A stretch of 64,000 nucleotides of DNA from Paeniglutamicibacter psychrophenolicus (GTDB lineage: Bacteria > Actinomycetota > Actinomycetes > Actinomycetales > Micrococcaceae). The translations under genes and the position numbers were made by a program. Of this stretch, positions 1 to 64,000 are shown one piece after another. Position 1 is the first letter of the stretch. The number at the start of each line of letters is the position of its first letter. The stretch is from assembly GCF_017876575.1 (NCBI RefSeq), contig NZ_JAGIOE010000001.1, forward strand, positions 4,258,443 through 4,322,442, read 5' to 3'. A model generated the notes under the pieces. It worked only from the letters and a program-made list of their open reading frames with translations. It was not told the origin of the DNA and made no database searches.

Positions 1-1357
1 GCAGGGATATCCAGGGGTTCAGGATCACGTTGGAAATCATCCAGGCAAAGGCCCCTGATCCGATACCCGCCAGGAACGGGACGGAAAGGCTGCGCAAGAC
101 GGTTCCAACACCGATGCCGATCTTGCGCAGTTGCCACAGATAAAGCGGCAGGACCACCACGACGCTGACCACGGCCTGGGCCATCGCCACGCCCGCCAGC
201 CCGCCGAAATGCGCGCCCAGGAGCAATGCCGGTATCAGGACCGCCAGGCTGCAGCACTGGATCAGGAAGACCACGCCGGTGCGACCCAGCACCACGATGT
301 AGTCATAGATCAGCTCATTGAAGATCTTGCACAGGGCAGCAATCACCAGCCAGGAGAGGGCCGCGGCCGCGGGCAGCCAGACCTCTCCGTAGACGAGCCT
401 GACCAACGGGCGCGAGGCACCTGCGATGGCGAAGAACGCCGGGATGGTCGCCGCTCCCACCACGCCGAAAAGCACAATCACCGACTGCCTCATGCGGGCC
501 GGGTCACCCTGCACCGAGGCGAATGCCGCAGGGGCAACCCGGCGCAATGGTTGCGACACGATGCTGACCGGCCAGCTCGACAGGTTGAACGCCAAGACGT
601 AGAAGCCCAGGACCGTCGCGCCCAAGATGGATCCTGCCACCAGCTGGTCGGTGTATCCGACGGCGAAGACAATGATGCTGGTTCCCGCCAGCGGCAGGCC
701 GAAGCGCATCAGGGGCATGGCGAATTCCCTGGACCAGCCCAGGCGGTAGGGCAGCGGGGAGGCCTTGATGAACATGGCCCCGGACAGGAGGGCGCCCAGC
801 AACCTGCCGATGGCCAGTGCCATGGCACCCATCCCCGTCAGGGCCAGGCCCAGGGCCACCAATGCCCCGACCCACACGTTGACCTGGTCGATCCCCATGC
901 GCGTGCGTTCGCGGAAGTTGCGCTGCAGCAGCGCCGCGGGGCCGGCAACCGCCCCATTGACCAAGACGCTGAGGATCAAGATCCTGACCACGCCGGTGGC
1001 CTCGGGGTTTCCCATGAGGGCGGTGAAGGCCGGAGCACCGATCCATCCGAGCGCAGCAATGATGCTGCTGGAAACCACTGAGATCGTGTTCACCGTCGGT
1101 GCGATCTGCGCCGGGTCGGTGGGCCAGCGCACGATCGCCAGGCTCACACCGAGCTCGTTGAAGCTCAGCACCGCCATGAGCGCAACCAGGGCCACGGCGA
1201 ACGTGCCGAATTGCTCGGGCCCCAGAACACGAGCCAACACGATCCCGATGCCCAGCGTGCCGAACCTCGAGGCGATGGTGTTCACCAGGCTCCACCCGAA
1301 GGCGCTCGAGGCCCCTGGCACCGAGTCTTGGAGCTTGCGCTGGTTGGTGGCGGTCAT
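1..1357 (-). CDS. Polysaccharide flippase (Wzx/PST type), C-terminus outside window
   Basis: I translated this frame by hand. It is open from an ATG at 1357 to the window edge, about 452 residues with no stop. It is a membrane protein with a long series of hydrophobic helices, small polar loops and repeated Gly/Ala/Val segments typical of the MATE/PST oligosaccharide flippase fold. Early residues include the motif VLARVLGPEQFGTFAVALV, characteristic of lipopolysaccharide/exopolysaccharide exporters. Role by family: moving lipid-linked repeat units across the membrane. It starts one base after the stop of the aminotransferase, so it is the last visible gene of the glycan operon. The usual family length of 430-500 suggests little is missing. 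Substrate unknown. Confidence 0.85.
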   Translation of the reverse strand, partial: MTATNQRKLQDSVPGASSAFGWSLVNTIASRFGTLGIGIVLARVLGPEQFGTFAVALVALMAVLSFNELGVSLAIVRWPTDPAQIAPTVNTISVVSSSIIAALGWIGAPAFTALMGNPEATGVVRILILSVLVNGAVAGPAALLQRNFRERTRMGIDQVNVWVGALVALGLALTGMGAMALAIGRLLGALLSGAMFIKASPLPYRLGWSREFAMPLMRFGLPLAGTSIIVFAVGYTDQLVAGSILGATVLGFYVLAFNLSSWPVSIVSQPLRRVAPAAFASVQGDPARMRQSVIVLFGVVGAATIPAFFAIAGASRPLVRLVYGEVWLPAAAALSWLVIAALCKIFNELIYDYIVVLGRTGVVFLIQCCSLAVLIPALLLGAHFGGLAGVAMAQAVVSVVVVLPLYLWQLRKIGIGVGTVLRSLSVPFLAGIGSGAFAWMISNVILNPWISL

Positions 1358-1358
1358 C

Positions 1359-2483
1359 TCAGCCCAGTGCCTTGGCCAGCTCGTTGACGACGTGTTCCTG
1401 GATCTCGGCCGTGATGTGCGGGTACAGCGGCAGCGACAGGATGCGGGTTGCCGCGAGCTCAGAGACGGGGAAGCTGCCCGCCGGCCGGCCAAGCGACGCG
1501 AATGCCTTGGTCAGGTGCAGCGGGTAGGGATAGTGGATCCCCGCCCCGATGCCCGCCTCGTTCAGCGTCTTCAGCACCCGGTCGCGCTCGGGAACCCGGA
1601 TGACATACAGGTGCCAGACATCCTCGTTGCCCGGGGCGCTGCGCGGAACCACGACTCCCGGAAGCTTGTGCAGCAGTTCGGCATACCGTTCGGCGGCAAG
1701 CCTGCGCTGCGCATTCCAGCCTGCAAGCCTTGTGAGCTTGGCGTTGAGCACCACGGCCTGGACGGTGTCCATGCGGGCGTTGAAGCCCACGACATCGTGC
1801 TCGTACTTGGCCGCGCTTCCGTGCGCCCCGAGGATCCGTGCGCGTTCGGCGAGCGCCGGGTCATTGGTGATCACGGCCCCTGCGTCGCCGGCCGCCCCGA
1901 GGTTCTTGCCCGGGTAGAAGCTGGTCCCCGCGGCAAGGCCGATGGTTCCGGCTGCCCGCCCATGCCGTCTCGCGCCCTGTGCCTGGGCGGCATCTTCGAT
2001 GATGGCCAGGTCGTGGGCTGCGGCGACGGGCTCAAGCGTTTCGATGAAGGCGCTCTGGCCGTAGAGGTGGACCGGCATGATGGCCCGGGTCCGCTCGGTG
2101 ACGGCGTCCGCGACGGCGGCCGGGTCGATGAGCAGGTACTCGGGGTCGACATCGACGAGCACCGGAACGGCACCGATGCGGCAGACGGCCTCGGCTGTGG
2201 CAATGAACGTGTTGGCCGGCAGGATGACCTCGTCCCCTGCCTCGATGCCGGCGGCCCGCAACGCGAGCTCCAGGGCATCGGTGCCGTTACTGGCCCCGAG
2301 GCAGTGTCGTGCCCCGAGGAAGTCCGCGTAGGCGCGTTCGAAGTCCGCCACCTGGTGTCCGCCGATGAACGAGGTGTTGCCAAAGACCTCGGCAAGCCCC
2401 TGGGTGACTTCGTCGTTGATTTCCGCTTGCTGCGCCCGCAGGTCCACCAGTGGGATGCTGCGCGTGGCTGGTTCGGTGTTCAT
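1359..2483 (-). CDS. DegT/DnrJ/EryC1 family sugar aminotransferase
   Basis: This is a 374-residue PLP-dependent nucleotide-sugar aminotransferase. The motif FYPGKNLGAAGDAGA contains the Schiff-base lysine (about Lys193), and IIEDAAQAQGA holds the pyridine-ring aspartate. The start at 2483 begins MNTEPATRSIPLVDL and overlaps the upstream stop by four bases (ATGA), so the longer open frame upstream is not used. The sequence style resembles FdtB/WbpE enzymes that add a 3-amino group to a keto-sugar. With the Gfo/Idh dehydrogenase of the same operon it could form a 3-amino sugar. The substrate is inferred only. Confidence 0.9.
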   Translation of the reverse strand: MNTEPATRSIPLVDLRAQQAEINDEVTQGLAEVFGNTSFIGGHQVADFERAYADFLGARHCLGASNGTDALELALRAAGIEAGDEVILPANTFIATAEAVCRIGAVPVLVDVDPEYLLIDPAAVADAVTERTRAIMPVHLYGQSAFIETLEPVAAAHDLAIIEDAAQAQGARRHGRAAGTIGLAAGTSFYPGKNLGAAGDAGAVITNDPALAERARILGAHGSAAKYEHDVVGFNARMDTVQAVVLNAKLTRLAGWNAQRRLAAERYAELLHKLPGVVVPRSAPGNEDVWHLYVIRVPERDRVLKTLNEAGIGAGIHYPYPLHLTKAFASLGRPAGSFPVSELAATRILSLPLYPHITAEIQEHVVNELAKALG

Positions 2484-3685
2484 AGGTCCACCCCGCTGTG
2501 GCTCCATTTTTCGCGTTCGGTCGGTGCCCCGGATTTCATCGCCGTGCGGAACCGGGACACCTCGAAGGCCGAGCGCAGCAGGGAGCGGGCACGCGTGCCC
2601 GCCGAGGTGCTGCCGCGATGGGCCAGCAGGTCGAAATAGATCTTGGCCAGTTCGTTGGCGCTGCGATCCAGGCTGTAACGGGACTCGACCAAGGTGCGGC
2701 CGAAGGCACCCAGCCGAACGCGCAGATCGGGATCGGCAAACAGGGCCAGCAGTGCGGCTTCGAGGTCCGCGACCCCGCGACCCCCGTACCCGAACCATCC
2801 CTCGGACAGGAAATGCTCGGCGTTTTCCTCGGTGAGGGTCTTCCAGTAGCCGGCTTCCCCCTGCACGATCAGTGCCTTTGCGTGGGCCATGCCCTTGATG
2901 GCCGAGGTGCCCATGCCCAGGACGATGTCGGCGGCGGCGTAGGCGGGGCGCGGATCCTCCAGGTAGCCAAGCGCATCAACGACGATGCGCCCGTGCGCCT
3001 TGTTGATCTCCCAGGCACGTTCCCGCACCTGTTCCATGCCGTCCCCGTCTCCGGCGATCAGCAGGCGCACCGGGTGTTCTTCCGCCAGGCGGTCGACCAA
3101 CGCGATGGCGCTGAGGATGCCCTGGAGTTTTTCCAGCTCGGTGCTCAGCATGGAGACGACCGAGACGACCAGTTCCCCGTCCGCGATGCCAAGCTGCCGC
3201 CGGGCCCCGGCCGCGTCGACGGTGGTGTTGGCTTGCACGTCCACGGGTGGTTCCAGCAGGAACGCGGTGCGCTGCTGCCAGGCCAATTCGCTGGCCATTG
3301 CCGGGGTCCCCACGATGATGGGCAGGTGCCGGGGCAGGAATTCGGGCACATGCATGGACATGACCGAGGCCACCACGGGGGTGCTGTTGCGGATTCCCGC
3401 CGAGAAGCTTGCCGCGAGGCTGGGTCCCCATTCGTAGGCGTGGACCACGTCGATGCGGTGTTCGTCGATCAGCCGGTTCAGTTCGAGGCGCCATTGCTTG
3501 GCGTTCCCGGTCCCGGGTGCCTCGGCATAGGGGATCCCCAGGTCCCGGACCATGGACACCAGCACCCCGTCAGGGGCATAGATGACCACCTCATGGCCAA
3601 GCTCCCTGACCTTTCCGGCCAGTTCGATGGCATTGAGCTGGGAACCTCCCATGCCCATGTGGTGTGGGCAAACCAGGATCTTCAT
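2480..3685 (-). CDS. GT4-like family glycosyltransferase
   Basis: This is a 401-residue GT-B glycosyltransferase. The N-terminus MKILVCPHHMGMGGSQLNA has the glycine-rich loop of GT4 enzymes that grip the acceptor. Around residues 190-270 there is a Rossmann-like nucleotide-sugar half (LLIAGDGDGMEQVRERA) followed by the GMGTSAIKGMAHAKALIV region, where GT4 proteins place the donor-binding acidic residues. No membrane segment is evident, so it is probably a peripheral membrane enzyme adding one sugar to the lipid-linked repeat. It begins two bases after the acyltransferase stop and overlaps the next gene by four bases, so it is translationally coupled. Donor and linkage cannot be read from sequence. 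Confidence 0.85.
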   Translation of the reverse strand: MKILVCPHHMGMGGSQLNAIELAGKVRELGHEVVIYAPDGVLVSMVRDLGIPYAEAPGTGNAKQWRLELNRLIDEHRIDVVHAYEWGPSLAASFSAGIRNSTPVVASVMSMHVPEFLPRHLPIIVGTPAMASELAWQQRTAFLLEPPVDVQANTTVDAAGARRQLGIADGELVVSVVSMLSTELEKLQGILSAIALVDRLAEEHPVRLLIAGDGDGMEQVRERAWEINKAHGRIVVDALGYLEDPRPAYAAADIVLGMGTSAIKGMAHAKALIVQGEAGYWKTLTEENAEHFLSEGWFGYGGRGVADLEAALLALFADPDLRVRLGAFGRTLVESRYSLDRSANELAKIYFDLLAHRGSTSAGTRARSLLRSAFEVSRFRTAMKSGAPTEREKWSHSGVDL

Positions 3686-3687
3686 GA

Positions 3688-4377
3688 CTATCGCTCCCCC
3701 GCGGTCTCGGCCAGCGCATGGCGCTGCATGCTTGACGTGTTGAATGGTGCCGGGCCCAGCCGGTGCGCCGGATTCCCGGCCCAGGTGCAGTTGGCCGGCT
3801 GGTCCTGGAGCAGCACGGCGCCCATGCCCAGGACCGCACCATCACCGACCTCCAGGTCCTGCCGCACACTGGCGTTCATCCCCAGGTAGGCGGCGGCCCC
3901 GATGCAGGTTCCCCCGCCCAGGACGACGCCTGCGGCCAGGGTTGCATAGTCTCCCAGGTGGTTGTCGTGGGTCAGTACCACCCGGGGCATCAGCACCACA
4001 TGCGCCCCGACGGTGACATCGCAGGTCAATACGCATCCGGGCAGGACGATACTGCCGGGGCCCAGCGAGCACCCGACGCCCACGCTGGCGCTGCGGCTCA
4101 CGTGGCCGGCGTATCGTTCCGGCCCGACTCCCAGTGTCCGCAGCCGGTGCACGATGCCGCGGCGAACCTGGCCATTGCCGGCACACACCAGCAGCAGTTC
4201 GCTGCGTTCCGCGGCCAGGGCGATGCCGCCCAGCACCCGGACCCCGGCCACCAGGTGGCCGTGCAGTGCAGTGAAGTCATCGAGCATGCCGACCACCTCG
4301 TGGTCGCCCGTGTCTGTGATGGATGAAGCGGTCTCCCGCGCCAGTCCCCCGGCGGCCAGCAGCAAGATCCGAGACAT
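3688..4377 (-). CDS. NeuD/PglD-type sugar O- or N-acyltransferase
   Basis: The 229-residue product has two parts. An N-terminal Rossmann-like domain (MSRILLLAAGGLARETAS) is of the PglD_N type. A left-handed beta-helix follows from about residue 95, built of hexapeptide repeats (for example GPGSIVLPGCVL). The LTHDNHLGDY segment supplies the usual catalytic histidine, and the WAGNPAHRLGP tail is typical of acetyl-CoA-dependent hexapeptide transferases. It lies three bases after a PglE/ArnB-like aminotransferase. That pairing is the one used to make N-acetylated 4-amino sugars such as bacillosamine. The exact sugar and acyl donor are inference. Confidence 0.88.
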   Translation of the reverse strand: MSRILLLAAGGLARETASSITDTGDHEVVGMLDDFTALHGHLVAGVRVLGGIALAAERSELLLVCAGNGQVRRGIVHRLRTLGVGPERYAGHVSRSASVGVGCSLGPGSIVLPGCVLTCDVTVGAHVVLMPRVVLTHDNHLGDYATLAAGVVLGGGTCIGAAAYLGMNASVRQDLEVGDGAVLGMGAVLLQDQPANCTWAGNPAHRLGPAPFNTSSMQRHALAETAGER

Positions 4378-4380
4378 GGC

Positions 4381-5547
4381 CTACTCCTTGGGGTTTGCCA
4401 GCGCGTCGATGACGCGTTGCTGGTCGGTGTCGGAGAGTTGGTGGTACAGGGGCAGGATCAGCGTGTTTCGGGTCAGCCGGTCCGTCACCGGCAGTCCGCC
4501 GCTGGCCACGTGGGCGTAGGCGGGTTGCTGGTGCGCGGCCATGATGCCGCGTCGGGCGGAAATCCCGAGCCTGCCCAGGTGTTCGAGCAGTCCCTCGCGA
4601 TCCAGCGGGTATTCGGGCAGCACCTCGAGCCAGCAGGACTGGAAGTTGGAAGTTCCGTGTTCCGGGTCCCGCACCAGTTCCAACCCGGCGATCACCTCCA
4701 GCGCGTCCCGGTACCGTTGCACCAGTTCGCGGCGGCGGGCCACCATCGCATCCAGCTTGCCCAGCTGCACCAGGCCCATGGCCGCCTGCAGGTCGGTCAT
4801 GCGGTAGTTGTATCCGATCTCCGCATAGCTTTCGGCCGGGGCGACGAGTGCAGAGTGGCGTTCGGCGGCTGAGACTCCCATGGCATGTTCACGCAGGGTC
4901 CGGGCGCGGGCGGCCCACGCCTCGTTGTTGGTGGTGAGCATCCCGCCCTCGCCGGTGGTCAGCAGCTTCCGGGGGTGGAAGGACCAGGCGCTGACATCCG
5001 CCCCGCGACCCACCGGTTCACCGCGGTAGGTGGATCCCGCGGCGCAGGCGGCGTCTTCGATGAGTTTCAACCCGTGGCTGTCGCACCAGTGGCGGATGGG
5101 CGACAAATCGACAGGAATCCCGCCCTGGTCGACGACGATGACGGCGGTCGTCGCCACGGTCAGCCCCCGCTCGAGGGTTTCAACGGTGACGTTTCCGGTG
5201 CCGGGCTCCACGTCGACGAAGACGGGGTGCGCACCGACATAGGTCGGCGCGTTGGCCGTGGCGATGAAGGAGAAGGATGGAACCAGGACGTCGTCACCGG
5301 CCTTCACCCCGGCCACGAGCAAGGCCAGGTGCAGCGCGGTGGTGCAACTTGAGGTGGCTACCGCATGTGCCGCCATCTGGTGCTTGGCAAACGCCGCTTC
5401 GAAGGCTGCGGTCCTCGGGCCCTGGGCCACCCAACCCGAGGCCACGACCTCCGCGATGGCCTGGGCTTCCTCCTCGCCCAGCCATGGCTTCATGACATTG
5501 ATGCGTTCAAGGGTTGCCGGCGCGGCGACCGACGGGACGGTGTTCAT
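4381..5547 (-). CDS. PglE/ArnB-like PLP sugar aminotransferase
   Basis: This is a 388-residue DegT/DnrJ/EryC1 aminotransferase and the second in the operon. SFHPRKLLTTGEGG carries the PLP lysine (about Lys194) and LIEDAACAAGS the ring-binding aspartate. SARRGIMAAHQQPAY near the C-terminus resembles the substrate loop of PglE-like enzymes that aminate a 4-keto-6-deoxy sugar. The chosen start (MNTVPSVAAPATLER, 5547) overlaps the stop of the epimerase gene by four bases. The next gene is the matching acyltransferase. No obvious PglF-like 4,6-dehydratase lies in the window, so the keto-sugar must come from another gene or from the neighbouring short-chain dehydrogenase. Confidence 0.9.
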   Translation of the reverse strand: MNTVPSVAAPATLERINVMKPWLGEEEAQAIAEVVASGWVAQGPRTAAFEAAFAKHQMAAHAVATSSCTTALHLALLVAGVKAGDDVLVPSFSFIATANAPTYVGAHPVFVDVEPGTGNVTVETLERGLTVATTAVIVVDQGGIPVDLSPIRHWCDSHGLKLIEDAACAAGSTYRGEPVGRGADVSAWSFHPRKLLTTGEGGMLTTNNEAWAARARTLREHAMGVSAAERHSALVAPAESYAEIGYNYRMTDLQAAMGLVQLGKLDAMVARRRELVQRYRDALEVIAGLELVRDPEHGTSNFQSCWLEVLPEYPLDREGLLEHLGRLGISARRGIMAAHQQPAYAHVASGGLPVTDRLTRNTLILPLYHQLSDTDQQRVIDALANPKE

Positions 5548-6593
5548 TTCAGCCCCGCCCCCGTCTTGGATCCGGCCAGGCGGCCAGCAGCGACTTCCTC
5601 GCGCAGCGGTTCCCACCAGGTAACGAGCCTGCGCAGGCCTTCCTCGAGCCCCACCTTGGCGGTGAACCCGAGATCGCGTTGCGCCGCCGAGGTGTCGGCC
5701 AAACGGCGGGCAACCCCGTTGACGGCGCGTTCGGGCCCGTGCTCCACTTCCAGGTCAGACCCCATGACCTTCAGCAGCGCCTCTGCGAGCCCCAGCAGGC
5801 TGGTCTCGGTGCCGCTGGCGATGTTGTAGGTGCCCTCGTTGATGCCGCTGGCGGCAGCCAGGAGGTTGGCGCGGGCAATGTCCCGGGTGAACACGAAGTC
5901 CATGGTTTGGTCCCCGGTGCCGAAGATCAGCGGCGGCAGCCCGTCGGCGATGCGTTCCATCCAGCGAACCAGCACCTCGGTGTAGGCGCCGTGCACGTCC
6001 ATGCGCGGCCCGTAGACGTTGAAGTAGCGCAGGGCGACGTAGTTGGTGCCGTACATGGCCCGGAAGGCGCGCAGCATCCCTTCGTTGAAGGTCTTTGCGG
6101 CCCCGTAGAAGGTGTCGTTGTTGTAGGGGTGGTGGCGCTCGGTGGTGGGGAAGTTCTCGGCCTGGCCATAGACCGAGGCGCTGGAAGCCACGACGAGCTT
6201 GGGCACCCTGGCCCGCGCCGCTGCCTCCAGGACGTTGAATGTCCCATCGACAAGCACCTCCAGGGCCAGGCGCGGCTCTTCGGCGCATTGCGTGATGCGG
6301 ATGGCTGCTTGGTGCAAGACGACGTTCTTGCCCTCCACCAGGTCGCCCACCAGCTTCGTGTCGGCCAGGTCCCCCTCCACGAGGGTGCAACGTCCCGTGG
6401 CCAGTGCCCCGGCCAGGTTGCTGCGTCGGCCGCGGACCAGGTTGTCCAGCACATCCACGTGCCCGGCCCCGGCGGCCAGCAGCTGGTCGACGATTTCCGA
6501 GCCGATGGTTCCCGCGCCCCCGGTGACCAGGTATTTCCCGCCTGCCAGGACGGCCGTGTCAATTGCCCGGCCGCCGGTGATGTCCTCGTTCAT
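5544..6593 (-). CDS. NAD-dependent nucleotide-sugar epimerase/dehydratase
   Basis: This 349-residue extended short-chain dehydrogenase has the NAD-binding motif GGAGTIG at about residues 25-31. A SSASVYGQ motif supplies the catalytic serine, and YGAAK supplies the YxxxK catalytic pair. The LRYFNVYGPRMD segment and C-terminal substrate domain place it with UDP-glucose/UDP-GlcNAc 4-epimerases and related dehydratases. It is likely cytoplasmic and supplies a precursor to the aminotransferase that overlaps its stop. Without a structure-based comparison, epimerase against dehydratase cannot be settled. The 33-base gap to the upstream oxidoreductase is the largest within the operon. Confidence 0.88.
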   Translation of the reverse strand: MNEDITGGRAIDTAVLAGGKYLVTGGAGTIGSEIVDQLLAAGAGHVDVLDNLVRGRRSNLAGALATGRCTLVEGDLADTKLVGDLVEGKNVVLHQAAIRITQCAEEPRLALEVLVDGTFNVLEAAARARVPKLVVASSASVYGQAENFPTTERHHPYNNDTFYGAAKTFNEGMLRAFRAMYGTNYVALRYFNVYGPRMDVHGAYTEVLVRWMERIADGLPPLIFGTGDQTMDFVFTRDIARANLLAAASGINEGTYNIASGTETSLLGLAEALLKVMGSDLEVEHGPERAVNGVARRLADTSAAQRDLGFTAKVGLEEGLRRLVTWWEPLREEVAAGRLAGSKTGAGLK

Positions 6594-6626
6594 GATGCCC
6601 CCAGTTTTTCTTGTTCTGTCCTTGTG

Positions 6627-7709
6627 TTATTTGGCCTCTTCAAGGCGCATCGCTTCTCCTTGCACCCGAGCTCGGCGCCCGCCCTTTGCAAGGCTGCGGC
6701 TAGTGGCTTCCAGGACCGAAAGGACCCGCATCGCCGCCCGGCCGTCGGTCGGCGATGCCAGGCCTTGGCTGATGCTGGAGTGGAACTGCTTCACCATCGC
6801 CCCCAATGGCTCGAATTCCTCAAGCGCCGGGGACCAGGTGTCGCCCAGGCGATAGGAGATGGAGGCGTTGCGCCGGTGGGCGCTGTCCTCGTTGGTCAGT
6901 TCCTGGGCCTGCAGGTCAACGCCGCGGTCGTAGATGCTCAGGCGCTGTTGCGGATTCAGGTCGTCCCACACCAAGGTCCGCTTGGACCCGCCGACGACCA
7001 TCCGCCGGATCTTGGTCGGGCTGAGCCAGTTCACGTGGATGTGTGCCAGTCCGCCGCCGGGCAGCGGCAGGGACAGGTACCCCACGCAGGCCTTCCCGGC
7101 CCCGAGCGGGTCGGCCGACTGCGCCGTCACCGTCAAGGGACTAAGCCCCTCGGGAAGGATGAAGTCCAGGATGGACAGGTCATGCGGCGCCAGGTCCCAG
7201 AACACGTCGACGTCGGGCTGGATCAGCCCCAGGTTGATGCGGACCGAATCGATGTAGAGGATCTCCCCCAGGTCCCCGTCGGCAATGAGCTGACGCATCT
7301 TCATCACCGCGGGGGTGTAGCAATACGTGTGGTCGGCCATCAGCACGAGCCCGCGGTCGTGTGCGGTGTCGACCATTTCCTGGCCGGCGGTCCCGCGATC
7401 GGCCAAGGGCTTTTCCACCAGTACATGCTTTCCGGCCATCAGTGCGGCCATGGCAATGGCCGAGTGGGTGCGGGCGGGAGTGGCGATGGCTACGGCGTCG
7501 AGTGCATGTTCCTCGAGCAGTTCGGTGACATCCGGAACCACCGCGGGGTGGCCCACCTTGGCGGACAGTGCCGTGGCACGTTCGGTGTCCAGGTCGCAGA
7601 TCGCCACCAGGTTCCACAACGGCGAGGCGGAAAGGTTGCGGGCCAGATTCGGTCCCCAGTATCCGGCCCCAATGACCGCGATGTTCAACGGCTGACCCAT
7701 GTTCGACAT
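6627..7709 (-). CDS. Gfo/Idh/MocA family nucleotide-sugar oxidoreductase
   Basis: This is a 360-residue NAD(P)-dependent oxidoreductase. The dinucleotide-binding loop is VIGAGYWGPNLARNL near residues 11-25 and the family EKP motif is HVLVEKPLAD. The C-terminal alpha/beta domain follows (about 130-330). Relatives such as WbpB/WlbA oxidise the C3 hydroxyl of UDP-sugar acids so that an aminotransferase can act. The two aminotransferases in this operon make that role plausible. A second methionine at 7700 is an alternative start. The first, at 7709, abuts the stop codon of the glycosylphosphotransferase. Confidence 0.9.
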   Translation of the reverse strand: MSNMGQPLNIAVIGAGYWGPNLARNLSASPLWNLVAICDLDTERATALSAKVGHPAVVPDVTELLEEHALDAVAIATPARTHSAIAMAALMAGKHVLVEKPLADRGTAGQEMVDTAHDRGLVLMADHTYCYTPAVMKMRQLIADGDLGEILYIDSVRINLGLIQPDVDVFWDLAPHDLSILDFILPEGLSPLTVTAQSADPLGAGKACVGYLSLPLPGGGLAHIHVNWLSPTKIRRMVVGGSKRTLVWDDLNPQQRLSIYDRGVDLQAQELTNEDSAHRRNASISYRLGDTWSPALEEFEPLGAMVKQFHSSISQGLASPTDGRAAMRVLSVLEATSRSLAKGGRRARVQGEAMRLEEAK

Positions 7710-9194
7710 TTAGTATGCACCTTCCGGTTTGATCATGACCTTCACGGTCCGCCACATGATCATGAGGTCCCCGGTCACCGACCAGTTCTCCACGTAGTAC
7801 AAATCGAGGCGGATGCTTTCATCCATTGGCAGGTCCGAACGTCCGCGGGTCTGCCATAATCCCGTGACGCCTGGCTTGATGTACAGGCGCCGTTCGGTGG
7901 CTCCCTCGTACTGGGCCACTTCGCTCGCCAACGGCGGACGGGGGCCCACCAAGGACATGTCGCCCTTGAGGACGTTGAACAGCTGGGGCAATTCATCGAG
8001 AGAATACTTGCGCATCCATCTGCCCGCGCCGGTGATCCTCGGGTCGGCCTTGTGCTTGAAGAGGTAGCCGTGGCCCTCGTTTTCGCCTTGGAGGCTTTCC
8101 AGTTGGTCCTCGGCATCAACCACCATCGAGCGGAACTTGTACATCTTGAACGGTTCCCCGCTGCGGCCAACCCGATACTGGGAGAAGAAGGCCGGGCCTT
8201 CGCTGTCTTTCCTGACGGTGATTGCCAGGACGGCCAGGACCGGGGCGAGCAGGATCAGCGCGGTCCCCGACAAGACGATGTCCATGGCGCGTTTGACCAC
8301 GTGGTGCCCGCCGTCGAAGTTGGGCAGGTCCACATGCATCAGTGGCAGGCCCTCGACCGGGCGCATCCTGATGCGGGGGCCTGCGACATTCGTCAGGCTC
8401 GAGACCAGGATGATCTGGGTGCGTGATTCTTCCAAACGCCATCCCAGCTTGCGGATCTCTTCGTTGCCGGCACGCAGCGAACCGGCGACGATGACGGCAT
8501 CGGCCCCCGTGCTGGCCACCACGTTTTCCAGGTTGGCCAGGCCCGCGCGTTGCAGGTAGGCCGCACCGTGCCCGGGCACCACCTCTTCGTCATAAACCGC
8601 GCCTACGACCTTGTAGGCCGCACCGGAGTGCTGGGCGAGCCGTTCGGTGACATATCGGATATCCGGTATCTGGCCGACGACCACCACGTGGGACAGGAAG
8701 TGCCCGGACTTGGTGCTTTGCCGCGTCAGCCATTGGCGCCAGAGCCACCGTTCCAGCAGCAGCGCCATCAGCCCGACGGGGTAGACGGCCATAAGGATCC
8801 AGCGGTTCTCCAGCGAATTGGTGAGGATGATGGCCATGGCGGTCCAGCCTGCGGAGACTGCAGTGGCATCGACAACACGCTTGTATTCCATGGCGCCTGC
8901 GCCGATGCGCTGCAATGATCGGGTGCGGTAGAGCGCAAGCAGAAGCATCCAGAACATGGCCGCGACGGCTATCTCCAGCATCCCGGTGCTCGCGACTCCG
9001 GGAAAGGCCATCGAACCGATGGCGGATACCAACACGATGGTTGCTACATCCGTTGCGGTTAGTCGCCACGTGAATCTGCGTCGCCACGCCCTGGCGGGTG
9101 CTTCGACCGTAATCGCCTCGGTGCGGGCGCGCACGTTGGCGCGCACCGGCCACCAACGCGAGGCCGCATCGAATGACTCGTTGATGTTGGTCAT
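7710..9194 (-). CDS. Polyprenyl glycosylphosphotransferase initiating glycan synthesis
   Basis: This is a 494-residue membrane protein of the WbaP/CpsE type. Four or five N-terminal transmembrane helices are followed by a soluble CoA-binding-like region (residues about 150-290). A C-terminal bacterial sugar transferase domain begins at KRAMDIVLSGTALILL and includes YKFRSMVVDAE and LDELPQLFNVLKGDMSLVGP. These hold the conserved catalytic Asp/Glu and Arg residues. The family transfers a sugar-1-phosphate to undecaprenyl phosphate, the first step of a repeat unit. The start MTNINESFD at 9194 is preceded by GAAGGA, a good ribosome site, so the longer upstream frame is not used. It is the first gene of the operon. 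Confidence 0.93.
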   Translation of the reverse strand: MTNINESFDAASRWWPVRANVRARTEAITVEAPARAWRRRFTWRLTATDVATIVLVSAIGSMAFPGVASTGMLEIAVAAMFWMLLLALYRTRSLQRIGAGAMEYKRVVDATAVSAGWTAMAIILTNSLENRWILMAVYPVGLMALLLERWLWRQWLTRQSTKSGHFLSHVVVVGQIPDIRYVTERLAQHSGAAYKVVGAVYDEEVVPGHGAAYLQRAGLANLENVVASTGADAVIVAGSLRAGNEEIRKLGWRLEESRTQIILVSSLTNVAGPRIRMRPVEGLPLMHVDLPNFDGGHHVVKRAMDIVLSGTALILLAPVLAVLAITVRKDSEGPAFFSQYRVGRSGEPFKMYKFRSMVVDAEDQLESLQGENEGHGYLFKHKADPRITGAGRWMRKYSLDELPQLFNVLKGDMSLVGPRPPLASEVAQYEGATERRLYIKPGVTGLWQTRGRSDLPMDESIRLDLYYVENWSVTGDLMIMWRTVKVMIKPEGAY

Positions 9195-9463
9195 GTGAGT
9201 GGTCCTTCGCCATGAAACGGGCTCATGGAAATTGCACGCACACGCGAACAGAATGCGCTGTACATTGTTCCCCAAGTCCCCAAGTTTTGTCCTACAGGTT
9301 GTAGTAATTCCCCAATGTCGATCTGTGTCGAGCTTAGTTCTGGCTCGTTCCGGGTACACGCGTAAACGACTACTCGAATCGGTTCCAGGAGGAGCCAAGT
9401 AGACACTCGGGTCTTACGTGCGTACCGATCCCGAAGGTTCATACCTGTGGATCCCGGACAAGG
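9195..9463 (-). promoter_or_regulatory. Leader/control region of the exopolysaccharide operon
   Basis: This 269-base gene-free stretch lies before the glycosylphosphotransferase. On the minus strand it has two exact TTGGGGAA boxes (9308-9315 and 9268-9275), a third near-copy TTGGGGA (9277-9283), and the dyad CTACA-ggt-TGTAG at 9292-9304. I see no convincing -35/-10 pair, so the start of transcription is unknown. The boxes are 70-120 bases from the start codon, too far to be ribosome sites. They may be regulator or RNA-binding sites. Confidence 0.5.
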
Positions 9464-9497
9464 AAAAACCCCGGCAGAACGCACCGGGGTGGTTTTT
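9464..9497 (-). terminator. Bidirectional-looking intrinsic terminator
   Basis: The sequence reads A5, CCCCGG, a loop of about 9, CCGGGG, then GG and T5, so the hairpin has T-tracts on both strands. On the minus strand it would end transcripts coming from the LuxR gene or from the candidate small RNA above it. That insulates the exopolysaccharide operon from them. Confidence 0.75.
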
Positions 9498-9694
9498 GCG
9501 GAAGGAGCCGGCGGTTGCTGGGGGGTCGATCACGCTCGAAAGCGGATCGCCAACCGCCGACTCCAGTCCTCATGATCAAGTGGTGCCCCTCTCTTGGGGA
9601 CCACTTGCCCCCTTGCCCTGTTCCGGCTCTGGAACCATGTTCCAGGCGGGGGCACCTGACAAGGTCTCTGCCGGGAACAGAATTCCTCGGGGTA
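9464..9694 (-). ncRNA. Candidate structured small RNA (unassigned)
   Basis: This gene-free DNA has consecutive inverted repeats. 9504-9564 is a long arm: GGAG/CTCC, a 9-bp CGGCGGTTG/CAACCGCCG stem, an internal loop, CGATC/GATCG, then CGCT-cgaa-AGCG. 9577-9607 is an 8-bp stem, a bulge and four G-C pairs. 9606-9654 is TGCCCCC/GGGGGCA enclosing three competing GTTCC/GGAAC segments. 9671-9690 is a smaller stem. A minus-strand -10-like TAGTAT (9701-9706) lies upstream and a terminator ends it, giving about 230 nt. Expression and strand are inference. I could not match it to a known RNA family. Confidence 0.45.
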
Positions 9695-9843
9695 ACTCAA
9701 ATACTAGGCAGGAGCCGTCGCCGGCTCACGCGTACGCCCTACCTGATTGTCGGCTGGCCACTACGCGGATTCCGGCTCACGGCTACTCGGTGAAATTCGT
9801 GCCTTGGCCACGGCGGTGCCGGCAGCGAGGCGAGGACGGAAAA

Positions 9844-12483
9844 TTAGGCATCCGCTGCACCCAGTTCTTCCCGACCGCTGATGCCGAGCTTGGCAAAAAC
9901 CCGATACAAATGACCTTCCACGGTCCGCTGGGACACCGTCAGTTTTCGAGCAATCTCCCTGTTGCTCTTTCCTTCCCGCACCAACGAGATGATTTCTTCC
10001 TCGCGTCTGGTCAAGCTCCGCTCATGCAACGCCGGTCGCAGCGGTCCCCAGGCCGTCCCACCCAGTTCCTGGATCCACATGGCCAAACGACGAAGAACGA
10101 GCCCACGCCGGCGTTCATTGCCTTCTGTGGCAAGCCCATGCAGGGATGATGCCAACAGTTCCGCACCCAATCCCGTTTCGCCCACCGAGTAGAGCTCCTC
10201 GGCCAACCGGTCGACCTCTTCGGCCCCTGCCAAGGACGTGAGCTCGAGCGCCGCCGAAAGGGCACTGCTTCTTTGCGAAACGCCCTTGACGCTCAACTGC
10301 CGCAGCCGTTCGCACCCGTTGGGTCCGTCGGCGGAAAGCTGCATTTGCCAGCGCATCAGCAGCAATTGGTGCTCGGTGTGCTCATGCCGTTCTTCCCTGG
10401 CACGAGCAATGAGTTGGTTCAGTCGGTCCGTGTTGGCCGGGGTCGAATCCAGGGCCAGATAGCCTTCGGCGAGGAGCTTCGCATCCACGTTTTCAAGCCC
10501 GTGGTAACCACTTCGCAGTGAGGTTTCCCGGTATTCGGGTGTCTTCCGGTCCTCGGCCTCGTGAAGCTGCGCGTATTCGAAAGCCTCCAGGGCTTCGGCC
10601 AATTCGTACAGCTGGTCCGGGTCGTTGATGGCGAGCTCCGCGCGAGCTTCGGACAGCAGCCGTCCGGCGCGTAGCCAGCGTCCCTGCTGAACGGCGGCGA
10701 AGCCTGCCCAAAGATGCAAGGTGCCGCTCCAGTGCATCTGCAGGCTCGGATGGGCGCCCTCCCGATACGACGCAATTATTCCCACGGCATCGTAATCCCC
10801 CACGGCGATCAATGCCCGCAGGGCGGTAGTCATGAATTGGTAGCCGTCCATCGACTCTGCTTCCGAGTTTGCCCGAATCATGTCCAGGGCCTCAAGTGCG
10901 GCATCGGCCGCTTCAACGAACCGGCCCAGGCCCAAAAGCACCCGGCAGCGCACGTCGCGGCAGTTCAGGAATTCCACGCTCCCGGCGATGCTCCGTCGTT
11001 CGCAGTCCAGGGCATGGTCCAGGACGGCTGAAAGATCTTCCCGTGCCCGGAACTCCAGCCAGAGGTTCAGGACCTCGATCCCGAACCGGGACTTTTCGAG
11101 GGCCCCCGCTTCCTGCCTCGATCCACCGGAGGCAATGGTCTCGGTGCGCTGCGCCCAATCACCGACCAGCGAGCCGATATCGTTGGTGGAATCGCCTTCT
11201 TGCCACAGTGAGCTTGCCTCCACCGATTTGAGCTCGCTGATCAAGGCAAGGTCCGTTGTCTGTGTCAGGGCGTGCCTGATGGTTTCCGTCAGTAGCTGGT
11301 GTTGTCCCATGCCCAGCATGGAACGCGCGGCGAGAAGGGCCAGGAAAGGGTCCTCTTCCCAAACCCCCGTGAGCTGGCAGAGTTCCCAGGCCTCGATGAA
11401 GTCCATGTTCCTGTTGGCAAGGTCGATGGCGTCCACGAATCTCTCGTAGGAGACGATCTCACCGCTTTCGCAGGCCCACAGCAACGTCTTCGGGGAGGTG
11501 ACCAGTTCGGAGACCTGGGCCGAAAAGCGCTTCCACAAGGCTGCGCTGCGCCCCGGCGGGACAAGATCGCGCAACGCGCGCGAGTAAATCGGCGCAGATA
11601 TTTCGATTCTTGAATCATCGACATAGCGGACAAGGCCTGTGCCCACGAGCCTCCCCACGTCGGTGCCCGAAAATTGCTGAAGCGTCTTCGCCTCGGCGGG
11701 TCCCCCCAGTGCCAGGATTTCCAGTGCCTCGGCATCATCAGCGTTAAGTCGCTTTTGGATTTCCGACACCACGGAACTCAGATGAACCCGATCGCTCACC
11801 TGCGGTCCGGTCAGCACCAACCAGTCGGTCGACTCCACGACGAGCCCCTGTTCGATCCCTGCCCGAAGGAACGCATCAATCAGCATCGGGTTTCCACCGC
11901 ATATTGAGGCAATCGCCCTGGCCGAAGTGCTGGTGGGTGGCTTTCCGAAGACCCGTTGCACGTGCTCGGCCACTTCACTGGGTGTAAGTGCACTCAGTGA
12001 AAGGTGACCCAGCCTGGCGCCAAGCTGGGTACTTGCCACCACCGTTTCAATGTGACCATCTCCCACGGCCAACAGAATGAGTTTGATGGTTCCGGCCAAG
12101 GCCAATTGCGAGAGCACGAAGGCGCTCGCGGCGTCGAGGAATTGGGCTTCTTCAACGACAACCAATTGCTTGGAACCCGCAGTCGATTCGAGGCGCAGCG
12201 TCAGGTAGCGCAGTAGCGCCAGCTCCCCCAGAGGTGCATCGAATTCTATGAGCAAAGGCGAAAGTGCGCCAAAGGCGCCTTCACCCAGTATGGGGGAACA
12301 CAGCAAATGCACCGCATCCGCGAGTTCATCTCCCAATACTTCCTGGAGCAGCTGCCTCTTTCTGCTTCCGATCGGCCCGGAAATGACAACGCCCGTGGAT
12401 TCCGTTCGGTCCAGCAAATCGCGCAGTTCCTGACGGAGATCGCGCGCAGGAGATTGGTCGGATTCAAATCCAGGAATTCTCAT
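9844..12483 (-). CDS. Large LuxR-family ATPase-type regulator, degenerate P-loop
   Basis: This 879-residue protein has the layout of LAL (large ATP-binding LuxR) regulators. It has an N-terminal NTPase-like domain, a helical repeat middle and a C-terminal LuxR helix-turn-helix at about 823-879 (SLTRREEEIISLV, then SQRTVEGHLYRVFAKLG). The Walker A position reads GPIGSRKR (36-43), without the usual GK[ST], so ATP binding may be lost. A Walker-B-like VVVEEAQFLDA follows. The start overlaps the stop of the next regulator by four bases, so the two form one transcription unit. Target genes are unknown. The exopolysaccharide operon downstream is the obvious candidate. Confidence 0.9.
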   Translation of the reverse strand: MRIPGFESDQSPARDLRQELRDLLDRTESTGVVISGPIGSRKRQLLQEVLGDELADAVHLLCSPILGEGAFGALSPLLIEFDAPLGELALLRYLTLRLESTAGSKQLVVVEEAQFLDAASAFVLSQLALAGTIKLILLAVGDGHIETVVASTQLGARLGHLSLSALTPSEVAEHVQRVFGKPPTSTSARAIASICGGNPMLIDAFLRAGIEQGLVVESTDWLVLTGPQVSDRVHLSSVVSEIQKRLNADDAEALEILALGGPAEAKTLQQFSGTDVGRLVGTGLVRYVDDSRIEISAPIYSRALRDLVPPGRSAALWKRFSAQVSELVTSPKTLLWACESGEIVSYERFVDAIDLANRNMDFIEAWELCQLTGVWEEDPFLALLAARSMLGMGQHQLLTETIRHALTQTTDLALISELKSVEASSLWQEGDSTNDIGSLVGDWAQRTETIASGGSRQEAGALEKSRFGIEVLNLWLEFRAREDLSAVLDHALDCERRSIAGSVEFLNCRDVRCRVLLGLGRFVEAADAALEALDMIRANSEAESMDGYQFMTTALRALIAVGDYDAVGIIASYREGAHPSLQMHWSGTLHLWAGFAAVQQGRWLRAGRLLSEARAELAINDPDQLYELAEALEAFEYAQLHEAEDRKTPEYRETSLRSGYHGLENVDAKLLAEGYLALDSTPANTDRLNQLIARAREERHEHTEHQLLLMRWQMQLSADGPNGCERLRQLSVKGVSQRSSALSAALELTSLAGAEEVDRLAEELYSVGETGLGAELLASSLHGLATEGNERRRGLVLRRLAMWIQELGGTAWGPLRPALHERSLTRREEEIISLVREGKSNREIARKLTVSQRTVEGHLYRVFAKLGISGREELGAADA

Positions 12484-14615
12484 GGGGCAACTCGGTCCTC
12501 GACCCGCAATGTCGCGACGAGGGTGCTCAGTTCCCTCCGTCCTCCCAATGCCAGCTTGGAATATATTTGATAGAGGTGCCCTTCGACGGTGCGAATGGAA
12601 ACACCAGCGTCGCGCGCGATTTGCTGGTTGTTCAGACCTTGGGCCGCGGCACTCGCGACAAACTTTTCCCGCTTGGTCAGGACCTCCAGCACGGGGTTGT
12701 CCTGCATCATGCGTTCCACGTCTTCGGTGCCCGTACGCACCGCATTTCCCTTTCGGCGCTGCTTCAGCCAGCCGGCAACGGCCAATTTCCCCGCGACCGA
12801 TATGTCGGCAAGGATCTGGTTGGACCGGGGCAAGGCAAAAATTGACAGGTCGTCGCCGACCAGCAGGTCCAGCGCATCAAGAACGCGCTGCTCCCGGTTC
12901 CCGTTGCTTCCCGTGAGCAGCAGTTCTAGCGCTTTTTCCAGGGGTGACCGGTCTTCGGCATGCACGTGGCCGGCGGCGGGCCAGTCGACCGTTGCGCCAT
13001 GATGCAGCGCGACCAAGGTGTCCATTGTTTCGCGCCTTTTGGGCGATCGCGGCGGCAAGTCAATGAGGGAAGCCCGCGCGGCACTGGCATCAGCGGAGGC
13101 CAAGAGCTCACTGAACCACCAGCGAGCGCCACTCCAACGCTCCTGGAAGTCGAGGGCATTGCTGGAAGCCGGCTCGTCCTTGGTGCGCAAGTGGAAAAGC
13201 ATCGATTTCACAAGCCAACGGTCATAGCCCGCGTCGTCCCGTTCAATTTGTGCAAGCACCGATTCCAATACCTGTCGGTCGTTCCCGGGCCTATCACCAA
13301 CGACATTCAAGATGCAGTTGACCATGGCGAGGATTTCGAAGATCGCGGGGGGGATATTGTCCAGGAATTCGTTGACAATGCATTTGAGATATGTTTTTGC
13401 CCGCTGCATCTCCCCGCAAATCAGACACTGCCGAAGTTGTCCCAGCAGCAGGCCAAGGTTCCGGGTGAAACCTTCCGGGCTGCTGGAAAGTTCATCCACC
13501 AAGCGAGACTCCCCGGCGATGAAGTCGTGGAAATTCCCTTCGACAGGCACTGCTTCCGTGTTCAACTCATGGCTGTCGATGCGCGGCTCCGGATGAAGAA
13601 CTCCCGCAAGGAGCGGGGAACTGAGCACCACCAGTTGTCGCTGTCCCCGATGCCGCTGGGCAAAACCCCAGCCGATGAGGTGGTCCAGGTCCATGAGTTC
13701 GTCGTTCACCAGTCCACGGATGTGCATGGGTTGCTCAACTGCGATCCGCGCCAATAGGTTCCTCTGCGACACGGTCAGAATCGCAATTTGCGAAAGTGCC
13801 ATGGACTCCAATTGCCCATCCCTGGGCCAAGGCCCTGGACCCAGCACCAAATATCCCTCATGGAGAAGAAGCTTTCCACAGGCAATCGCGTCTTGACCCA
13901 AGGCATGCAACCAACCTGGATTTCCTTGGCTCTGGTGCCACACGGCCGCCGTGACCATGGGCGTGGGAATGGCGTCGAATTCCTTCTGCAGGGCCGCATG
14001 GACTTCGTCAATGCGAAGCGCCCCGAGCCGGATTTCGCGGTGTCCACGACCACTGCTGACGGGTGCGAACTCAGGCGGCAGGAACTCGGCCTGTTCGGCC
14101 ATGACAACCAGGAGAATGCTTCTGTTGTGGGTCATCTGGGCGAGAACCGCCCGGGACGGAGCATCCAATAGTTGAGGATATTGGACCACGACCACCGGAC
14201 GCTGGCCGTGGATGGTGGCGTGCTTCGAAATCACCCGCATGACACTGGTCGGGCTTATTTCTTCGTTGGACCCCAGCTGGGCAAGCAGGAAAGCCAATGC
14301 CCCATAGGTCAGGTGCTGCGCATACGGCGTCCCGATGACGTGGATTGGCTCGGCCAGGCCGACAACCATTCGCTGGACCGCGCTCACCATGGTCGCCCGA
14401 TCATCGCCGTGCTCCCCAAGGAATACGATCGAGTTGGTTTTGGCATCACCAAGTGCCGACTGCAGCTCCCTCAGGCACTGCCTTCGTGGTGAGTCCCCAA
14501 GTAGTTCGGCAAAAACCGATTGTCCAGACACCTCGGCATTATTCGAAATTTCTGCATGCCAAGAGAGTTCCATCATGCTGTTCACCCGTTCCCCAATTCC
14601 GGTTAAACCTGCCAT
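12480..14615 (-). CDS. Large LuxR-family ATPase-type regulator, degenerate P-loop
   Basis: The product is about 711 residues from the ATG at 14615. An upstream GTG (14678) or the methionine at 14576 are alternatives. The C-terminal LuxR-type helix-turn-helix contains LTKREKFVASAAAQGL and SIRTVEGHLYQIYSKLA. The N-terminal domain resembles the other two regulators, but the P-loop position is GEHGDDRAT, lacking the lysine, so it is probably not a functional ATPase. A -10-like TAGGAT lies at 14654-14659 (minus strand). The resulting leader carries two exact TTGGGGAA boxes, shared with the exopolysaccharide leader. It is translationally coupled to the following regulator. Confidence 0.87.
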   Translation of the reverse strand: MAGLTGIGERVNSMMELSWHAEISNNAEVSGQSVFAELLGDSPRRQCLRELQSALGDAKTNSIVFLGEHGDDRATMVSAVQRMVVGLAEPIHVIGTPYAQHLTYGALAFLLAQLGSNEEISPTSVMRVISKHATIHGQRPVVVVQYPQLLDAPSRAVLAQMTHNRSILLVVMAEQAEFLPPEFAPVSSGRGHREIRLGALRIDEVHAALQKEFDAIPTPMVTAAVWHQSQGNPGWLHALGQDAIACGKLLLHEGYLVLGPGPWPRDGQLESMALSQIAILTVSQRNLLARIAVEQPMHIRGLVNDELMDLDHLIGWGFAQRHRGQRQLVVLSSPLLAGVLHPEPRIDSHELNTEAVPVEGNFHDFIAGESRLVDELSSSPEGFTRNLGLLLGQLRQCLICGEMQRAKTYLKCIVNEFLDNIPPAIFEILAMVNCILNVVGDRPGNDRQVLESVLAQIERDDAGYDRWLVKSMLFHLRTKDEPASSNALDFQERWSGARWWFSELLASADASAARASLIDLPPRSPKRRETMDTLVALHHGATVDWPAAGHVHAEDRSPLEKALELLLTGSNGNREQRVLDALDLLVGDDLSIFALPRSNQILADISVAGKLAVAGWLKQRRKGNAVRTGTEDVERMMQDNPVLEVLTKREKFVASAAAQGLNNQQIARDAGVSIRTVEGHLYQIYSKLALGGRRELSTLVATLRVEDRVAP

Positions 14616-14620
14616 GGACC

Positions 14621-14659
14621 TTCCCCAAGTAAGTCCATGACAGCCCTGTCGCCATCCTA
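14621..14659 (-). promoter_or_regulatory. Promoter/leader of the regulator pair with TTGGGGAA box
   Basis: On the minus strand TAGGAT (14654-14659) would be a -10, with transcription starting near 14647. The leader then contains TTGGGGAA at 14621-14628, and a second copy at 14589-14596 lies just inside the proposed coding start. No good -35 is visible. If translation really begins at 14576, both boxes are in the leader. Confidence 0.4.
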
Positions 14660-14728
14660 CGGCGCTTCGCTCGGCCACGCACCAGTAGCGAATACACTTA
14701 GTCCACTCGTTCGCTTTGCCCGCGGTAC

Positions 14729-17488
14729 TTAAGTATTCCTCCCCCCAATGTCGGACTCCACGCCGGAGCCGGAAGTCGCGTCCAGAAAAATCTGGATCAG
14801 TGCTTCGCGGGACGCCACGTTGAGCCGCTGGTATATCTGGTACAGGTGGCCCTCAACGGTCCGAATTTTCAGCTGCAACCTGTCAGATATCTCGCGGTTG
14901 CTGGCGCCGGTGGCAGCTTCAGCGACGATCATCCGCTGTCGCCGAGTGAGCAAGGAAAGCACACTGCTTGCCGAGCTCCTGGCGGACACACCCATGGGTG
15001 CGCCAGCGCTCTCCGGCGCTGTCTTCCGTGGTGCCGAAGTGATGCCGGATCCGGATCGAGCGAACATTACCTCAATTGAATCGGCAAATGAGGGATGGCC
15101 CAACCCGCGAAGTGCACTGAGTACTTCCCGTTGCAACTCCCTGTTGCTTCCCTCAAAGCTTTGCACCAATGCGGCAACAAGCTCCGCCACCGGGCCATCG
15201 ATTCGTTGCGCACATTCAAGCAGTTGCGTGTCACCTTCTCGGTGGCCCATTCTTAGCAACGACATGCGCTGGGCAAGCTCAAGGCCGAGGTCGCCGTGCG
15301 CGGCGCTCGCGGTTGCGCCGGCAAGCAGACCGGCAATTGCCTCGTCCACATGGCCAAGGTGGAAGAGCGCATCGGCTCGCAACATGGCAACCGTCTGGCC
15401 GGACTCCCAAGCGGCGACAGCGGGCATGACGTCCAGCTCAGCGAGGAAGCGCTCGGCAGTTTCCCGATCCAGGTATGAGGCCGCCACTGCAGCCGCGGCA
15501 ATCGCCAACGGCAAGTACCCTGCGGTATCTATCGTTCGCAATTGTTCGATCTCGACGGTTATCAGCTCCAACGCCTCTCGAGGGCGCCCGCCCAACACGC
15601 TGTTGAGCGAAGAGTACAGGCCATTGATATCGGTGATCCGTGGAGACTCCTCGCCGCCAACCCACGCCGCATCAATGAGCTCGACGGCACTTTTCCATTC
15701 GCCGCAGAGCAGGTACAGGTCGACGAGATGCAGCTTGACGCTTTGTCCAACGGCCGGAGGGAGCGACTCCTGTCGCAGCGAAAAAAGCAGTTCACGTCCG
15801 CGTCTGACACCTTCCCTGACCTCGCCACGGCGCACCGAGTGCAGGTTCTGGAAGCACTGCCACCTGAGCTGGTCCTGCTTCCCCAGCAGCGGGTGGATGT
15901 AAGCTGCCCCGTCGAGGGCAAGTCGTTCACCCAGGCGGAAGCTGGTTTCGGCTTCCAAGAGATCAAGTTTTCCTCGCAGTGCCAGAAAATCCGTCCGGTT
16001 TCCCGGCTCGCTGGAGTACCGCGCATCAATATCGGCTCGGGCGCGCGCCACACCCTGTCGGAAGGCGTCGCTTGGTGAACCGAGCCGCAGCGAGTCGAGC
16101 GCCATCGACGCCAGTTCCAGGCGGATCAGGTCGACCGGGCTGTGTACATGTTCCGGAACTCCGGGAGCCGACAGCCCCGTCCCCGGCTCATGACGCAAAA
16201 GAGAGAGCATTTCCCGGGCCCGTTCACGTTGGCCACCGCGGACCGCCGCCTCCAGTGCCAACAGCCGCGCGTCTAGCGGAGGGTCGTCGAGCGCCGCCAG
16301 TATTTGGAGGCACAGCTCGACTTGTCCCTCGGCGTAGGCCTGCTCTGCGGCTTGCATCCGGAGCCGGGCGCCGGAGTCGATCCCGGCGGCCTGTTCCCAT
16401 TTCAGAAGGACCAGGGGTGTCAGAACCCCGTCTGCCCCCGGTGTGTTCCGCATTTGCTCTAGGAGTTCCAGTGCGATGCCAGGCGCAGTGTCCTCGGCAA
16501 TGCACTGGCCACTCAGTCCCCCGCGCAGCCGCACCTTGCGCGCATACTTCCCGCGAATCTCGAGTATGCCCTCGGAAAAGATTGAATCCACGGCCTGCCC
16601 GGGGTTGAGCGCAACCAGGAGGCTGAGGGGGATCTCCTCGGAGAATGCCAAGAAGCGCAGTACCCGTTGTTCCGGCGTCGAGAGTCTTCTGAGCTTTTGA
16701 ACCACCAGACCGCGGCTGCGCGGTCCCGGCGGACCGGCAACGCCATGGACCACCCAGGATTTTTCCGCGAATTCAAGATAACCCTGTTCGCGCCAGTCGT
16801 GGGCAACTGCAGCGAGCATGTGTATCTGCCCCGCCGAGGCACACCACAATTGGTAGGTGGCCGTCCGGCTGATCTCAGCCCCCAAGGCCTTGGCCAGCAG
16901 ATCATGGGTCATGCCCAAGGTCAGGGGATACAGCCTGACCGGTTGCAGGTCGACGGTGGAGCCAAGGTCATTGCCTGTCCCGGGCTCCGCCGAGTCTTGC
17001 CCATCGGCGATGCATAGCAGCGAGATGCTGCTCGCCAACGTCAGCGATGACAGGAATGAAATGCTTGATGCTCCAAGCCGCAAGCCGGCGGGGATGAAGA
17101 TCATCACATGCCGCTCACCGGCCCTCGCATCCAGGAGCGCCTTGACCACGCCGAGTTCCCGGTACCGCGATTCTTCGCCCAGTCCCTCCAACCGACGCAG
17201 TTTGCCGGCGAGCTCCATGGAGGTCTGGTGGCGTTCGGGATGCTCGAGGTCGATAATGAACGCCCTGTCCTGTAGCTTCCGCATCACGGCCTTGGCAAGG
17301 GTCCGCTTTCCGACTCCGCTGGGTCCCTCAAGCAAAGCTCCGGGACCATTGAGTACCGCCCCAATGGTCTCTTCCAGCAATTCGTAATGCGCGAAAACAT
17401 CCCAATCAAAATCATGATCCGGCATTGTCGCCTGATCATGATTCGGTGGTGATGCTGATGTCGCGGTCCCCAAACCGTTGATCTGCAC
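14729..17488 (-). CDS. Large LuxR-family ATPase-type regulator (LAL type)
   Basis: This is a 919-residue protein and the third of the tandem set, with the most intact nucleotide-binding loop: GPSGVGKRT at about 55-63. A helical, TPR-like middle (about 350-800) is followed by a LuxR helix-turn-helix in the last 75 residues (LLTRRQRMIVAEAATGAS, then IRTVEGHLYQIYQRL). The GTG start at 17488 has AAAGGTGA eight bases upstream. It is separated from the pair below by more than 100 bases and so may be transcribed separately. Role by family: a signal- or maltose-type activator using ATP. The ligand and targets here are unknown. Confidence 0.9.
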   Translation of the reverse strand: MQINGLGTATSASPPNHDQATMPDHDFDWDVFAHYELLEETIGAVLNGPGALLEGPSGVGKRTLAKAVMRKLQDRAFIIDLEHPERHQTSMELAGKLRRLEGLGEESRYRELGVVKALLDARAGERHVMIFIPAGLRLGASSISFLSSLTLASSISLLCIADGQDSAEPGTGNDLGSTVDLQPVRLYPLTLGMTHDLLAKALGAEISRTATYQLWCASAGQIHMLAAVAHDWREQGYLEFAEKSWVVHGVAGPPGPRSRGLVVQKLRRLSTPEQRVLRFLAFSEEIPLSLLVALNPGQAVDSIFSEGILEIRGKYARKVRLRGGLSGQCIAEDTAPGIALELLEQMRNTPGADGVLTPLVLLKWEQAAGIDSGARLRMQAAEQAYAEGQVELCLQILAALDDPPLDARLLALEAAVRGGQRERAREMLSLLRHEPGTGLSAPGVPEHVHSPVDLIRLELASMALDSLRLGSPSDAFRQGVARARADIDARYSSEPGNRTDFLALRGKLDLLEAETSFRLGERLALDGAAYIHPLLGKQDQLRWQCFQNLHSVRRGEVREGVRRGRELLFSLRQESLPPAVGQSVKLHLVDLYLLCGEWKSAVELIDAAWVGGEESPRITDINGLYSSLNSVLGGRPREALELITVEIEQLRTIDTAGYLPLAIAAAAVAASYLDRETAERFLAELDVMPAVAAWESGQTVAMLRADALFHLGHVDEAIAGLLAGATASAAHGDLGLELAQRMSLLRMGHREGDTQLLECAQRIDGPVAELVAALVQSFEGSNRELQREVLSALRGLGHPSFADSIEVMFARSGSGITSAPRKTAPESAGAPMGVSARSSASSVLSLLTRRQRMIVAEAATGASNREISDRLQLKIRTVEGHLYQIYQRLNVASREALIQIFLDATSGSGVESDIGGRNT

Positions 17489-17607
17489 TGCCCAATCACC
17501 TTTGCTCCCGTGGATTAGTCTGTCATGGCAGGGATCGGATTGGTAGAGCGCGTCCCCCAGATCGGCGGCGAGATCTCACTGGGGAATATCCCGCCCCCTT
17601 TAGTGGG

Positions 17608-17639
17608 ACCGAGGCTGGCCAAACCGGCAGGACCTCGGT
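17608..17639 (-). terminator. Inverted repeat at the end of the deacetylase-like gene
   Basis: ACCGAGG (17608-17614) pairs with CCTCGGT (17633-17639), with an inner GCC/GGC stem. The hairpin touches the stop codon of the gene. It is not followed by a T-tract, so it may be a weak terminator or a protective 3' hairpin. Confidence 0.35.
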
Positions 17640-19801
17640 TACCGGTAGGACGCTACGTAAGTTCCGCTGGACGCATCAAAGATTGCGTACTCGACACCCT
17701 TTACCGTTTCGACGACAAAATCGACCGCTTCGCCCTTGTTCCGGATCGTGGTTAATGCACCTTCAAGGGAGTTTGTCGGCAGCATCGATTTGAGCATTCC
17801 GTGGGTACTCGGGTCGACGTCCAACGTGAACGACAATTCACCTTCCAGCCAATTCGTGGGCTCGAGGCTCGAGGCATTCCGGGCATCGGTCCAGTCCAGG
17901 AGTTGCTTGGCCGACACCATTGGAATGGAATTCCGGATGGCGATCTCTATCAGTTCGGCATCAAAACCTGTACTGAAATCAAAGTGGGTGCCGAATGCTC
18001 CGTAGAATCCCTCGGAGCCGGTAGCCCTGTCCAAGAGGAGTTCCACCGCCTCGGGATGCCCCGCAAAGACCTCATCCACCAGATGTGTTTCTTGTTGGTA
18101 CACATTGATGAGAGCGCCGTTCGAGTCGCTGAAACGCATCGGCAGACCGGAGCCGGTCATGAAGCCTGCACGCTCACGGATCCAGGCACCGGGCCAGTAA
18201 TAGTAATTCATGTCCATTCGAATGCCCCAGCTTCGTTCAATGCTGGCTTGCGTTGACCACTCGCTCCAGGCGATGCAATGCAACCTGTTCCCTGTCTGGG
18301 GTGGAAGGTTACGGTACTTTCTCCGGAATTCGCCCATGGATTGCGAGAAGGCCAACGTCAGGGATTTGGCATCCCAGTCTTCACATCCGGTGGAGACATG
18401 GGCACCGATATCGAACCCGAGGTCGGTGTAGCTCTTGGCGGCATCGGGAGCGAGCCCCGATTCCGGATACAGCCACGACGTTGCCCGAAAGCACTCCCAC
18501 TGGTCCACGTAACAACCGTCCGGACTGAGTTCATTCAGGCGACTAAACATTGTGGCTGTTCCATTGTCCGTTCCATGGTCGTCCGCAGACATGACCAAGA
18601 CAGCCTTGGAGAAATTCGGGAAGTACCAGAATTTGGGCATCGGTCCATTGTCTTGGTTCATGTAGCCGATCAAGTTGGAAAGTAACCGCAGGTGTTCGTC
18701 GGCCTGGGGAATATGGGCCTTCGCTAGATCCAGGTAGTCTCGATCGCCGGCACCAAAAAACAGGTCGTTCGGGCGGATGGGCGCAATACCGTCACGTTCC
18801 ATGCCTGCCCACGCGGGATTCCCTTGCCGTGTAAGAACCGTGGACTTGGCGAGGTTGAATGCGTATGTTGCCACGTTTCCGTGCCCGTTTGTTCCCGGTT
18901 TCAACGTGACTGCCGGCGATCTCGGCGATCCAGACGCGGTGCTGCTCAGCGTAGCAATGGCCCGCGTTTCTTTCTCCAGCTCCAACCGGGACGACTCTCC
19001 GTGAAATTGAATGGAATCGGCGACGATGCCTTTACCCGGTGCTTTCGACGTGTCGACTTGAAGATATCCGTCGGAAATCTCCGTGCCGTGGTTTTTCACG
19101 CCCGCGAGCTCAGCGATAGGTCCCACCGGTTCCATGGCGATGAGGTTGCCGTTATTTTTCTTAACCCACTCGGAGATTGTTCCAGCTGCGACCGAGCCCA
19201 CGGAACCAGCGCTCAAGATCACCAGCTCGTGGGCTTCCAGGATCTGTGGTGTTAGCTTATCGATGGAGATGGTTTCGAAGTTGTTCAATCCTTCCACACG
19301 AAGTATCTCGGCATATTGCGAAGCAAATTCACTGGCTTCATCAATGACCAGCAGGATCGATCCGCCCGGGCCAAATTCGAGGGACGTTTTTTCGGGTACG
19401 GAAAAAGTCCATGTGTTCAAATTGCTTCGGCTGTTGTCGGTTGCGGCGTTGCCCTGCACCGAGGCCACATATTTTCCAGGGACCAATCTCTTCGCGGGCT
19501 CAAAAATAATGGATCTGCGATCGACGCCGAATTCGAGTTGGCCATTGACAGAGTTCCCCCGCTGGTCGCGTAGCAGCAGACCCAGCCGGCTGGAGTCTTC
19601 GTTGATTGGTCGATCCAACCATGCGACCACCGCGGCCTCACGCGAAACGGATTTTGCGCCGTCACGCGGAAAAAGAGAAACGATTTGAGCTTCCTTGGGC
19701 ACGTGCTTGTAGCCCATGGTGCTAGCAATAAATACCAGCAACCCCAAGAATGCGATTGTTAACAGCACTACTCGATTCGTGTTTCCACGCAAACGACTCA
19801 T
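17639..19801 (-). CDS. Membrane-anchored protein with deacetylase-like C-terminus
   Basis: This 720-residue protein has a single N-terminal hydrophobic helix (about 10-30), so it is anchored with the bulk outside the cell. Residues 38-135 look like an SbsA/Big_5-type Ig-like domain. Residues 145-240 form an alpha/beta region (SILLVIDEASEFASQYAEIL) resembling a glutamine-amidotransferase-like fold. From about 395 the segment VLVMSADDHGTD, with DIGAHVSTG (His468) and THFDFSTG (about 605-611), recalls the DD/H metal motifs of polysaccharide deacetylases. Function is inferred: modifying an envelope polysaccharide. I recognise no named family for the full architecture. The start is close to a TTGGGGAA box. 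Confidence 0.82.
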   Translation of the reverse strand: MSRLRGNTNRVVLLTIAFLGLLVFIASTMGYKHVPKEAQIVSLFPRDGAKSVSREAAVVAWLDRPINEDSSRLGLLLRDQRGNSVNGQLEFGVDRRSIIFEPAKRLVPGKYVASVQGNAATDNSRSNLNTWTFSVPEKTSLEFGPGGSILLVIDEASEFASQYAEILRVEGLNNFETISIDKLTPQILEAHELVILSAGSVGSVAAGTISEWVKKNNGNLIAMEPVGPIAELAGVKNHGTEISDGYLQVDTSKAPGKGIVADSIQFHGESSRLELEKETRAIATLSSTASGSPRSPAVTLKPGTNGHGNVATYAFNLAKSTVLTRQGNPAWAGMERDGIAPIRPNDLFFGAGDRDYLDLAKAHIPQADEHLRLLSNLIGYMNQDNGPMPKFWYFPNFSKAVLVMSADDHGTDNGTATMFSRLNELSPDGCYVDQWECFRATSWLYPESGLAPDAAKSYTDLGFDIGAHVSTGCEDWDAKSLTLAFSQSMGEFRRKYRNLPPQTGNRLHCIAWSEWSTQASIERSWGIRMDMNYYYWPGAWIRERAGFMTGSGLPMRFSDSNGALINVYQQETHLVDEVFAGHPEAVELLLDRATGSEGFYGAFGTHFDFSTGFDAELIEIAIRNSIPMVSAKQLLDWTDARNASSLEPTNWLEGELSFTLDVDPSTHGMLKSMLPTNSLEGALTTIRNKGEAVDFVVETVKGVEYAIFDASSGTYVASYR

Positions 19802-19809
19802 GACGTAAT

Positions 19810-19902
19810 TTCCCCAAATTCACGACGAGCCCCGTCCCCCCATTGGTCCGAGTCTGATCGAGATTACCGACATGAATAACATTTATCAACACTGCGTGTT
19901 GA
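19810..19902 (-). promoter_or_regulatory. Promoter, dyad operator and TTGGGGAA box of deacetylase-like gene
   Basis: On the minus strand there is a near-consensus promoter: TTGATA (19884-19889), 17 bases, TAATCT (19861-19866). A perfect 17-base dyad, TCAACAC-n3-GTGTTGA (19886-19902), overlaps the -35 box, as a repressor or activator site would. The transcribed leader carries TTGGGGAA at 19810-19817, nine bases before the start codon. There it could act as ribosome site, operator or both. Confidence 0.65.
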
Positions 19903-20052
19903 CTCATGAAAAGTGCTCGTGAAATGGTGCCGGTCTTTTGCGAGCAACTTGACGGCAGTGCGCGTTTCGAGGGAACAGTCGGATCGGAGGCAGCGGCCCG
20001 GCTTCGAACTGGTGTCCGTCCGGGCCCGATGCCTCCGCCGGCCGTCCGGGGA

Positions 20053-21861
20053 CTACTCCCCGAGCGTCTCCGCGGCCTCAAGCCAGGCCATCTCCAGCTC
20101 GTCCTTCTCGCTCTGGGCGCCCTGCAGGGTGGCGTTGAGCGTGGCGACCTGGTCGAACTTCATCGCCTCGGATGCCACTGCCATCTCGGTGTGGAGCTTC
20201 TTGATCAGGGTTTCGAGCTTGCCCATCTGGCGCTCGACGCGGTTCAGTTCCTTGCGTGCCTCGCGCTTTTCGGCCTCGGTCGGTCCGGCTGCCTCCGGGG
20301 TTGCGGCGGGACCGGTTTTGTCCGTGGGGGCCCCGGTGTTGCCGGTGCCGTGCACCCCGGCGCGCAGTTCCAGGTACTGGTCCACGCCGCCGGGCAGCCC
20401 GCGCAGCTTGCCGTCGCCCAGCAGTGCCAGCTGGTGGTCGGTGACGCGCTCGAGCAGGTAGCGGTCGTGGCTGACCACCACGAGGGTTCCGGGCCAGCCG
20501 TCGAGCATGTCCTCGATGGCGGCCAGGGTGTCGGTGTCCAGGTCGTTGGTGGGCTCATCGAGCATCAGCACGTTGGGCTCGCCGATGAGCAGGCGCAGCA
20601 GCTGCAGCCGGCGGCGCTCGCCGCCCGAGAGCTCCTTGACCGTGGTCCACTGCTTGTCGGTGCCGAATCCCAGCTGTTCGGCGAGCTGCCCGGCCGAGAC
20701 CTCCTTGCCGCCGACCTCGAAGGACATCCGTTCGGCCTTGATGACCTCGATCAGGCGCATGTCCTTGATCTCGTCGAGCTCCTTGACCTCCTGGGTGAGG
20801 ATCGCGGTCTTCACGGTCTTGCCGCGCTTGATCACCCCGGAGGTGGGTTCGATCTGCCCGTTGAGCAATTGCAGCAGCGTGGATTTTCCGGCGCCGTTGA
20901 CGCCCACGATGCCCAGGCGTTCGCCCGGGGCCAGGCGCAGGGTGATGTTGTTGAACAGCGGCTTGCCGGTTCCGAAGTCCAGCGAGACGTTTTCCAGGTC
21001 AAGGACGTCCTTGCCCAGGCGCGCGGTGGCCATCTTGTTCAGTTCCACGGTGTCGCGGGCGGCCGGCACGTCGGCGATGAGCGTGTTGGCGGCCTCGATG
21101 CGGAACTTGGGCTTGGCGGTGCGGGCCGGGGCGCCGCGGCGCAGCCAGGCCAGTTCCTTCTTGACCAGTTGCTGGCGCTTGTTCTCCACCACGGCGGCGG
21201 TCTTGTCGCGCTCGGCCCGGGCCAGCACGTAGGCGGCGTAGCCGCCGTCGAACGGATCCACGGTGCCGTCGTGCACTTCCCAGGTCCGCGTGCAGATCTC
21301 GTCCAGGAACCAGCGGTCGTGGGTGACCACGAGCAGGCCGTTGGAGTTGGCGCGCCAGCGGTTCTTCAGGTGCTTGGCCAGCCAGGCCACGCCCTCGACG
21401 TCCAGGTGGTTGGTGGGCTCGTCGAGCATGATGACCTCGTGGTCGCCGATGAGCAGCTTGGCCAGGGCGACGCGGCGCTTCTGGCCGCCGGAGAGCGAGT
21501 TGACCTCTGCGTGCCAGTCGACCTCGCCGACCAGCCCGCCCATGACCTCGCGCACCAGCGGGTTCGAGGCCCACTCGTGGTCCGCTGCCTCCCCCACGAT
21601 GGCCTCTCCGACGCTCAGCGCCCCGTCGAGCACGTCGGTCTGGTCCAGGTAGGCCACCCGCACGTCGCCGCGCTTGGTCACCCGGCCTTCGTCGGGGCCC
21701 ATGCGGCCGGCCAACAGGCGCATCAGCGTGGACTTGCCATCTCCGTTGCGTCCGACCATGCCGATGCGGTCCCCGTCCTCGAGTCCCAGCGAGAGCGAGT
21801 CAAGGACGGTACGGGTGCCGAAGGACATCGAGACGTTTTCGGCGCCGAGCAGGTGGGCCAC
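20053..21861 (-). CDS. ABC-F family ATPase (Uup-like translation factor)
   Basis: This is a 602-residue soluble protein with two fused ABC domains and no membrane segments. The first domain has GRNGDGKST (Walker A, about 37-45), LSGGQKRRVALAKLL and VIMLDEPTNHLD. The second has GVNGAGKST, LSGGERRRLQLLRLL and VLMLDEPTNDLD. A charged interdomain linker and a C-terminal coiled coil with many Lys/Glu residues match the Uup branch. ABC-F proteins act on the ribosome or on RNA/DNA structures. Antibiotic resistance is not indicated. The GTG start at 21861 has AAGGAG at a good distance. It lies 18 bases after ispE on the same strand. Confidence 0.95.
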   Translation of the reverse strand: MAHLLGAENVSMSFGTRTVLDSLSLGLEDGDRIGMVGRNGDGKSTLMRLLAGRMGPDEGRVTKRGDVRVAYLDQTDVLDGALSVGEAIVGEAADHEWASNPLVREVMGGLVGEVDWHAEVNSLSGGQKRRVALAKLLIGDHEVIMLDEPTNHLDVEGVAWLAKHLKNRWRANSNGLLVVTHDRWFLDEICTRTWEVHDGTVDPFDGGYAAYVLARAERDKTAAVVENKRQQLVKKELAWLRRGAPARTAKPKFRIEAANTLIADVPAARDTVELNKMATARLGKDVLDLENVSLDFGTGKPLFNNITLRLAPGERLGIVGVNGAGKSTLLQLLNGQIEPTSGVIKRGKTVKTAILTQEVKELDEIKDMRLIEVIKAERMSFEVGGKEVSAGQLAEQLGFGTDKQWTTVKELSGGERRRLQLLRLLIGEPNVLMLDEPTNDLDTDTLAAIEDMLDGWPGTLVVVSHDRYLLERVTDHQLALLGDGKLRGLPGGVDQYLELRAGVHGTGNTGAPTDKTGPAATPEAAGPTEAEKREARKELNRVERQMGKLETLIKKLHTEMAVASEAMKFDQVATLNATLQGAQSEKDELEMAWLEAAETLGE

Positions 21862-21879
21862 GGTGTGGTGCTCCTTTTG

Positions 21880-22821
21880 TTAAGGGGTTTCGATGACGGA
21901 GGGCAGGATGCTGGCGCCGGGGACCGGGCCGTGGACGGACAGCGTTGCCACGCCCGCCTCATCCGAAAGCTGGGTGATGATTTGGGCTGCGTGCTCCGGG
22001 TTGCGGGCCAGCAGTGCCAGGGTGGGGCCGGAGCCGGAAACCAGTGCGTGCAGCGCGCCGGCGGCCTCGCCCAGGTCGCGCACCACGCCAAGCTCGGGGG
22101 CCAGGGCCAGGGCGGCGCGGGTCATGTCGTTGGCCAGCAGCGGCGCCAGGGCGTCCAGGTCCCCGTCAAGCAGCGCCCCGACCATGGCCGGGTCGACCTC
22201 GCTCGGGGTGGTGACCTCCTCGTTGGCGCGCAGCCGGTCGAGCATGCCGTAGACCCTGGGGGTGGACAGCCCGTAGGAGGCAGGGACCAGCACCCAGTCG
22301 GTGCGGGTGCGCAGCAGCAGCGGGGCCAGCTCGTCGCCGACGCCCAGGCCGACGGCGGCGCCCCCATGCATCGCGAAGGGCACATCCGCGCCCAGGCGTG
22401 CGCCCAGGCGGGAAAGTTCCTCGCGGTTCAGCCCGGTGCCCCAGAGCGCATTGCAGGCCACCAGCGTGGCCGCGGCGTCGGCCGAGCCCCCGCCCATGCC
22501 CCCGGCGATCGGCACGCGCTTGGTGATGCACAAATCCACCCCGGCGTAGTGCCCGGTGTGTTCGCGCAGCATCATTGCGGCCTTGACCACCAGGTTGTCG
22601 GGGCCCAGCGGGAAGGATTCGGGGTCCGCGACCGCGGTGGAATCGGGGTGCAGCGAGACCTGGATTTCCTCGTCGGTGCGTGCGGTGGCCGAGACATCCT
22701 CGTAGAGCGAGACGGCCAGGTACAGGCTGGCCACCGAATGGTAGCCGTCTTCGCGGGGCGGGCCGACCCTGAAATAGCAGTTGATCTTTCCCGGGGCACG
22801 GGCAACGACTGTCTGGGTCAT
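21880..22821 (-). CDS. ispE: 4-diphosphocytidyl-2-C-methyl-D-erythritol kinase
   Basis: This 313-residue GHMP kinase is the fourth step of the MEP isoprenoid pathway. The N-terminus [16 protein letters not shown] has the conserved lysine/asparagine substrate site. The ATP-binding glycine loop is [17 protein letters not shown], and the [12 protein letters not shown] motif is near the C-terminus. The start overlaps the ksgA stop (ATGA), the usual actinobacterial ksgA-ispE coupling, so longer upstream frames are not used. The product supplies precursors for the undecaprenyl carriers used by the glycan genes nearby. Confidence 0.96.
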
Positions 22822-23699
22822 GGGGTGCCGGGTACGGATGCGACCTTGGCCTCGGCAATCGCGGCGAATTCGGCGATGCCGAGCTTTTCGCCGCGGGCCT
22901 GCGGGTCGACGCCCGCGGCCAGCAGCGCGGCCTCGGCCAGGGCCGGGGAGCCGGCCCAACCGGCCAGCGCGGCGCGCAGCGTCTTGCGGCGCTGGGCGAA
23001 GGCCGCATCGATGACGGCGAAGACCTCTTGGCGGGTGGCGGTGGTCTGTGGCGGGTTGCCGCGTTCGAAGCCGACCAGCCCGGAGTTGATCTTGGGGGCG
23101 GGCCAGAACACGTTCATGCCAATGACGCCGGCCTTGCGCATGGTGCCGTACCAGGCGCCCTTGACCGAGGGCACGCCGTAGGTCTTGTTGCCCGGGCCCG
23201 CGGCCATGCGGTCGGCGACCTCGTCCTGGACCATGACCAGTCCGTGTCGCAGCGAGGGGAAGTGCTCGAGCAGGTGCAGCACCACGGGCACCGCGACGTT
23301 GTAGGGCAGGTTGGCCACCAGCGCTGTGGGTGCGTGGGGCAGCTCTGTGACCTTCATGGCATCGGAGAGGATCACCGTGAGGTTCTCCGCCTTCTCCGGA
23401 CGCATCTCGGTCACGGTCTGCGGCAGCCGGGCGGCAAGCTTCGGGTCGATTTCCACCGCGACGACGCGGGCCGCGGCATCCAGCAGGCCCAGGGTCAGCG
23501 AGCCGAGGCCCGGCCCGACCTCGAGCACCGTCTCGGTGGGGTCCAGCTTGGCGGTGGCCACGATGCGCCGGATGGTGTTTCCGTCGATGACGAAGTTCTG
23601 CCCCAGCGTCTTGGTGGGGCGCACGTCGAGTTCGCCGGCGAGGCGGCGGATCTCGGTGGCGCCGAGCAGTGGTGGCGGGGTCGATTCTACGGAAGTCAC
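22818..23699 (-). CDS. rsmA: 16S rRNA (adenine1518/1519-N6) dimethyltransferase
   Basis: This 293-residue SAM-dependent methyltransferase (KsgA) dimethylates two adjacent adenines near the 3' end of 16S r[13 protein letters not shown], the SAM loop [16 protein letters not shown] and the catalytic [11 protein letters not shown] (NLPY motif) are all visible. The GTG start at 23699 has TAAGAT (23706-23711) six bases before it, so a leaderless transcript independent of rpfB is likely. The gene order rpfB-ksgA-ispE is conserved in actinobacteria. Confidence 0.96.
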
Positions 23700-23705
23700 T
23701 GTTCA

Positions 23706-23711
23706 ATCTTA
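23706..23711 (-). promoter_or_regulatory. -10 box for a leaderless ksgA transcript
   Basis: TAAGAT on the minus strand lies six bases before the GTG start of ksgA. That geometry puts the first transcribed base at or next to the start codon. No Shine-Dalgarno sequence is present. Confidence 0.6.
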
Positions 23712-23780
23712 GTTCAGGGCCCGGCGCCCGCGGACCGGGGCGTTTGCCCGGGCGGGCCAGGGGTCGATTGGGGGAAATGG

Positions 23781-23817
23781 CCAATGGGCCCCGCCAGGTG
23801 TTGGCGGAACCCATTGG
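23781..23817 (-). terminator. Hairpin downstream of rpfB
   Basis: CCAATGGG/CCCATTGG (8 bp), a 2x2 internal loop, then CCGCCA/TGGCGG with a 5-base loop. It lies 60 bases past the rpfB stop and before the ksgA promoter. The T-tract is poor, so termination may be partial. Confidence 0.5.
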
Positions 23818-23876
23818 TCAAGGTGTTCTTGTGTGCATCGGCGCAACCGGTGCCCCGGACCCGAGGGCCCCGGGTG

Positions 23877-25001
23877 TTAGCGCAGGCCCAGCTTGCTGGA
23901 GCAGGCCGGCCAGTGGCCCCAGCCGCCGCTGCGGCGCAGCACCTCGGCGGTGGCGACCTGCTCGGCGGGGGTGGCCTGGTGAGGCAGGGCGGCGTACTTG
24001 CCGCCACCGGCCCCGCGCCAGCTGCTGGCGGAGAACTGCAGTCCGCCGTAGTAGCCGTTGCCGGAGTTGATGGACCAGTTGCCGCCGGACTCGCACTTGG
24101 CCAGTGCTGACCAGGTGGCCGAAACGCTGCCGGGGGTGCTGGTGGACTTGGGCTTCGGCTTGGGCTTGGTGCCCACGGAAACTTCTGCGTCAACGGCCTT
24201 GGTGGTGAGCTTGTCGGCCTCGAGCTTGCGGTCGGTTTCCTTGCCGTCGCGCAGCGTCACGGTGTAGGTGAGGGTGCGTTCGCCGTCCTTGCCCTTGACC
24301 AGGGTCTTCTTGGAGCCAACCAGTGCGTCGGAGTCCTTGGTGGTGTCGGTGCCGTGGGCAACGACCTTGGTCTTGGTGACGGTCTTGGTCTCGACGCGCA
24401 CGATCTTGAGCTTCATCTCGTCGGTGACGGCGTCGGTGGCCTTGGCGTTGAGTTCGTCGTCCTTGCCCAGCTTGAGCTTGGCTTCGTCGAGCACCGCCTC
24501 AACGGTCTCTGCGGTGGTGTTCAGCTTCTTGGTCTTGCCGTCGACCTTGATCGAGACGTCCTTGGGAGTGGAGATGTCGATCGCGGTGGACAAGGAGGCC
24601 AGGGCGAGTGCCGGGCCCTGGTCGATCTGTGCCTTTTCGGAAACGTTGAGCTGGTCCACGACATCGGCGACGGTCAGTCCGGTGGTGTGCACGACGCGGT
24701 CCACGCCGTCGATGCTCACGTTCACGGCCTTGTTGCGCTTGATCTCGATCAGGGCGCCGTCGGCGACCGGTGCATCCAGTGCCGGGGTGACCACGTCGCG
24801 GTCCCCCACGGGGATTGCGGAGTCCTTCAAGACATCGCCAACGGTGGCGGCGCGCGTGGAGACGGACTGGCTTTGGCCGTCGATGGCCACGGCAATGGTC
24901 TTGCCGGCACCGACGAACATGACCAGGCCGAGGATCAACGCGGTCAAAACGGCTGCTTGCGCGCCGACTTTCACCCAGCGATTCTTAAGGGCATTCTGCA
25001 C
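23877..25001 (-). CDS. rpfB: Resuscitation-promoting factor B
   Basis: This 374-residue secreted or anchored muralytic enzyme has a hydrophobic N-terminal segment (about 12-33), then three DUF348 repeats (each with a TVGDVL/TVADVV/TVEAVL motif). A Lys/Thr-rich G5 domain (about 195-275) and a Pro/Lys linker follow. The C-terminal Rpf transglycosylase-like domain contains ALAKCESGGNW with the catalytic glutamate and GYYGGLQFSASSW. By family it cleaves peptidoglycan and promotes exit from dormancy. Domain order equals that of mycobacterial RpfB. The final cysteine pair (CESGG and ACSSK) is conserved. A long leader precedes it. Confidence 0.96.
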   Translation of the reverse strand: MQNALKNRWVKVGAQAAVLTALILGLVMFVGAGKTIAVAIDGQSQSVSTRAATVGDVLKDSAIPVGDRDVVTPALDAPVADGALIEIKRNKAVNVSIDGVDRVVHTTGLTVADVVDQLNVSEKAQIDQGPALALASLSTAIDISTPKDVSIKVDGKTKKLNTTAETVEAVLDEAKLKLGKDDELNAKATDAVTDEMKLKIVRVETKTVTKTKVVAHGTDTTKDSDALVGSKKTLVKGKDGERTLTYTVTLRDGKETDRKLEADKLTTKAVDAEVSVGTKPKPKPKSTSTPGSVSATWSALAKCESGGNWSINSGNGYYGGLQFSASSWRGAGGGKYAALPHQATPAEQVATAEVLRRSGGWGHWPACSSKLGLR

Positions 25002-25217
25002 AGGATTCCAAACTTCGGTCTATCCCGGGCACGGGGGCAGCAATGCCACACGGTGGGTGAACGGTTGCTCCCGGCAGAAACCGGGCGCAGCCCACCATGT
25101 GCTCATTGGTTGGTGCGAGCACAATCCAATTCTTTTTCATCTCATCGATGTTGCGGCGGGGCGCTTGCGAACTCGCCCCGTGCAGAATCAAATGCACCCG
25201 GGAACCTTCCCCGATCC
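25002..25217 (-). promoter_or_regulatory. Long structured 5' leader of rpfB
   Basis: No gene fits in this stretch. The RNA would fold CGGGGCG/CGCCCCG (25157-25163 with 25174-25180), then a GGTGGG/CCCACC stem (25052-25057 with 25091-25096) enclosing CCCGG/CCGGG with a 6-base loop, and a small GGCA/TGCC hairpin (25036-25047). A leader-controlled rpfB-ksgA-ispE unit is known in Mycobacterium tuberculosis. Equivalence here is inference. I could not match the c-di-AMP (ydaO) consensus. Confidence 0.45.
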
Positions 25218-25256
25218 CGGCTACTAAAGACCAACCGTAACCGAATCGTAATAACG
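25218..25256 (-). promoter_or_regulatory. Candidate rpfB promoter with tandem GTAAC repeats
   Basis: On the plus strand GTAAC (25237-25241) and GTAAT (25248-25252) are direct repeats 11 bases apart, one helical turn. They sit at the -35 position of a weak minus-strand promoter whose -10 is about TTTAGT. Tandem GTAAC-like sites are what MtrA-type response regulators bind in actinobacteria, and rpfB is a known MtrA target in mycobacteria. The assignment here is inference. Confidence 0.4.
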
Positions 25257-25258
25257 TC

Positions 25259-25277
25259 GCAAGCACTTCGTGCTTGC
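25259..25277 (-). terminator. Perfect hairpin between tatD and rpfB
   Basis: GCAAGCAC-ttc-GTGCTTGC is an 8-bp perfect stem with a three-base loop, 18 bases past the tatD stop. It has no clear T-tract, so it is a plausible but weak terminator of tatD. Confidence 0.5.
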
Positions 25278-25294
25278 CTTGTGCATAAAACCGG

Positions 25295-26254
25295 CTAGAA
25301 GTCCCCGTAGACGCGCCGGGTGTTTGCCGCCAGGGCGCGGCAATATTCCTCGAGGTCCGAACCCGTTGCTTCGGCCATGAAGCGCACGGTTTGCGGGATC
25401 AGGTAGCTGGCGTTCGGCCGGCCCCGGTAGGGGTGCGGGGTGAGGAACGGGGCATCGGTCTCCACCAGCACCAATTCCGGCCTGGCCACCAACAATGCCG
25501 CACGCAGGTCGTGCGAGTTCTTGAATGTCACGGTGCCGGAGAAGGAGAGGTACCAGCCGTTTTCGTTGCAGATCTCCGCAAGCTGCGCGTCGCCGGAAAA
25601 GCAGTGGAAGACCACGCGCTCGGGAAGCGATTCATCCCGCAGGACACGCACCACATCGAGATGTGCGTCACGATCATGGATTTGCAGGGCCTTGGAATGC
25701 TCGCGGGCAATGCGGATGTGCTCGCGGAAGGAGTGCTCCTGGGCCGGGCGGCCGGGCTCCTTGGTGCGGAAATAATCCAGCCCCGTCTCGCCGATGGCGC
25801 GCACCCGCCCGTGGGCGGCGAGTTCCTCGATGCGCGCAATGGCCGCATCAAGGTCCCCGGTGGCGCCCAGGCGCGCGGCGTCGTTGGGGTGGATCGCCAC
25901 GGCTGCCAGCACCCGGGAATCCTCGGAGGCCGCACGCACCGCGAACTCGGAGGATTCCACGTCGCAGCCGACCTGGATGACCCCGGGTACGCCGACGGCG
26001 TTGGCCGCGTCGAGGGCCTGGGCGACGCTGACGTGCACCGAGCCGTCACGGAAATCCAGGTGGGTGTGGTTGTCCGGGACGCCGAAGGGCAGCGGCGCCG
26101 GTGCCGGAGGGTAGGAGAGGTTGCGTTTCTTGCCGTGTTCGTCCTGGGCGCTGCGGTTCGGGGCATCCGGTTCGTGGCCGGCATCGGCCGGAAGGTAGGC
26201 GGCCGGCACGCCCAAGGTGGCGCCGATGTCCGTTTGCTGGTTTGAGGCAGGCAT
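25295..26254 (-). CDS. tatD: TatD family metal-dependent hydrolase
   Basis: This is a 319-residue TIM-barrel hydrolase. Metal-binding motifs are visible: DNHTHLDF (HxH), GETGLDYF (Glu), QIHDRDAH (His), FHCFSGD (His) and VETDAPFL (Asp). By family it is a DNase or deoxyribonuclease-like phosphoesterase. The start MPASNQQTD at 26254 is preceded by GGGGGAGAAGG. It has an unusually long Pro-rich N-terminal tail of about 60 residues before the barrel, with no recognised motif. In many actinobacteria metG lies next to tatD. Here the MoxR operon diverges instead. Confidence 0.93.
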   Translation of the reverse strand: MPASNQQTDIGATLGVPAAYLPADAGHEPDAPNRSAQDEHGKKRNLSYPPAPAPLPFGVPDNHTHLDFRDGSVHVSVAQALDAANAVGVPGVIQVGCDVESSEFAVRAASEDSRVLAAVAIHPNDAARLGATGDLDAAIARIEELAAHGRVRAIGETGLDYFRTKEPGRPAQEHSFREHIRIAREHSKALQIHDRDAHLDVVRVLRDESLPERVVFHCFSGDAQLAEICNENGWYLSFSGTVTFKNSHDLRAALLVARPELVLVETDAPFLTPHPYRGRPNASYLIPQTVRFMAEATGSDLEEYCRALAANTRRVYGDF

Positions 26255-26438
26255 TGGTGCCTTCTCCCCCTTCGTTTGGTGTCCCGGATTTACGGGCCAA
26301 TGGCCGTTGGCCCATCCAGCGTACGCGGCCCGGCACACCGGCGCGCCCCAGCGTGACGCAGCGCACGCCAATGACGGTATCGTTGGAAAGGAGATTACAT
26401 ACCTTCCACCGTACGGATGCGTTCCAGGAGGACCTTGC

Positions 26439-27419
26439 ATGTCGCTTTCCACCGAGTCCCAGATTCTTCCGGCCGATGAATTCGGCCGGGTCTGCGAAGA
26501 AGTGCTGGCCGGTATCGCCACGGTGATCGATGGCAAGGCGGAGGTGGCGCGCACCGCGCTGATCGTCCTGCTGGCCCAGGGCCACCTGCTGCTGGAGGAC
26601 GTGCCGGGGGTCGGCAAGACCATGCTGGCCAAGACCCTGGCCAAGTCGGTGGACTGCACGGTGCACCGCATCCAGTTCACCCCGGACCTGTTGCCCTCGG
26701 ATGTGACCGGTGTGTCGATCTTCAACCAGAACACCCACGAGTTCCAGTTCCGGCCCGGACCGGTGTTCGCGCACATCGTGATCGGCGACGAGATCAACCG
26801 GGCCAACGCCAAGACCCAGTCGGCGTTGCTTGAATGCATGGAAGAGGGACAGGTCACCGTCGACGGAACCACCCACATGCTTGAAAGCCCGTTCATGGTG
26901 ATCGCCACGCAGAACCCCATCGAGCTGGAGGGCACCTTCCCGCTGCCCGAGGCACAGCGCGACAGGTTCATGGCCAAGATCTCCATGGGCTACCCGGATG
27001 CCGCCGCCGAGATGGCGATGCTCGAGACCCACCAGTCCACCTCGCCGTTGGATGGCCTGCGCCCGGTCCTTGACCTGGCATCGCTGCACACGCTGATCAA
27101 CACGGTGGCCGCGGTCTACGTTTCCGACCCGGTGAAGGAATACGTCGTGGCCCTGGGCCGGGCGACCCGCGAGCACGCGGACATCCGCCTGGGTGCCTCC
27201 CCGCGTTCCCTGCTGCAGCTGCTGCGCGCCGCCAAGGCCGAGGCAGCGCTCAACGCCCGGGACTACGTGTTGCCCGAGGACGTGCGCAACATCGCCGCCA
27301 AGGTCCTGGGGCACCGGCTGATCCTGCACCGGCGTGCCGAGGCCGCCGGCTCGAACGCCGAATCGATCCTGGTCTCCATCCTCAATGCGATACCGGTTCG
27401 CGCCGGGGCCCGCGGCTAG
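26439..27419 (+). CDS. MoxR family AAA+ ATPase
   Basis: This is a 326-residue AAA+ chaperone-like ATPase. Walker A is EDVPGVGKTMLAKTLA, Walker B is VIGDEINRANAKTQSALL, the sensor region is MVIATQNPIELEGTFPLPEAQ, and arginine-finger-like RDRFM follows. The start at 26439 has a perfect AGGAGG (26426-26431) seven bases upstream. MoxR proteins work with von Willebrand-type or DUF58 partners to assemble or activate enzyme complexes. The next gene is exactly such a DUF58 protein, so the three-gene operon likely acts at the membrane. Confidence 0.94.
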   Translation: MSLSTESQILPADEFGRVCEEVLAGIATVIDGKAEVARTALIVLLAQGHLLLEDVPGVGKTMLAKTLAKSVDCTVHRIQFTPDLLPSDVTGVSIFNQNTHEFQFRPGPVFAHIVIGDEINRANAKTQSALLECMEEGQVTVDGTTHMLESPFMVIATQNPIELEGTFPLPEAQRDRFMAKISMGYPDAAAEMAMLETHQSTSPLDGLRPVLDLASLHTLINTVAAVYVSDPVKEYVVALGRATREHADIRLGASPRSLLQLLRAAKAEAALNARDYVLPEDVRNIAAKVLGHRLILHRRAEAAGSNAESILVSILNAIPVRAGARG

Positions 27420-27456
27420 TCCGCCGGGTACGGCACAGGCCAAGGCAGCAACCACC

Positions 27457-28881
27457 ATGAGCATCCCGTCGGCGGAACCCAACGAGTTCCGCGAATCCCC
27501 GTCCGGCAACCGCTGGATCGCCGCAGAAAAGCCTGCAACGCTACGCGAAAAAGTCCACCTCGGGTTTCTCACCGCGCGCGGCTGGGGACTCTTTGCCGCC
27601 GGGGCGGTCGCCCTGCTGCTGGCCTTCCTGATGGGCCGGCGCGAGCTGCTGGCCATCGCATTGTTCCTGCTGCTCACCCCGCTGCTGGCGGCATTCCTGC
27701 TGCGCTTTGGCAATTCCGAGCTGGCCGTCACGCGGACCTTCAACCCGCAGCAGGCCAGCACCGACTCCGGGGTGCGGGTGCGGCTGCACATCACCCACAA
27801 GGGCAGCGGGGCCGGGCCCCTGACGCTGCGCGACACCCTGCCGGAGGATTTCGGGGCGGGCCCGGAATTCCGCTACCCCTCGCGCACCGCCACCGGTGGC
27901 CCCGAGGGCTCGGGCAGCTGGTACGAATACCGGCTGCGCCTGGCCACCCGCGGCATCTACTCCATCGGGCCGGTCCGCGCCCAGGTCGGCGACGTCTTCG
28001 GGCTGGCCTCCCGGCCCTCGGCCCTGGATGCACCCAGCGCGCTGCTGGCGCTGCCGGTGTGCGAGATGCTTGAACCCACCGGCATCCCCGGCGAGCACGG
28101 CTCCCACGGGCAGGCCGCCTCGAACCGTCGCCTGACCCCGGATTCCTTCGAGGTGATGACCCGCGAATACCGTCCCGGGGACACCGTGCGCCGCATCCAC
28201 TGGCCGGCCACCGCCCGGAAGGGAACGCTGATGGTGCGCCAGGAGGACTACCGGGCCACTCCGCGTGCAGTGCTGATGCTGGACCGCTCCCGCACCGCGT
28301 TCCTCGCCCAGGGCGTGGGCGCCGAACCGGTGCTGAAGATCCCGCAATTCACCTCCACCCCCAAGGACTCCAGCCGCCGCTTCGAATGGGGGCTGCACGC
28401 GGCCCTGGGCATCGGCGCATACCTGGCGCAGACCGGGTTCGGCATCGATCTGATCGACCACCGCGGCACCTCGATCAACGCGGTCTCGGCCTCGGGCACC
28501 GAGGACTCCGCGGAACTCTTTGCCGGGCCCCATGCCACCGCGAGGATGCAGCAGGCACTGGCAGCCCTGGGGCTCGAGGACGCCACCGGGGAACGCCGCG
28601 AACCTGCCCGGGCCACGCTTGCCGCGGCACTGAAGGAACGCATGCGCGAGCGCGGGGACCGGCTGGTGCTGATCCTGGGCGAAATCACCGAAGCGCAGGC
28701 CGACACCTGGCTCGAGGTGGTTGGCGCCCGCAGCAAGGTCACGGTGCTGTGCGTGGCCAACCGCGAGGGACACCTCGCACCGGTCATCTCCCGCTTCCGG
28801 CAAGCCGGCTGGGCGGCCGTTGCCGTCAACCCGAAATCCACGCTCGCCGGGGCCTGGGCGGAATTGGGGCGCACCTCATGA
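27457..28881 (+). CDS. DUF58 domain-containing membrane protein
   Basis: This 474-residue protein has two adjacent N-terminal transmembrane helices (GLFAAGAVALLLAFLM and LLAIALFLLLTPLLAAFLL). An extracytoplasmic or cytoplasmic beta-rich region and the DUF58 core follow (SFEVMTREYRPGDTVRRIHW, then ARKGTLMVRQED). The tail resembles a von Willebrand factor A fold. Partner of the MoxR ATPase by family association. Chosen start ATG 27457; upstream codons in the open frame overlap moxR and lack a ribosome site. The stop overlaps the transglutaminase start (ATGA). Biochemical function is not established for the family. Confidence 0.92.
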   Translation: MSIPSAEPNEFRESPSGNRWIAAEKPATLREKVHLGFLTARGWGLFAAGAVALLLAFLMGRRELLAIALFLLLTPLLAAFLLRFGNSELAVTRTFNPQQASTDSGVRVRLHITHKGSGAGPLTLRDTLPEDFGAGPEFRYPSRTATGGPEGSGSWYEYRLRLATRGIYSIGPVRAQVGDVFGLASRPSALDAPSALLALPVCEMLEPTGIPGEHGSHGQAASNRRLTPDSFEVMTREYRPGDTVRRIHWPATARKGTLMVRQEDYRATPRAVLMLDRSRTAFLAQGVGAEPVLKIPQFTSTPKDSSRRFEWGLHAALGIGAYLAQTGFGIDLIDHRGTSINAVSASGTEDSAELFAGPHATARMQQALAALGLEDATGERREPARATLAAALKERMRERGDRLVLILGEITEAQADTWLEVVGARSKVTVLCVANREGHLAPVISRFRQAGWAAVAVNPKSTLAGAWAELGRTS

Positions 28882-31294
28882 GCACGCCAACCCTGGACAA
28901 GCCCCGGGTCCCGCACCCGGACCCGCCGGCGCCACGCCGCGGGGCACCTGCCCGAAGCCTGCCGGCCGCGGCCTTCTGCGCCTTTGCGGTGCTGGTGGGC
29001 GTGCTGGGGGCTGCCGCCTCGCTGCACGGAGTGATCAGCGACTGGGGCTGGATGCTGCAGGTCACCGCGGTGGTCGGCGCCATCGTGCTGGCCGCCAACC
29101 TGGTTCGGGCACTGGGTGCCCGCCGCTACCTGGGCACCGCGGCAGGTGCCGTGGTGGCCGTGGCAGTGCTGACCTTCCTGTTTTTCGCCAACACCGCCTG
29201 GCTGGGCGTGGTGCCCACCGCCTCGACCTACCGCGCACTGCTGCGGGTGTGGGCGCTGGCCAACGACCAAATGGGCTCCCAGGTACCCCCGGTGCAGAGC
29301 ACCGGGGTGATCGTCTTTTCCGTGTGCGTGTGGGCAGCCGCGGTGGCCCTGGCGGTTGACGCCCTGGCCTTCGAGATCCGGGCCGCGGCCCTGGCCGGGC
29401 TGCCGCTGGCCATGCTGCTGTCGATCTCCTCGCTCTTCGAGGCGAACGGGGCCGGCATCGGCACGGTGTCGGTCACCGCGGCGGGCTACCTGCTGGTCCT
29501 GGCAGCTTCCCGCTGGCAGGACGGTTCCGGGTCCGGGCGCCGGGCCATGGAGCTGCAGGATCCGGGCTCCGGCGGGCGGGGAATCCCGGGGCCGAGGACG
29601 CGTTCGGCACTGCTGCAGGGCACCGCGATCATCGCCGGGGCGCTGGCCACGCTGCTGGTGCTGCCATCGGCCATTCCCGGCTTCTCCAAGGGCATGCTCA
29701 CCGAGGGCACCCGGCCCTCCTGGGGCCAGCTGGCCACCAACATCGACCCGATGATCGCCCTGGGCAACGACCTGCGCAACCGGTCCTCGGGCACGGTGCT
29801 GCACTACTTCACCGATTCGCACACCCCCGTCTACCTGCGCACCTCGGTCACCGGGGACCTCACGACCGATCGGTGGGAACCGGATCCGGACATCTACCGG
29901 GTCCCGGCCACCGAGAACCTGGTGACCCGTGCCTTCCCGACGGCCTTCGAGGCCGCCCGGCCGGCCTTCACCCGCGTGGTCACCGACAAGTACCGGGGAG
30001 CGTGGATGCCCCTGCCGGCCAACGCCATCACCCTGAGCGGGCTGGGCGGTTCCTGGGGCTGGAGCCCCGACACCGGGACGCTGCGCGCCGCCAAGGGCGC
30101 CGTCCCGGAGGCCGAGGACTACACCGTGATGAGCGTGAACCCCGAGATCACCGCCAAGTCGCTGCGGGAGCTGTCGGCCTCCATGCCCGGCGGATTCTTC
30201 GCCGAGGTCGACCAGGAGTACCTGGCGCTGCCCCAGGACACCCCCGATTCGCTGGCCGAGGCCACCAACACGGCCGTGGCCAAGGCCGGGGGCGAGGCGT
30301 ACGGGCAGGCCGTCGCCATCCAGGACTACCTGCGTTCCACGGTGTTCACCTACTCGGAAAAGACCCCCGTGGAGGACGGCTACGACGGCAGTGGGATGAA
30401 GGTCATTGACGCGTTCCTGCAGGAAAAGGCCGGGTACTGCATCCACTTTGCCTCCACCATGGCGCTGATGGCCCGTGAGCTGGGCATCCCCAGCCGCCTG
30501 GTCACCGGTTACTCCCCCGGCACCCCCACCGGGGTGAAGATCACCGGGCAGAACGGCGCGGAACTGAACGAATACATCGTGAACTCGCGCAACGCCCACC
30601 TCTGGCCGGAACTCTACTTCCCCGGCGCCGGCTGGGTCGCCTTCGAGCCGACACCCGGGCGCGGGGTCCCGCCGGCCTACGCGCCGGCGCTTCCGGCGTC
30701 CACCGCCAGCTCCGCCGGGGACCCGCGCCTGACCAACCCGTCCAATTCCTCCTCCGGGCCGTCATCGGCCGAGTCCTCCGCGAGCACCCCGGCCGCGGCC
30801 CCGGGCTCCGGCCCCGACTCCGGGACCCCCTTCTCCGGCCTGCTGCCGCTGGTGCTGATCGTGCTGCTGGCCGGTGCCGGTCCGTGGGCGGCCCGCCGCA
30901 TCCAGCGCACCGGCAGGCTGGCCCGGATGCGCCGCCCCGGCGAAAGCGCCCAGGACTACGGCAGGGAAACCGGTGCCGCGGCGGCGTGGGCCGAACTGGT
31001 GGCCCTTGGCCTGGACCATTCGATGCCCATGCGCCACGACGAATCGGCGGGGGACTACTCCCGCCGGCTGGCCCGCATCCTGCCGAGCGCTGCCGGGGCC
31101 TTGTCCGTCCTTGCCGGGGCCTACGAGCGGATGCGCTACGCGCCGGGGCGCGGGCAGCCGGACGCCGCGGTGTTGGCCGAGGCGCTGTCCGAGGTGAAGC
31201 ACGCCCTGTCCGCCGGCATGGGCCCCGGCGAGCGCCTGGGCCGGGCCTTGTGGCCTCGTTCGCTCTTTGCCCCGCGCCCGCTGGAGCCCTTCGG

Positions 31295-31313
<19 letters not shown>
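28878..31313 (+). CDS. Transglutaminase-like TgpA family membrane protein
   Basis: This 811-residue protein has six or so N-terminal membrane helices (about 27-290) and an extracytoplasmic transglutaminase-like domain. The catalytic cysteine is in EKAGYCIHFASTMALMAREL, and the His is in NSRNAHLWPELYFPGAGWV. Further on are a Ser/Pro-rich spacer, another membrane helix (LLPLVLIVLLAGAGPW) and a DUF4129-like cytoplasmic tail. It is coupled to the DUF58 gene by a four-base overlap, the standard MoxR-DUF58-TgpA set, with a role in protein crosslinking or proteolysis at the envelope that is not settled. The last 19 bases overlap the 3' end of rmlCD on the other strand. Confidence 0.93.
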
Positions 31314-33803
<2,490 letters not shown>

Positions 33804-33809
33804 GGGGCC

Positions 33810-34694
33810 ATGAAGGGGATCATACTTGCCGGGGGAACGGGATCGCGCTTGCATCCGATCACGCACGGAATTTCAAAACAGCTGGTGCCTGTCTATGACA
33901 AGCCCATGATCTACTACCCGCTGAGCACGCTGATGCTCGCGGGGATCACCGAGGTGCTGGTGATCACGACCCCTGCCGATGCACACCAGTTCCGCGGGCT
34001 GCTGGGCGACGGATCGCAGTTCGGGATCACCATCGACTACGCCATCCAGCCCTCGCCCGACGGGCTGGCCCAGGCCTTCATCATCGGCGCCGCGCACATC
34101 GGGGACGGGCCGGTGGCCCTGGTGCTGGGCGACAACATCTTCTACGGTCCGGGCTTCGGTTCGCAACTTGCCGATTTCCATGCCGATGGCGGGGCGTCGA
34201 TCTTCGGGTACTGGGTCAAGGACCCGGGCGCCTACGGCGTGGTGGAATTCGATGCCGAGGGCACCGCGGTGTCGCTGGAGGAAAAACCGGCCAGGCCGCG
34301 CAGCAACTATGCGGTGCCCGGGCTGTATTTCTATGACAACTCGGTGATCGAGCGGGCGCGTGAGCTGGCGCCCTCGGCGCGCGGGGAACTGGAGATCACC
34401 GACATCAACCGCCAATACCTGGAGGAGGGCTCGTTGCGCGTGCACGTGCTGGCCCGCGGCACCGCGTGGCTGGACACCGGGACCTTTGATTCACTCAACG
34501 ACGCCTCGAACTTCATCCGCACCATCGAGGCCCGGCAGGGGCTGAAGATCGGGGTTCCCGAGGAGGTCGCCTGGCGCCGCGGGTTGATCGACGATGAGGC
34601 GCTGGAGGCCTGTGCGGCGAAACTGGGCAAGAGCGGCTACGGCGCCTACCTGCGCACGCTGTTGGCCCACGACTTCGAGGATCCCTACCACTAG
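33810..34694 (+). CDS. rmlA: Glucose-1-phosphate thymidylyltransferase
   Basis: This 294-residue nucleotidyltransferase carries out the first step of dTDP-rhamnose synthesis. The signature [16 protein letters not shown] is at the N-terminus, with [17 protein letters not shown] and the magnesium site VLGDNIFYG. The [17 protein letters not shown] motif binds the product. Length equals the family norm. The start ATG at 33810 is six bases after a TAGGAT -10 box. It is transcribed away from rmlB and rmlCD, so the pathway is split over two divergent units. Confidence 0.96.
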
Positions 34695-34737
34695 GCATCG
34701 CCGGCCGGGGTGCACCCCGGGCGACAAGCAAACGGCG

Positions 34738-34791
34738 GCGCCCCCTGGTCCACACTTCCCGTTCAATGGGGAAGGTTGGAACAGAGGGCGC
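34738..34791. terminator. Long imperfect hairpin between convergent rmlA and aldehyde dehydrogenase
   Basis: GCGCCC (34738-34743) pairs with GGGCGC (34786-34791), enclosing CTTCCC/GGGAAG (34755-34760 with 34769-34774) and an 8-base loop. It lies between convergent genes, so it may terminate both. There is no strong T-tract. Confidence 0.4.
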
Positions 34792-34809
34792 TGGGCGTTT
34801 GGTGCTTGT

Positions 34810-36294
34810 TTAGCGTGCCGCGTACGGGTCGGCGATGCCGATGTACTGCGTGGTGGTGTACTCGGCCAGGCCCTCGGCGCCGCCCTCGCGGCCCAGGCCC
34901 GACTGCTTCACGCCGCCAAACGGTGCCGCGGCGTTGGAGATGACACCGGCGTTGAAGCCGACCAGGCCGAACTCGATCTGCTCCGCCACACGGAAGAGGC
35001 GGTTGTGGTCGCGGCTGTAGATGTAGGAGGCCAGGCCGTATTCGGAGGCGTTGGCCAGCTCGATGGCGTGGGCCTCGTCGCGGAAGGTCGTCACCGGGGC
35101 CACGGGCCCGAAGATCTCCTGGCCCAGGATGGCCGCGTCGTTGGCGACGTTGGCCAGCACGGTCGGTGCGTAGAAGTAGCCCGGGCCCTGGACCGGGGCT
35201 CCGCCGGTCACCGCCACGGCGCCGGCCTCGACGGCGGCCGCCACCAGTGCGTGGACATCGTCGCGGGCGCCGGAGTCGATCAGCGGGCCGACGTTGGTTT
35301 CCGGGTCGGTGCCGCGTCCCACCTTCAGCGCGCCCATGGCCGCGGCGAACTTGGCGGTGAATTCCTCGGCCACGGATTCGTGGACCAGGAAGCGGTTGGC
35401 CGCGGTGCAGGCCTCGCCCATGTTGCGCATCTTCGCTGCCATGGCGCCCTCGACCGCGGCGTCTAGGTCGGCGTCCTCGAAGACCAGGAACGGTGCGTTG
35501 CCGCCCAGCTCCATGGAGGTGCGCAGCACCTTGTCGGCGGCGTCCTTCATGAGCATCTTGCCCACGGCGGTGGAACCGGTGAAGGAGACCTTGCGCAGGC
35601 GGTCGTCCTGCATCAGCGGTCCGGAGATCTTCGAGGCGCTGGCCGAGGAAACGACGTTGAGCACGCCGGCCGGCAGTCCGGCTTCGAGCATGACCTGGGC
35701 GAAGAGCTGGGAAGTCAGCGGGGTGAGCTTGGCGGGCTTGAGCACCATGGTGCAGCCTGCGGCGATCGCCGGAGCGACCTTGCGGGTGGCCATGGCCAGC
35801 GGGAAGTTCCACGGGGTGATCAACAGGCACGGGCCGACCGGCTTGGTCTGCACGATGATCTTGTTCTTGCCCTCGGGGGTGGTGAGGTAGCGGCCGTAGT
35901 CGCGCACCGTCTCCTCGGAGAACCAGCGCAGGAATTCGGCACCGTAGGTTACCTCGCCGCGGGCCTCGGGGACCGGCTTGCCCATTTCCAGGCTCATCAG
36001 CAGCGCGAAGTCATCGGCACGCGCGGTGACAAGGTCGAAGGCGCGGCGCAGGATCTCGGCGCGGGTCCGCGGTGCGGTGCGTGCCCAGGATGCCTGGACG
36101 GCGTCGGCGGCGTCCAGGGCCGCCATGGCGTCCGCGGAAGTGGCCGAGGCCAGGGTGGCAAGCTTCTCGCCGGTGGCCGGGTCCAGGACGTCGAAGGTGC
36201 CGCCGTCCGAGGCGTCGCGCCATTGCCCGTTGATCAACAGACCGGTGGGGATGGTGGCAAGAAGTTCGGATTCACGCGTTGAGGTAATGGTCAT
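34810..36294 (-). CDS. gabD: NAD(P)-dependent succinate-semialdehyde-type dehydrogenase
   Basis: This is a 494-residue aldehyde dehydrogenase. The nucleotide site includes TPWNFPLAMATRKVAPA and FTGSTAVGK. The catalytic Glu is in MELGGNAPFLVF and the catalytic Cys in NMGEACTAANRF. The C-terminal motif PFGGVKQSGLGREGG is of the GabD type. Likely substrate: succinate semialdehyde, giving succinate in 4-aminobutyrate breakdown. Related semialdehydes are possible. It stands alone; no gabT is next to it. An inverted repeat 94-131 bases upstream may be its operator. Confidence 0.9.
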   Translation of the reverse strand: MTITSTRESELLATIPTGLLINGQWRDASDGGTFDVLDPATGEKLATLASATSADAMAALDAADAVQASWARTAPRTRAEILRRAFDLVTARADDFALLMSLEMGKPVPEARGEVTYGAEFLRWFSEETVRDYGRYLTTPEGKNKIIVQTKPVGPCLLITPWNFPLAMATRKVAPAIAAGCTMVLKPAKLTPLTSQLFAQVMLEAGLPAGVLNVVSSASASKISGPLMQDDRLRKVSFTGSTAVGKMLMKDAADKVLRTSMELGGNAPFLVFEDADLDAAVEGAMAAKMRNMGEACTAANRFLVHESVAEEFTAKFAAAMGALKVGRGTDPETNVGPLIDSGARDDVHALVAAAVEAGAVAVTGGAPVQGPGYFYAPTVLANVANDAAILGQEIFGPVAPVTTFRDEAHAIELANASEYGLASYIYSRDHNRLFRVAEQIEFGLVGFNAGVISNAAAPFGGVKQSGLGREGGAEGLAEYTTTQYIGIADPYAAR

Positions 36295-36387
36295 GGCGGC
36301 GGTCTCCCTTGATCGCTAGGGGGTGTACGGGAACGGTTCTGCTCTTCCCTGCCCACGCTAGTGCCGCAGCGGGTGGGTGTAAATTTC

Positions 36388-36425
36388 TATCTGCACTATG
36401 ACGCGCACCATGTGTTGTGCAGGTA
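36388..36425 (-). promoter_or_regulatory. Inverted repeat upstream of the gabD-type gene
   Basis: TATCTGCAC (36388-36396) and GTGCAGGTA (36417-36425) form an inverted repeat with one mismatch. The arms are 29 bases apart, about three helical turns. The DNA between gabD and rsmI (36295-36490) contains no gene. A local regulator such as a GntR/PucR-type dimer could bind here. No regulator gene is adjacent. Confidence 0.4.
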
Positions 36426-36490
36426 TCCCAAGGCCCCGCCCGCCCGGCGTGGCCGCCGGGCACGTACTTCGGCGTACGCCGGCGGGTTCC

Positions 36491-37339
36491 TTAGCCGCGC
36501 GCCTGGAGCACCGCGGCGTACAGCTCGCGCTTGGAGACCCGCTCGGTCTCGGCCACCGCTGCCACGGCTTCCTTCAACCGCAGTCCCTCGGTGACCAGTT
36601 GCTGCACCTGGGCCACGTGGTCGGTGGCCCGGGCCGGTTCCCCGGCCGGTGCCCCGGCGATCACCACGGCGATTTCCCCGCGGACCTCGCCCTCGGCCCA
36701 GAGCAGCAATTCGCCAAGGTCTCCGCGGATGACCTCTTCGTACATCTTGGTCAGTTCCCGGGCGATGGCACCCTTGCGGTCCGCCCCGAAGGCATCGCGC
36801 AGCGCGCGGATCATCGCGTCCAGCCGGTGCGGTGCCTCGAAGAAGACCATGGTGCGCTGCTCGGCGGCCAGGTCCTCGAGGCGCTTGGCCCGCTCCCCGG
36901 CCTTGCGGGGCAAAAAGCCCTCGAAGGTGAACCTGTCGGTGGGCAGCCCGGACAGGGCCAGCGCCGTCAGCACGGCCGAGGGACCTGGGACCGCCGTGAC
37001 GGTGATGCCCGCGGCAACCGCGGCCTCGACCAGCTTGAACCCCGGGTCCGAGACCGCGGGCATTCCGGCGTCGGAGACCACCAGGATGGTGGCCCCGCCG
37101 GCCACCAGCTCGAGCAGCTCGGCAAGGCGGTGGGTTTCGTTGTGTTCGTGGTAGCTGATCAGTCTTCCGGGCACGCGGACGCCAAGCCCGGTGGCCAGGT
37201 GCAGGAAGCGCCGGGTGTCCTCGGCCGCCACGATGTCCGCGCTCTTCATGAGTTCGATCAGGCGTGGGGACGCGTCGGAAAGGTTGCCAATGGGGGTTGC
37301 CGCGAGGACGATCTGGCCCGGGGTTTCTTGAGTTTCCAC
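36491..37339 (-). CDS. rsmI: 16S rRNA (cytidine1402-2'-O)-methyltransferase
   Basis: This 282-residue tetrapyrrole-methylase-fold enzyme 2'-O-methylates C1402 of 16S rRNA. Motifs ATPIGNLSDASPR, AAEDTRRFLHL, ISYHEHNE, SDAGMPAVSDPG and VPGPSAVLTALALSGLP are the family's SAM- and substrate-binding segments. The GTG start at 37339 has TAGGCT six bases upstream (37346-37351), indicating a leaderless transcript. It is divergent from the protein mannosyltransferase gene across 65 bases, an arrangement conserved in actinobacteria. Confidence 0.95.
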   Translation of the reverse strand: METQETPGQIVLAATPIGNLSDASPRLIELMKSADIVAAEDTRRFLHLATGLGVRVPGRLISYHEHNETHRLAELLELVAGGATILVVSDAGMPAVSDPGFKLVEAAVAAGITVTAVPGPSAVLTALALSGLPTDRFTFEGFLPRKAGERAKRLEDLAAEQRTMVFFEAPHRLDAMIRALRDAFGADRKGAIARELTKMYEEVIRGDLGELLLWAEGEVRGEIAVVIAGAPAGEPARATDHVAQVQQLVTEGLRLKEAVAAVAETERVSKRELYAAVLQARG

Positions 37340-37345
37340 GTCCCA

Positions 37346-37397
37346 AGCCTACTGCCCGCGTGTGCCTCCGGTTCCCGCAGGGGGCCGCCGGTACAGT
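37346..37397. promoter_or_regulatory. Divergent leaderless promoters of rsmI and pmt
   Basis: On the minus strand TAGGCT (37346-37351) is six bases before the rsmI GTG. On the plus strand TACAGT (37392-37397) is seven bases before GTG 37405. This spacing supports GTG 37405 over the nearby ATG at 37402 as the start of the mannosyltransferase. Confidence 0.55.
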
Positions 37398-37404
37398 GTT
37401 GATG

Positions 37405-39012
37405 GTGACTACCGCTTCCATGCAGAGAACGCGCCGCTGGGTTGAGTCCCCGCAGGGCGCCTTCGGGATCCAGGCCCTGAGGGACCGCTTGTCCGGCCCA
37501 CTGCATCGGGCCGGGGTCTGGGGCTGGATCGTTCCGTTGGCCATGGCGATTCTCGGCGCGGTGCTGCGTTTCACCAACCTCCAGCATCCCCACCTGCTGA
37601 TCTTTGACGAGACCTATTACGTCAAGGACGCCTACACCATGATGCACGCGGGTTACGAGCTGGAGTGGGGCGAGAATCCCAATCCCGCGTTCATCTCCGG
37701 GCACCCGGATCCCAAGGAATCGGCTTCCTTCGTGGTCCATCCCCCGCTGGGCAAGTGGCTGATTGCCGCCGGGATGTGGCTGTTCGGGACCGACAACGGG
37801 CTGGGCTGGCGTTTTTCCGCGGCACTTTTTGGCACGTTGTCGGTGCTGCTGTGCGCATTGGTGGCCCAGAAGCTGTTCTCCTCGGTGCTCCTGGGCGGGG
37901 TCGCCGGCCTGCTGGCCGCGGTGGATGGCCACCAGATCGTCATGTCCCGCACCGGGCTGCTGGACATCTTCTTGATGTTCTTCATCCTGGCCGGGTTCTA
38001 CGCGCTGCTCCTTGACCGTTTCCACGGGCGGGCGAAGCTGGCCCGGGCGCTGTCCACCGCGGACGGGTCGCGGCCCGCGGACAGGTTGCTGGCCTACGGG
38101 CCATGGCTGTGGTGGCGGCCGTGGCGGCTGGTCGCCGGGGTGATGCTGGGGGCCGCGGCCGGGGTGAAGTGGTCCGCGCTGTCCTTCATTGCGCTCTTCG
38201 GGCTGATGACCGTGCTCTGGGACCTGTCGGCACGGCGCCGTGCCGGGATCCGGCACTGGGTCCTGGCCGGGCTGTGCCGCGACGGGATCCCCGCGTTCTT
38301 GCTGATCATTCCCACGGCCGCGGCGGTGTATCTGGCGACCTGGACCGGTTGGCTGCTGTCCATCGATGGCCGCTACCGCCAGTGGGCGGTTCAAAACCCC
38401 TCGGAAACCTGGGGCTGGGTGCCGGATGTGTTCCGTTCCCTGGCCGAGTACCACCGGGCCGCCTATGCGTTCCACCAGGGACTGAGTTCGCCGCACGGAT
38501 GGGAATCCTCGCCCTGGAGTTGGCTCTTTGCCGGTCGCCCGGTGCTGTTCTTTTACGAGTCGCGCGGCAACGGCGAATTCGGCTGCACCAGCGCCAATTG
38601 CGTCCAGGCGATCACCGACTTGCCGAACCCGATCATGTGGTGGTCCGCGACCCTGGCCCTGTTGCTGGTGCTGTTCTACTGGATCGGGGCGCGCGATTGG
38701 CGTGCCGGGGCGATCCTTGCCGCCATTGCCGCCGGGTACCTGCCGTGGTTTGCCTACCCGGATCGCACCATGTTCTTCTTCTACACCCTGCCGTTCGCAC
38801 CGTTCATGGTCCTGGCCCTGACCTACGTCCTGGGCAGGTTCCTGCCCACCGACAGGCAGGTCCCCTGGCACCGGCGGCGCGTGCTGTGGGGCGTGGGGAT
38901 CTTCCTGGCGCTGGTGGCGGCGGTGTCGGCGTTCTTCCTGCCGGTGTGGACCGGGGGAATGATCACGTACGAGAATTGGCGCATCCACATCTGGATGCCC
39001 AGCTGGGGATGA
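37405..39012 (+). CDS. Dolichyl/polyprenyl-phosphate-mannose protein O-mannosyltransferase
   Basis: This 535-residue GT39 multi-pass membrane enzyme transfers mannose from polyprenyl-phosphomannose to secreted proteins at the outer face of the membrane. The catalytic acidic pair lies in LLIFDETYYVKDAY on the first external loop. About ten hydrophobic helices follow. The C-terminal four-helix region carries WFAYPDRTMFFFYTLPF. The protein ends in a short polar tail. The start is uncertain by one codon: ATG 37402 against GTG 37405, the latter fitting a leaderless transcript. Homologous to M. tuberculosis Rv1002c, with the same divergent partner. Confidence 0.94.
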   Translation: MTTASMQRTRRWVESPQGAFGIQALRDRLSGPLHRAGVWGWIVPLAMAILGAVLRFTNLQHPHLLIFDETYYVKDAYTMMHAGYELEWGENPNPAFISGHPDPKESASFVVHPPLGKWLIAAGMWLFGTDNGLGWRFSAALFGTLSVLLCALVAQKLFSSVLLGGVAGLLAAVDGHQIVMSRTGLLDIFLMFFILAGFYALLLDRFHGRAKLARALSTADGSRPADRLLAYGPWLWWRPWRLVAGVMLGAAAGVKWSALSFIALFGLMTVLWDLSARRRAGIRHWVLAGLCRDGIPAFLLIIPTAAAVYLATWTGWLLSIDGRYRQWAVQNPSETWGWVPDVFRSLAEYHRAAYAFHQGLSSPHGWESSPWSWLFAGRPVLFFYESRGNGEFGCTSANCVQAITDLPNPIMWWSATLALLLVLFYWIGARDWRAGAILAAIAAGYLPWFAYPDRTMFFFYTLPFAPFMVLALTYVLGRFLPTDRQVPWHRRRVLWGVGIFLALVAAVSAFFLPVWTGGMITYENWRIHIWMPSWG

Positions 39013-39033
39013 CGCCCCTTCATTACTTCCCAG

Positions 39034-39039
39034 TAACAT
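39034..39039 (+). promoter_or_regulatory. -10 box for a leaderless acyl-CoA ligase transcript
   Basis: TAACAT lies five bases before ATG 39045. No Shine-Dalgarno sequence is present. This supports ATG 39045 over the second methionine at 39090. Confidence 0.45.
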
Positions 39040-39044
39040 AGACT

Positions 39045-40937
39045 ATGGTCCACACCACACAACGACCACCCACGGGAACACACCACACCATGCGCGAGGC
39101 AAGCACCGGACTCATCATCGACCTGCCAGGGGATTCAAACACCACGGACCTGCTGCTGTCGCGCCTGGCCCGCAAGGATGCCGCACCGCTGTTCAGCGTC
39201 AAGCGCGGCGCATCCTGGATCGACGTGTCAACCGCGGATTTCACGGCCTCGGTCCGGTCCCTGGCCAAGACGCTGCTCGCCCACGGTGTCGCCCCGGGCG
39301 ACACCGTGGCGATCATGTCTTCCACCCGCTACGAATGGGCGCTGGCCGAGCAGGCCATCTGGTTTGCCGGCGCGGTGTCGGTGCCCATCTACGAAACCAG
39401 CTCCCCGTTCCAGGTCGAGTGGATCCTCAAGGATTCCGGGGCACGGCTCGCCTTTGCCGAGGACCCCCGTCACGCGCAGGTGATCGAACAGGTCGCCGCA
39501 GCCCTTGGCGAAAAGGTCACGGTGCTCGCCTTCGAGGACGGCACGGCTGCGGATCCGGCGGGCATTCCGTCCTCGGGGCTAAAGGAGCTGGTGGATGCCG
39601 GCTTCCGCAGCGCCGTCACCGACGAACAGCTCGAGGCCGCACGGACCTCGGCTGGCCTGCAGGATTTGGCGACCCTGGTCTACACCTCCGGAACCACCGG
39701 CAGGCCCAAGGGCTGCATGATGACCCACGCGAACTTTTCCCTGATCGCCGTGAACCTGGCCCCGCACATGGCCCCGGTGCTGGGCAGCGGCGAACGCACC
39801 TTGATGTTCCTGCCGCTGGCCCACGTGCTGGCCCGCGCCGTGCAGCAGGTCTGCGTGCACGCCGGCTCCACCATCGCCCACACCTCCACCGCATCGACCC
39901 TCGTGGCGGACATGGCCGCGGTGAAGCCCGGCTTCCTGCTGGCCGTGCCCCGGATCTTCGAGAAGATCCGCACCACCGCATCCAACACCGCGCAGGCCGC
40001 CGGCAAGGGCGCGCTCTTCGCCCAGGCCGAGTCGGTGGCCATCGAATACTCCCGTGCCGCCGACGCCCGCGCCCGCGGGATTCGCACCCATCGCTCCCCC
40101 GTGCTGCTGGCCAAACACGCCCTGTTCAACAAGGTGCTCTACCCCAAGCTGCGGGCGGTGTTTGGCGGCAGGGTGCGCTACGCGATCTGCGGCGCCAGCG
40201 CCTTGAACACCGATCTGGCGCACTTCTTCCGCGGCGCAGGCGTCGACCTGCTGGAGGGCTACGGGCTCACCGAGACCACGGCCCCGGCCACGGTGAACAT
40301 GGCCCGGGACGTGCGGGTGGGCTCGGTGGGCATCCCCGTGCCGGGCACCGTGATCCGCATCGCCGAGGACGGCGAAATCCGCATCAAGGGCATCGGGGTC
40401 TTTGCCGGATACCACCGCAATGCCCGGGCCACGGCCGAGGCCTTCGACGAGGACGGGTTCTTCAAGACCGGAGACACCGGGACCCTGGACGACTCCGGGT
40501 TCCTGAGCATCACCGGCCGCAAGAAGGACATCCTGGTCACCGCCGGGGGCAAGAACGTGGTCCCGGGCCCGCTGGAGGAAATCATCCGGGCCTCGCGCCT
40601 GGTCAACCAGGTCGTCGTGGTCGGTGAGAACCGCCCGTTCGTCGCGGCCCTGGTGACACTGGATCCGGACGAACTCGGCCCGTGGTGCCGCGCCAATGCG
40701 CTGGGCGGGCTCTCACTGGGGCAGGCAGCGGTGCACCCTCGGGTGCTCGCCGAGATCCAGGCGGCCGTGGATGCGGCCAATGTGACGGTTTCCAAGGCCG
40801 AGGGCATCCGCAAGTTCACGGTCCTGGACTCCGAGCTCACCGAGGAATCCGGACACCTGACCCCGTCCCTGAAGCTCAAGCGGGCCAGCGTCATCACGGA
40901 CTACGCCGCGGTGATCGACTCGCTCTACGAGCGCTAA
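39045..40937 (+). CDS. Long-chain fatty-acid--CoA ligase (AMP-dependent synthetase)
   Basis: This is a 630-residue ANL-superfamily enzyme. The P-loop is LVYTSGTTGRPKGCMMTH, the adenylate motif GYGLTETTAPATV, the hinge region TGDTGTLDDSGFLSITGRKK and the catalytic-lysine tail SLKLKRASV. Similar to FadD15-type ligases that activate long-chain fatty acids to acyl-CoA through acyl-AMP. Cytoplasmic or membrane-associated. It stands alone between pmt and a convergent gene. Chain-length preference cannot be read. Confidence 0.92.
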   Translation: MVHTTQRPPTGTHHTMREASTGLIIDLPGDSNTTDLLLSRLARKDAAPLFSVKRGASWIDVSTADFTASVRSLAKTLLAHGVAPGDTVAIMSSTRYEWALAEQAIWFAGAVSVPIYETSSPFQVEWILKDSGARLAFAEDPRHAQVIEQVAAALGEKVTVLAFEDGTAADPAGIPSSGLKELVDAGFRSAVTDEQLEAARTSAGLQDLATLVYTSGTTGRPKGCMMTHANFSLIAVNLAPHMAPVLGSGERTLMFLPLAHVLARAVQQVCVHAGSTIAHTSTASTLVADMAAVKPGFLLAVPRIFEKIRTTASNTAQAAGKGALFAQAESVAIEYSRAADARARGIRTHRSPVLLAKHALFNKVLYPKLRAVFGGRVRYAICGASALNTDLAHFFRGAGVDLLEGYGLTETTAPATVNMARDVRVGSVGIPVPGTVIRIAEDGEIRIKGIGVFAGYHRNARATAEAFDEDGFFKTGDTGTLDDSGFLSITGRKKDILVTAGGKNVVPGPLEEIIRASRLVNQVVVVGENRPFVAALVTLDPDELGPWCRANALGGLSLGQAAVHPRVLAEIQAAVDAANVTVSKAEGIRKFTVLDSELTEESGHLTPSLKLKRASVITDYAAVIDSLYER

Positions 40938-40955
40938 AGCACCACGGAAGCACGA

Positions 40956-40993
40956 ATCCCCTCGGCGGTGCCGCAAGGCACCACCGAGGGGAT
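40956..40993. terminator. Strong hairpin between convergent genes
   Basis: ATCCCCTCGG pairs with CCGAGGGGAT around an inner TGCC/GGCA stem with a GCAA-type loop. It sits between the stop codons of the acyl-CoA ligase and the convergent TIGR01906 gene. A short T-rich run (tcttgt) follows on the plus strand. Confidence 0.65.
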
Positions 40994-41019
40994 CTTGTCG
41001 TTCTCCGCAGGGGCGGCAG

Positions 41020-42408
41020 CTACAGGCCGAAGACGCGCTTTTCCTGGCGCAGGCGTGCGGCCTCGCGGCGCTTGGCCGTGGGCCAGCTGCGGATCAGCGT
41101 GATGAGTGCGGTGAGCACGACCATCCCTGCAATGCCGATCGCGGCGTCCACCCAGAACTGCGGCGGATACAGGCGGATCAACGTGTCCGAGTAGTTGAAC
41201 GTCCAGTTTCCCTGCGAGAAGAAGATCTCGTGGAACGTGGTGAAGAAGCTGTCCCAGCCCAGGATCGCCACGGTGGTCAGCCCGGCCAGCAGCACCAGGG
41301 TCACCACGGATCCGGCAAAGAGCCCGCGGCGGATGCCTCCGGCATAGCGCTTGCCCAGGTAGGCCAGCGCAATGACCGCAATGACGCCCAGGGCGATTCC
41401 GCCCAGGTAGGTGAAGGACATGACGTTCTTGACGTCGGCCATGTGCTGGACCTCGGTGCCCAGGAAAAGCGGGTTGCCGTTGGGGAACCGCAAGTCGCCC
41501 AGGTACCGGTTGTCGGCGACGTTGTTCAGGAAGTCCACGCCGTAGGACCCGTAGGTCAGCCTGTCGGCGGTGGTGAACCCGAACCCGTCGGCCGGGAAGC
41601 CTGGTCGCTGGTAGGCGATCCAGAGGAAGATCGGGCTGGCGATCAGCCGGATGGCGAGGATCAGCAAGATGAAGGGGTAGGCAATGGCCAGCAGCACCTG
41701 CAGGGTGCGGGCCAACGGAGGCTTGGAATCCAGGGCGGCCTCGCGGGCGGCACGGCGTTCGCGCGCGGCCGGGGTCGGCTCGGGCACCGGGGTGTAGGCA
41801 CCGAAGACCCGGTTGCGGGCCTCGGCGATCGCGGAGGCCGTTTCCGGGGGCGTGCCGGCACCCTGTGCCGCGGCGCTTGGGCGCGGCAGCGTCTGGGTCC
41901 TGTCGTCGCCCACCGGTGCGGGGGCGGCGGTTGCGGGTGCCGCAGACACCGAGACCTTGGTGGTTTCGGGCAGTGGTTCCACCGGGATCTTGGCAATGAT
42001 GTCCTCGATCTCCTCGGGTTCCTCCCGCTTTGGCTTGGCCACCGGCTTCGCGGCGGGTTTCAGCGGTGCGGCGGCCGGGGGCTTGGCGGAGGGCGCCTTG
42101 GTCGGTGCCGGAGCATTGTCTGCCGGGGCCTTGGCCTCGGGCGCTTGGGCCGGTGCAGGTTTGGCGGCCTGGGCCGGTTCCGCCGCGGGGGCCTTGGCCG
42201 GTGCCGGAGCCGTGGCAGGCTTCTGCGCCGCAGCGGCGGCCGCGGCACGCGAGGCAGCCAACGAGGCTTCGATCTTGGCGGCGGCGGCCGCTGCGGCCGC
42301 GCTCAGCGAACCGGAAGCCGGCTTCGCCTCGGCATTGGCGGCGGGCGCTGCCGGTGGGCTCGCCGGGGCATCCGGCTTGCCGGTCTGCACTTTGTCCTGC
42401 TCAGCCAT
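41020..42408 (-). CDS. TIGR01906/DUF1461 family integral membrane protein
   Basis: This 462-residue protein has two very different halves. Residues 1 to about 225 are a low-complexity Ala/Pro/Lys tail, with one charged patch KREEPEEIEDIIAKIPVEPL. Residues 225-462 are a membrane domain of about four or five helices with the extracytoplasmic segment YGVDFLNNVADNRYLGDLRF and TEVQHMADVKNVMSF, as in TIGR01906 proteins. Function unknown. GGGAG precedes the ATG. The long tail is probably cytoplasmic and could tether partners. It is compositionally odd beside the rest of the window. Confidence 0.88.
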   Translation of the reverse strand: MAEQDKVQTGKPDAPASPPAAPAANAEAKPASGSLSAAAAAAAAKIEASLAASRAAAAAAAQKPATAPAPAKAPAAEPAQAAKPAPAQAPEAKAPADNAPAPTKAPSAKPPAAAPLKPAAKPVAKPKREEPEEIEDIIAKIPVEPLPETTKVSVSAAPATAAPAPVGDDRTQTLPRPSAAAQGAGTPPETASAIAEARNRVFGAYTPVPEPTPAARERRAAREAALDSKPPLARTLQVLLAIAYPFILLILAIRLIASPIFLWIAYQRPGFPADGFGFTTADRLTYGSYGVDFLNNVADNRYLGDLRFPNGNPLFLGTEVQHMADVKNVMSFTYLGGIALGVIAVIALAYLGKRYAGGIRRGLFAGSVVTLVLLAGLTTVAILGWDSFFTTFHEIFFSQGNWTFNYSDTLIRLYPPQFWVDAAIGIAGMVVLTALITLIRSWPTAKRREAARLRQEKRVFGL

Positions 42409-42763
42409 GCTTCTCCCTCAAAACTCTGACATGCGGTGCGTACGCTCTGCTGTCGCGGCGCGCCGTGGCCGCACCGCCAAACACACAGCCCTAAGACTAT
42501 CGAGCGATCGGTACACCAGCCGCCCACTGGCGGCTTTTCGGCCCGCGTGTCGGTATCCGTGGAACTGCGGCGGCCCGGCCGTCGGGTTCCGGAATTTCCC
42601 GGCGCCGCGCACCCTGGTCACGGTTGCCGGGCTTCATGCGCTGGACATGCCCGCATGGGGAGATGGTGCAGCTGGGTGGGGCGGGTGCGCCCGGGTTGGT
42701 GCCGCCAGGCAGCGACGCGCCCGGATGTGCTGCCGACGGTGTGGTCGGCGCGGATGACGCGAT
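42409..42763. other. Gene-free spacer
   Basis: This is 355 bases between two minus-strand genes. I see no coding frame with support. It contains a short hairpin, GCCGCC-cact-GGCGGC followed by TTTT (about 42519-42538, plus orientation), and presumably the promoter of the membrane-protein gene, which I cannot place. Nothing resembles a tRNA or repeat. Confidence 0.4.
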
Positions 42764-44551
42764 TCAGGCGGCTGCGGTTTCGGGGTGAAAGACCCAGTTC
42801 CGCCGGGGTCTTCGGAGCGGGTCCCGGGAGGCGGGAAGCACCACGAGCGGGATGCCGTCGACGACGGTGATGCCGAAGTGCCCCGCGTGGAAGGCCGTGT
42901 GACACCGGATGCACAATAATATACCGTTACTGACTTGGGTCTTTCCACCTTCAGAGTATGGCTTGATGTGATGCACTTCGGTCCGGTGGACGGGCATGGA
43001 GCAGCCGGGATTGGCGCAGCCGCGGTCGCGCGCGGCGATGGCGCGCTTCTGGCCCTTGGTGAAGAAGCGCTTGCGCCGCCCCACATCCAGGGGCTCGCTG
43101 CGCCCTCCCATCACCACCGGGGTGATCCCGGCGTTGCACGCCATCCGGCGGGCGGTGGCGGCGGAGATCTCGTGGCCGTGGGCCGTGAACCCGGCCGATT
43201 CCAGGGCCCCGGTGAGGGCGGCGTAGTCGATCATGACCAGCAATTCGATGCGGGACTTCATCGGCATCCCTTCCTTCGGGGTGCCGGCCGGGTCCATCCA
43301 GGTCTGCAAGGCGTCGAACAGCGCCTGCGACAGGCGCTGGGCTCGGCGCCGGGCGTTTGCCTCGCGGGCGGATTCCCCGGGGTATTTGTCCCCGTCCGGC
43401 AACCCGTAGGGGTTCTCGGGCGGCAGCGGCCTGCCCACATCGGTGAAGCCCGCGCGCGGGCGAAGGGATTCCGGGGTGTCCGGGTTGGCTGCCCAATCCG
43501 GGATCGGCGGGGCCGGCTCGGAATCTGCGGCGATGCACGGGCCCGCGCCGGTTCCCCTGCCCGGCCGTTCCGGTGCCGGGCCATCGTCGACGGGGGCGAA
43601 GGGTGCGGCGGGGGTGCCGGAAGCGGTCCGCGGGTTGTTCAGGTCGTCGGCGAGGGTGCAAAGCCTTTCCTGGCCCTCGGCATCGACGAGCAGTTCCCAG
43701 AGGAACCCGGCGGCCTTGCGGGTGCGGAAACGCAGTCCCAGATGGCGGGCCATGGCGGCCTCCTGGCGCTCCAGCACGCTGGCGTCAAGTTTTTCGGCGG
43801 CGTTCTTGATGAGCTTGCCCAGGTCCTTGGCGTCCCCCTGCCGGAGGATCCCGGTGACCTTTTCCAGCAGCTCCTGCCGGGCCGCGCCGGGATCGGATTG
43901 CGCTTCCAGGGACGGTTCCAGCCCCTCGAGCTTGGCCGCGGCGATGGCGACGGCGCGCGGATCTGCTCCTCCTCCGTCCACGACCCTGCCCAGCTCCGGG
44001 TACCGCGGCGGCACCAGGGTTCCGGTCTCGTCGAGGTGCTCGTGCAGGCGTTCGTGGGAAAGCAGCCGGTGACGGGCCTGGAAGTATTCGAGGTGGAGGC
44101 GGGAGGCGAGGAACTCGGCCGGGCCCGCGTGCAGGGATTTGCGGTCCGCGGCGCTGGTCTCGTCGGCGGGCAGGTGCGTGGCCCCGCGGGCGAAGGCGGC
44201 CGGGTCCGCCAGTGCCGTGTCCACCGCGGCCAGCGCGGCATCGGTGAGTGTGTGGGCCTCGGTCTCGGCGCAGGCACCGGCGGCGAGGACCTGGGCACGG
44301 GCCCCGGCGTGGGCGATGCGTTCAACCAGCTGTGCCAGGGCGGCGGCCAGCACCGGGGAGCCGTCGACCGCCGCGAGGGCATCGTCGATGGCCCTGCCCA
44401 GCACCGGCTCCAGGGCCGCGAGCACCCGCACCCGGTGCCCGGGCGCGGCCGTGTCCGGGGCCGGGAGCGCCGTTGCGGTCCCCAGCACCCCGTCGATGGC
44501 GGCGAGCACCTCCTCGGTGCTGCTGGATGTGTTGCTCATGCCATCCATCAT
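42764..44551 (-). CDS. DUF222 / HNH endonuclease domain protein (13E12 family)
   Basis: The product is about 595 residues. An N-terminal and central DUF222 region (helical, Ala/Glu-rich, to about 330) is followed by a Pro-rich spacer. The C-terminal HNH nuclease motif is RDRGCANPGCSMPVHRTEVHH with zinc-binding cysteines, then SNGILLCIRCHTAFHAGHFG. Related proteins form the large 13E12 repeat family of actinobacteria, often present in many copies and linked to mobility, though this copy stands among core genes with no repeats I can see. Start uncertain among 44539, 44548, 44551 and a GTG at 44563; none has a good ribosome site. Confidence 0.88.
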   Translation of the reverse strand: MMDGMSNTSSSTEEVLAAIDGVLGTATALPAPDTAAPGHRVRVLAALEPVLGRAIDDALAAVDGSPVLAAALAQLVERIAHAGARAQVLAAGACAETEAHTLTDAALAAVDTALADPAAFARGATHLPADETSAADRKSLHAGPAEFLASRLHLEYFQARHRLLSHERLHEHLDETGTLVPPRYPELGRVVDGGGADPRAVAIAAAKLEGLEPSLEAQSDPGAARQELLEKVTGILRQGDAKDLGKLIKNAAEKLDASVLERQEAAMARHLGLRFRTRKAAGFLWELLVDAEGQERLCTLADDLNNPRTASGTPAAPFAPVDDGPAPERPGRGTGAGPCIAADSEPAPPIPDWAANPDTPESLRPRAGFTDVGRPLPPENPYGLPDGDKYPGESAREANARRRAQRLSQALFDALQTWMDPAGTPKEGMPMKSRIELLVMIDYAALTGALESAGFTAHGHEISAATARRMACNAGITPVVMGGRSEPLDVGRRKRFFTKGQKRAIAARDRGCANPGCSMPVHRTEVHHIKPYSEGGKTQVSNGILLCIRCHTAFHAGHFGITVVDGIPLVVLPASRDPLRRPRRNWVFHPETAAA

Positions 44552-44624
44552 CGGACCGCGCACGGGGTGCCCGGAAGAGGGGTGCGCGGGGATGTGGATA
44601 ACCGGGCCCGGGCACCCGCTGAGG

Positions 44625-46091
44625 TTAGTAGCGGTACGCTTCGGGCTTGTACGGCCCCGAAACCGCCAGGCCCAGGTACGCGGCCTGGGTCTCGGTCAGG
44701 GTGGTCAGCTCCACGCCCAGCGCGGCCAGGTGCAGCCGGGCGACTTTCTCGTCGAGGATCTTGGGCAGCACGTGGACGGCCTTGGCGTACTCCCCGGTGC
44801 CGGCCTTGGTGAACAGCTCGATCTGCGCCAGCACCTGGTTGCTGAAGGAGCAGGACATCACGAACGACGGGTGTCCGGTGGCGTTGCCCAGGTTCAGCAG
44901 CCGGCCCTCGGAGAGCACGATGACCGAGCGCTCCGCCGCGGTCCCGGCCGCGAAGGTCCATTCGTGCACCTGGGCCTTGATCTCGACCTTGCGCACGCCC
45001 GGGACCGCGGCCAGCCCGGCCATGTCGATCTCGTCGTCGAAGTGGCCCACGTTGCCCACGATGGCCTTGTCCTTCATGGACTGCAGGTGCGCGGCGGTGA
45101 TGATGCCGGTGCCGCCGGTGGTGGTCACGAAGATGTCACCGGCCCCCAGCACGGTTTCGAGGCGGGCGACCTGGTAGCCGTCCATCGCGGCCTGCAGCGC
45201 GCAGATCGGGTCGATCTCGGTGACGATGACCCGCGCGCCCTGCCCGGCCATGGCCTCCGCGGCGCCCTTGCCCACGTCCCCGTAGCCGCAAATGACCACG
45301 ACCTTGCCGCCGATCAGCACGTCGGTGGCGCGCATGATCCCGTCGGGCAGCGAGTGGCGGATGCCGTACTTGTTGTCGAACTTGGACTTGGTCACCGAGT
45401 CGTTGACGTTGATCGCCGGGAAGAGCAGCGTGCCGGCGGACGCCATCTGGTTCAGGCGCATCACCCCGGTGGTGGTTTCCTCGCTGGCGCCCAGGATGCC
45501 TGCGGCGATGCGGGTGAACCTGGCCGGGTCCCCGGCCAGGGAGGCGCGCAGGGTGTCGAGCACGATGGCGTGTTCGAGGCTTGTCGCGGCCTCGGGTCCG
45601 GGCACCGCGCCGGCGGCCTCGTACTGCGCGCCCAGGTGCACCAGCATGGTGGCGTCCCCGCCGTCATCCAGGATCAGGTTCGGGCCAAGCTCCGGGTCCT
45701 GTTCGGCACCGGGCCAGGAAAGGATCTGTTCGGCGGTCCACCAGTAGTCTTCCAGGGATTCGCCCTTCCAGGCGAAGACCGGGACCCCTTCCGGGTTTTC
45801 GGGGGTGCCGGCGCCCACGACCACTGCGGCGGCGGCCTCGTCCTGGGTGGAGAAGATGTTGCAGGAGGCCCAGCGGACCGCCGCGCCCAGGGCGACGAGG
45901 GTCTCGATCAGCACCGCGGTCTGCACCGTCATGTGCAGGGAGCCGGCGATGCGGGCACCGGCCAGCGGCTTCGACGCCGAGTACTCGGCGCGCAGGGACA
46001 TCAGCCCGGGCATCTCGTGTTCGGCCAGGCGGATCTGGTGGCGTCCTGCCTCATGCAGGGACAGGTCGGCGACCTTGTGCCCGAGTCCCAT
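44625..46091 (-). CDS. ahcY: S-adenosylhomocysteine hydrolase
   Basis: This 488-residue NAD-dependent enzyme splits S-adenosylhomocysteine to homocysteine and adenosine in the activated methyl cycle. The N-terminus [20 protein letters not shown], the substrate site [14 protein letters not shown], the NAD loop [28 protein letters not shown] and the C-terminal KPEAYRY (lysine and tyrosine closing the NAD site) are all canonical. It starts 12 bases after the stop of the small Trm112-like gene, with only a weak ribosome site (GGTGGCGAG), so translation may be coupled. Confidence 0.97.
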
Positions 46092-46103
46092 CTCGCCACC
46101 CGC

Positions 46104-46301
46104 CTAGCCTTGGCCCCTGGCCGGGATGGTCGTGGCCTCGGAGGCCAGCATGACCGGGATGCCTTCAATGATGTCGTAGCTGTAGGTTTCGCCGTTGGCA
46201 CCGGTGCCAGTGGAGACCAGGATGTCCCCGTGCTGCACCAAGGTGGAGCCGGTGACGGGGCAACGGAGCTGGGCGATGAGTTGCGCTGAGAGATTCGACA
46301 T
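46104..46301 (-). CDS. Trm112 family protein
   Basis: This is a 65-residue protein. LRCPVTGSTL and YDIIEGIPVML are the family motifs. It keeps only one cysteine of the four that bind zinc in eukaryotic Trm112, as in other actinobacterial members, so zinc binding is doubtful. By family it is an activator or stabiliser of methyltransferases. It sits before S-adenosylhomocysteine hydrolase, which fits a methylation theme. The TAAACT -10 box (46309-46314) overlaps the stop codon of the upstream gene and is seven bases from the ATG. Confidence 0.85.
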   Translation of the reverse strand: MSNLSAQLIAQLRCPVTGSTLVQHGDILVSTGTGANGETYSYDIIEGIPVMLASEATTIPARGQG

Positions 46302-46308
46302 GGAACCC

Positions 46309-46314
46309 AGTTTA
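46309..46314 (-). promoter_or_regulatory. -10 box for leaderless Trm112-ahcY transcript
   Basis: TAAACT lies seven bases before the Trm112 start, inside the stop codon of the DUF3499 gene. It would allow the Trm112-ahcY unit to be transcribed on its own. Confidence 0.5.
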
Positions 46315-46710
46315 GGGCTCCATGTTCCCTTCGCGCAGTACCCGCAGGTGGCGACGGGTCAGGGACTGGGAATCGCCGGGCTCGATGGCCGGCGGGGCAC
46401 TGCGCGGGGACGGGGTCTCGAGGGGCGGGGCCGCGACGGGGAGCGCCTCGTCTTCCCGCACCGCGTTGGCCAGGGCGTAGAGGTCGTCGTTGCGCAACCG
46501 TCCCTGCTCGGGCAGTGCCAGGCGCAGGACCTGCCACCCCAGCGGCGCGGTCAGGCGCTGCGCATGGAGGTCGCACAGGTCGTAGCAATGCGGTTCCGCA
46601 TAGGTCGCCAACGGACCGAGCACCGCCGTCGAGTCGGCGTACACATACGTCAAGGTGGCGATGGCCGGCTGGCGGCATGCCGAACGTGAACAAAGTCTAT
46701 TGGATCCCAC
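46312..46710 (-). CDS. DUF3499 family protein
   Basis: This 132-residue actinobacterial protein has unknown function. The N-terminus LCSRSACRQPAIATLTYVYA and AEPHCYDLCDLHAQR contain four cysteines likely to bind a metal ion (CxxxxC and CxxxC). The C-terminal part is Pro-rich. I chose GTG 46710 because family members begin with this segment and TAGTCT (46719-46724) lies eight bases upstream. The longer open frame upstream lacks support. Divergent from the metallopeptidase-like gene, as in mycobacteria (Rv3258c/Rv3259). Confidence 0.88.
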   Translation of the reverse strand: MGSNRLCSRSACRQPAIATLTYVYADSTAVLGPLATYAEPHCYDLCDLHAQRLTAPLGWQVLRLALPEQGRLRNDDLYALANAVREDEALPVAAPPLETPSPRSAPPAIEPGDSQSLTRRHLRVLREGNMEP

Positions 46711-46718
46711 GGTTACAC

Positions 46719-46803
46719 AGACTACCGCAGCGCGGTGCCCGCCACGGCCGCGCACCGCCGTGCGGGCCAACGGAACCGCAGCGGGCTTCGGGTGGCTTAC
46801 GCT
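46719..46803. promoter_or_regulatory. Divergent leaderless promoters, DUF3499 and metallopeptidase-like gene
   Basis: TAGTCT (46719-46724, minus) is eight bases from the DUF3499 GTG. TACGCT (46798-46803, plus) is six bases before ATG 46810. No ribosome-binding site is seen on either side. Confidence 0.5.
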
Positions 46804-46809
46804 AAAGAC

Positions 46810-47325
46810 ATGTCCGGAAAACTGTCGATCGATTTGGACGGGCGCGATCCTGCCTCGTTGGGCAGCGGGTCGACCCGCCGGTTCGCCGACCGCAAGCGCA
46901 ACCGGCACGGACGCGGCCGCCGCGGGCCGATGCTCCTGGCGCCGATGCCCGGTGCACGCACCCGGGCCGAACGCTTCGAGGACCTTTTGATCGAATCCGC
47001 CGAGCGCCTGGCCGACCGCTGGGGCGAGCGGGTGACCTCGATCGATTTCCGCATCCTGATGGTTCCCAACGCCAAGGTTCTCGAGCGGGCCAGGGCCGAA
47101 GGCACCCGGGTGCCGTGGGCGACCAACCGCTCCGCGCGCCCCGGGCGACCCGAACGCATCACGCTTTACCGCCGTCCCATCGAGGAGGCGTGCGTCCACG
47201 GACCCGAGTTGCTGCCCGAGCTGGTGCATTTCTCCATCGTGGAGCAGCTGGCCGACCTGTGGGCCATGGACCCGCAGGCGATCGATCCCGAATACGGGAT
47301 CTGGGGCGCCGGCCCGGGCGCCTGA
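46810..47325 (+). CDS. Minimal metallopeptidase family protein, HExxH lost
   Basis: This 171-residue protein, homologous by position to M. tuberculosis Rv3259, has a basic N-terminal tail (ADRKRNRHGRGRRGP). The following domain matches the zincin-like minimal peptidase family. The motif place where HExxH is expected reads ELVHFSIVEQLADLW, so only one histidine and a displaced glutamate remain. Catalysis by the usual zinc mechanism is doubtful. Ends seven bases before a convergent gene. The start ATG follows a TACGCT box by six bases. Confidence 0.8.
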   Translation: MSGKLSIDLDGRDPASLGSGSTRRFADRKRNRHGRGRRGPMLLAPMPGARTRAERFEDLLIESAERLADRWGERVTSIDFRILMVPNAKVLERARAEGTRVPWATNRSARPGRPERITLYRRPIEEACVHGPELLPELVHFSIVEQLADLWAMDPQAIDPEYGIWGAGPGA

Positions 47326-47332
47326 GCGGAAC

Positions 47333-49225
47333 CTAGTCCCGCAGCACGACCTGGACGCCCTCGCGACCCAGCGGCGCATCGCTGACCGGAAGCGCGGCGA
47401 TCCCGTAGGCCCCGTCCGTGATAACGGCGGCGGCGTAGCTTGGCGCGCCGGTGGCCGAGAGCACCAGGGCCGCCGCGCCGGAACCGAAGTCCTTCTCCCC
47501 CAGTGCCACTGACTTGGATCCCGACAATTCGATGGTGCGGCTGGCCGAGAGCTTCCCGTCGGAGCCCAGCGAACGCACCGACACCGTGGCGGTGTCCTCC
47601 GGGGCGCTCAGCACCACGGTGGCCTTGCCCGCTGCCGGCAGCACCATCAGGTGTTCGCTGCCCAGCCGGCTGGCCGCACCGGCCCAGGCCAGGTCGATGG
47701 GTTCGTTCGCCTTGGTGCCGCGGACCATTTTCACGCTCGCGCTCACCGCGGAGTCGCCCTCGACGACGATGGTGTAGTTCCCGGCCGGAAGCCCGCCCAG
47801 CGGCATGCGCGCGGTGGCGTTGGAGGCGATGACCACCTCGCCGCCGCCGGGGATGGCAACCTCGCCGTTGGGGCCCAGGGCCCGCACCTGCACGGTGGCG
47901 CCCTCGGCCGAGGTGGCGGCGAGCACGAGTTCGGCCACAGCGTCGGCGTTGGCGGCCGGCTTGCCCAGCTCGCCGGCCAGCTTCGGCTCAAGGATCCGGA
48001 CCCCGGGGATCACCTGGGTGTTGTTGGCGGTGGCCGCGGAGCCCAGGTAGTCAAGGCCGCCGGGTACCAGTCCGCGCAGCGTTGACTGCTGGATGGTCGC
48101 GTTGACGCGTCCGCCGCTGGAGGCGACCTTGGCCGAGAGGGCCTTTTCGTTGGGGGCATACCCGGCCAGGACGATGGATTTGGTTTCGCCCGGGGCCACG
48201 GCCAGCGCGGAGAGGTTGGGGGCCTGGATCATGCCGTCGGCCCCGCGCAGGTCCACGCGCACCTGGGCCACGGAGGCGGTGGGGTTCACCAGGTTCAGCA
48301 CCGCGGTGGACCCGGGGGTGGTGACGGCACCGGTCAGCCAGCTCTCGGCCGCCGGGGCGGTGCAGGCTGCGGCGGCGAGCCCCGCCAGGTCGCCGTCGGT
48401 GGCGCGGTAGGAGCGCACGGCCGAGACCAGGGACTGGACCCCGCCCAGCGGCTGGGCGTGCACCGTGAGCGGCTCGGAGTACTTGCTCACCGGGCCCAGG
48501 GCTCCCTTGCGCTGGTTGGTGCCGTCGGCTCCGGCGCCGGTCAGCTTTTCGGCCTCCTGCGCCGGCAGGCGCGGGGCAATGGTCTTTTCGACCGTGAGAT
48601 CGTTCTTGAGCATCTGGGCGCCGGGGATGCGGCCGGCCGAGTCGGAGAGCACCGCGGCGCGGATGGAGGTCTGGGCGTCCTTGGAGGCCGGGGCGAATTC
48701 CGGGTCGACCCCGGTTCCGGCGCCGGTGAACAGCTTCATGGTTGCCGGGCAGGATGCAAGTGCGTCGCCCGCGGGCAGCGAGGTCACCGGGACCTCGGAG
48801 CCCGGTGCGGCGGTGGCCGGCGGGAAGACGGAACCCGCGGCGATGGCGGCGGCGCCCAGGCACAGCACGCCCACCGAGCCCAGTACGCCAAGGGTCCGGC
48901 CACGGGTCTTGGAGCGTTGCCCGCGTGCCCCGGCCTTGGCGGTGGATTCCTTGGAACCGGCCGGTGAAGCGGCAGGTTCGGTTTCCTTGGCTTCTGCGGC
49001 GGTGTCGGCCGGAGCGGGCCCCCCGCCGGTTGCCGGTGCCTCGGCTGCCTGCGCGCCGGCGGTGCCGGTCGCGGCCACGGGTGCCGGGGACGGCACCGCG
49101 GGAGCATCCTTGCCCGGGGCACTGTCGTCGGGCAGCTTCGCGCCGGGAGCGAGTCCCGCGGCCTCGCGGGCGGCCTGGGCTACGCGTTCGGCCTCGCGCC
49201 GTGCCCTGCGGGAATCGTTTTTCAC
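47333..49225 (-). CDS. DUF5719 family anchored protein
   Basis: This 630-residue protein has a basic, Ala/Pro-rich cytoplasmic tail (1 to about 105) and one membrane helix (LGVLGSVGVLCLGAAAIAAGS, about 110-130). The large extracytoplasmic domain of beta-strand repeats resembles DUF5719. Function unknown. It starts with GTG overlapping the stop of the giant glycosyltransferase by four bases, so it is translated with it and may help that enzyme. A conserved neighbour of the GT2 gene in actinobacteria (compare the mycobacterial Rv3256-60 region). Confidence 0.87.
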   Translation of the reverse strand: MKNDSRRARREAERVAQAAREAAGLAPGAKLPDDSAPGKDAPAVPSPAPVAATGTAGAQAAEAPATGGGPAPADTAAEAKETEPAASPAGSKESTAKAGARGQRSKTRGRTLGVLGSVGVLCLGAAAIAAGSVFPPATAAPGSEVPVTSLPAGDALASCPATMKLFTGAGTGVDPEFAPASKDAQTSIRAAVLSDSAGRIPGAQMLKNDLTVEKTIAPRLPAQEAEKLTGAGADGTNQRKGALGPVSKYSEPLTVHAQPLGGVQSLVSAVRSYRATDGDLAGLAAAACTAPAAESWLTGAVTTPGSTAVLNLVNPTASVAQVRVDLRGADGMIQAPNLSALAVAPGETKSIVLAGYAPNEKALSAKVASSGGRVNATIQQSTLRGLVPGGLDYLGSAATANNTQVIPGVRILEPKLAGELGKPAANADAVAELVLAATSAEGATVQVRALGPNGEVAIPGGGEVVIASNATARMPLGGLPAGNYTIVVEGDSAVSASVKMVRGTKANEPIDLAWAGAASRLGSEHLMVLPAAGKATVVLSAPEDTATVSVRSLGSDGKLSASRTIELSGSKSVALGEKDFGSGAAALVLSATGAPSYAAAVITDGAYGIAALPVSDAPLGREGVQVVLRD

Positions 49226-52200
49226 TTCTTCTCCTTGGCCGCCGCGGCACGGTGTCCGCGATCGAGTTCGTCAATGCTTTCGGCGTTGCCGCGGGTGCGG
49301 TATTCGTCCAGGCGGCGGGCGGCAAAGCGGCGGCTGCGCGGGATCGGGACGACCAGCAACAGGGCCAGAAACAGCACGACGAGCTGGGCGATGGCCACGG
49401 GCACCTGGTAGGGGCTCTGGTAATGCAGTTCCAGGGTGCCGCCGGCGGCGCCCAGCTCAAAGCCCTGGGCCCACTTCGCGGTTTCGGCGCCGGTGCCCGT
49501 GGCATCGGCACCCTTGCCGGTGGCGGCGGCAACGCTGGTGGGTTTCAGTTCCACCCCGTCAAGGGTTGCCTTCCATCCCGGGTCGGCGCGTTCGGCCATG
49601 ACCAGCATCCGGTTCGCGTCCCCGGCCGGGAGTTCGGCCCCGGAGACCGCTCCGCGGTGCGAGGGCAGCAGGGCCACGGTCTTGTCACCGGCCATGATGC
49701 GCACCCGGGCGGTCGAGTCGGTGGCGTTGTCCGCGCCGGGGATCCTTTCCTTCGGTTCCACGCGCCACAGCCAGCCGGACTCGGTTTGCCCCACGGCAAC
49801 CAGGCCCGGAACGGCGTCGAGGCGTGCCACCAGGGCCGAGGCGGTCTGTCGCTGGTCCTGCAGCACCACGAAGCCGGCGCCCAGGGAAGCCAGTTCCGTC
49901 CGCGGATCCAACGCCGAATCGGACACCAGGGTCGCCACGGCCTGTTCGACCAGGCGCCCGGCATCATCGGATTCACGCAGCGCCGGGTCGATCAGCCCGC
50001 CGACCAAGCGATTTGCGGATGCCGTCTGGGACAGGGCATCGGCGGTGGTGCCGGCCCCGTTCATCAACGCGGCGCCGATGGCCCCGTCGGCGTTTTGGGC
50101 CAGCACCAGGGTGCGATCCTCGTAGGCGCCCAGCCCGCGGTCGGCCGCGGTGGCCGGCAGCGTGCGCGGGGCGACCGGCTGCAGCAGGCTGGCGGCACCG
50201 AGCTCGGTGAAGGTGGCAGTGCCGCCCTCGGCCGTGGCCGGAACCGGGTTCTGCGCCACGATCCAGTTGGCCCCGGCCACCAGGACGGAAATGCCCAGCA
50301 GGGCCGAGGCCCACGCCAGGGCCCCGGTGGCGATGCGGGGCGCACGATCCGCGGATGCGGCAGGCACACCGGTGCGCTCGCCGCGGAAGACCGAGATCCC
50401 CAGGCCCGCGGCGAAGAGCAATCCCAGGATGAAGAAGGAGATGAAGGGGCCGTTGAATGCGGTAACGAAGGTGTCCCCCGCCACGGCGGAGGGCACCAGG
50501 GAGGCACCGTACCCGGCGGCGAGCATCAGCACGCCGCCCAACCACAGTGCGCGGGCCAGCGGCAGCGAGGCGTTCCGCCCACCGGCAAAGAGGCCAATGA
50601 CGGCAAAGAGCAGCAGCGGGGCCCCGACGAGCAGGACCAGGACCAGTGCCCAGGGCCCGGCGGGCATGAAGTCGAATCCTGCCGGGATGCCGCGGAAGTC
50701 AAAGGCGCTCGGGAAGCCAAGTGCCTGGGCCCACAGCGGGGCCGCGTCGTGGGGCAGGGCCAGTCCCGGGTCGGTGAGCAGCACACGCGGGTTGCCCAGG
50801 GCTGCAACCACCAGCGGCAGGTGGAAGACCAGCATCGGCAGCGGCACCCACCACAGGGTCTTGGCCCGTGAGCGCAGCACGATGGCTGTCAGCACGATGA
50901 GCACCAGCAGGGCCAGGCCCGCGGCCGGGGAGCCGGCGGCAACCGGAACCAGCAGCAGCGCGGCCGCCGCGGCGGCGGTCCACGAGGGGACGGAACCGAC
51001 ACCGGGATGCGAGGCGCCGCGCGCCTCGGGGCCGCGGCGGGAGCCGAAGTCGACCCCGGCGCCCACGGAGCGCAGCAGCGCCAGCAGCAGCAGCGGCGCG
51101 AGCACGTGCACCAGCACGGCCCCGGCGCGCCCGGACCCCAGGGAAACCTGCAGCACCGGGGCCAGGCCCCAGAGCAATCCGCCGACCATGCGGGCGGCAC
51201 GCGAGCGGGTGACAGCGCCCAGGCCCAGCCAGGCGCTTAGCGCCGCCAGCGGCATGGCGGCCAGGCTCAGCACCACGGCCGCGGCATTGGCGTTGCCGCC
51301 TCCTACCAGCGCCAGCAGCCAATGGAAGTAGTCGATCGGGTCCCCGCCCGCGGGGCTGCCGGATCCGAGGTTGGCCCACCAGCCGGTGGCGTTGGCGAAG
51401 ATCTCGGTGGCCTTGGTGGAGATCGGCAGCAGTGCGCCGCCCGCCACGGCACCGGCGCCCAGCAGGGCGCGCAGCCCGACGAGGGACACCGCCAGGGTGG
51501 CCAGCACGGCGATGACTGCGCTGACGAAGGCGGAGGTGCGGTTGGGTGCGGCCATTGCCGCGAAGTCGTTGCGGTTGTCTCCGCTGGGGTCCTGCGAGGT
51601 CATGGCCCCGGTGCCGTCGCCGTAGACGGTTGCCCCGTCCAGGGAGTCGATCATGTGCTTGCGGTGTTCGCGCACCAATGCCTGGTCGGTGAGCAGCCGG
51701 GAAATAGAGTTGCGCGGGACCTTGCGGGTGGCCGCCGCTGCTGCGCGGGAGCGGGAAAGTTTCAGGGGGGTGCCCACGGCACGGAACGTGGCACCGAGCT
51801 GGCCGAAGGCGTACGCGGGGTCCTTGGCGAGCACCGACAGCAGGAAGCGGTGGATCCCGCCGAGCACCGCGCCGAGAACCAGGAACGGGATGGCCCATCC
51901 CGGGGCGTGCTTCAGGCGCATGAAGACCTCGGCGCGGCGGGTTTCGGCCGGCCCGGCCAGGGCGCGGACGACCGCTGCCTTGTGGTGGATCTTGGCCGCG
52001 GGCACGATGACCACGCGGTTGCCCATGAGGCGGTTGCGCCAGCACAAGTCCATGTCGTCGCCCAGCCCGGGAAGCGCGGGGTCGAAGCCGCCGAGTGCCT
52101 CGAAGACGTCGCGGCGGATCAGCATTCCGGCGCTGGTCACCGCGAAGGAGTCGGTGCGCGCGTCGTACTGGCCCTGGTCGACCTCGTCGATCTCGATGAG

Positions 52201-52704
52201 GGTCAGCCGCTCGGCGTACTTGTTCACGCCCAGGCCCACGTCCAGCAGGCGGCGCGGGGAATCCAGGTCAAGTTGCTTGCAGCCGGCTATCGTCACCGAT
52301 TCGGTGGCCTCGACGACTGTCACCAGCTTTTCCAGGGCGTTCAGCTCCGGCACCGAGTCGTCGTGGATCAGCCAGAGCCACTCGGTGCGCCCGGCCCGCG
52401 GGGCCCCGAGGGACTGGACAGCGGCCATCACCGAGTGCCCGAAGCTGTGCTCCGGCACGTTCAGGATCGTGGCATCGGAGGGCAGGTGCTGGCGCAACAG
52501 GTCCACCGAGCCATCGGCGGAGGACGCGTCGACCCCGACGAAGCGGTCGACCAGGCGCGTCTGGGCGCGCAGCGCGGCCAGGGTCCGTGGCAAGAAATCT
52601 GCACCATTGTGGGCAGCCACAATGGCGGTGACGTGGATCGTGGGGAGAATTAGACTGCTCGCTTCCGCAAGCGCCGACGTTCGCGCTCCGACAACCCGCC
52701 CCAA
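49222..52704 (-). CDS. Giant GT2 family membrane glycosyltransferase
   Basis: The product is 1160 residues. The N-terminal GT-A domain (to about 270) holds VTAIVAAHNGADFLPRTL, the acidic donor motif VDASSADGS, IHDDSVPELN and the acceptor-side GLGDDMDLCWRNRLMG. A DUF-like membrane region of a dozen or more helices follows (about 390-860), then an extracytoplasmic tail ending in a membrane helix. By family it adds or polymerises sugars on the envelope. The TTG start at 52704 lies inside the 3' end of whiB (55-base overlap); no other usable start before the conserved first strand exists. It is coupled to the DUF5719 gene. Confidence 0.88.
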   Translation of the reverse strand: MGRVVGARTSALAEASSLILPTIHVTAIVAAHNGADFLPRTLAALRAQTRLVDRFVGVDASSADGSVDLLRQHLPSDATILNVPEHSFGHSVMAAVQSLGAPRAGRTEWLWLIHDDSVPELNALEKLVTVVEATESVTIAGCKQLDLDSPRRLLDVGLGVNKYAERLTLIEIDEVDQGQYDARTDSFAVTSAGMLIRRDVFEALGGFDPALPGLGDDMDLCWRNRLMGNRVVIVPAAKIHHKAAVVRALAGPAETRRAEVFMRLKHAPGWAIPFLVLGAVLGGIHRFLLSVLAKDPAYAFGQLGATFRAVGTPLKLSRSRAAAAATRKVPRNSISRLLTDQALVREHRKHMIDSLDGATVYGDGTGAMTSQDPSGDNRNDFAAMAAPNRTSAFVSAVIAVLATLAVSLVGLRALLGAGAVAGGALLPISTKATEIFANATGWWANLGSGSPAGGDPIDYFHWLLALVGGGNANAAAVVLSLAAMPLAALSAWLGLGAVTRSRAARMVGGLLWGLAPVLQVSLGSGRAGAVLVHVLAPLLLLALLRSVGAGVDFGSRRGPEARGASHPGVGSVPSWTAAAAAALLLVPVAAGSPAAGLALLVLIVLTAIVLRSRAKTLWWVPLPMLVFHLPLVVAALGNPRVLLTDPGLALPHDAAPLWAQALGFPSAFDFRGIPAGFDFMPAGPWALVLVLLVGAPLLLFAVIGLFAGGRNASLPLARALWLGGVLMLAAGYGASLVPSAVAGDTFVTAFNGPFISFFILGLLFAAGLGISVFRGERTGVPAASADRAPRIATGALAWASALLGISVLVAGANWIVAQNPVPATAEGGTATFTELGAASLLQPVAPRTLPATAADRGLGAYEDRTLVLAQNADGAIGAALMNGAGTTADALSQTASANRLVGGLIDPALRESDDAGRLVEQAVATLVSDSALDPRTELASLGAGFVVLQDQRQTASALVARLDAVPGLVAVGQTESGWLWRVEPKERIPGADNATDSTARVRIMAGDKTVALLPSHRGAVSGAELPAGDANRMLVMAERADPGWKATLDGVELKPTSVAAATGKGADATGTGAETAKWAQGFELGAAGGTLELHYQSPYQVPVAIAQLVVLFLALLLVVPIPRSRRFAARRLDEYRTRGNAESIDELDRGHRAAAAKEKK

Positions 52705-53180
52705 ATCCCAAAGCGTTCATCGTTGGTCAGTGCGTATTCCAGGCATTCGGAGCGCACGTTGCAGGCGCCGCACACGCGCTTGGCGTCCCGGGTCGATCCG
52801 CCCTTTTCGGGGAAGAACGCCTCGGGGTCGGTCTGGGCGCACAGGGCCTCGGACTGCCAGCCCAGCTCGCCTTCCTCGTCCTCGGACCCCAATCCGATCC
52901 AGATGGCCTGGGCCGGGCTCTTGCCGTCGGCCGACGCATCCAGGCTTGGTGCCCAGGAGGGGGTCGGTTCGGTGACCAGGTCGTTGGCGGCATCATGCGC
53001 CGCAAGGAAGGCAGCGGTTTCCTCGGCCGGGGTCAGGACCCTCGAACCATTGGATTCCTGGTCCGGGCCGGGAGCCGCAGGGTCCACGAACCAGTCCGCC
53101 GGCACACCCCGGCCGCCGTTGAAGTTGGGCGCAATTCCCGTCGTTGCGGCTTCGTTGAAGCTTCGATCCACGTTCCCCAT
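52650..53180 (-). CDS. WhiB family iron-sulfur regulator (WhiB2/WhmD type)
   Basis: This 176-residue WhiB protein has four cysteines at 114, 137, 140 and 146 (C-x22-C-x2-C-x5-C), fit to hold a [4Fe-4S] cluster. The GIWGG turn (158-162) and a basic C-terminus RRRLRKRAV complete the domain. In mycobacteria and streptomycetes WhiB2/WhmD/WhiB controls septation. An N-terminal extension of about 100 acidic, flexible residues is longer than usual. Met1 is supported by GGAAGG nine bases upstream. Its 3' end overlaps the glycosyltransferase start. Confidence 0.93.
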   Translation of the reverse strand: MGNVDRSFNEAATTGIAPNFNGGRGVPADWFVDPAAPGPDQESNGSRVLTPAEETAAFLAAHDAANDLVTEPTPSWAPSLDASADGKSPAQAIWIGLGSEDEEGELGWQSEALCAQTDPEAFFPEKGGSTRDAKRVCGACNVRSECLEYALTNDERFGIWGGLSERERRRLRKRAV

Positions 53181-53306
53181 GGTTTACCAACCTTCCGCCG
53201 TTACGAACTAGACACAAAAAATGACCGTAAAATGAGCGACATCGACGACCTTCAACAAAAAGCCGTCGAGAGACAATTTCACTCCCCCAGACGGTGCACT
53301 ATCTAA

Positions 53307-53320
53307 TTACACTGGTGTAA
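53307..53320. promoter_or_regulatory. Palindrome in the whiB / TIGR03089 intergenic region
   Basis: TTACAC-tg-GTGTAA is a perfect dyad of 6-base arms in the 289-base gap between the divergent genes. A dimeric regulator could bind there. I see no clear promoter pair to place it against, and no other features in the gap except T-rich repeats near 53222-53232. Confidence 0.45.
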
Positions 53321-53469
53321 CTCCGGTTGCGTCAAGTGCGGCCGTCGATTTTAGCCACACATGTCGTAGATTTAGAGCCACGCCACGCCCGAGACTTCGG
53401 CGGGATCGCACAGCAATACGCCTGCCCGCGGATTCCCGGGGAATTCACAGGCTTGACAAGGAGCAACAC

Positions 53470-54204
53470 ATGCCCATCGATACCAACTCGTTATCTCCCG
53501 TCGAATCACTGCTGGCCCCGGTGCGCCATTCCACGCACCCGTACCTCACCTGGTACTCGCGGTCCGGGGAGCGCGTCGAGCTCAGTGGACGGGTCTTTGA
53601 CAACTGGGTTGCCAAGAGCGCGAACCTTTTGCACGAAGAATTTGATTTAGCCCCGGGCAGCGTTGTCGCCACCGACATGCCCGGCCACTGGAAATCCGCT
53701 GCGCTGGCCCTGGCCTGCTGGCACCTGGGTGCCGAAGTGCGATGCGTGGCCCCCGGAACGGATCCCGGGAATGTCGATGTTTTTATTACCGCCGATCCGC
53801 AAACCCTAGCAGTCAACGGCTCGGTCGAGGTCATCGCTGTCCCCTTGCCCTCGCTGGCCATGGCCTTCGACGGTCCGCTGCCGGTCGGCGCCACCGACTA
53901 TGCCTCCGAGGTCCGCTCCTACGCGGACTCGTTCTTCCCCTCCCCCATCGACACCGCCTCCACCGCGCTGGTCTCCGAAACCGGGACCCTGGCCTTCACC
54001 CAGCTCTTCGCCGCCGGCACGGATCCGGTGGCCGCCGGGGCCACCCTGGTGAGCACCGCGTGGCCGCTGGAGCGGATCCTGCCGGCGCTTGTGGCCCAGT
54101 GGATCGGCGGGAACCCGGTGGTCATGGTCGAGGACGGGGTCAACATCACCGATTCCCTGCTCGGCGGTGAACGCGTCGTCACGCGCCTGGACGCGCAGGC
54201 CTAG
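53470..54204 (+). CDS. TIGR03089 family protein
   Basis: This 244-residue protein resembles the N-terminal portion of AMP-dependent ligases but lacks the P-loop and adenylation motifs, as in all TIGR03089 members. Function unknown. ATG 53470 has GGAG nine bases upstream. Conserved actinobacterial neighbour of LCP and whiB genes (compare Rv3268). The AHPYLTW-like stretch STHPYLTWYSRSGERVELSG marks the ligase-like fold. Confidence 0.88.
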   Translation: MPIDTNSLSPVESLLAPVRHSTHPYLTWYSRSGERVELSGRVFDNWVAKSANLLHEEFDLAPGSVVATDMPGHWKSAALALACWHLGAEVRCVAPGTDPGNVDVFITADPQTLAVNGSVEVIAVPLPSLAMAFDGPLPVGATDYASEVRSYADSFFPSPIDTASTALVSETGTLAFTQLFAAGTDPVAAGATLVSTAWPLERILPALVAQWIGGNPVVMVEDGVNITDSLLGGERVVTRLDAQA

Positions 54205-54227
54205 GGAAGCCACTCCCGGATCCGTTG

Positions 54228-54249
54228 CCGGGGCATGAAAAAGCCCCGG
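54228..54249. terminator. Hairpin between convergent TIGR03089 and GtrA genes
   Basis: CCGGGGC (54228-54234) pairs with GCCCCGG (54243-54249) across an 8-base A-rich loop. It lies just past the TIGR03089 stop. It lacks a T-tract. Confidence 0.4.
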
Positions 54250-54345
54250 TACGATTCCTTCCCGGTTTCCCCATGCCCGGTGGCGGGCGGTGGATTGCGT
54301 GAAGGTTGCGTGCCGGGGCACAGGCGGTTCCGGGATGGGCCGAAG

Positions 54346-54915
54346 CTATCCGGCGGAGCCGCCGGGCGTCCGCTGCGTACGGTGGCCGCCGGCGGCACCG
54401 TGCTCCAGCGCACCGGTGTCGGGGCCGACGCCAATGAGTTCGCGGTCGTGGGCGAATTCCTCTTCGTCGTCCATTGCGGCGCCAAAGACCCAGAAGCGGT
54501 AGGCGAAGAACCGGAAGATGGTGCCCAGCACCAGGCCGACCACGGAGCCTGCAATGAACAGGCTGGTGGTGTCGGTCAGGCCCATCCAGTACTTGGTGAC
54601 GAACACGCAGGCCGCGGCGATGCCCAGGCCGATGGCGTTCATGATGAGGAACATCACCAACTCGCGCACGACGTTGGCCTGTCGGCGGTGGCGGAAGGTC
54701 CAGAAGCGGTTGGCAACCCAGGAGAACATCGTGGCCACGACGCCGGCAACGATCTTTGCCTTGACCTCGGAGTCATGCATGGGGCCTTCGAGCATCCACA
54801 GGTAAATGCCGGAGTCAATGATGAACGCGACACCCCCGACCACGCCGAATTTGGCGACTTCCCGCCACATCATGGACACCAGGCCCATGAGTTTGCCCCA
54901 GATGTTCGTCAGCAT
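54346..54915 (-). CDS. GtrA family membrane protein
   Basis: This is a 189-residue protein with four membrane helices: KFGVVGGVAFIIDSGIYLWM, AKIVAGVVATMFSWVANRFW, VMFLIMNAIGLGIAAACVFV and LFIAGSVVGLVLGTIFRFFA. GtrA proteins are small membrane partners in polysaccharide synthesis, possibly moving lipid-linked sugars. GGAGG precedes ATG 54915 but only three bases away; start may be later. Conserved next to purK/purE in mycobacteria (Rv3277), here convergent with the TIGR03089 gene and divergent from purK. Confidence 0.9.
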   Translation of the reverse strand: MLTNIWGKLMGLVSMMWREVAKFGVVGGVAFIIDSGIYLWMLEGPMHDSEVKAKIVAGVVATMFSWVANRFWTFRHRRQANVVRELVMFLIMNAIGLGIAAACVFVTKYWMGLTDTTSLFIAGSVVGLVLGTIFRFFAYRFWVFGAAMDDEEEFAHDRELIGVGPDTGALEHGAAGGHRTQRTPGGSAG

Positions 54916-55100
54916 GATCCTCCATGTTTTCGTTTCAATGCACTGCGCCGCCGCTTGGGTGTTTCCTGGTGCCGGCGCTGCAGCTGAACCGCGACTTCTT
55001 GACCCGGTCAACCAAGCCATTCTAATGCGTTTCGCTGAAAGTTCACCGCCAAAGGTGTCCAAACTCGCTTTGGACACCACAGGTGGGCACGCGGGTTGGG

Positions 55101-55106
55101 TAGGCT
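55101..55106 (+). promoter_or_regulatory. -10 box for leaderless purK transcript
   Basis: TAGGCT ends six bases before the GTG at 55113. There is no ribosome-binding site. The geometry implies a leaderless purK message. Confidence 0.55.
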
Positions 55107-55112
55107 AGGCGG

Positions 55113-56318
55113 GTGACGTTTCCAGTGATTGGCGTTGTTGGCGGAGGCCAACTCGCACGAATGATGGCCCCCGAGGCATTGAACCTCGGCTTCGAACTAC
55201 GCATCCTGGCCGAAGGCCCTGATGTCTCAGCCGCGCGCTGTGTTGCCGACGCACCGGTGGGTGATTACAAGGATTTGGCAACCCTTCGGGAGTTTGCACG
55301 CGGACTCGACGTGCTGACCTTCGACCACGAGCATGTGCCCAACGGACACCTGCAGACCCTGATTTCCGAGGGCGTGAACGTGCAGCCGCGACCCGCCGCG
55401 CTGATCCATGCCCAGGACAAGCTGGTCATGCGTGCGGCCATCGCCCAGCTCGGCCTGCCCAACCCGGCCTGGGCCGCGGTTCAGACCGTTGAGGAGCTGG
55501 TGGCATTCGGCGAGCGGATCGGCTGGCCGATCGTGCTCAAAACCCCGCGCGGCGGCTACGACGGCAAGGGCGTGCGCATGCTCGATTCCGCCGACGAGGC
55601 CCGTGAATCCGCCGACTGGTTCGGCAACGGAGCACTGCTGGCCGAGGACAAGGTCGCCTTCACCCGCGAGCTGTCCGCCCTGGTCGCCCGCACCCCCTCC
55701 GGCGAGGAAAAGGGCTGGGACGTGGTGCACACCATCCAGGTCGACGGCGTCTGCGACGAGGTCATCGCCCCGGCCAAGGACCTGCCCGAGGAAGTCGCCC
55801 GGGCTGCGAAGGAAGCGGCGCTGAAGATCGCCGACGCCTTCGGCGTCACCGGCGTGATGGCTGCGGAGCTCTTCGAGACCCCCGGCATCGGTGCCGGGTT
55901 CGTGATCAACGAACTGGCCATGCGCCCGCACAACACCGGGCACTGGACCATGAACGGCTCGATCACCAGCCAGTTCGAGCAGCACCTGCGCGCGGTCCTT
56001 GACCTGCCGCTGGGCGCCACCGACGCGCTGGCCGAGACCACCGTGATGAAGAACTTCCTCGGCGGGGCCAACCAGGACCTGTTCACCGCGTTCAACGCGG
56101 CTCTGGCCGCCGAACCGCGCGTGAAGGTCCACGCCTACGGCAAGTCCGTGCGCCCCGGACGCAAGATCGGCCACGTCAACGTGGTTTCCGAGCCCGGCGA
56201 GTCGGTTGATTCGCTGCGCGCCCGGGCCAACGCCGTGGCCTCCCTGATCCGTGACGGCGTGCCCACCGCGGCACCCGCCACCGCCACCGCCACCTCCGTC
56301 GAAGGACACATATCTTGA
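55113..56318 (+). CDS. purK: 5-(carboxyamino)imidazole ribonucleotide synthase
   Basis: This is a 401-residue ATP-grasp ligase. It carboxylates AIR to N5-CAIR in purine synthesis. [13 protein letters not shown] at the N-terminus, the ATP-grasp region [14 protein letters not shown] and the C-terminal [20 protein letters not shown] are family motifs. GTG start six bases after TAGGCT. It overlaps purE by four bases (TTGA), so the two subunits of the pathway are coupled. Confidence 0.97.
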
Positions 56319-56848
56319 GCACCACTGCACCACTTGTAGGCCTGGTCATGGGCTCCGACTCGGACTGGCCGGTCATGAAACTGGCAGCCGAGGCCCTGCG
56401 TGAGTTCAACATCCCCTTCGAGGCCGACGTGGTTTCCGCGCACCGCATGCCCGAGGACATGATCGCCTACGGCAAGGCCGCGCACACGCGCGGCATCCGG
56501 GTGATCATCGCCGGCGCCGGCGGCGCCGCACACCTGCCGGGCATGCTCGCCTCGGTCACCCCGCTGCCGGTCATCGGCGTGCCGGTGCCGCTGAAAACCC
56601 TCGACGGCATGGATTCGCTGCTGTCCATCGTGCAGATGCCCGCGGGCGTTCCCGTGGCCACGGTGTCCATCGGAGGGGCGCGCAACGCCGGCCTGCTGGC
56701 CGTGCGCATGCTCGCCGCCGGCACCGACGAGTTCGCCGCCCGGCTCCAGGAACAGCTCATCGACTTCGCAGGGACCCTGCGGCAGGTCGCCGCCGACAAG
56801 GGTGCCGCGCTGCGGGCCGCAGTCGCCGCCGAAACCCCCGGCAGCTAA
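56315..56848 (+). CDS. purE: N5-carboxyaminoimidazole ribonucleotide mutase
   Basis: This 177-residue class I PurE converts N5-CAIR to CAIR. Signature [11 protein letters not shown] near residue 11, [24 protein letters not shown] and the [14 protein letters not shown] helix are visible. It uses a rare TTG start that overlaps the purK stop, so it relies on translational coupling. Eight bases separate it from the LCP gene. Confidence 0.97.
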
Positions 56849-56856
56849 GGACCCCT

Positions 56857-58485
56857 ATGCCATCGACCCGCCACCACCCCCGCAACCAGGACCTGCTTCC
56901 GGACGCCGTCTCGGCCCCGGCGCCGGTGCGTTCCAAGCGCGCGCTGTTCCTGCTGCTGCTGACAGTGTTCTTCCCCGGCAGCGCCCAATGGGTCTCGGGC
57001 AAGCGCGCGCTGGGCGGGTTCGTCATGCGCATCACCCTGGCCTGCTGGGCGCTGGTGCTGCTGGTGCTGGCGCTCGCACTGTTCAAGCGCGACTGGCTGC
57101 TGGGCATCTTCGCCCAGTCCTGGGTGCAGCTGGGGGCCTCGGTGCTGCTGGTGGTGCTGGCCGCCGGCTGGCTGTTGATGTTCCTGAACACCCTGGCGAT
57201 CATCCGTCCCAGGTACCTGGCACCGGGGGCCCGCATCGGGCTGACCGCCACGCTGTTGGTGTTGGCCCTGGCCATCACCGGGTCGCTGGGCTACGGCGCG
57301 TTCGTGCTGAACAAGGGCCGCGAAACCATTTCCAACGTCTTCTCCGCCGGACCGGCGTTCAAGCCCGTGGACGGGCGCTACAACATCGCGGTGTTCGGCG
57401 CCGACTCGGCCGGGAACCGCGAGGGCGTGCGCACCGACTCGATGTCGCTGCTCAGTGTCGATGCCAAGACCGGCAAGTCGCTGTTGATCTCCATCCCGCG
57501 CAACTTCCAGAACGCCCAGTTCTCCAAGGACTCCCCCATGCGCAAGGTGTACCCCGACGGGTACAACTGCGGCGATGAGTGCCTGTTCAACGCCATCTAC
57601 CGCAACGCCACCGACAACCACGCCGACCTCTACCCCGGGGTGGAGAACCCCGGGGCGCAGGCCACCATGGAGGCCATCGAGGGCACCACCGGCCTGAAGG
57701 TCCAGGCCTACGTGATGATTGACATGGCCGGGTTCGCCGGGTTCATCGACGCCATGGGCGGGGTCACCGTGGATTCGGGCGGCTGGGTTCCCTACAACGG
57801 CAAGTACTGGCCCAACTCCTCGGTGAACACCCACTGGATCGCCCCCGGCGAGCACCACTTCACCGGCAAGCAGGCCCTGTGGTTTGCCCGCTCCCGCGAC
57901 TTCACCACCGACTACCACCGCATCGCCCGCCAGCAGTGCCTGCAGCAGGCCATGATTTCCCAGTTCAGCCCCAAGACCATCCTCACGCGCTTCACCTCGC
58001 TCATGGATGCGGGCAAGCAGCTGGTGGAAACCGACATCCCGCAGCAGCAGCTCGGTTCGTTCCTGAACCTGGCCGACAAGGCCCGTGCCACCCCGTTCAA
58101 GCGCCTGACCCTGGGCGCACCGGACTTCGGGTCGGCCGCGGACAAGTTCTCCACGTACCCGAACTTCGAGGCGATCCACACCCGCATCCAGGACATGATC
58201 GCCGCGCAATCGGGCGCAGCGGCCTCCGGGTCCCCGGCCAAGAAGAGCGCCGAGGCGACCAAGAAGTCCGAGTCCGCCGAGTCCTCGTCCGATTCGGGCA
58301 CCCAGTCGGGCAGCAAGCGCAATTCCGAGCCCGGGAAGATCTCAGTGGTTCCCTCCGACGCGCCCACCGAGCAGCCCGATGGGTCTGCCCTGACCGAGAG
58401 GTACCTGGTGACCCTGGAACAGATCGGCCGCACGGACTTGCTGGAAAAGATTGCCGCCAACAACAACGAGTGTTCCGTGCCCTGA
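56857..58485 (+). CDS. LytR-CpsA-Psr (LCP) family protein
   Basis: The 542-residue product attaches glycopolymers to peptidoglycan by phosphotransfer from lipid carriers. Three to four N-terminal hydrophobic helices (about 28-155) are followed by the LCP domain. That domain has FGADSAGNREGVRTDSMSLL with the conserved Asp/Arg residues, SLLISIPRNFQ and DYHRIARQQ. A Ser/Lys-rich tail with SESAESSSDSGTQSGSK ends in a short conserved C-terminal segment. AAGGA precedes the ATG. Consistent with a glycan-rich envelope and the rhamnose/exopolysaccharide genes nearby. Confidence 0.94.
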   Translation: MPSTRHHPRNQDLLPDAVSAPAPVRSKRALFLLLLTVFFPGSAQWVSGKRALGGFVMRITLACWALVLLVLALALFKRDWLLGIFAQSWVQLGASVLLVVLAAGWLLMFLNTLAIIRPRYLAPGARIGLTATLLVLALAITGSLGYGAFVLNKGRETISNVFSAGPAFKPVDGRYNIAVFGADSAGNREGVRTDSMSLLSVDAKTGKSLLISIPRNFQNAQFSKDSPMRKVYPDGYNCGDECLFNAIYRNATDNHADLYPGVENPGAQATMEAIEGTTGLKVQAYVMIDMAGFAGFIDAMGGVTVDSGGWVPYNGKYWPNSSVNTHWIAPGEHHFTGKQALWFARSRDFTTDYHRIARQQCLQQAMISQFSPKTILTRFTSLMDAGKQLVETDIPQQQLGSFLNLADKARATPFKRLTLGAPDFGSAADKFSTYPNFEAIHTRIQDMIAAQSGAAASGSPAKKSAEATKKSESAESSSDSGTQSGSKRNSEPGKISVVPSDAPTEQPDGSALTERYLVTLEQIGRTDLLEKIAANNNECSVP

Positions 58486-58520
58486 TTCGGGCCCACCACA
58501 CCCCACCAGTCCAAAGGACC

Positions 58521-59777
58521 ATGATGTATCGCCTGACAAACACCATCCGTGATTATGCCTGGGGATCCACCGGCGCCATTTCCGGTCTGTTGGGAACCGC
58601 CCCCAGTGGCAAGCCCGAGGCCGAGATGTGGCTCGGAGCCCACCCTTCGGCTCCTTCCCTGGCCGCCGATGGCACCGACGGCACCGCCACCGGCCTGGAC
58701 CGGATGATTGCCGCGGACCCGCAGGGACTGCTGGGCCCGGAGGTCGCGCAGGCCTACGGCCAGCTGCCGTTCCTGATGAAGCTGCTGGCCGCTGGCAAGC
58801 CGCTGTCCATCCAGGTCCACCCCTCCGCGCAGCAGGCGGCCGCCGGATTCGAGGCGGAGAACGCCGCGGGCCTTCGGGCCGACGCGCCGCACCGCAACTA
58901 CCGGGACGGCTCGCACAAGCCGGAAATGATCTATGCGCTTTCCGATTTCGCGGCGCTGAGCGGCTTCCGCTCCCCCGCCGAGGCGGCCGAACTCTTTGGT
59001 TCCCTGGGCGCGGTGCTGGAGGGGCAGAACGCGGCAACCTGCGCACGGATCGTCCAGCTGCTCTCCAACCCGATCGAGGCGCAGGCGCTGAGCTCGACCT
59101 GCGAGTACCTGCTGGGCGCCACCGAGGAACCGGGATTGCTGGTGCCCGCTGCCGTCGCGGCCGTGAACGCGAACCCCATGCTGGCCGAACACGTCTCGCT
59201 GGCGGAGCTGCCCAGGATCAACGAGCACTACCCGAACGACATCGGGGTGCTGGTTTCGCTGCTGCTGAACCTGGTGGTGCTGGCCCCCGGGCAGGCCATC
59301 TACCTGGATGCCGGAAACGTGCACGCATACCTGCGCGGGCTGGGCGTGGAGGTCATGGCCAACTCCGACAACGTGCTGCGCGGCGGGTTGACACCCAAGC
59401 ACATCGACGTGCCCGAGCTGCTGCGCATCACGCGCTTCGAGGCCCTGGGCGTCCCGCTGCTCGAGCCCGAGACGACCATGTACGGCCAGCAGGTCTTCAT
59501 CCCGCCCTTCGCCGAGTTCCAGCTCCAGCACATCGAACTGGACGCGGTCGCCGACTCCGCCGACATGGGCGGCGGGGACGTGCCGGTGGCCGCCAACGGC
59601 CCGGTCATCGTGCTGTGCGTCGCCGGCGAGGTGCTCATCGACACCCCGCGCGGGGACGAGCTGCTGCGCCGCGGCGACTCGCTGTTCATCGGCGCCAACG
59701 AGGCCCCGGCCATGGCCCGGCGCAGCGCGAACTCCGCGGGCCGCGCGTTCGCCGTGACCCCCCAGCCGGTGCAATAG
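58521..59777 (+). CDS. manA: Mannose-6-phosphate isomerase, class I
   Basis: This 418-residue zinc cupin isomerase interconverts fructose-6-P and mannose-6-P. Zinc ligands: SIQVHPS (Gln and His), KPEMIYAL (Glu) and DAGNVHAYLRGLGVEVM (His). The catalytic-arginine region is NVLRGGLTPKHID. It supplies mannose for the protein O-mannosyltransferase and other glycans. AAAGGA lies six bases before ATG 58521; a second ATG follows at once. It is the last gene of the purK-purE-LCP unit by position. Confidence 0.96.
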   Translation: MMYRLTNTIRDYAWGSTGAISGLLGTAPSGKPEAEMWLGAHPSAPSLAADGTDGTATGLDRMIAADPQGLLGPEVAQAYGQLPFLMKLLAAGKPLSIQVHPSAQQAAAGFEAENAAGLRADAPHRNYRDGSHKPEMIYALSDFAALSGFRSPAEAAELFGSLGAVLEGQNAATCARIVQLLSNPIEAQALSSTCEYLLGATEEPGLLVPAAVAAVNANPMLAEHVSLAELPRINEHYPNDIGVLVSLLLNLVVLAPGQAIYLDAGNVHAYLRGLGVEVMANSDNVLRGGLTPKHIDVPELLRITRFEALGVPLLEPETTMYGQQVFIPPFAEFQLQHIELDAVADSADMGGGDVPVAANGPVIVLCVAGEVLIDTPRGDELLRRGDSLFIGANEAPAMARRSANSAGRAFAVTPQPVQ

Positions 59778-59796
59778 TTCAGCAAGGCACAAAAAA

Positions 59797-59839
59797 GCCG
59801 CGGGGCCGGCAGGAATGAACTTCCTGCCGGCCCCGCGGC
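59797..59839. terminator. 19-bp perfect stem, bidirectional terminator
   Basis: GCCGCGGGGCCGGCAGGAA pairs with its exact complement around a 5-base loop (TGAAC), flanked by A6 on the left. Lying between convergent manA and glpX, it likely ends both; the plus-strand side has only ATT after the stem. Confidence 0.8.
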
Positions 59840-59865
59840 ATTAAGCGGCAAGGCCGCCATGGAAT

Positions 59866-60888
59866 TTAGCGGGTGTAGGCTTCCCACTTGTCGGCCTGGT
59901 GCTCGCCCTCGACGAAGCGGATGGTGCCCGACTTCGAGCGCATCACGATCGACTGGGTGTGGATGCGGCCGTTCTTGTAGCGCACCCCGCGCAGCAGGTC
60001 GCCGTCGGTGATGCCGGTGGCGGCGAAGTAGCAGTTGTCGCTTGTGACCAGGTCGTTGGTGGTCAGCACGCGGTCCAGGTCGTGGCCGGCGTCGATGGCC
60101 TTCTGCTTCTCGTCGTCGTCGGTGGGCCACAGGCGGCCCTGGATGATCCCGCCCAGCGACTTGATGGCGCAGGCGGTGACGATGCCCTCGGGGGTGCCGC
60201 CGATGCCCATCAGCGCGTCCACGCCGGTGCCCTCGCGGGTCGCGGCGATGGCGCCGGCGACGTCGCCGTCCATGATGAACTTGGTGCGTGCGCCGGCGGC
60301 GCGGATCTCGTCGACCAGCCCCGCGTGGCGCGGGCGGTCCAGGATGCACACGGTGATCTGGGAGACCTTCTTGCCCTTGGCCTTGGCGATCAGGTGCAGG
60401 TTCTGCTTGACCGGCAGGCGCAGGTCGACAAGCTCGGCGGCCTCGGGGCCGGTGACGAGCTTTTCCATGTAGAAGACCGCGGAGGGGTCGAACATCGAGC
60501 CGCGGTCGGCCACTGCCAGCACCGAGAGGGCGTTGTTGATGCCCAGGGCGGCCAGGCGGGTGCCGTCGATCGGGTCAACCGCAACGTCGCATTCGGCGCC
60601 GGTTCCGTCGCCCACGCGTTCGCCGTTGAACAGCATGGGGGCTTCATCCTTCTCGCCTTCGCCGATGACGACGACGCCGTTGAAGGAAACGGTGGACAGC
60701 AGCGAGCGCATGGCGTCGACGGCAGCGCCGTCGGCGGCGTTCTTGTCGCCGAACCCAACCCAGGGGCTCGAGGCGATGGCAGCGGCCTCGGTCGCGCGCA
60801 CCAGCTCAAGGGCAAGGTTGCGGTCCGGTTCGGCGTCGCCAACCGAAAGTCGTGGGGACAGGTGGGCAAAATTCGTGGCTTCAGTCAC
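59866..60888 (-). CDS. glpX: Fructose-1,6-bisphosphatase, class II
   Basis: This is a 340-residue metal-dependent phosphatase of gluconeogenesis. The family motifs [33 protein letters not shown] and [15 protein letters not shown] (metal site), plus [17 protein letters not shown], are present. The GTG start at 60888 has GAGGAAG upstream. The longer open frame before it is not used. In actinobacteria this is usually the main fructose-bisphosphatase. It is divergent from a DUF4245 gene. Confidence 0.96.
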
Positions 60889-61060
60889 GGTCTTCCTCGT
60901 CGTTGAGATCTGTTCGTTTGCCGGGGGCCAACACCGTCCATCATATCTCCCGTGGTCAATTACTCCCTTTCGGCACCCGCTTGCGTTACGTGCCGCCTTG
61001 GGCTGCGGCCGGTGCCCGGCCGGTTTAGATTCTGCGGCTGCAATGGGCGAGAATGGAGGG

Positions 61061-61747
61061 GTGAGTGAACACCCCGAAAGCCCCGCCGTGCCCGCAAACA
61101 CCCCAGAGCCGACCCAGACCCCGGCCGCGGTGGACACCGCCGTGCCGTCGAACACGGCCGGACAGCTGCCCGATTCGGGCCAGGAACCGGCCCAGAAGCC
61201 GCTGCTGACCCCCTCACAGGCCAAGCGCGCCAACCAGACGCTCAAGGGCATGATCATCTCGGTGCTGCTCACGGTTGCAGTGGCGGTCCCCGTGATCCTG
61301 ATCAACCCGCCGAACAAGGCCGACACCTACCGCGCCCCCGTCGACATCGCCGCGGTGGCCTCGCAGGCCGCCCCCGACGCCGACTTCACCCCGTGGGCCC
61401 CGCAGCTGCCCGAGGGCGACTACGTGAACTTCGCACGCTGGATCACCAAGAACGTCGACGGGATCAAGTACTGGGAATTCGGCGTCGTCACCAAGGACGA
61501 CAAGTTCGTGTGGGTCCGCCAGACCGCCAAGACCAACCCGTCCTGGCTGGCCGCGGTGACCCAGGGCGCCACCCCCGCGGGCACCCACGCCGTGGACGGG
61601 ATCCAGTGGGAGCTGCGCAAGAGGGACAAGACCCAGGTGTTGATCGCCACACGCGGCCAATCCACCATCGTGCTCTCCAGCGACAGCGGCACCGAACCCC
61701 TGGAGAAGCTCGCCCGCCTGGCTCAGCGCGAGATCCCGGCCAACTAG
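61061..61747 (+). CDS. DUF4245 family membrane protein
   Basis: This 228-residue actinobacterial protein has a Pro/Thr-rich cytoplasmic tail (to about 60), one membrane helix ([17 protein letters not shown]) and an extracytoplasmic domain with [20 protein letters not shown]. Function unknown. Two starts compete: GTG 61061, which has a -10-like GAGAAT (61049-61054) six bases upstream, and ATG 61043. I chose the GTG because the geometry matches other leaderless genes here. Conserved divergent neighbour of glpX. Confidence 0.85.
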
Positions 61748-61907
61748 ACGGTCGGTTGCCACCCCGCGTTCGGGAAGCGGCATTTCGCGGACCCGGGGGC
61801 AAAAATGAGACCTTCCCCACAGCCGACAACCCCGGCGCGCCGCGGGGAAGCGTTTGAACGGCGCTTCACGAAACGCATGTCTTTGAACCGGACACCGGTG
61901 TTGCGTC

Positions 61908-61913
61908 TATGCT
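61908..61913 (+). promoter_or_regulatory. -10 box of leaderless carbonic anhydrase gene
   Basis: TATGCT lies seven bases before ATG 61921, with TTGAAC (61883-61888) as a possible -35 nineteen bases upstream. The earlier ATG at 61909 sits inside this box, which argues against it as the start. Confidence 0.6.
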
Positions 61914-61920
61914 GAAAAAC

Positions 61921-62565
61921 ATGAACCGACCCGAAGCCGAGCCACTTGCCGACCACGTGCAGTTGACTCCCGCCCAGGCCTGGCGGAAATTGCGTGAAGG
62001 CAATTCCCGTTTCGTTGCCGGGCATACCGACCACCCCAACCAGGATGCGTTGCGCCGCCAGTTCCTGGTTGACAAGCAGCATCCCTTTGCCGTGATCTTC
62101 GGCTGCTCGGATTCGCGCCTCGCGGCGGAAATCATCTTCGACCTCGGTTTGGGCGACGTCTTCGTGGTGCGCACCGCCGGGCACGTGATCGACTCCGCGG
62201 CGCTGGGCTCGCTGGAATACTCGGTGGACCTGCTCAACGTGCCGCTGATCGTGGTGCTGGGCCACGACTCCTGCGGCGCTGTGACCGCCACCATCAACTC
62301 GGTGGAGAGCGGGGAAATGCCCCCGGGCTTCATCCGCGATTTGGTCGAGCACATCACCCCGTCGGTGATCACCGCCCGGCGCAACGGCATCCGCGACGTG
62401 AACACCACCGTGGTGGAGCACGTGCAGCAGACCACCCACCGCCTGGTGGAACAGTCGCGCATCATCTCCTCCGCCATCGACGAGGGCCGCACCGCGGTCA
62501 TCGGGGTGACCTACCGCCTGGCCGAGGGCAAGGCGGAAATGGTTTCCGGCTTCGGCGTGCTCTAG
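61921..62565 (+). CDS. Beta-class carbonic anhydrase
   Basis: This 214-residue zinc enzyme interconverts CO2 and bicarbonate. The zinc ligands and dyad are visible: [12 protein letters not shown] (Cys and the Asp-Arg pair) and [12 protein letters not shown] (His and Cys). It is cytoplasmic, with no signal peptide. Start set at ATG 61921 from promoter geometry; an in-frame ATG 12 bases earlier is less likely. It ends just before a strong terminator, so it is a single-gene unit. Confidence 0.94.
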
Positions 62566-62589
62566 GCACCCCCACGAACAACACCCTTG

Positions 62590-62622
62590 ACCGGCCGGCC
62601 CCACGGGGCCGGCCGGTTTTTT
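62590..62622 (+). terminator. Strong intrinsic terminator of carbonic anhydrase gene
   Basis: ACCGGCCGGCCCC pairs with GGGGCCGGCCGGT around a tiny loop and is followed by T6. It is a classical plus-strand rho-independent terminator. Confidence 0.9.
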
Positions 62623-62716
62623 CGTGCGCGAGGTGCGCCCAGCGGGCATTTATTCCCGTGTTCGCCCTTCGCACGAACTGTGCCCCCGACCACTGCCGAA
62701 GCGGGGCCTTCGGGCG

Positions 62717-62722
62717 TACCGT
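62717..62722 (+). promoter_or_regulatory. -10 box for leaderless fumC transcript
   Basis: TACCGT lies seven bases before ATG 62730. There is no ribosome-binding site in that interval. Confidence 0.5.
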
Positions 62723-62729
62723 GGGTGAC

Positions 62730-64000
62730 ATGGACACTTCTGCTGACTTCCGCATCGAGCACGACACCATGGGCGAGGTCCGGGTTCCCGCCGCCGCCCT
62801 CTACCGGGCGCAGACCCAAAGGGCCGTGGAGAACTTCCCGATCTCCGGCAAGAAACTCGAGCCCGCACACATCCGCGCGCTGGCCCAGGTCAAGAAGGCC
62901 GCCGCCGCCGCCAACCTGGAACTCGGCGTGCTGGATGCGGAGCGCGCGCACGCCATCACCGCGGCCGCCGACGAGGTGGCAGCCAACAAGTATGACGAGC
63001 ATTTCCCCATCGACGTGTTCCAGACCGGCTCGGGCACCTCGAGCAACATGAACATGAACGAGGTGCTCGCCGAGCTCGCGACCCGCGCGCTCACGGCGGC
63101 CGGCTCCGAGACCATCGTGCACCCCAACGACCACGTCAATGCGTCCCAGTCCTCCAACGACGTCTTCCCCACCTCGGTGCACGTCGCGGCCACTGCCGGG
63201 CTGCTGCAGGACGCCATCCCGGGCCTCGAGGTCCTTGCGGCCTCCCTGGAGGCCAAGGCCGCCGAGTTCAAGGACGTGGTCAAGTCCGGGCGCACCCACC
63301 TGATGGATGCGACCCCGGTGACCCTGGGCCAGGAATTCGGCGGTTATGCGGCGCAGATGCGCTACGGCATCGAGCGCATCATGGCCTCGCTGCCGCGCGT
63401 GGCCGAGGTGCCGCTGGGCGGCACCGCGGTGGGCACCGGGATCAACACCCCCGATGGCTTTCCCGAGCGCGTCATCGAACTGCTCGCCGCGGACACCGGG
63501 CTGCCGCTGACCGAGGCCCGGAACCACTTTGAGGCCCAGGCCAACCGCGACGGGCTCATCGAGGCCTCGGCCCAGCTGCGCAACATCGCGATCTCGCTGA
63601 TGAAGATCAACAACGACCTGCGCTGGATGGGCTCGGGCCCGAACACCGGGCTGGGCGAGATCTCCATCCCCGACCTGCAACCGGGTTCCTCGATCATGCC
63701 GGGCAAGGTCAACCCCGTGATCTCGGAGGCCGCAATCATGGTCGCCGCCCAGGTGATCGGCAACGACACCGCGATCGCCTGGTCCGGGACCAACGGGGCG
63801 TTCGAGCTGAACGTGGGCATCCCGGTGATGGCCTCGAACCTGCTCGAGTCGATCCGCCTGCTGGGCAACACCGCCCGGGTCATGGCGGAAAAGATGGTCG
63901 ACGGGATCACCGCGAACGTGGAGCGCGCACGCTTCCTGGCCGAGGCCTCCCCCTCCATCGTGACCCCGCTGAACAAGCTCATCGGGTACGAGAACGCCGC
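62730..64000 (+). CDS. fumC: Class II fumarate hydratase, C-terminus outside window
   Basis: At least 423 residues are visible before the window ends. The FumC/aspartase fold is shown by [38 protein letters not shown] and the signature [12 protein letters not shown]. It hydrates fumarate to malate in the citric acid cycle. Start ATG 62730 ([12 protein letters not shown]) fits the family, and TACCGT seven bases before it suggests a leaderless transcript. The full protein is normally about 465 residues. Confidence 0.95.

Follow-up and report, generated by a model that had tools for sequence, protein, structure and literature searches.

We have identified a conserved RNA hairpin on the minus strand of a window of 64,000 nucleotides (the whole stretch of DNA that was analysed) from Paeniglutamicibacter psychrophenolicus, and it almost certainly represents a genuine RNA family that matches no Rfam entry. 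We propose that this structured regulatory RNA forms a new family of the Micrococcaceae that is associated with exopolysaccharide loci, and that the RNA would control, by pairing, a short leader ORF coupled to a transferase gene. This statement, taken whole and with the regulatory role as a part of it, is our best explanation and a tentative one that falls somewhat short of probable.

Genomic setting

The minus strand carries all features of interest at this locus. Ahead of the RNA, three large regulators of the LuxR family with a GerE domain stand in tandem (9844-17488), and the one that adjoins it on the upstream side (PF00196) lies at 9844-12483. They are followed by the intergenic stretch that holds 9464-9706, by the WbaP-type bacterial sugar transferase (PF02397, 7710-9194) that is gene 1 of the glycan operon, and by more glycan genes. 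A small leader ORF of 24 aa (9191-9265) has its TGA overlapping the ATG of the transferase, and the leader ORFs of the parsed relatives have 24-28 aa. LuxR genes that flank on both sides or stand in tandem were also seen at several other copies of the RNA.

A covarying hairpin on the minus strand

The sequence-only reading had described the intergenic stretch as an unassigned structured RNA with consecutive inverted repeats and no coding support. The repeats are present, with arms of 14 nt at 9504-9517 and 9551-9564 that are 93% complementary, and the minus strand of 9464-9706 folds with -118.1 kcal/mol (z = -5.75), none of 200 shuffles being equally good. The plus strand of the same stretch gives a fold z of -4.57. 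Considering that the stem has many G-U pairs, which an antisense reading would turn into A-C, we fixed the strand as minus. The core hairpin, which is the part matched by our covariance models R1 and R2, occupies 9500-9573 and is composed of a 14-bp outer stem, a 3'-side bulge and an apical stem; it scores 86.5 bits with R2, the training set of which contains the window sequence itself. The bulge ACCCCCCAG (9518-9526) is C-rich and conserved, with CCCCAG at this place in 71 of the 77 copies that we aligned. We regard 9464-9706 as approximately the entire predicted transcript and 9500-9573 as its conserved core. The eight aligned Paeniglutamicibacter copies do not share any one reading frame across the hairpin.

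The structured RNA itself was borne out by compensatory changes among relatives. Two-sided changes occur in 15 of 22 pairs when 23 copies are compared and in 21 of 22 pairs with 77 copies, where 96.0% of the cells pair and none of 500 shuffles reached any of five covariation measures. Because the model guided the 77-copy alignment and the shuffles are blind to relatedness, we also folded an alignment of 16 diverse copies that was made without regard to structure. This gave the same outer stem with 13 pairs, seven of them with two-sided changes, and the apical stem was missing from the fold. Bulge columns 67-72 are conserved at 94-99% in the 77 copies.

A switch of three mutually exclusive GTTCC/GGAAC/GTTCC pairings had also been suggested. 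Its letters are present at 9620-9643, and other letters stand there in the five more distant aligned members of the genus, so that the form is restricted to the window and, partly, its two closest relatives among the eight aligned. We set the switch aside because its letters are without conservation; the covarying, conserved element is the hairpin at 9500-9573 and not this region. Some distant members of the genus show candidate competing pairings of their own by eye (for instance, in genome G002, GAATC with several GATTC).

Spread of the family

A DNA search with the whole stretch matched 10 of 59 genomes, eight with the core and two with only about 25 bases near the terminator, and none of the 44 genomes outside the genus. 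The core was found in this way in 8 of the 15 genus genomes, window positions 9497-9570 being the most conserved. Across these eight, the -10-like box, TACGCGTG at 20-21 nt before the box and the hairpin with six or seven C are kept, and the apical loop and the other hairpins are variable. The first impression of a genus-only feature was overturned by matches to the promoter pattern and by the covariance models. Model R1, built on eight sequences, found copies near a transferase gene in Arthrobacter, Tersicoccus, Glutamicibacter and other Micrococcaceae. Model R2, built on 23 copies that came partly from genomes counted here, matched 130 of 240 sampled Micrococcaceae genomes in 17 of 32 genera (E up to 0.01), and 14 of the 15 genomes within the genus. 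An order-wide scan (E up to 0.001) matched 23 of 396 genomes, of which 22 belong to Micrococcaceae and one lies outside with a weak match (31.8 bits); both the family and the order scan used stricter filters, by which weak matches are lost. Up to four distinct places per genome occur among the matches listed (G032, G074), and the match counts reach five per genome with antisense matches possibly included. A 15-base bulge pattern allowing one mismatch hit 73 of 245 family genomes, mostly by chance, and we rejected it; the seven places that it matched exactly all coincide with RNA copies in the genus.

The 77-copy alignment (A5) was drawn from 70 sources, namely the window, nine earlier loci and 60 regions that were chosen non-randomly, by genus spread and score, among the listed R2 matches; the source L150 yielded no match. 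The cut-off for a copy was placed below 35.5 bits, the score of the weakest sense match that we kept, and above 32.5 bits, that of the best antisense match, which excluded one weak sense-strand match (L205:4178, 25.2 bits). Alignment A4 is A3 minus its one antisense row, and L051 and L057 are absent from its sources.

Comparison with Rfam 15 supported the unassigned status: no family reached its gathering score in the window or in the loci of eight relatives, and the seven matches up to E 10 in 9190-9850 (mir-203 and others) are all far under their gathering scores. Searching the open-access literature, we found no paper whose title or opening lines of abstract describe this RNA.

The genome of the window holds a second, variant copy on the minus strand about 18 kb past the window edge (G000:C1:4240155-4240224, L203:6156-6225). 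It has the bulge CCCCCCAC and runs straight into a U-run, after which an aminotransferase class V gene follows. Copies of L236, L237 and L247:3043 have CCCCCATC bulges, and the copies with either bulge are possibly a separate subfamily. Tandem copies in one leader region were seen at L225:4992-5181 and L259:4973-5428. By eye, L064, L052 and L051 carry a small hairpin 5' of the core with the loop UCCCCAG, its stem changed in L051, which may be a second site exposing CCCCAG.

Promoter-like elements and terminator

The stretch had been read as being transcribed separately, and we predict the same from a promoter-like element and a terminator of its own; a separate minus-strand RNA in the window is, on these signals, highly probable. 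TAGTAT is indeed present on the minus strand at 9706-9701, where it belongs to an element (9701-9734) with TACGCGTG at 9734-9727 and a spacing of 20 nt. TANTNT-NTGA is kept in all eight aligned genomes. With its 5' end placed 6-7 nt after the -10 box, the predicted RNA would span 9464-9694 on the minus strand (about 230 nt). The expected terminator with a T-tract was also found, as a terminator-like hairpin at 9490-9468 with a T-run at 9467-9464 after it. The terminator scan found one where 0.8 would be expected, so that it counts only because it recurs at the same place in relatives. About 25 bases matching the end of this terminator (96%) occur elsewhere in the same genome (G000:C1:3706381-3706405), and also at places in G001, G003 and G010.

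A second element of like kind, TACGCGTG-N20-TAAGCT (9331-9364, minus strand), stands before the glycan operon. The pattern TACGCGTG-N20/21-TANNNT, which was derived from some of the loci that it then matched, has 23 matches in the 15 genus genomes, 19 of them at an RNA copy or at a glycan operon. Since the reversed control pattern has 34 matches, it is the location and not the number of matches that is special. One further match adjoins a doubtful copy (L150; 22.5 bits with R1, no match with R2), and several matches revealed hairpins too diverged for the DNA search. Of the three matches in the genome of the window, two are the elements already described, at 9734-9701 for the RNA and at 9364-9331 for the glycan operon, and a promoter spacing of 15-19 gave no match in this genome. 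ACKCGTG-N20-TAGNNT behaved alike, with 15 of 19 matches at an RNA copy or a glycan operon (one placed by analogy with a sister genome) and 39 matches for its reversed control. Within 420 nt upstream of the hairpin, ACNCGTG-N19-22-TANNNT occurs at 29 of the 77 copies and at none on the opposite strand of the same DNA.

Upstream of the element for the RNA lie repeats (9739-9789, minus strand) that are candidate LuxR-type sites: CGAGTAG at 9789-9783, CGCGTAGT at 9767-9760 and AGGTAG at 9744-9739. Their columns are largely kept in the genus alignment, and of all 7-mers in the 350 nt upstream of the copies CGAGTAG is the most frequent (21 of 77). We consider LuxR-type proteins candidates for binding there.

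Two arrangements of the same hairpin

Copies fall into 46 with GAGACC in the apical loop and 31 others, the window among them. On the one hand, the GAGACC-type copies are usually followed, where a transferase is present, by its start less than 100 nt away; a terminator occurs in 5 of the 46 (1-2 in shuffles), and the upstream element in 10. On the other hand, the upstream element is found at 19 of the 31 other copies. A second promoter-like element lies within 500 nt of 13 of these 31, and our script found a terminator-like hairpin between hairpin and element in 10 of the 13. In other relatives the hairpin sits within the leader of the operon, unlike the separate RNA predicted in the window. 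The signals by which a trans-acting small RNA is recognised, its own promoter and terminator and no conserved ORF, appear as sequence signals in the window type and not in the cis type. Several GAGACC-type leaders (L262, L251, L226 and others) carry the hairpin in frame in a leader ORF of mostly 66-117 codons with a recurring peptide like EPAAxKPSETKAFPQPSSAP, where selection may act on the peptide or on the RNA alone. The leader ORF of L232 is fused to the transferase.

At 46 of the 77 copies, a LuxR-type gene of the same strand has its end no more than 1 kb upstream (opposite strand, one), a transferase lies downstream at 36 (opposite strand, none), and 30 copies have both. No transferase was detected beside the remaining 41, some of which precede genes of other kinds: glycosyltransferase family 2 (L008, L148), polysaccharide deacetylase (L241), a gene with a Wzz match below the cut-off (L204) as well as aminotransferase class V (L203, L236), an ANTAR-domain gene (L244) and one of metallo-beta-lactamase fold (L246). 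Based on the conserved position and the promoter-like elements, control of glycan genes by the RNA is plausible.

Candidate pairing targets

Three TTGGGG runs in the operon leader of the window (9315-9310, 9283-9278 and 9275-9270, minus strand; 9270-9315 in all) are candidate sites for pairing with the bulge. When the four near-duplicates among the 13 leaders behind a second element are dropped, (T/G)TGGGG is present in nine of nine, four of which come from one genus (2000 rounds of mononucleotide shuffling: mean 1.1, maximum 6). In 8 of the 13 the motif is 4-7 nt ahead of an ORF of 24-28 codons with a stop overlapping the transferase start, and in two a glycosyltransferase gene itself follows; in three leaders (L208, L210, L240) the ORF was missed by the script and read by eye. 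Of the 46 GAGACC-type copies, 26 have GGTCTC upstream (mean 5.2 and maximum 10 in dinucleotide shuffles) and 20 lack it there, compared with 2 of the 31 other copies that have it. GGTCTC is followed by an ATG within 12 nt in 22 of the 26, and the ORF that begins there runs through the hairpin in 21. A transferase is near in 18 of these 21; in 17 of the 18 its frame has a start codon between 4 nt before the end of the ORF and 1 nt past it, and the other one is fused in frame. L225 is counted twice here, with two tandem hairpins in one leader. Therefore, each of the two arrangements has, next to the start of a transferase-coupled leader ORF, a motif that is complementary to an exposed part of the hairpin.

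This is not a general enrichment of G-runs around the RNA copies, a possibility that we considered and rejected. TTGGGG is found near GAGACC-type copies upstream in 9 of 46 (dinucleotide-shuffle mean 5.0, maximum 10) and downstream in none (mean 4.3), and near the other copies upstream in 6 of 31 (mean 5.4) and downstream in 10 (mean 3.9, maximum 7), the sole class that is raised. Several results speak against pairing. The bulge-leader duplex had no advantage in energy over duplexes with a shuffled leader, from 28 to 172 out of 200 of which did as well, in a test where the script took the wrong C-run in 2 of 13. Covariation between loop and target at a seventh pair is weak and comes from related sequences (Fisher p 0.037, permutation 305 of 5000). 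The G-runs before AUG could just be ribosome-binding sites, and 36 of the 46 GAGACC-loop copies are without the strict upstream promoter pattern.

Proposed mechanism and alternatives

We propose that in the window the promoters of the RNA and of the glycan operon, being of the same kind, are presumably both activated by the neighbouring LuxR-family regulators. The RNA, ended by its intrinsic terminator, would most likely tune the translation of the WbaP-type transferase: the exposed CCCCCCAG bulge may pair with the (C/U)UGGGG runs a few bases before the start of the 24-codon leader ORF, and the overlap of its stop with the transferase start would provide the coupling. Repression is assumed. 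The Arthrobacter-type relatives would use the same hairpin in cis within the leader ORF, where the GAGACC loop faces GGUCUC near the start codon. That one hairpin has two such uses under the same LuxR-type promoter, kissing its own leader-ORF start by the apical loop in cis and reaching the same place through the bulge as a separate RNA in trans, is a reading that we hold to be less likely than not.

The strict conservation of the bulge columns while the stems vary could also mean that a protein or a sugar-related ligand recognises the bulge (and the GAGACC loop), with the RNA reporting or sequestering it and the leader pairing incidental; the copies ahead of glycosyltransferase family 2 and polysaccharide deacetylase genes would fit as well. 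We consider this unlikely, as the core is a single hairpin without a multi-branched pocket and the placement of the leader motif follows the RNA type. It is rather improbable that the RNA is a cis attenuator, in which transcription from the RNA promoter enters the operon and the C-run of the bulge competes for the G-rich arm of the terminator (9464-9490 in the window), making termination conditional. The terminator-like hairpins right after the core would suit such a device, the more so as 9 of the 10 have by eye a GGG or GGGG run in the 3' arm, but in the 13 copies concerned a second promoter-like element, past the terminator, belongs to the operon itself, and terminators are few in the GAGACC type. 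The frequent LuxR gene upstream and the few copies that run straight into U-runs (L203, L053) could point to an mRNA 3' element, whose hairpins protect or terminate the regulator transcript and have no regulatory target. This is very improbable in view of the promoter-like elements close upstream of 29 hairpins, of a C-rich bulge that a stability hairpin would not need to keep fixed, and of the copies that lie downstream of a transferase instead (L216, L205, L206). An artefact of functionless GC-rich hairpins, which the good folding of both strands might suggest, is a negligible prospect, contradicted by the covariation and also by the restricted phylogeny, the fixed position and the promoter-like elements.

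Comparison with known systems

The 6C RNA, a small RNA of Actinomycetales, is Rfam family RF01066. At gathering score its model matched neither the window nor the loci of eight relatives, and it is absent from the matches up to E 10 in 9190-9850. It is described as having two stem-loops that typically carry six C each (PMC4046766). The RNA of the window is likewise an actinobacterial RNA exposing a run of about six C, but it has one C-run, in the 3'-side bulge of a long stem and not in an apical loop, and its family is bound to one kind of locus. The EAR RNA acts by processive antitermination, which allows read-through of terminators within the operon. This EAR or epsC motif has been reported as a structured RNA in potential leaders of Bacillus exopolysaccharide genes (PMC2864571). 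Our RNA shares the position at exopolysaccharide gene leaders but comes from a different phylum and ends in a predicted terminator, and the epsC/EAR model was not matched in the window, in the eight relatives' loci or, up to E 10, in 9190-9850.

C-rich small RNAs of Firmicutes such as IsrR and RoxS use an unpaired C-rich stretch to pair with ribosome-binding sites. The window RNA resembles them in this stretch, whereas its C-run is the bulge of a conserved hairpin that is also used in cis; we know of no sequence or structural relation between them. Short upstream ORFs are described as control points for iraD, through the protein CsrA, and for ilvB-II of Corynebacterium, where transcription attenuation by a branched-chain-rich peptide was proposed. 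Control of a main gene through a short upstream ORF is what we propose for the window RNA as well, but here a structured RNA would face the start of the leader ORF.

Implications

In summary, this study adds an RNA family that has no match in Rfam 15 although more than half of the genomes sampled from a common family of soil bacteria carry it. If the pairing holds, the RNA would place a post-transcriptional control point at the first step of polysaccharide assembly. The relatives that use the hairpin in cis and in trans would then allow a direct test of the origin of a small RNA; if the cis/trans reading is true, they would document in nature the change of a cis leader into a small RNA, or the reverse change.
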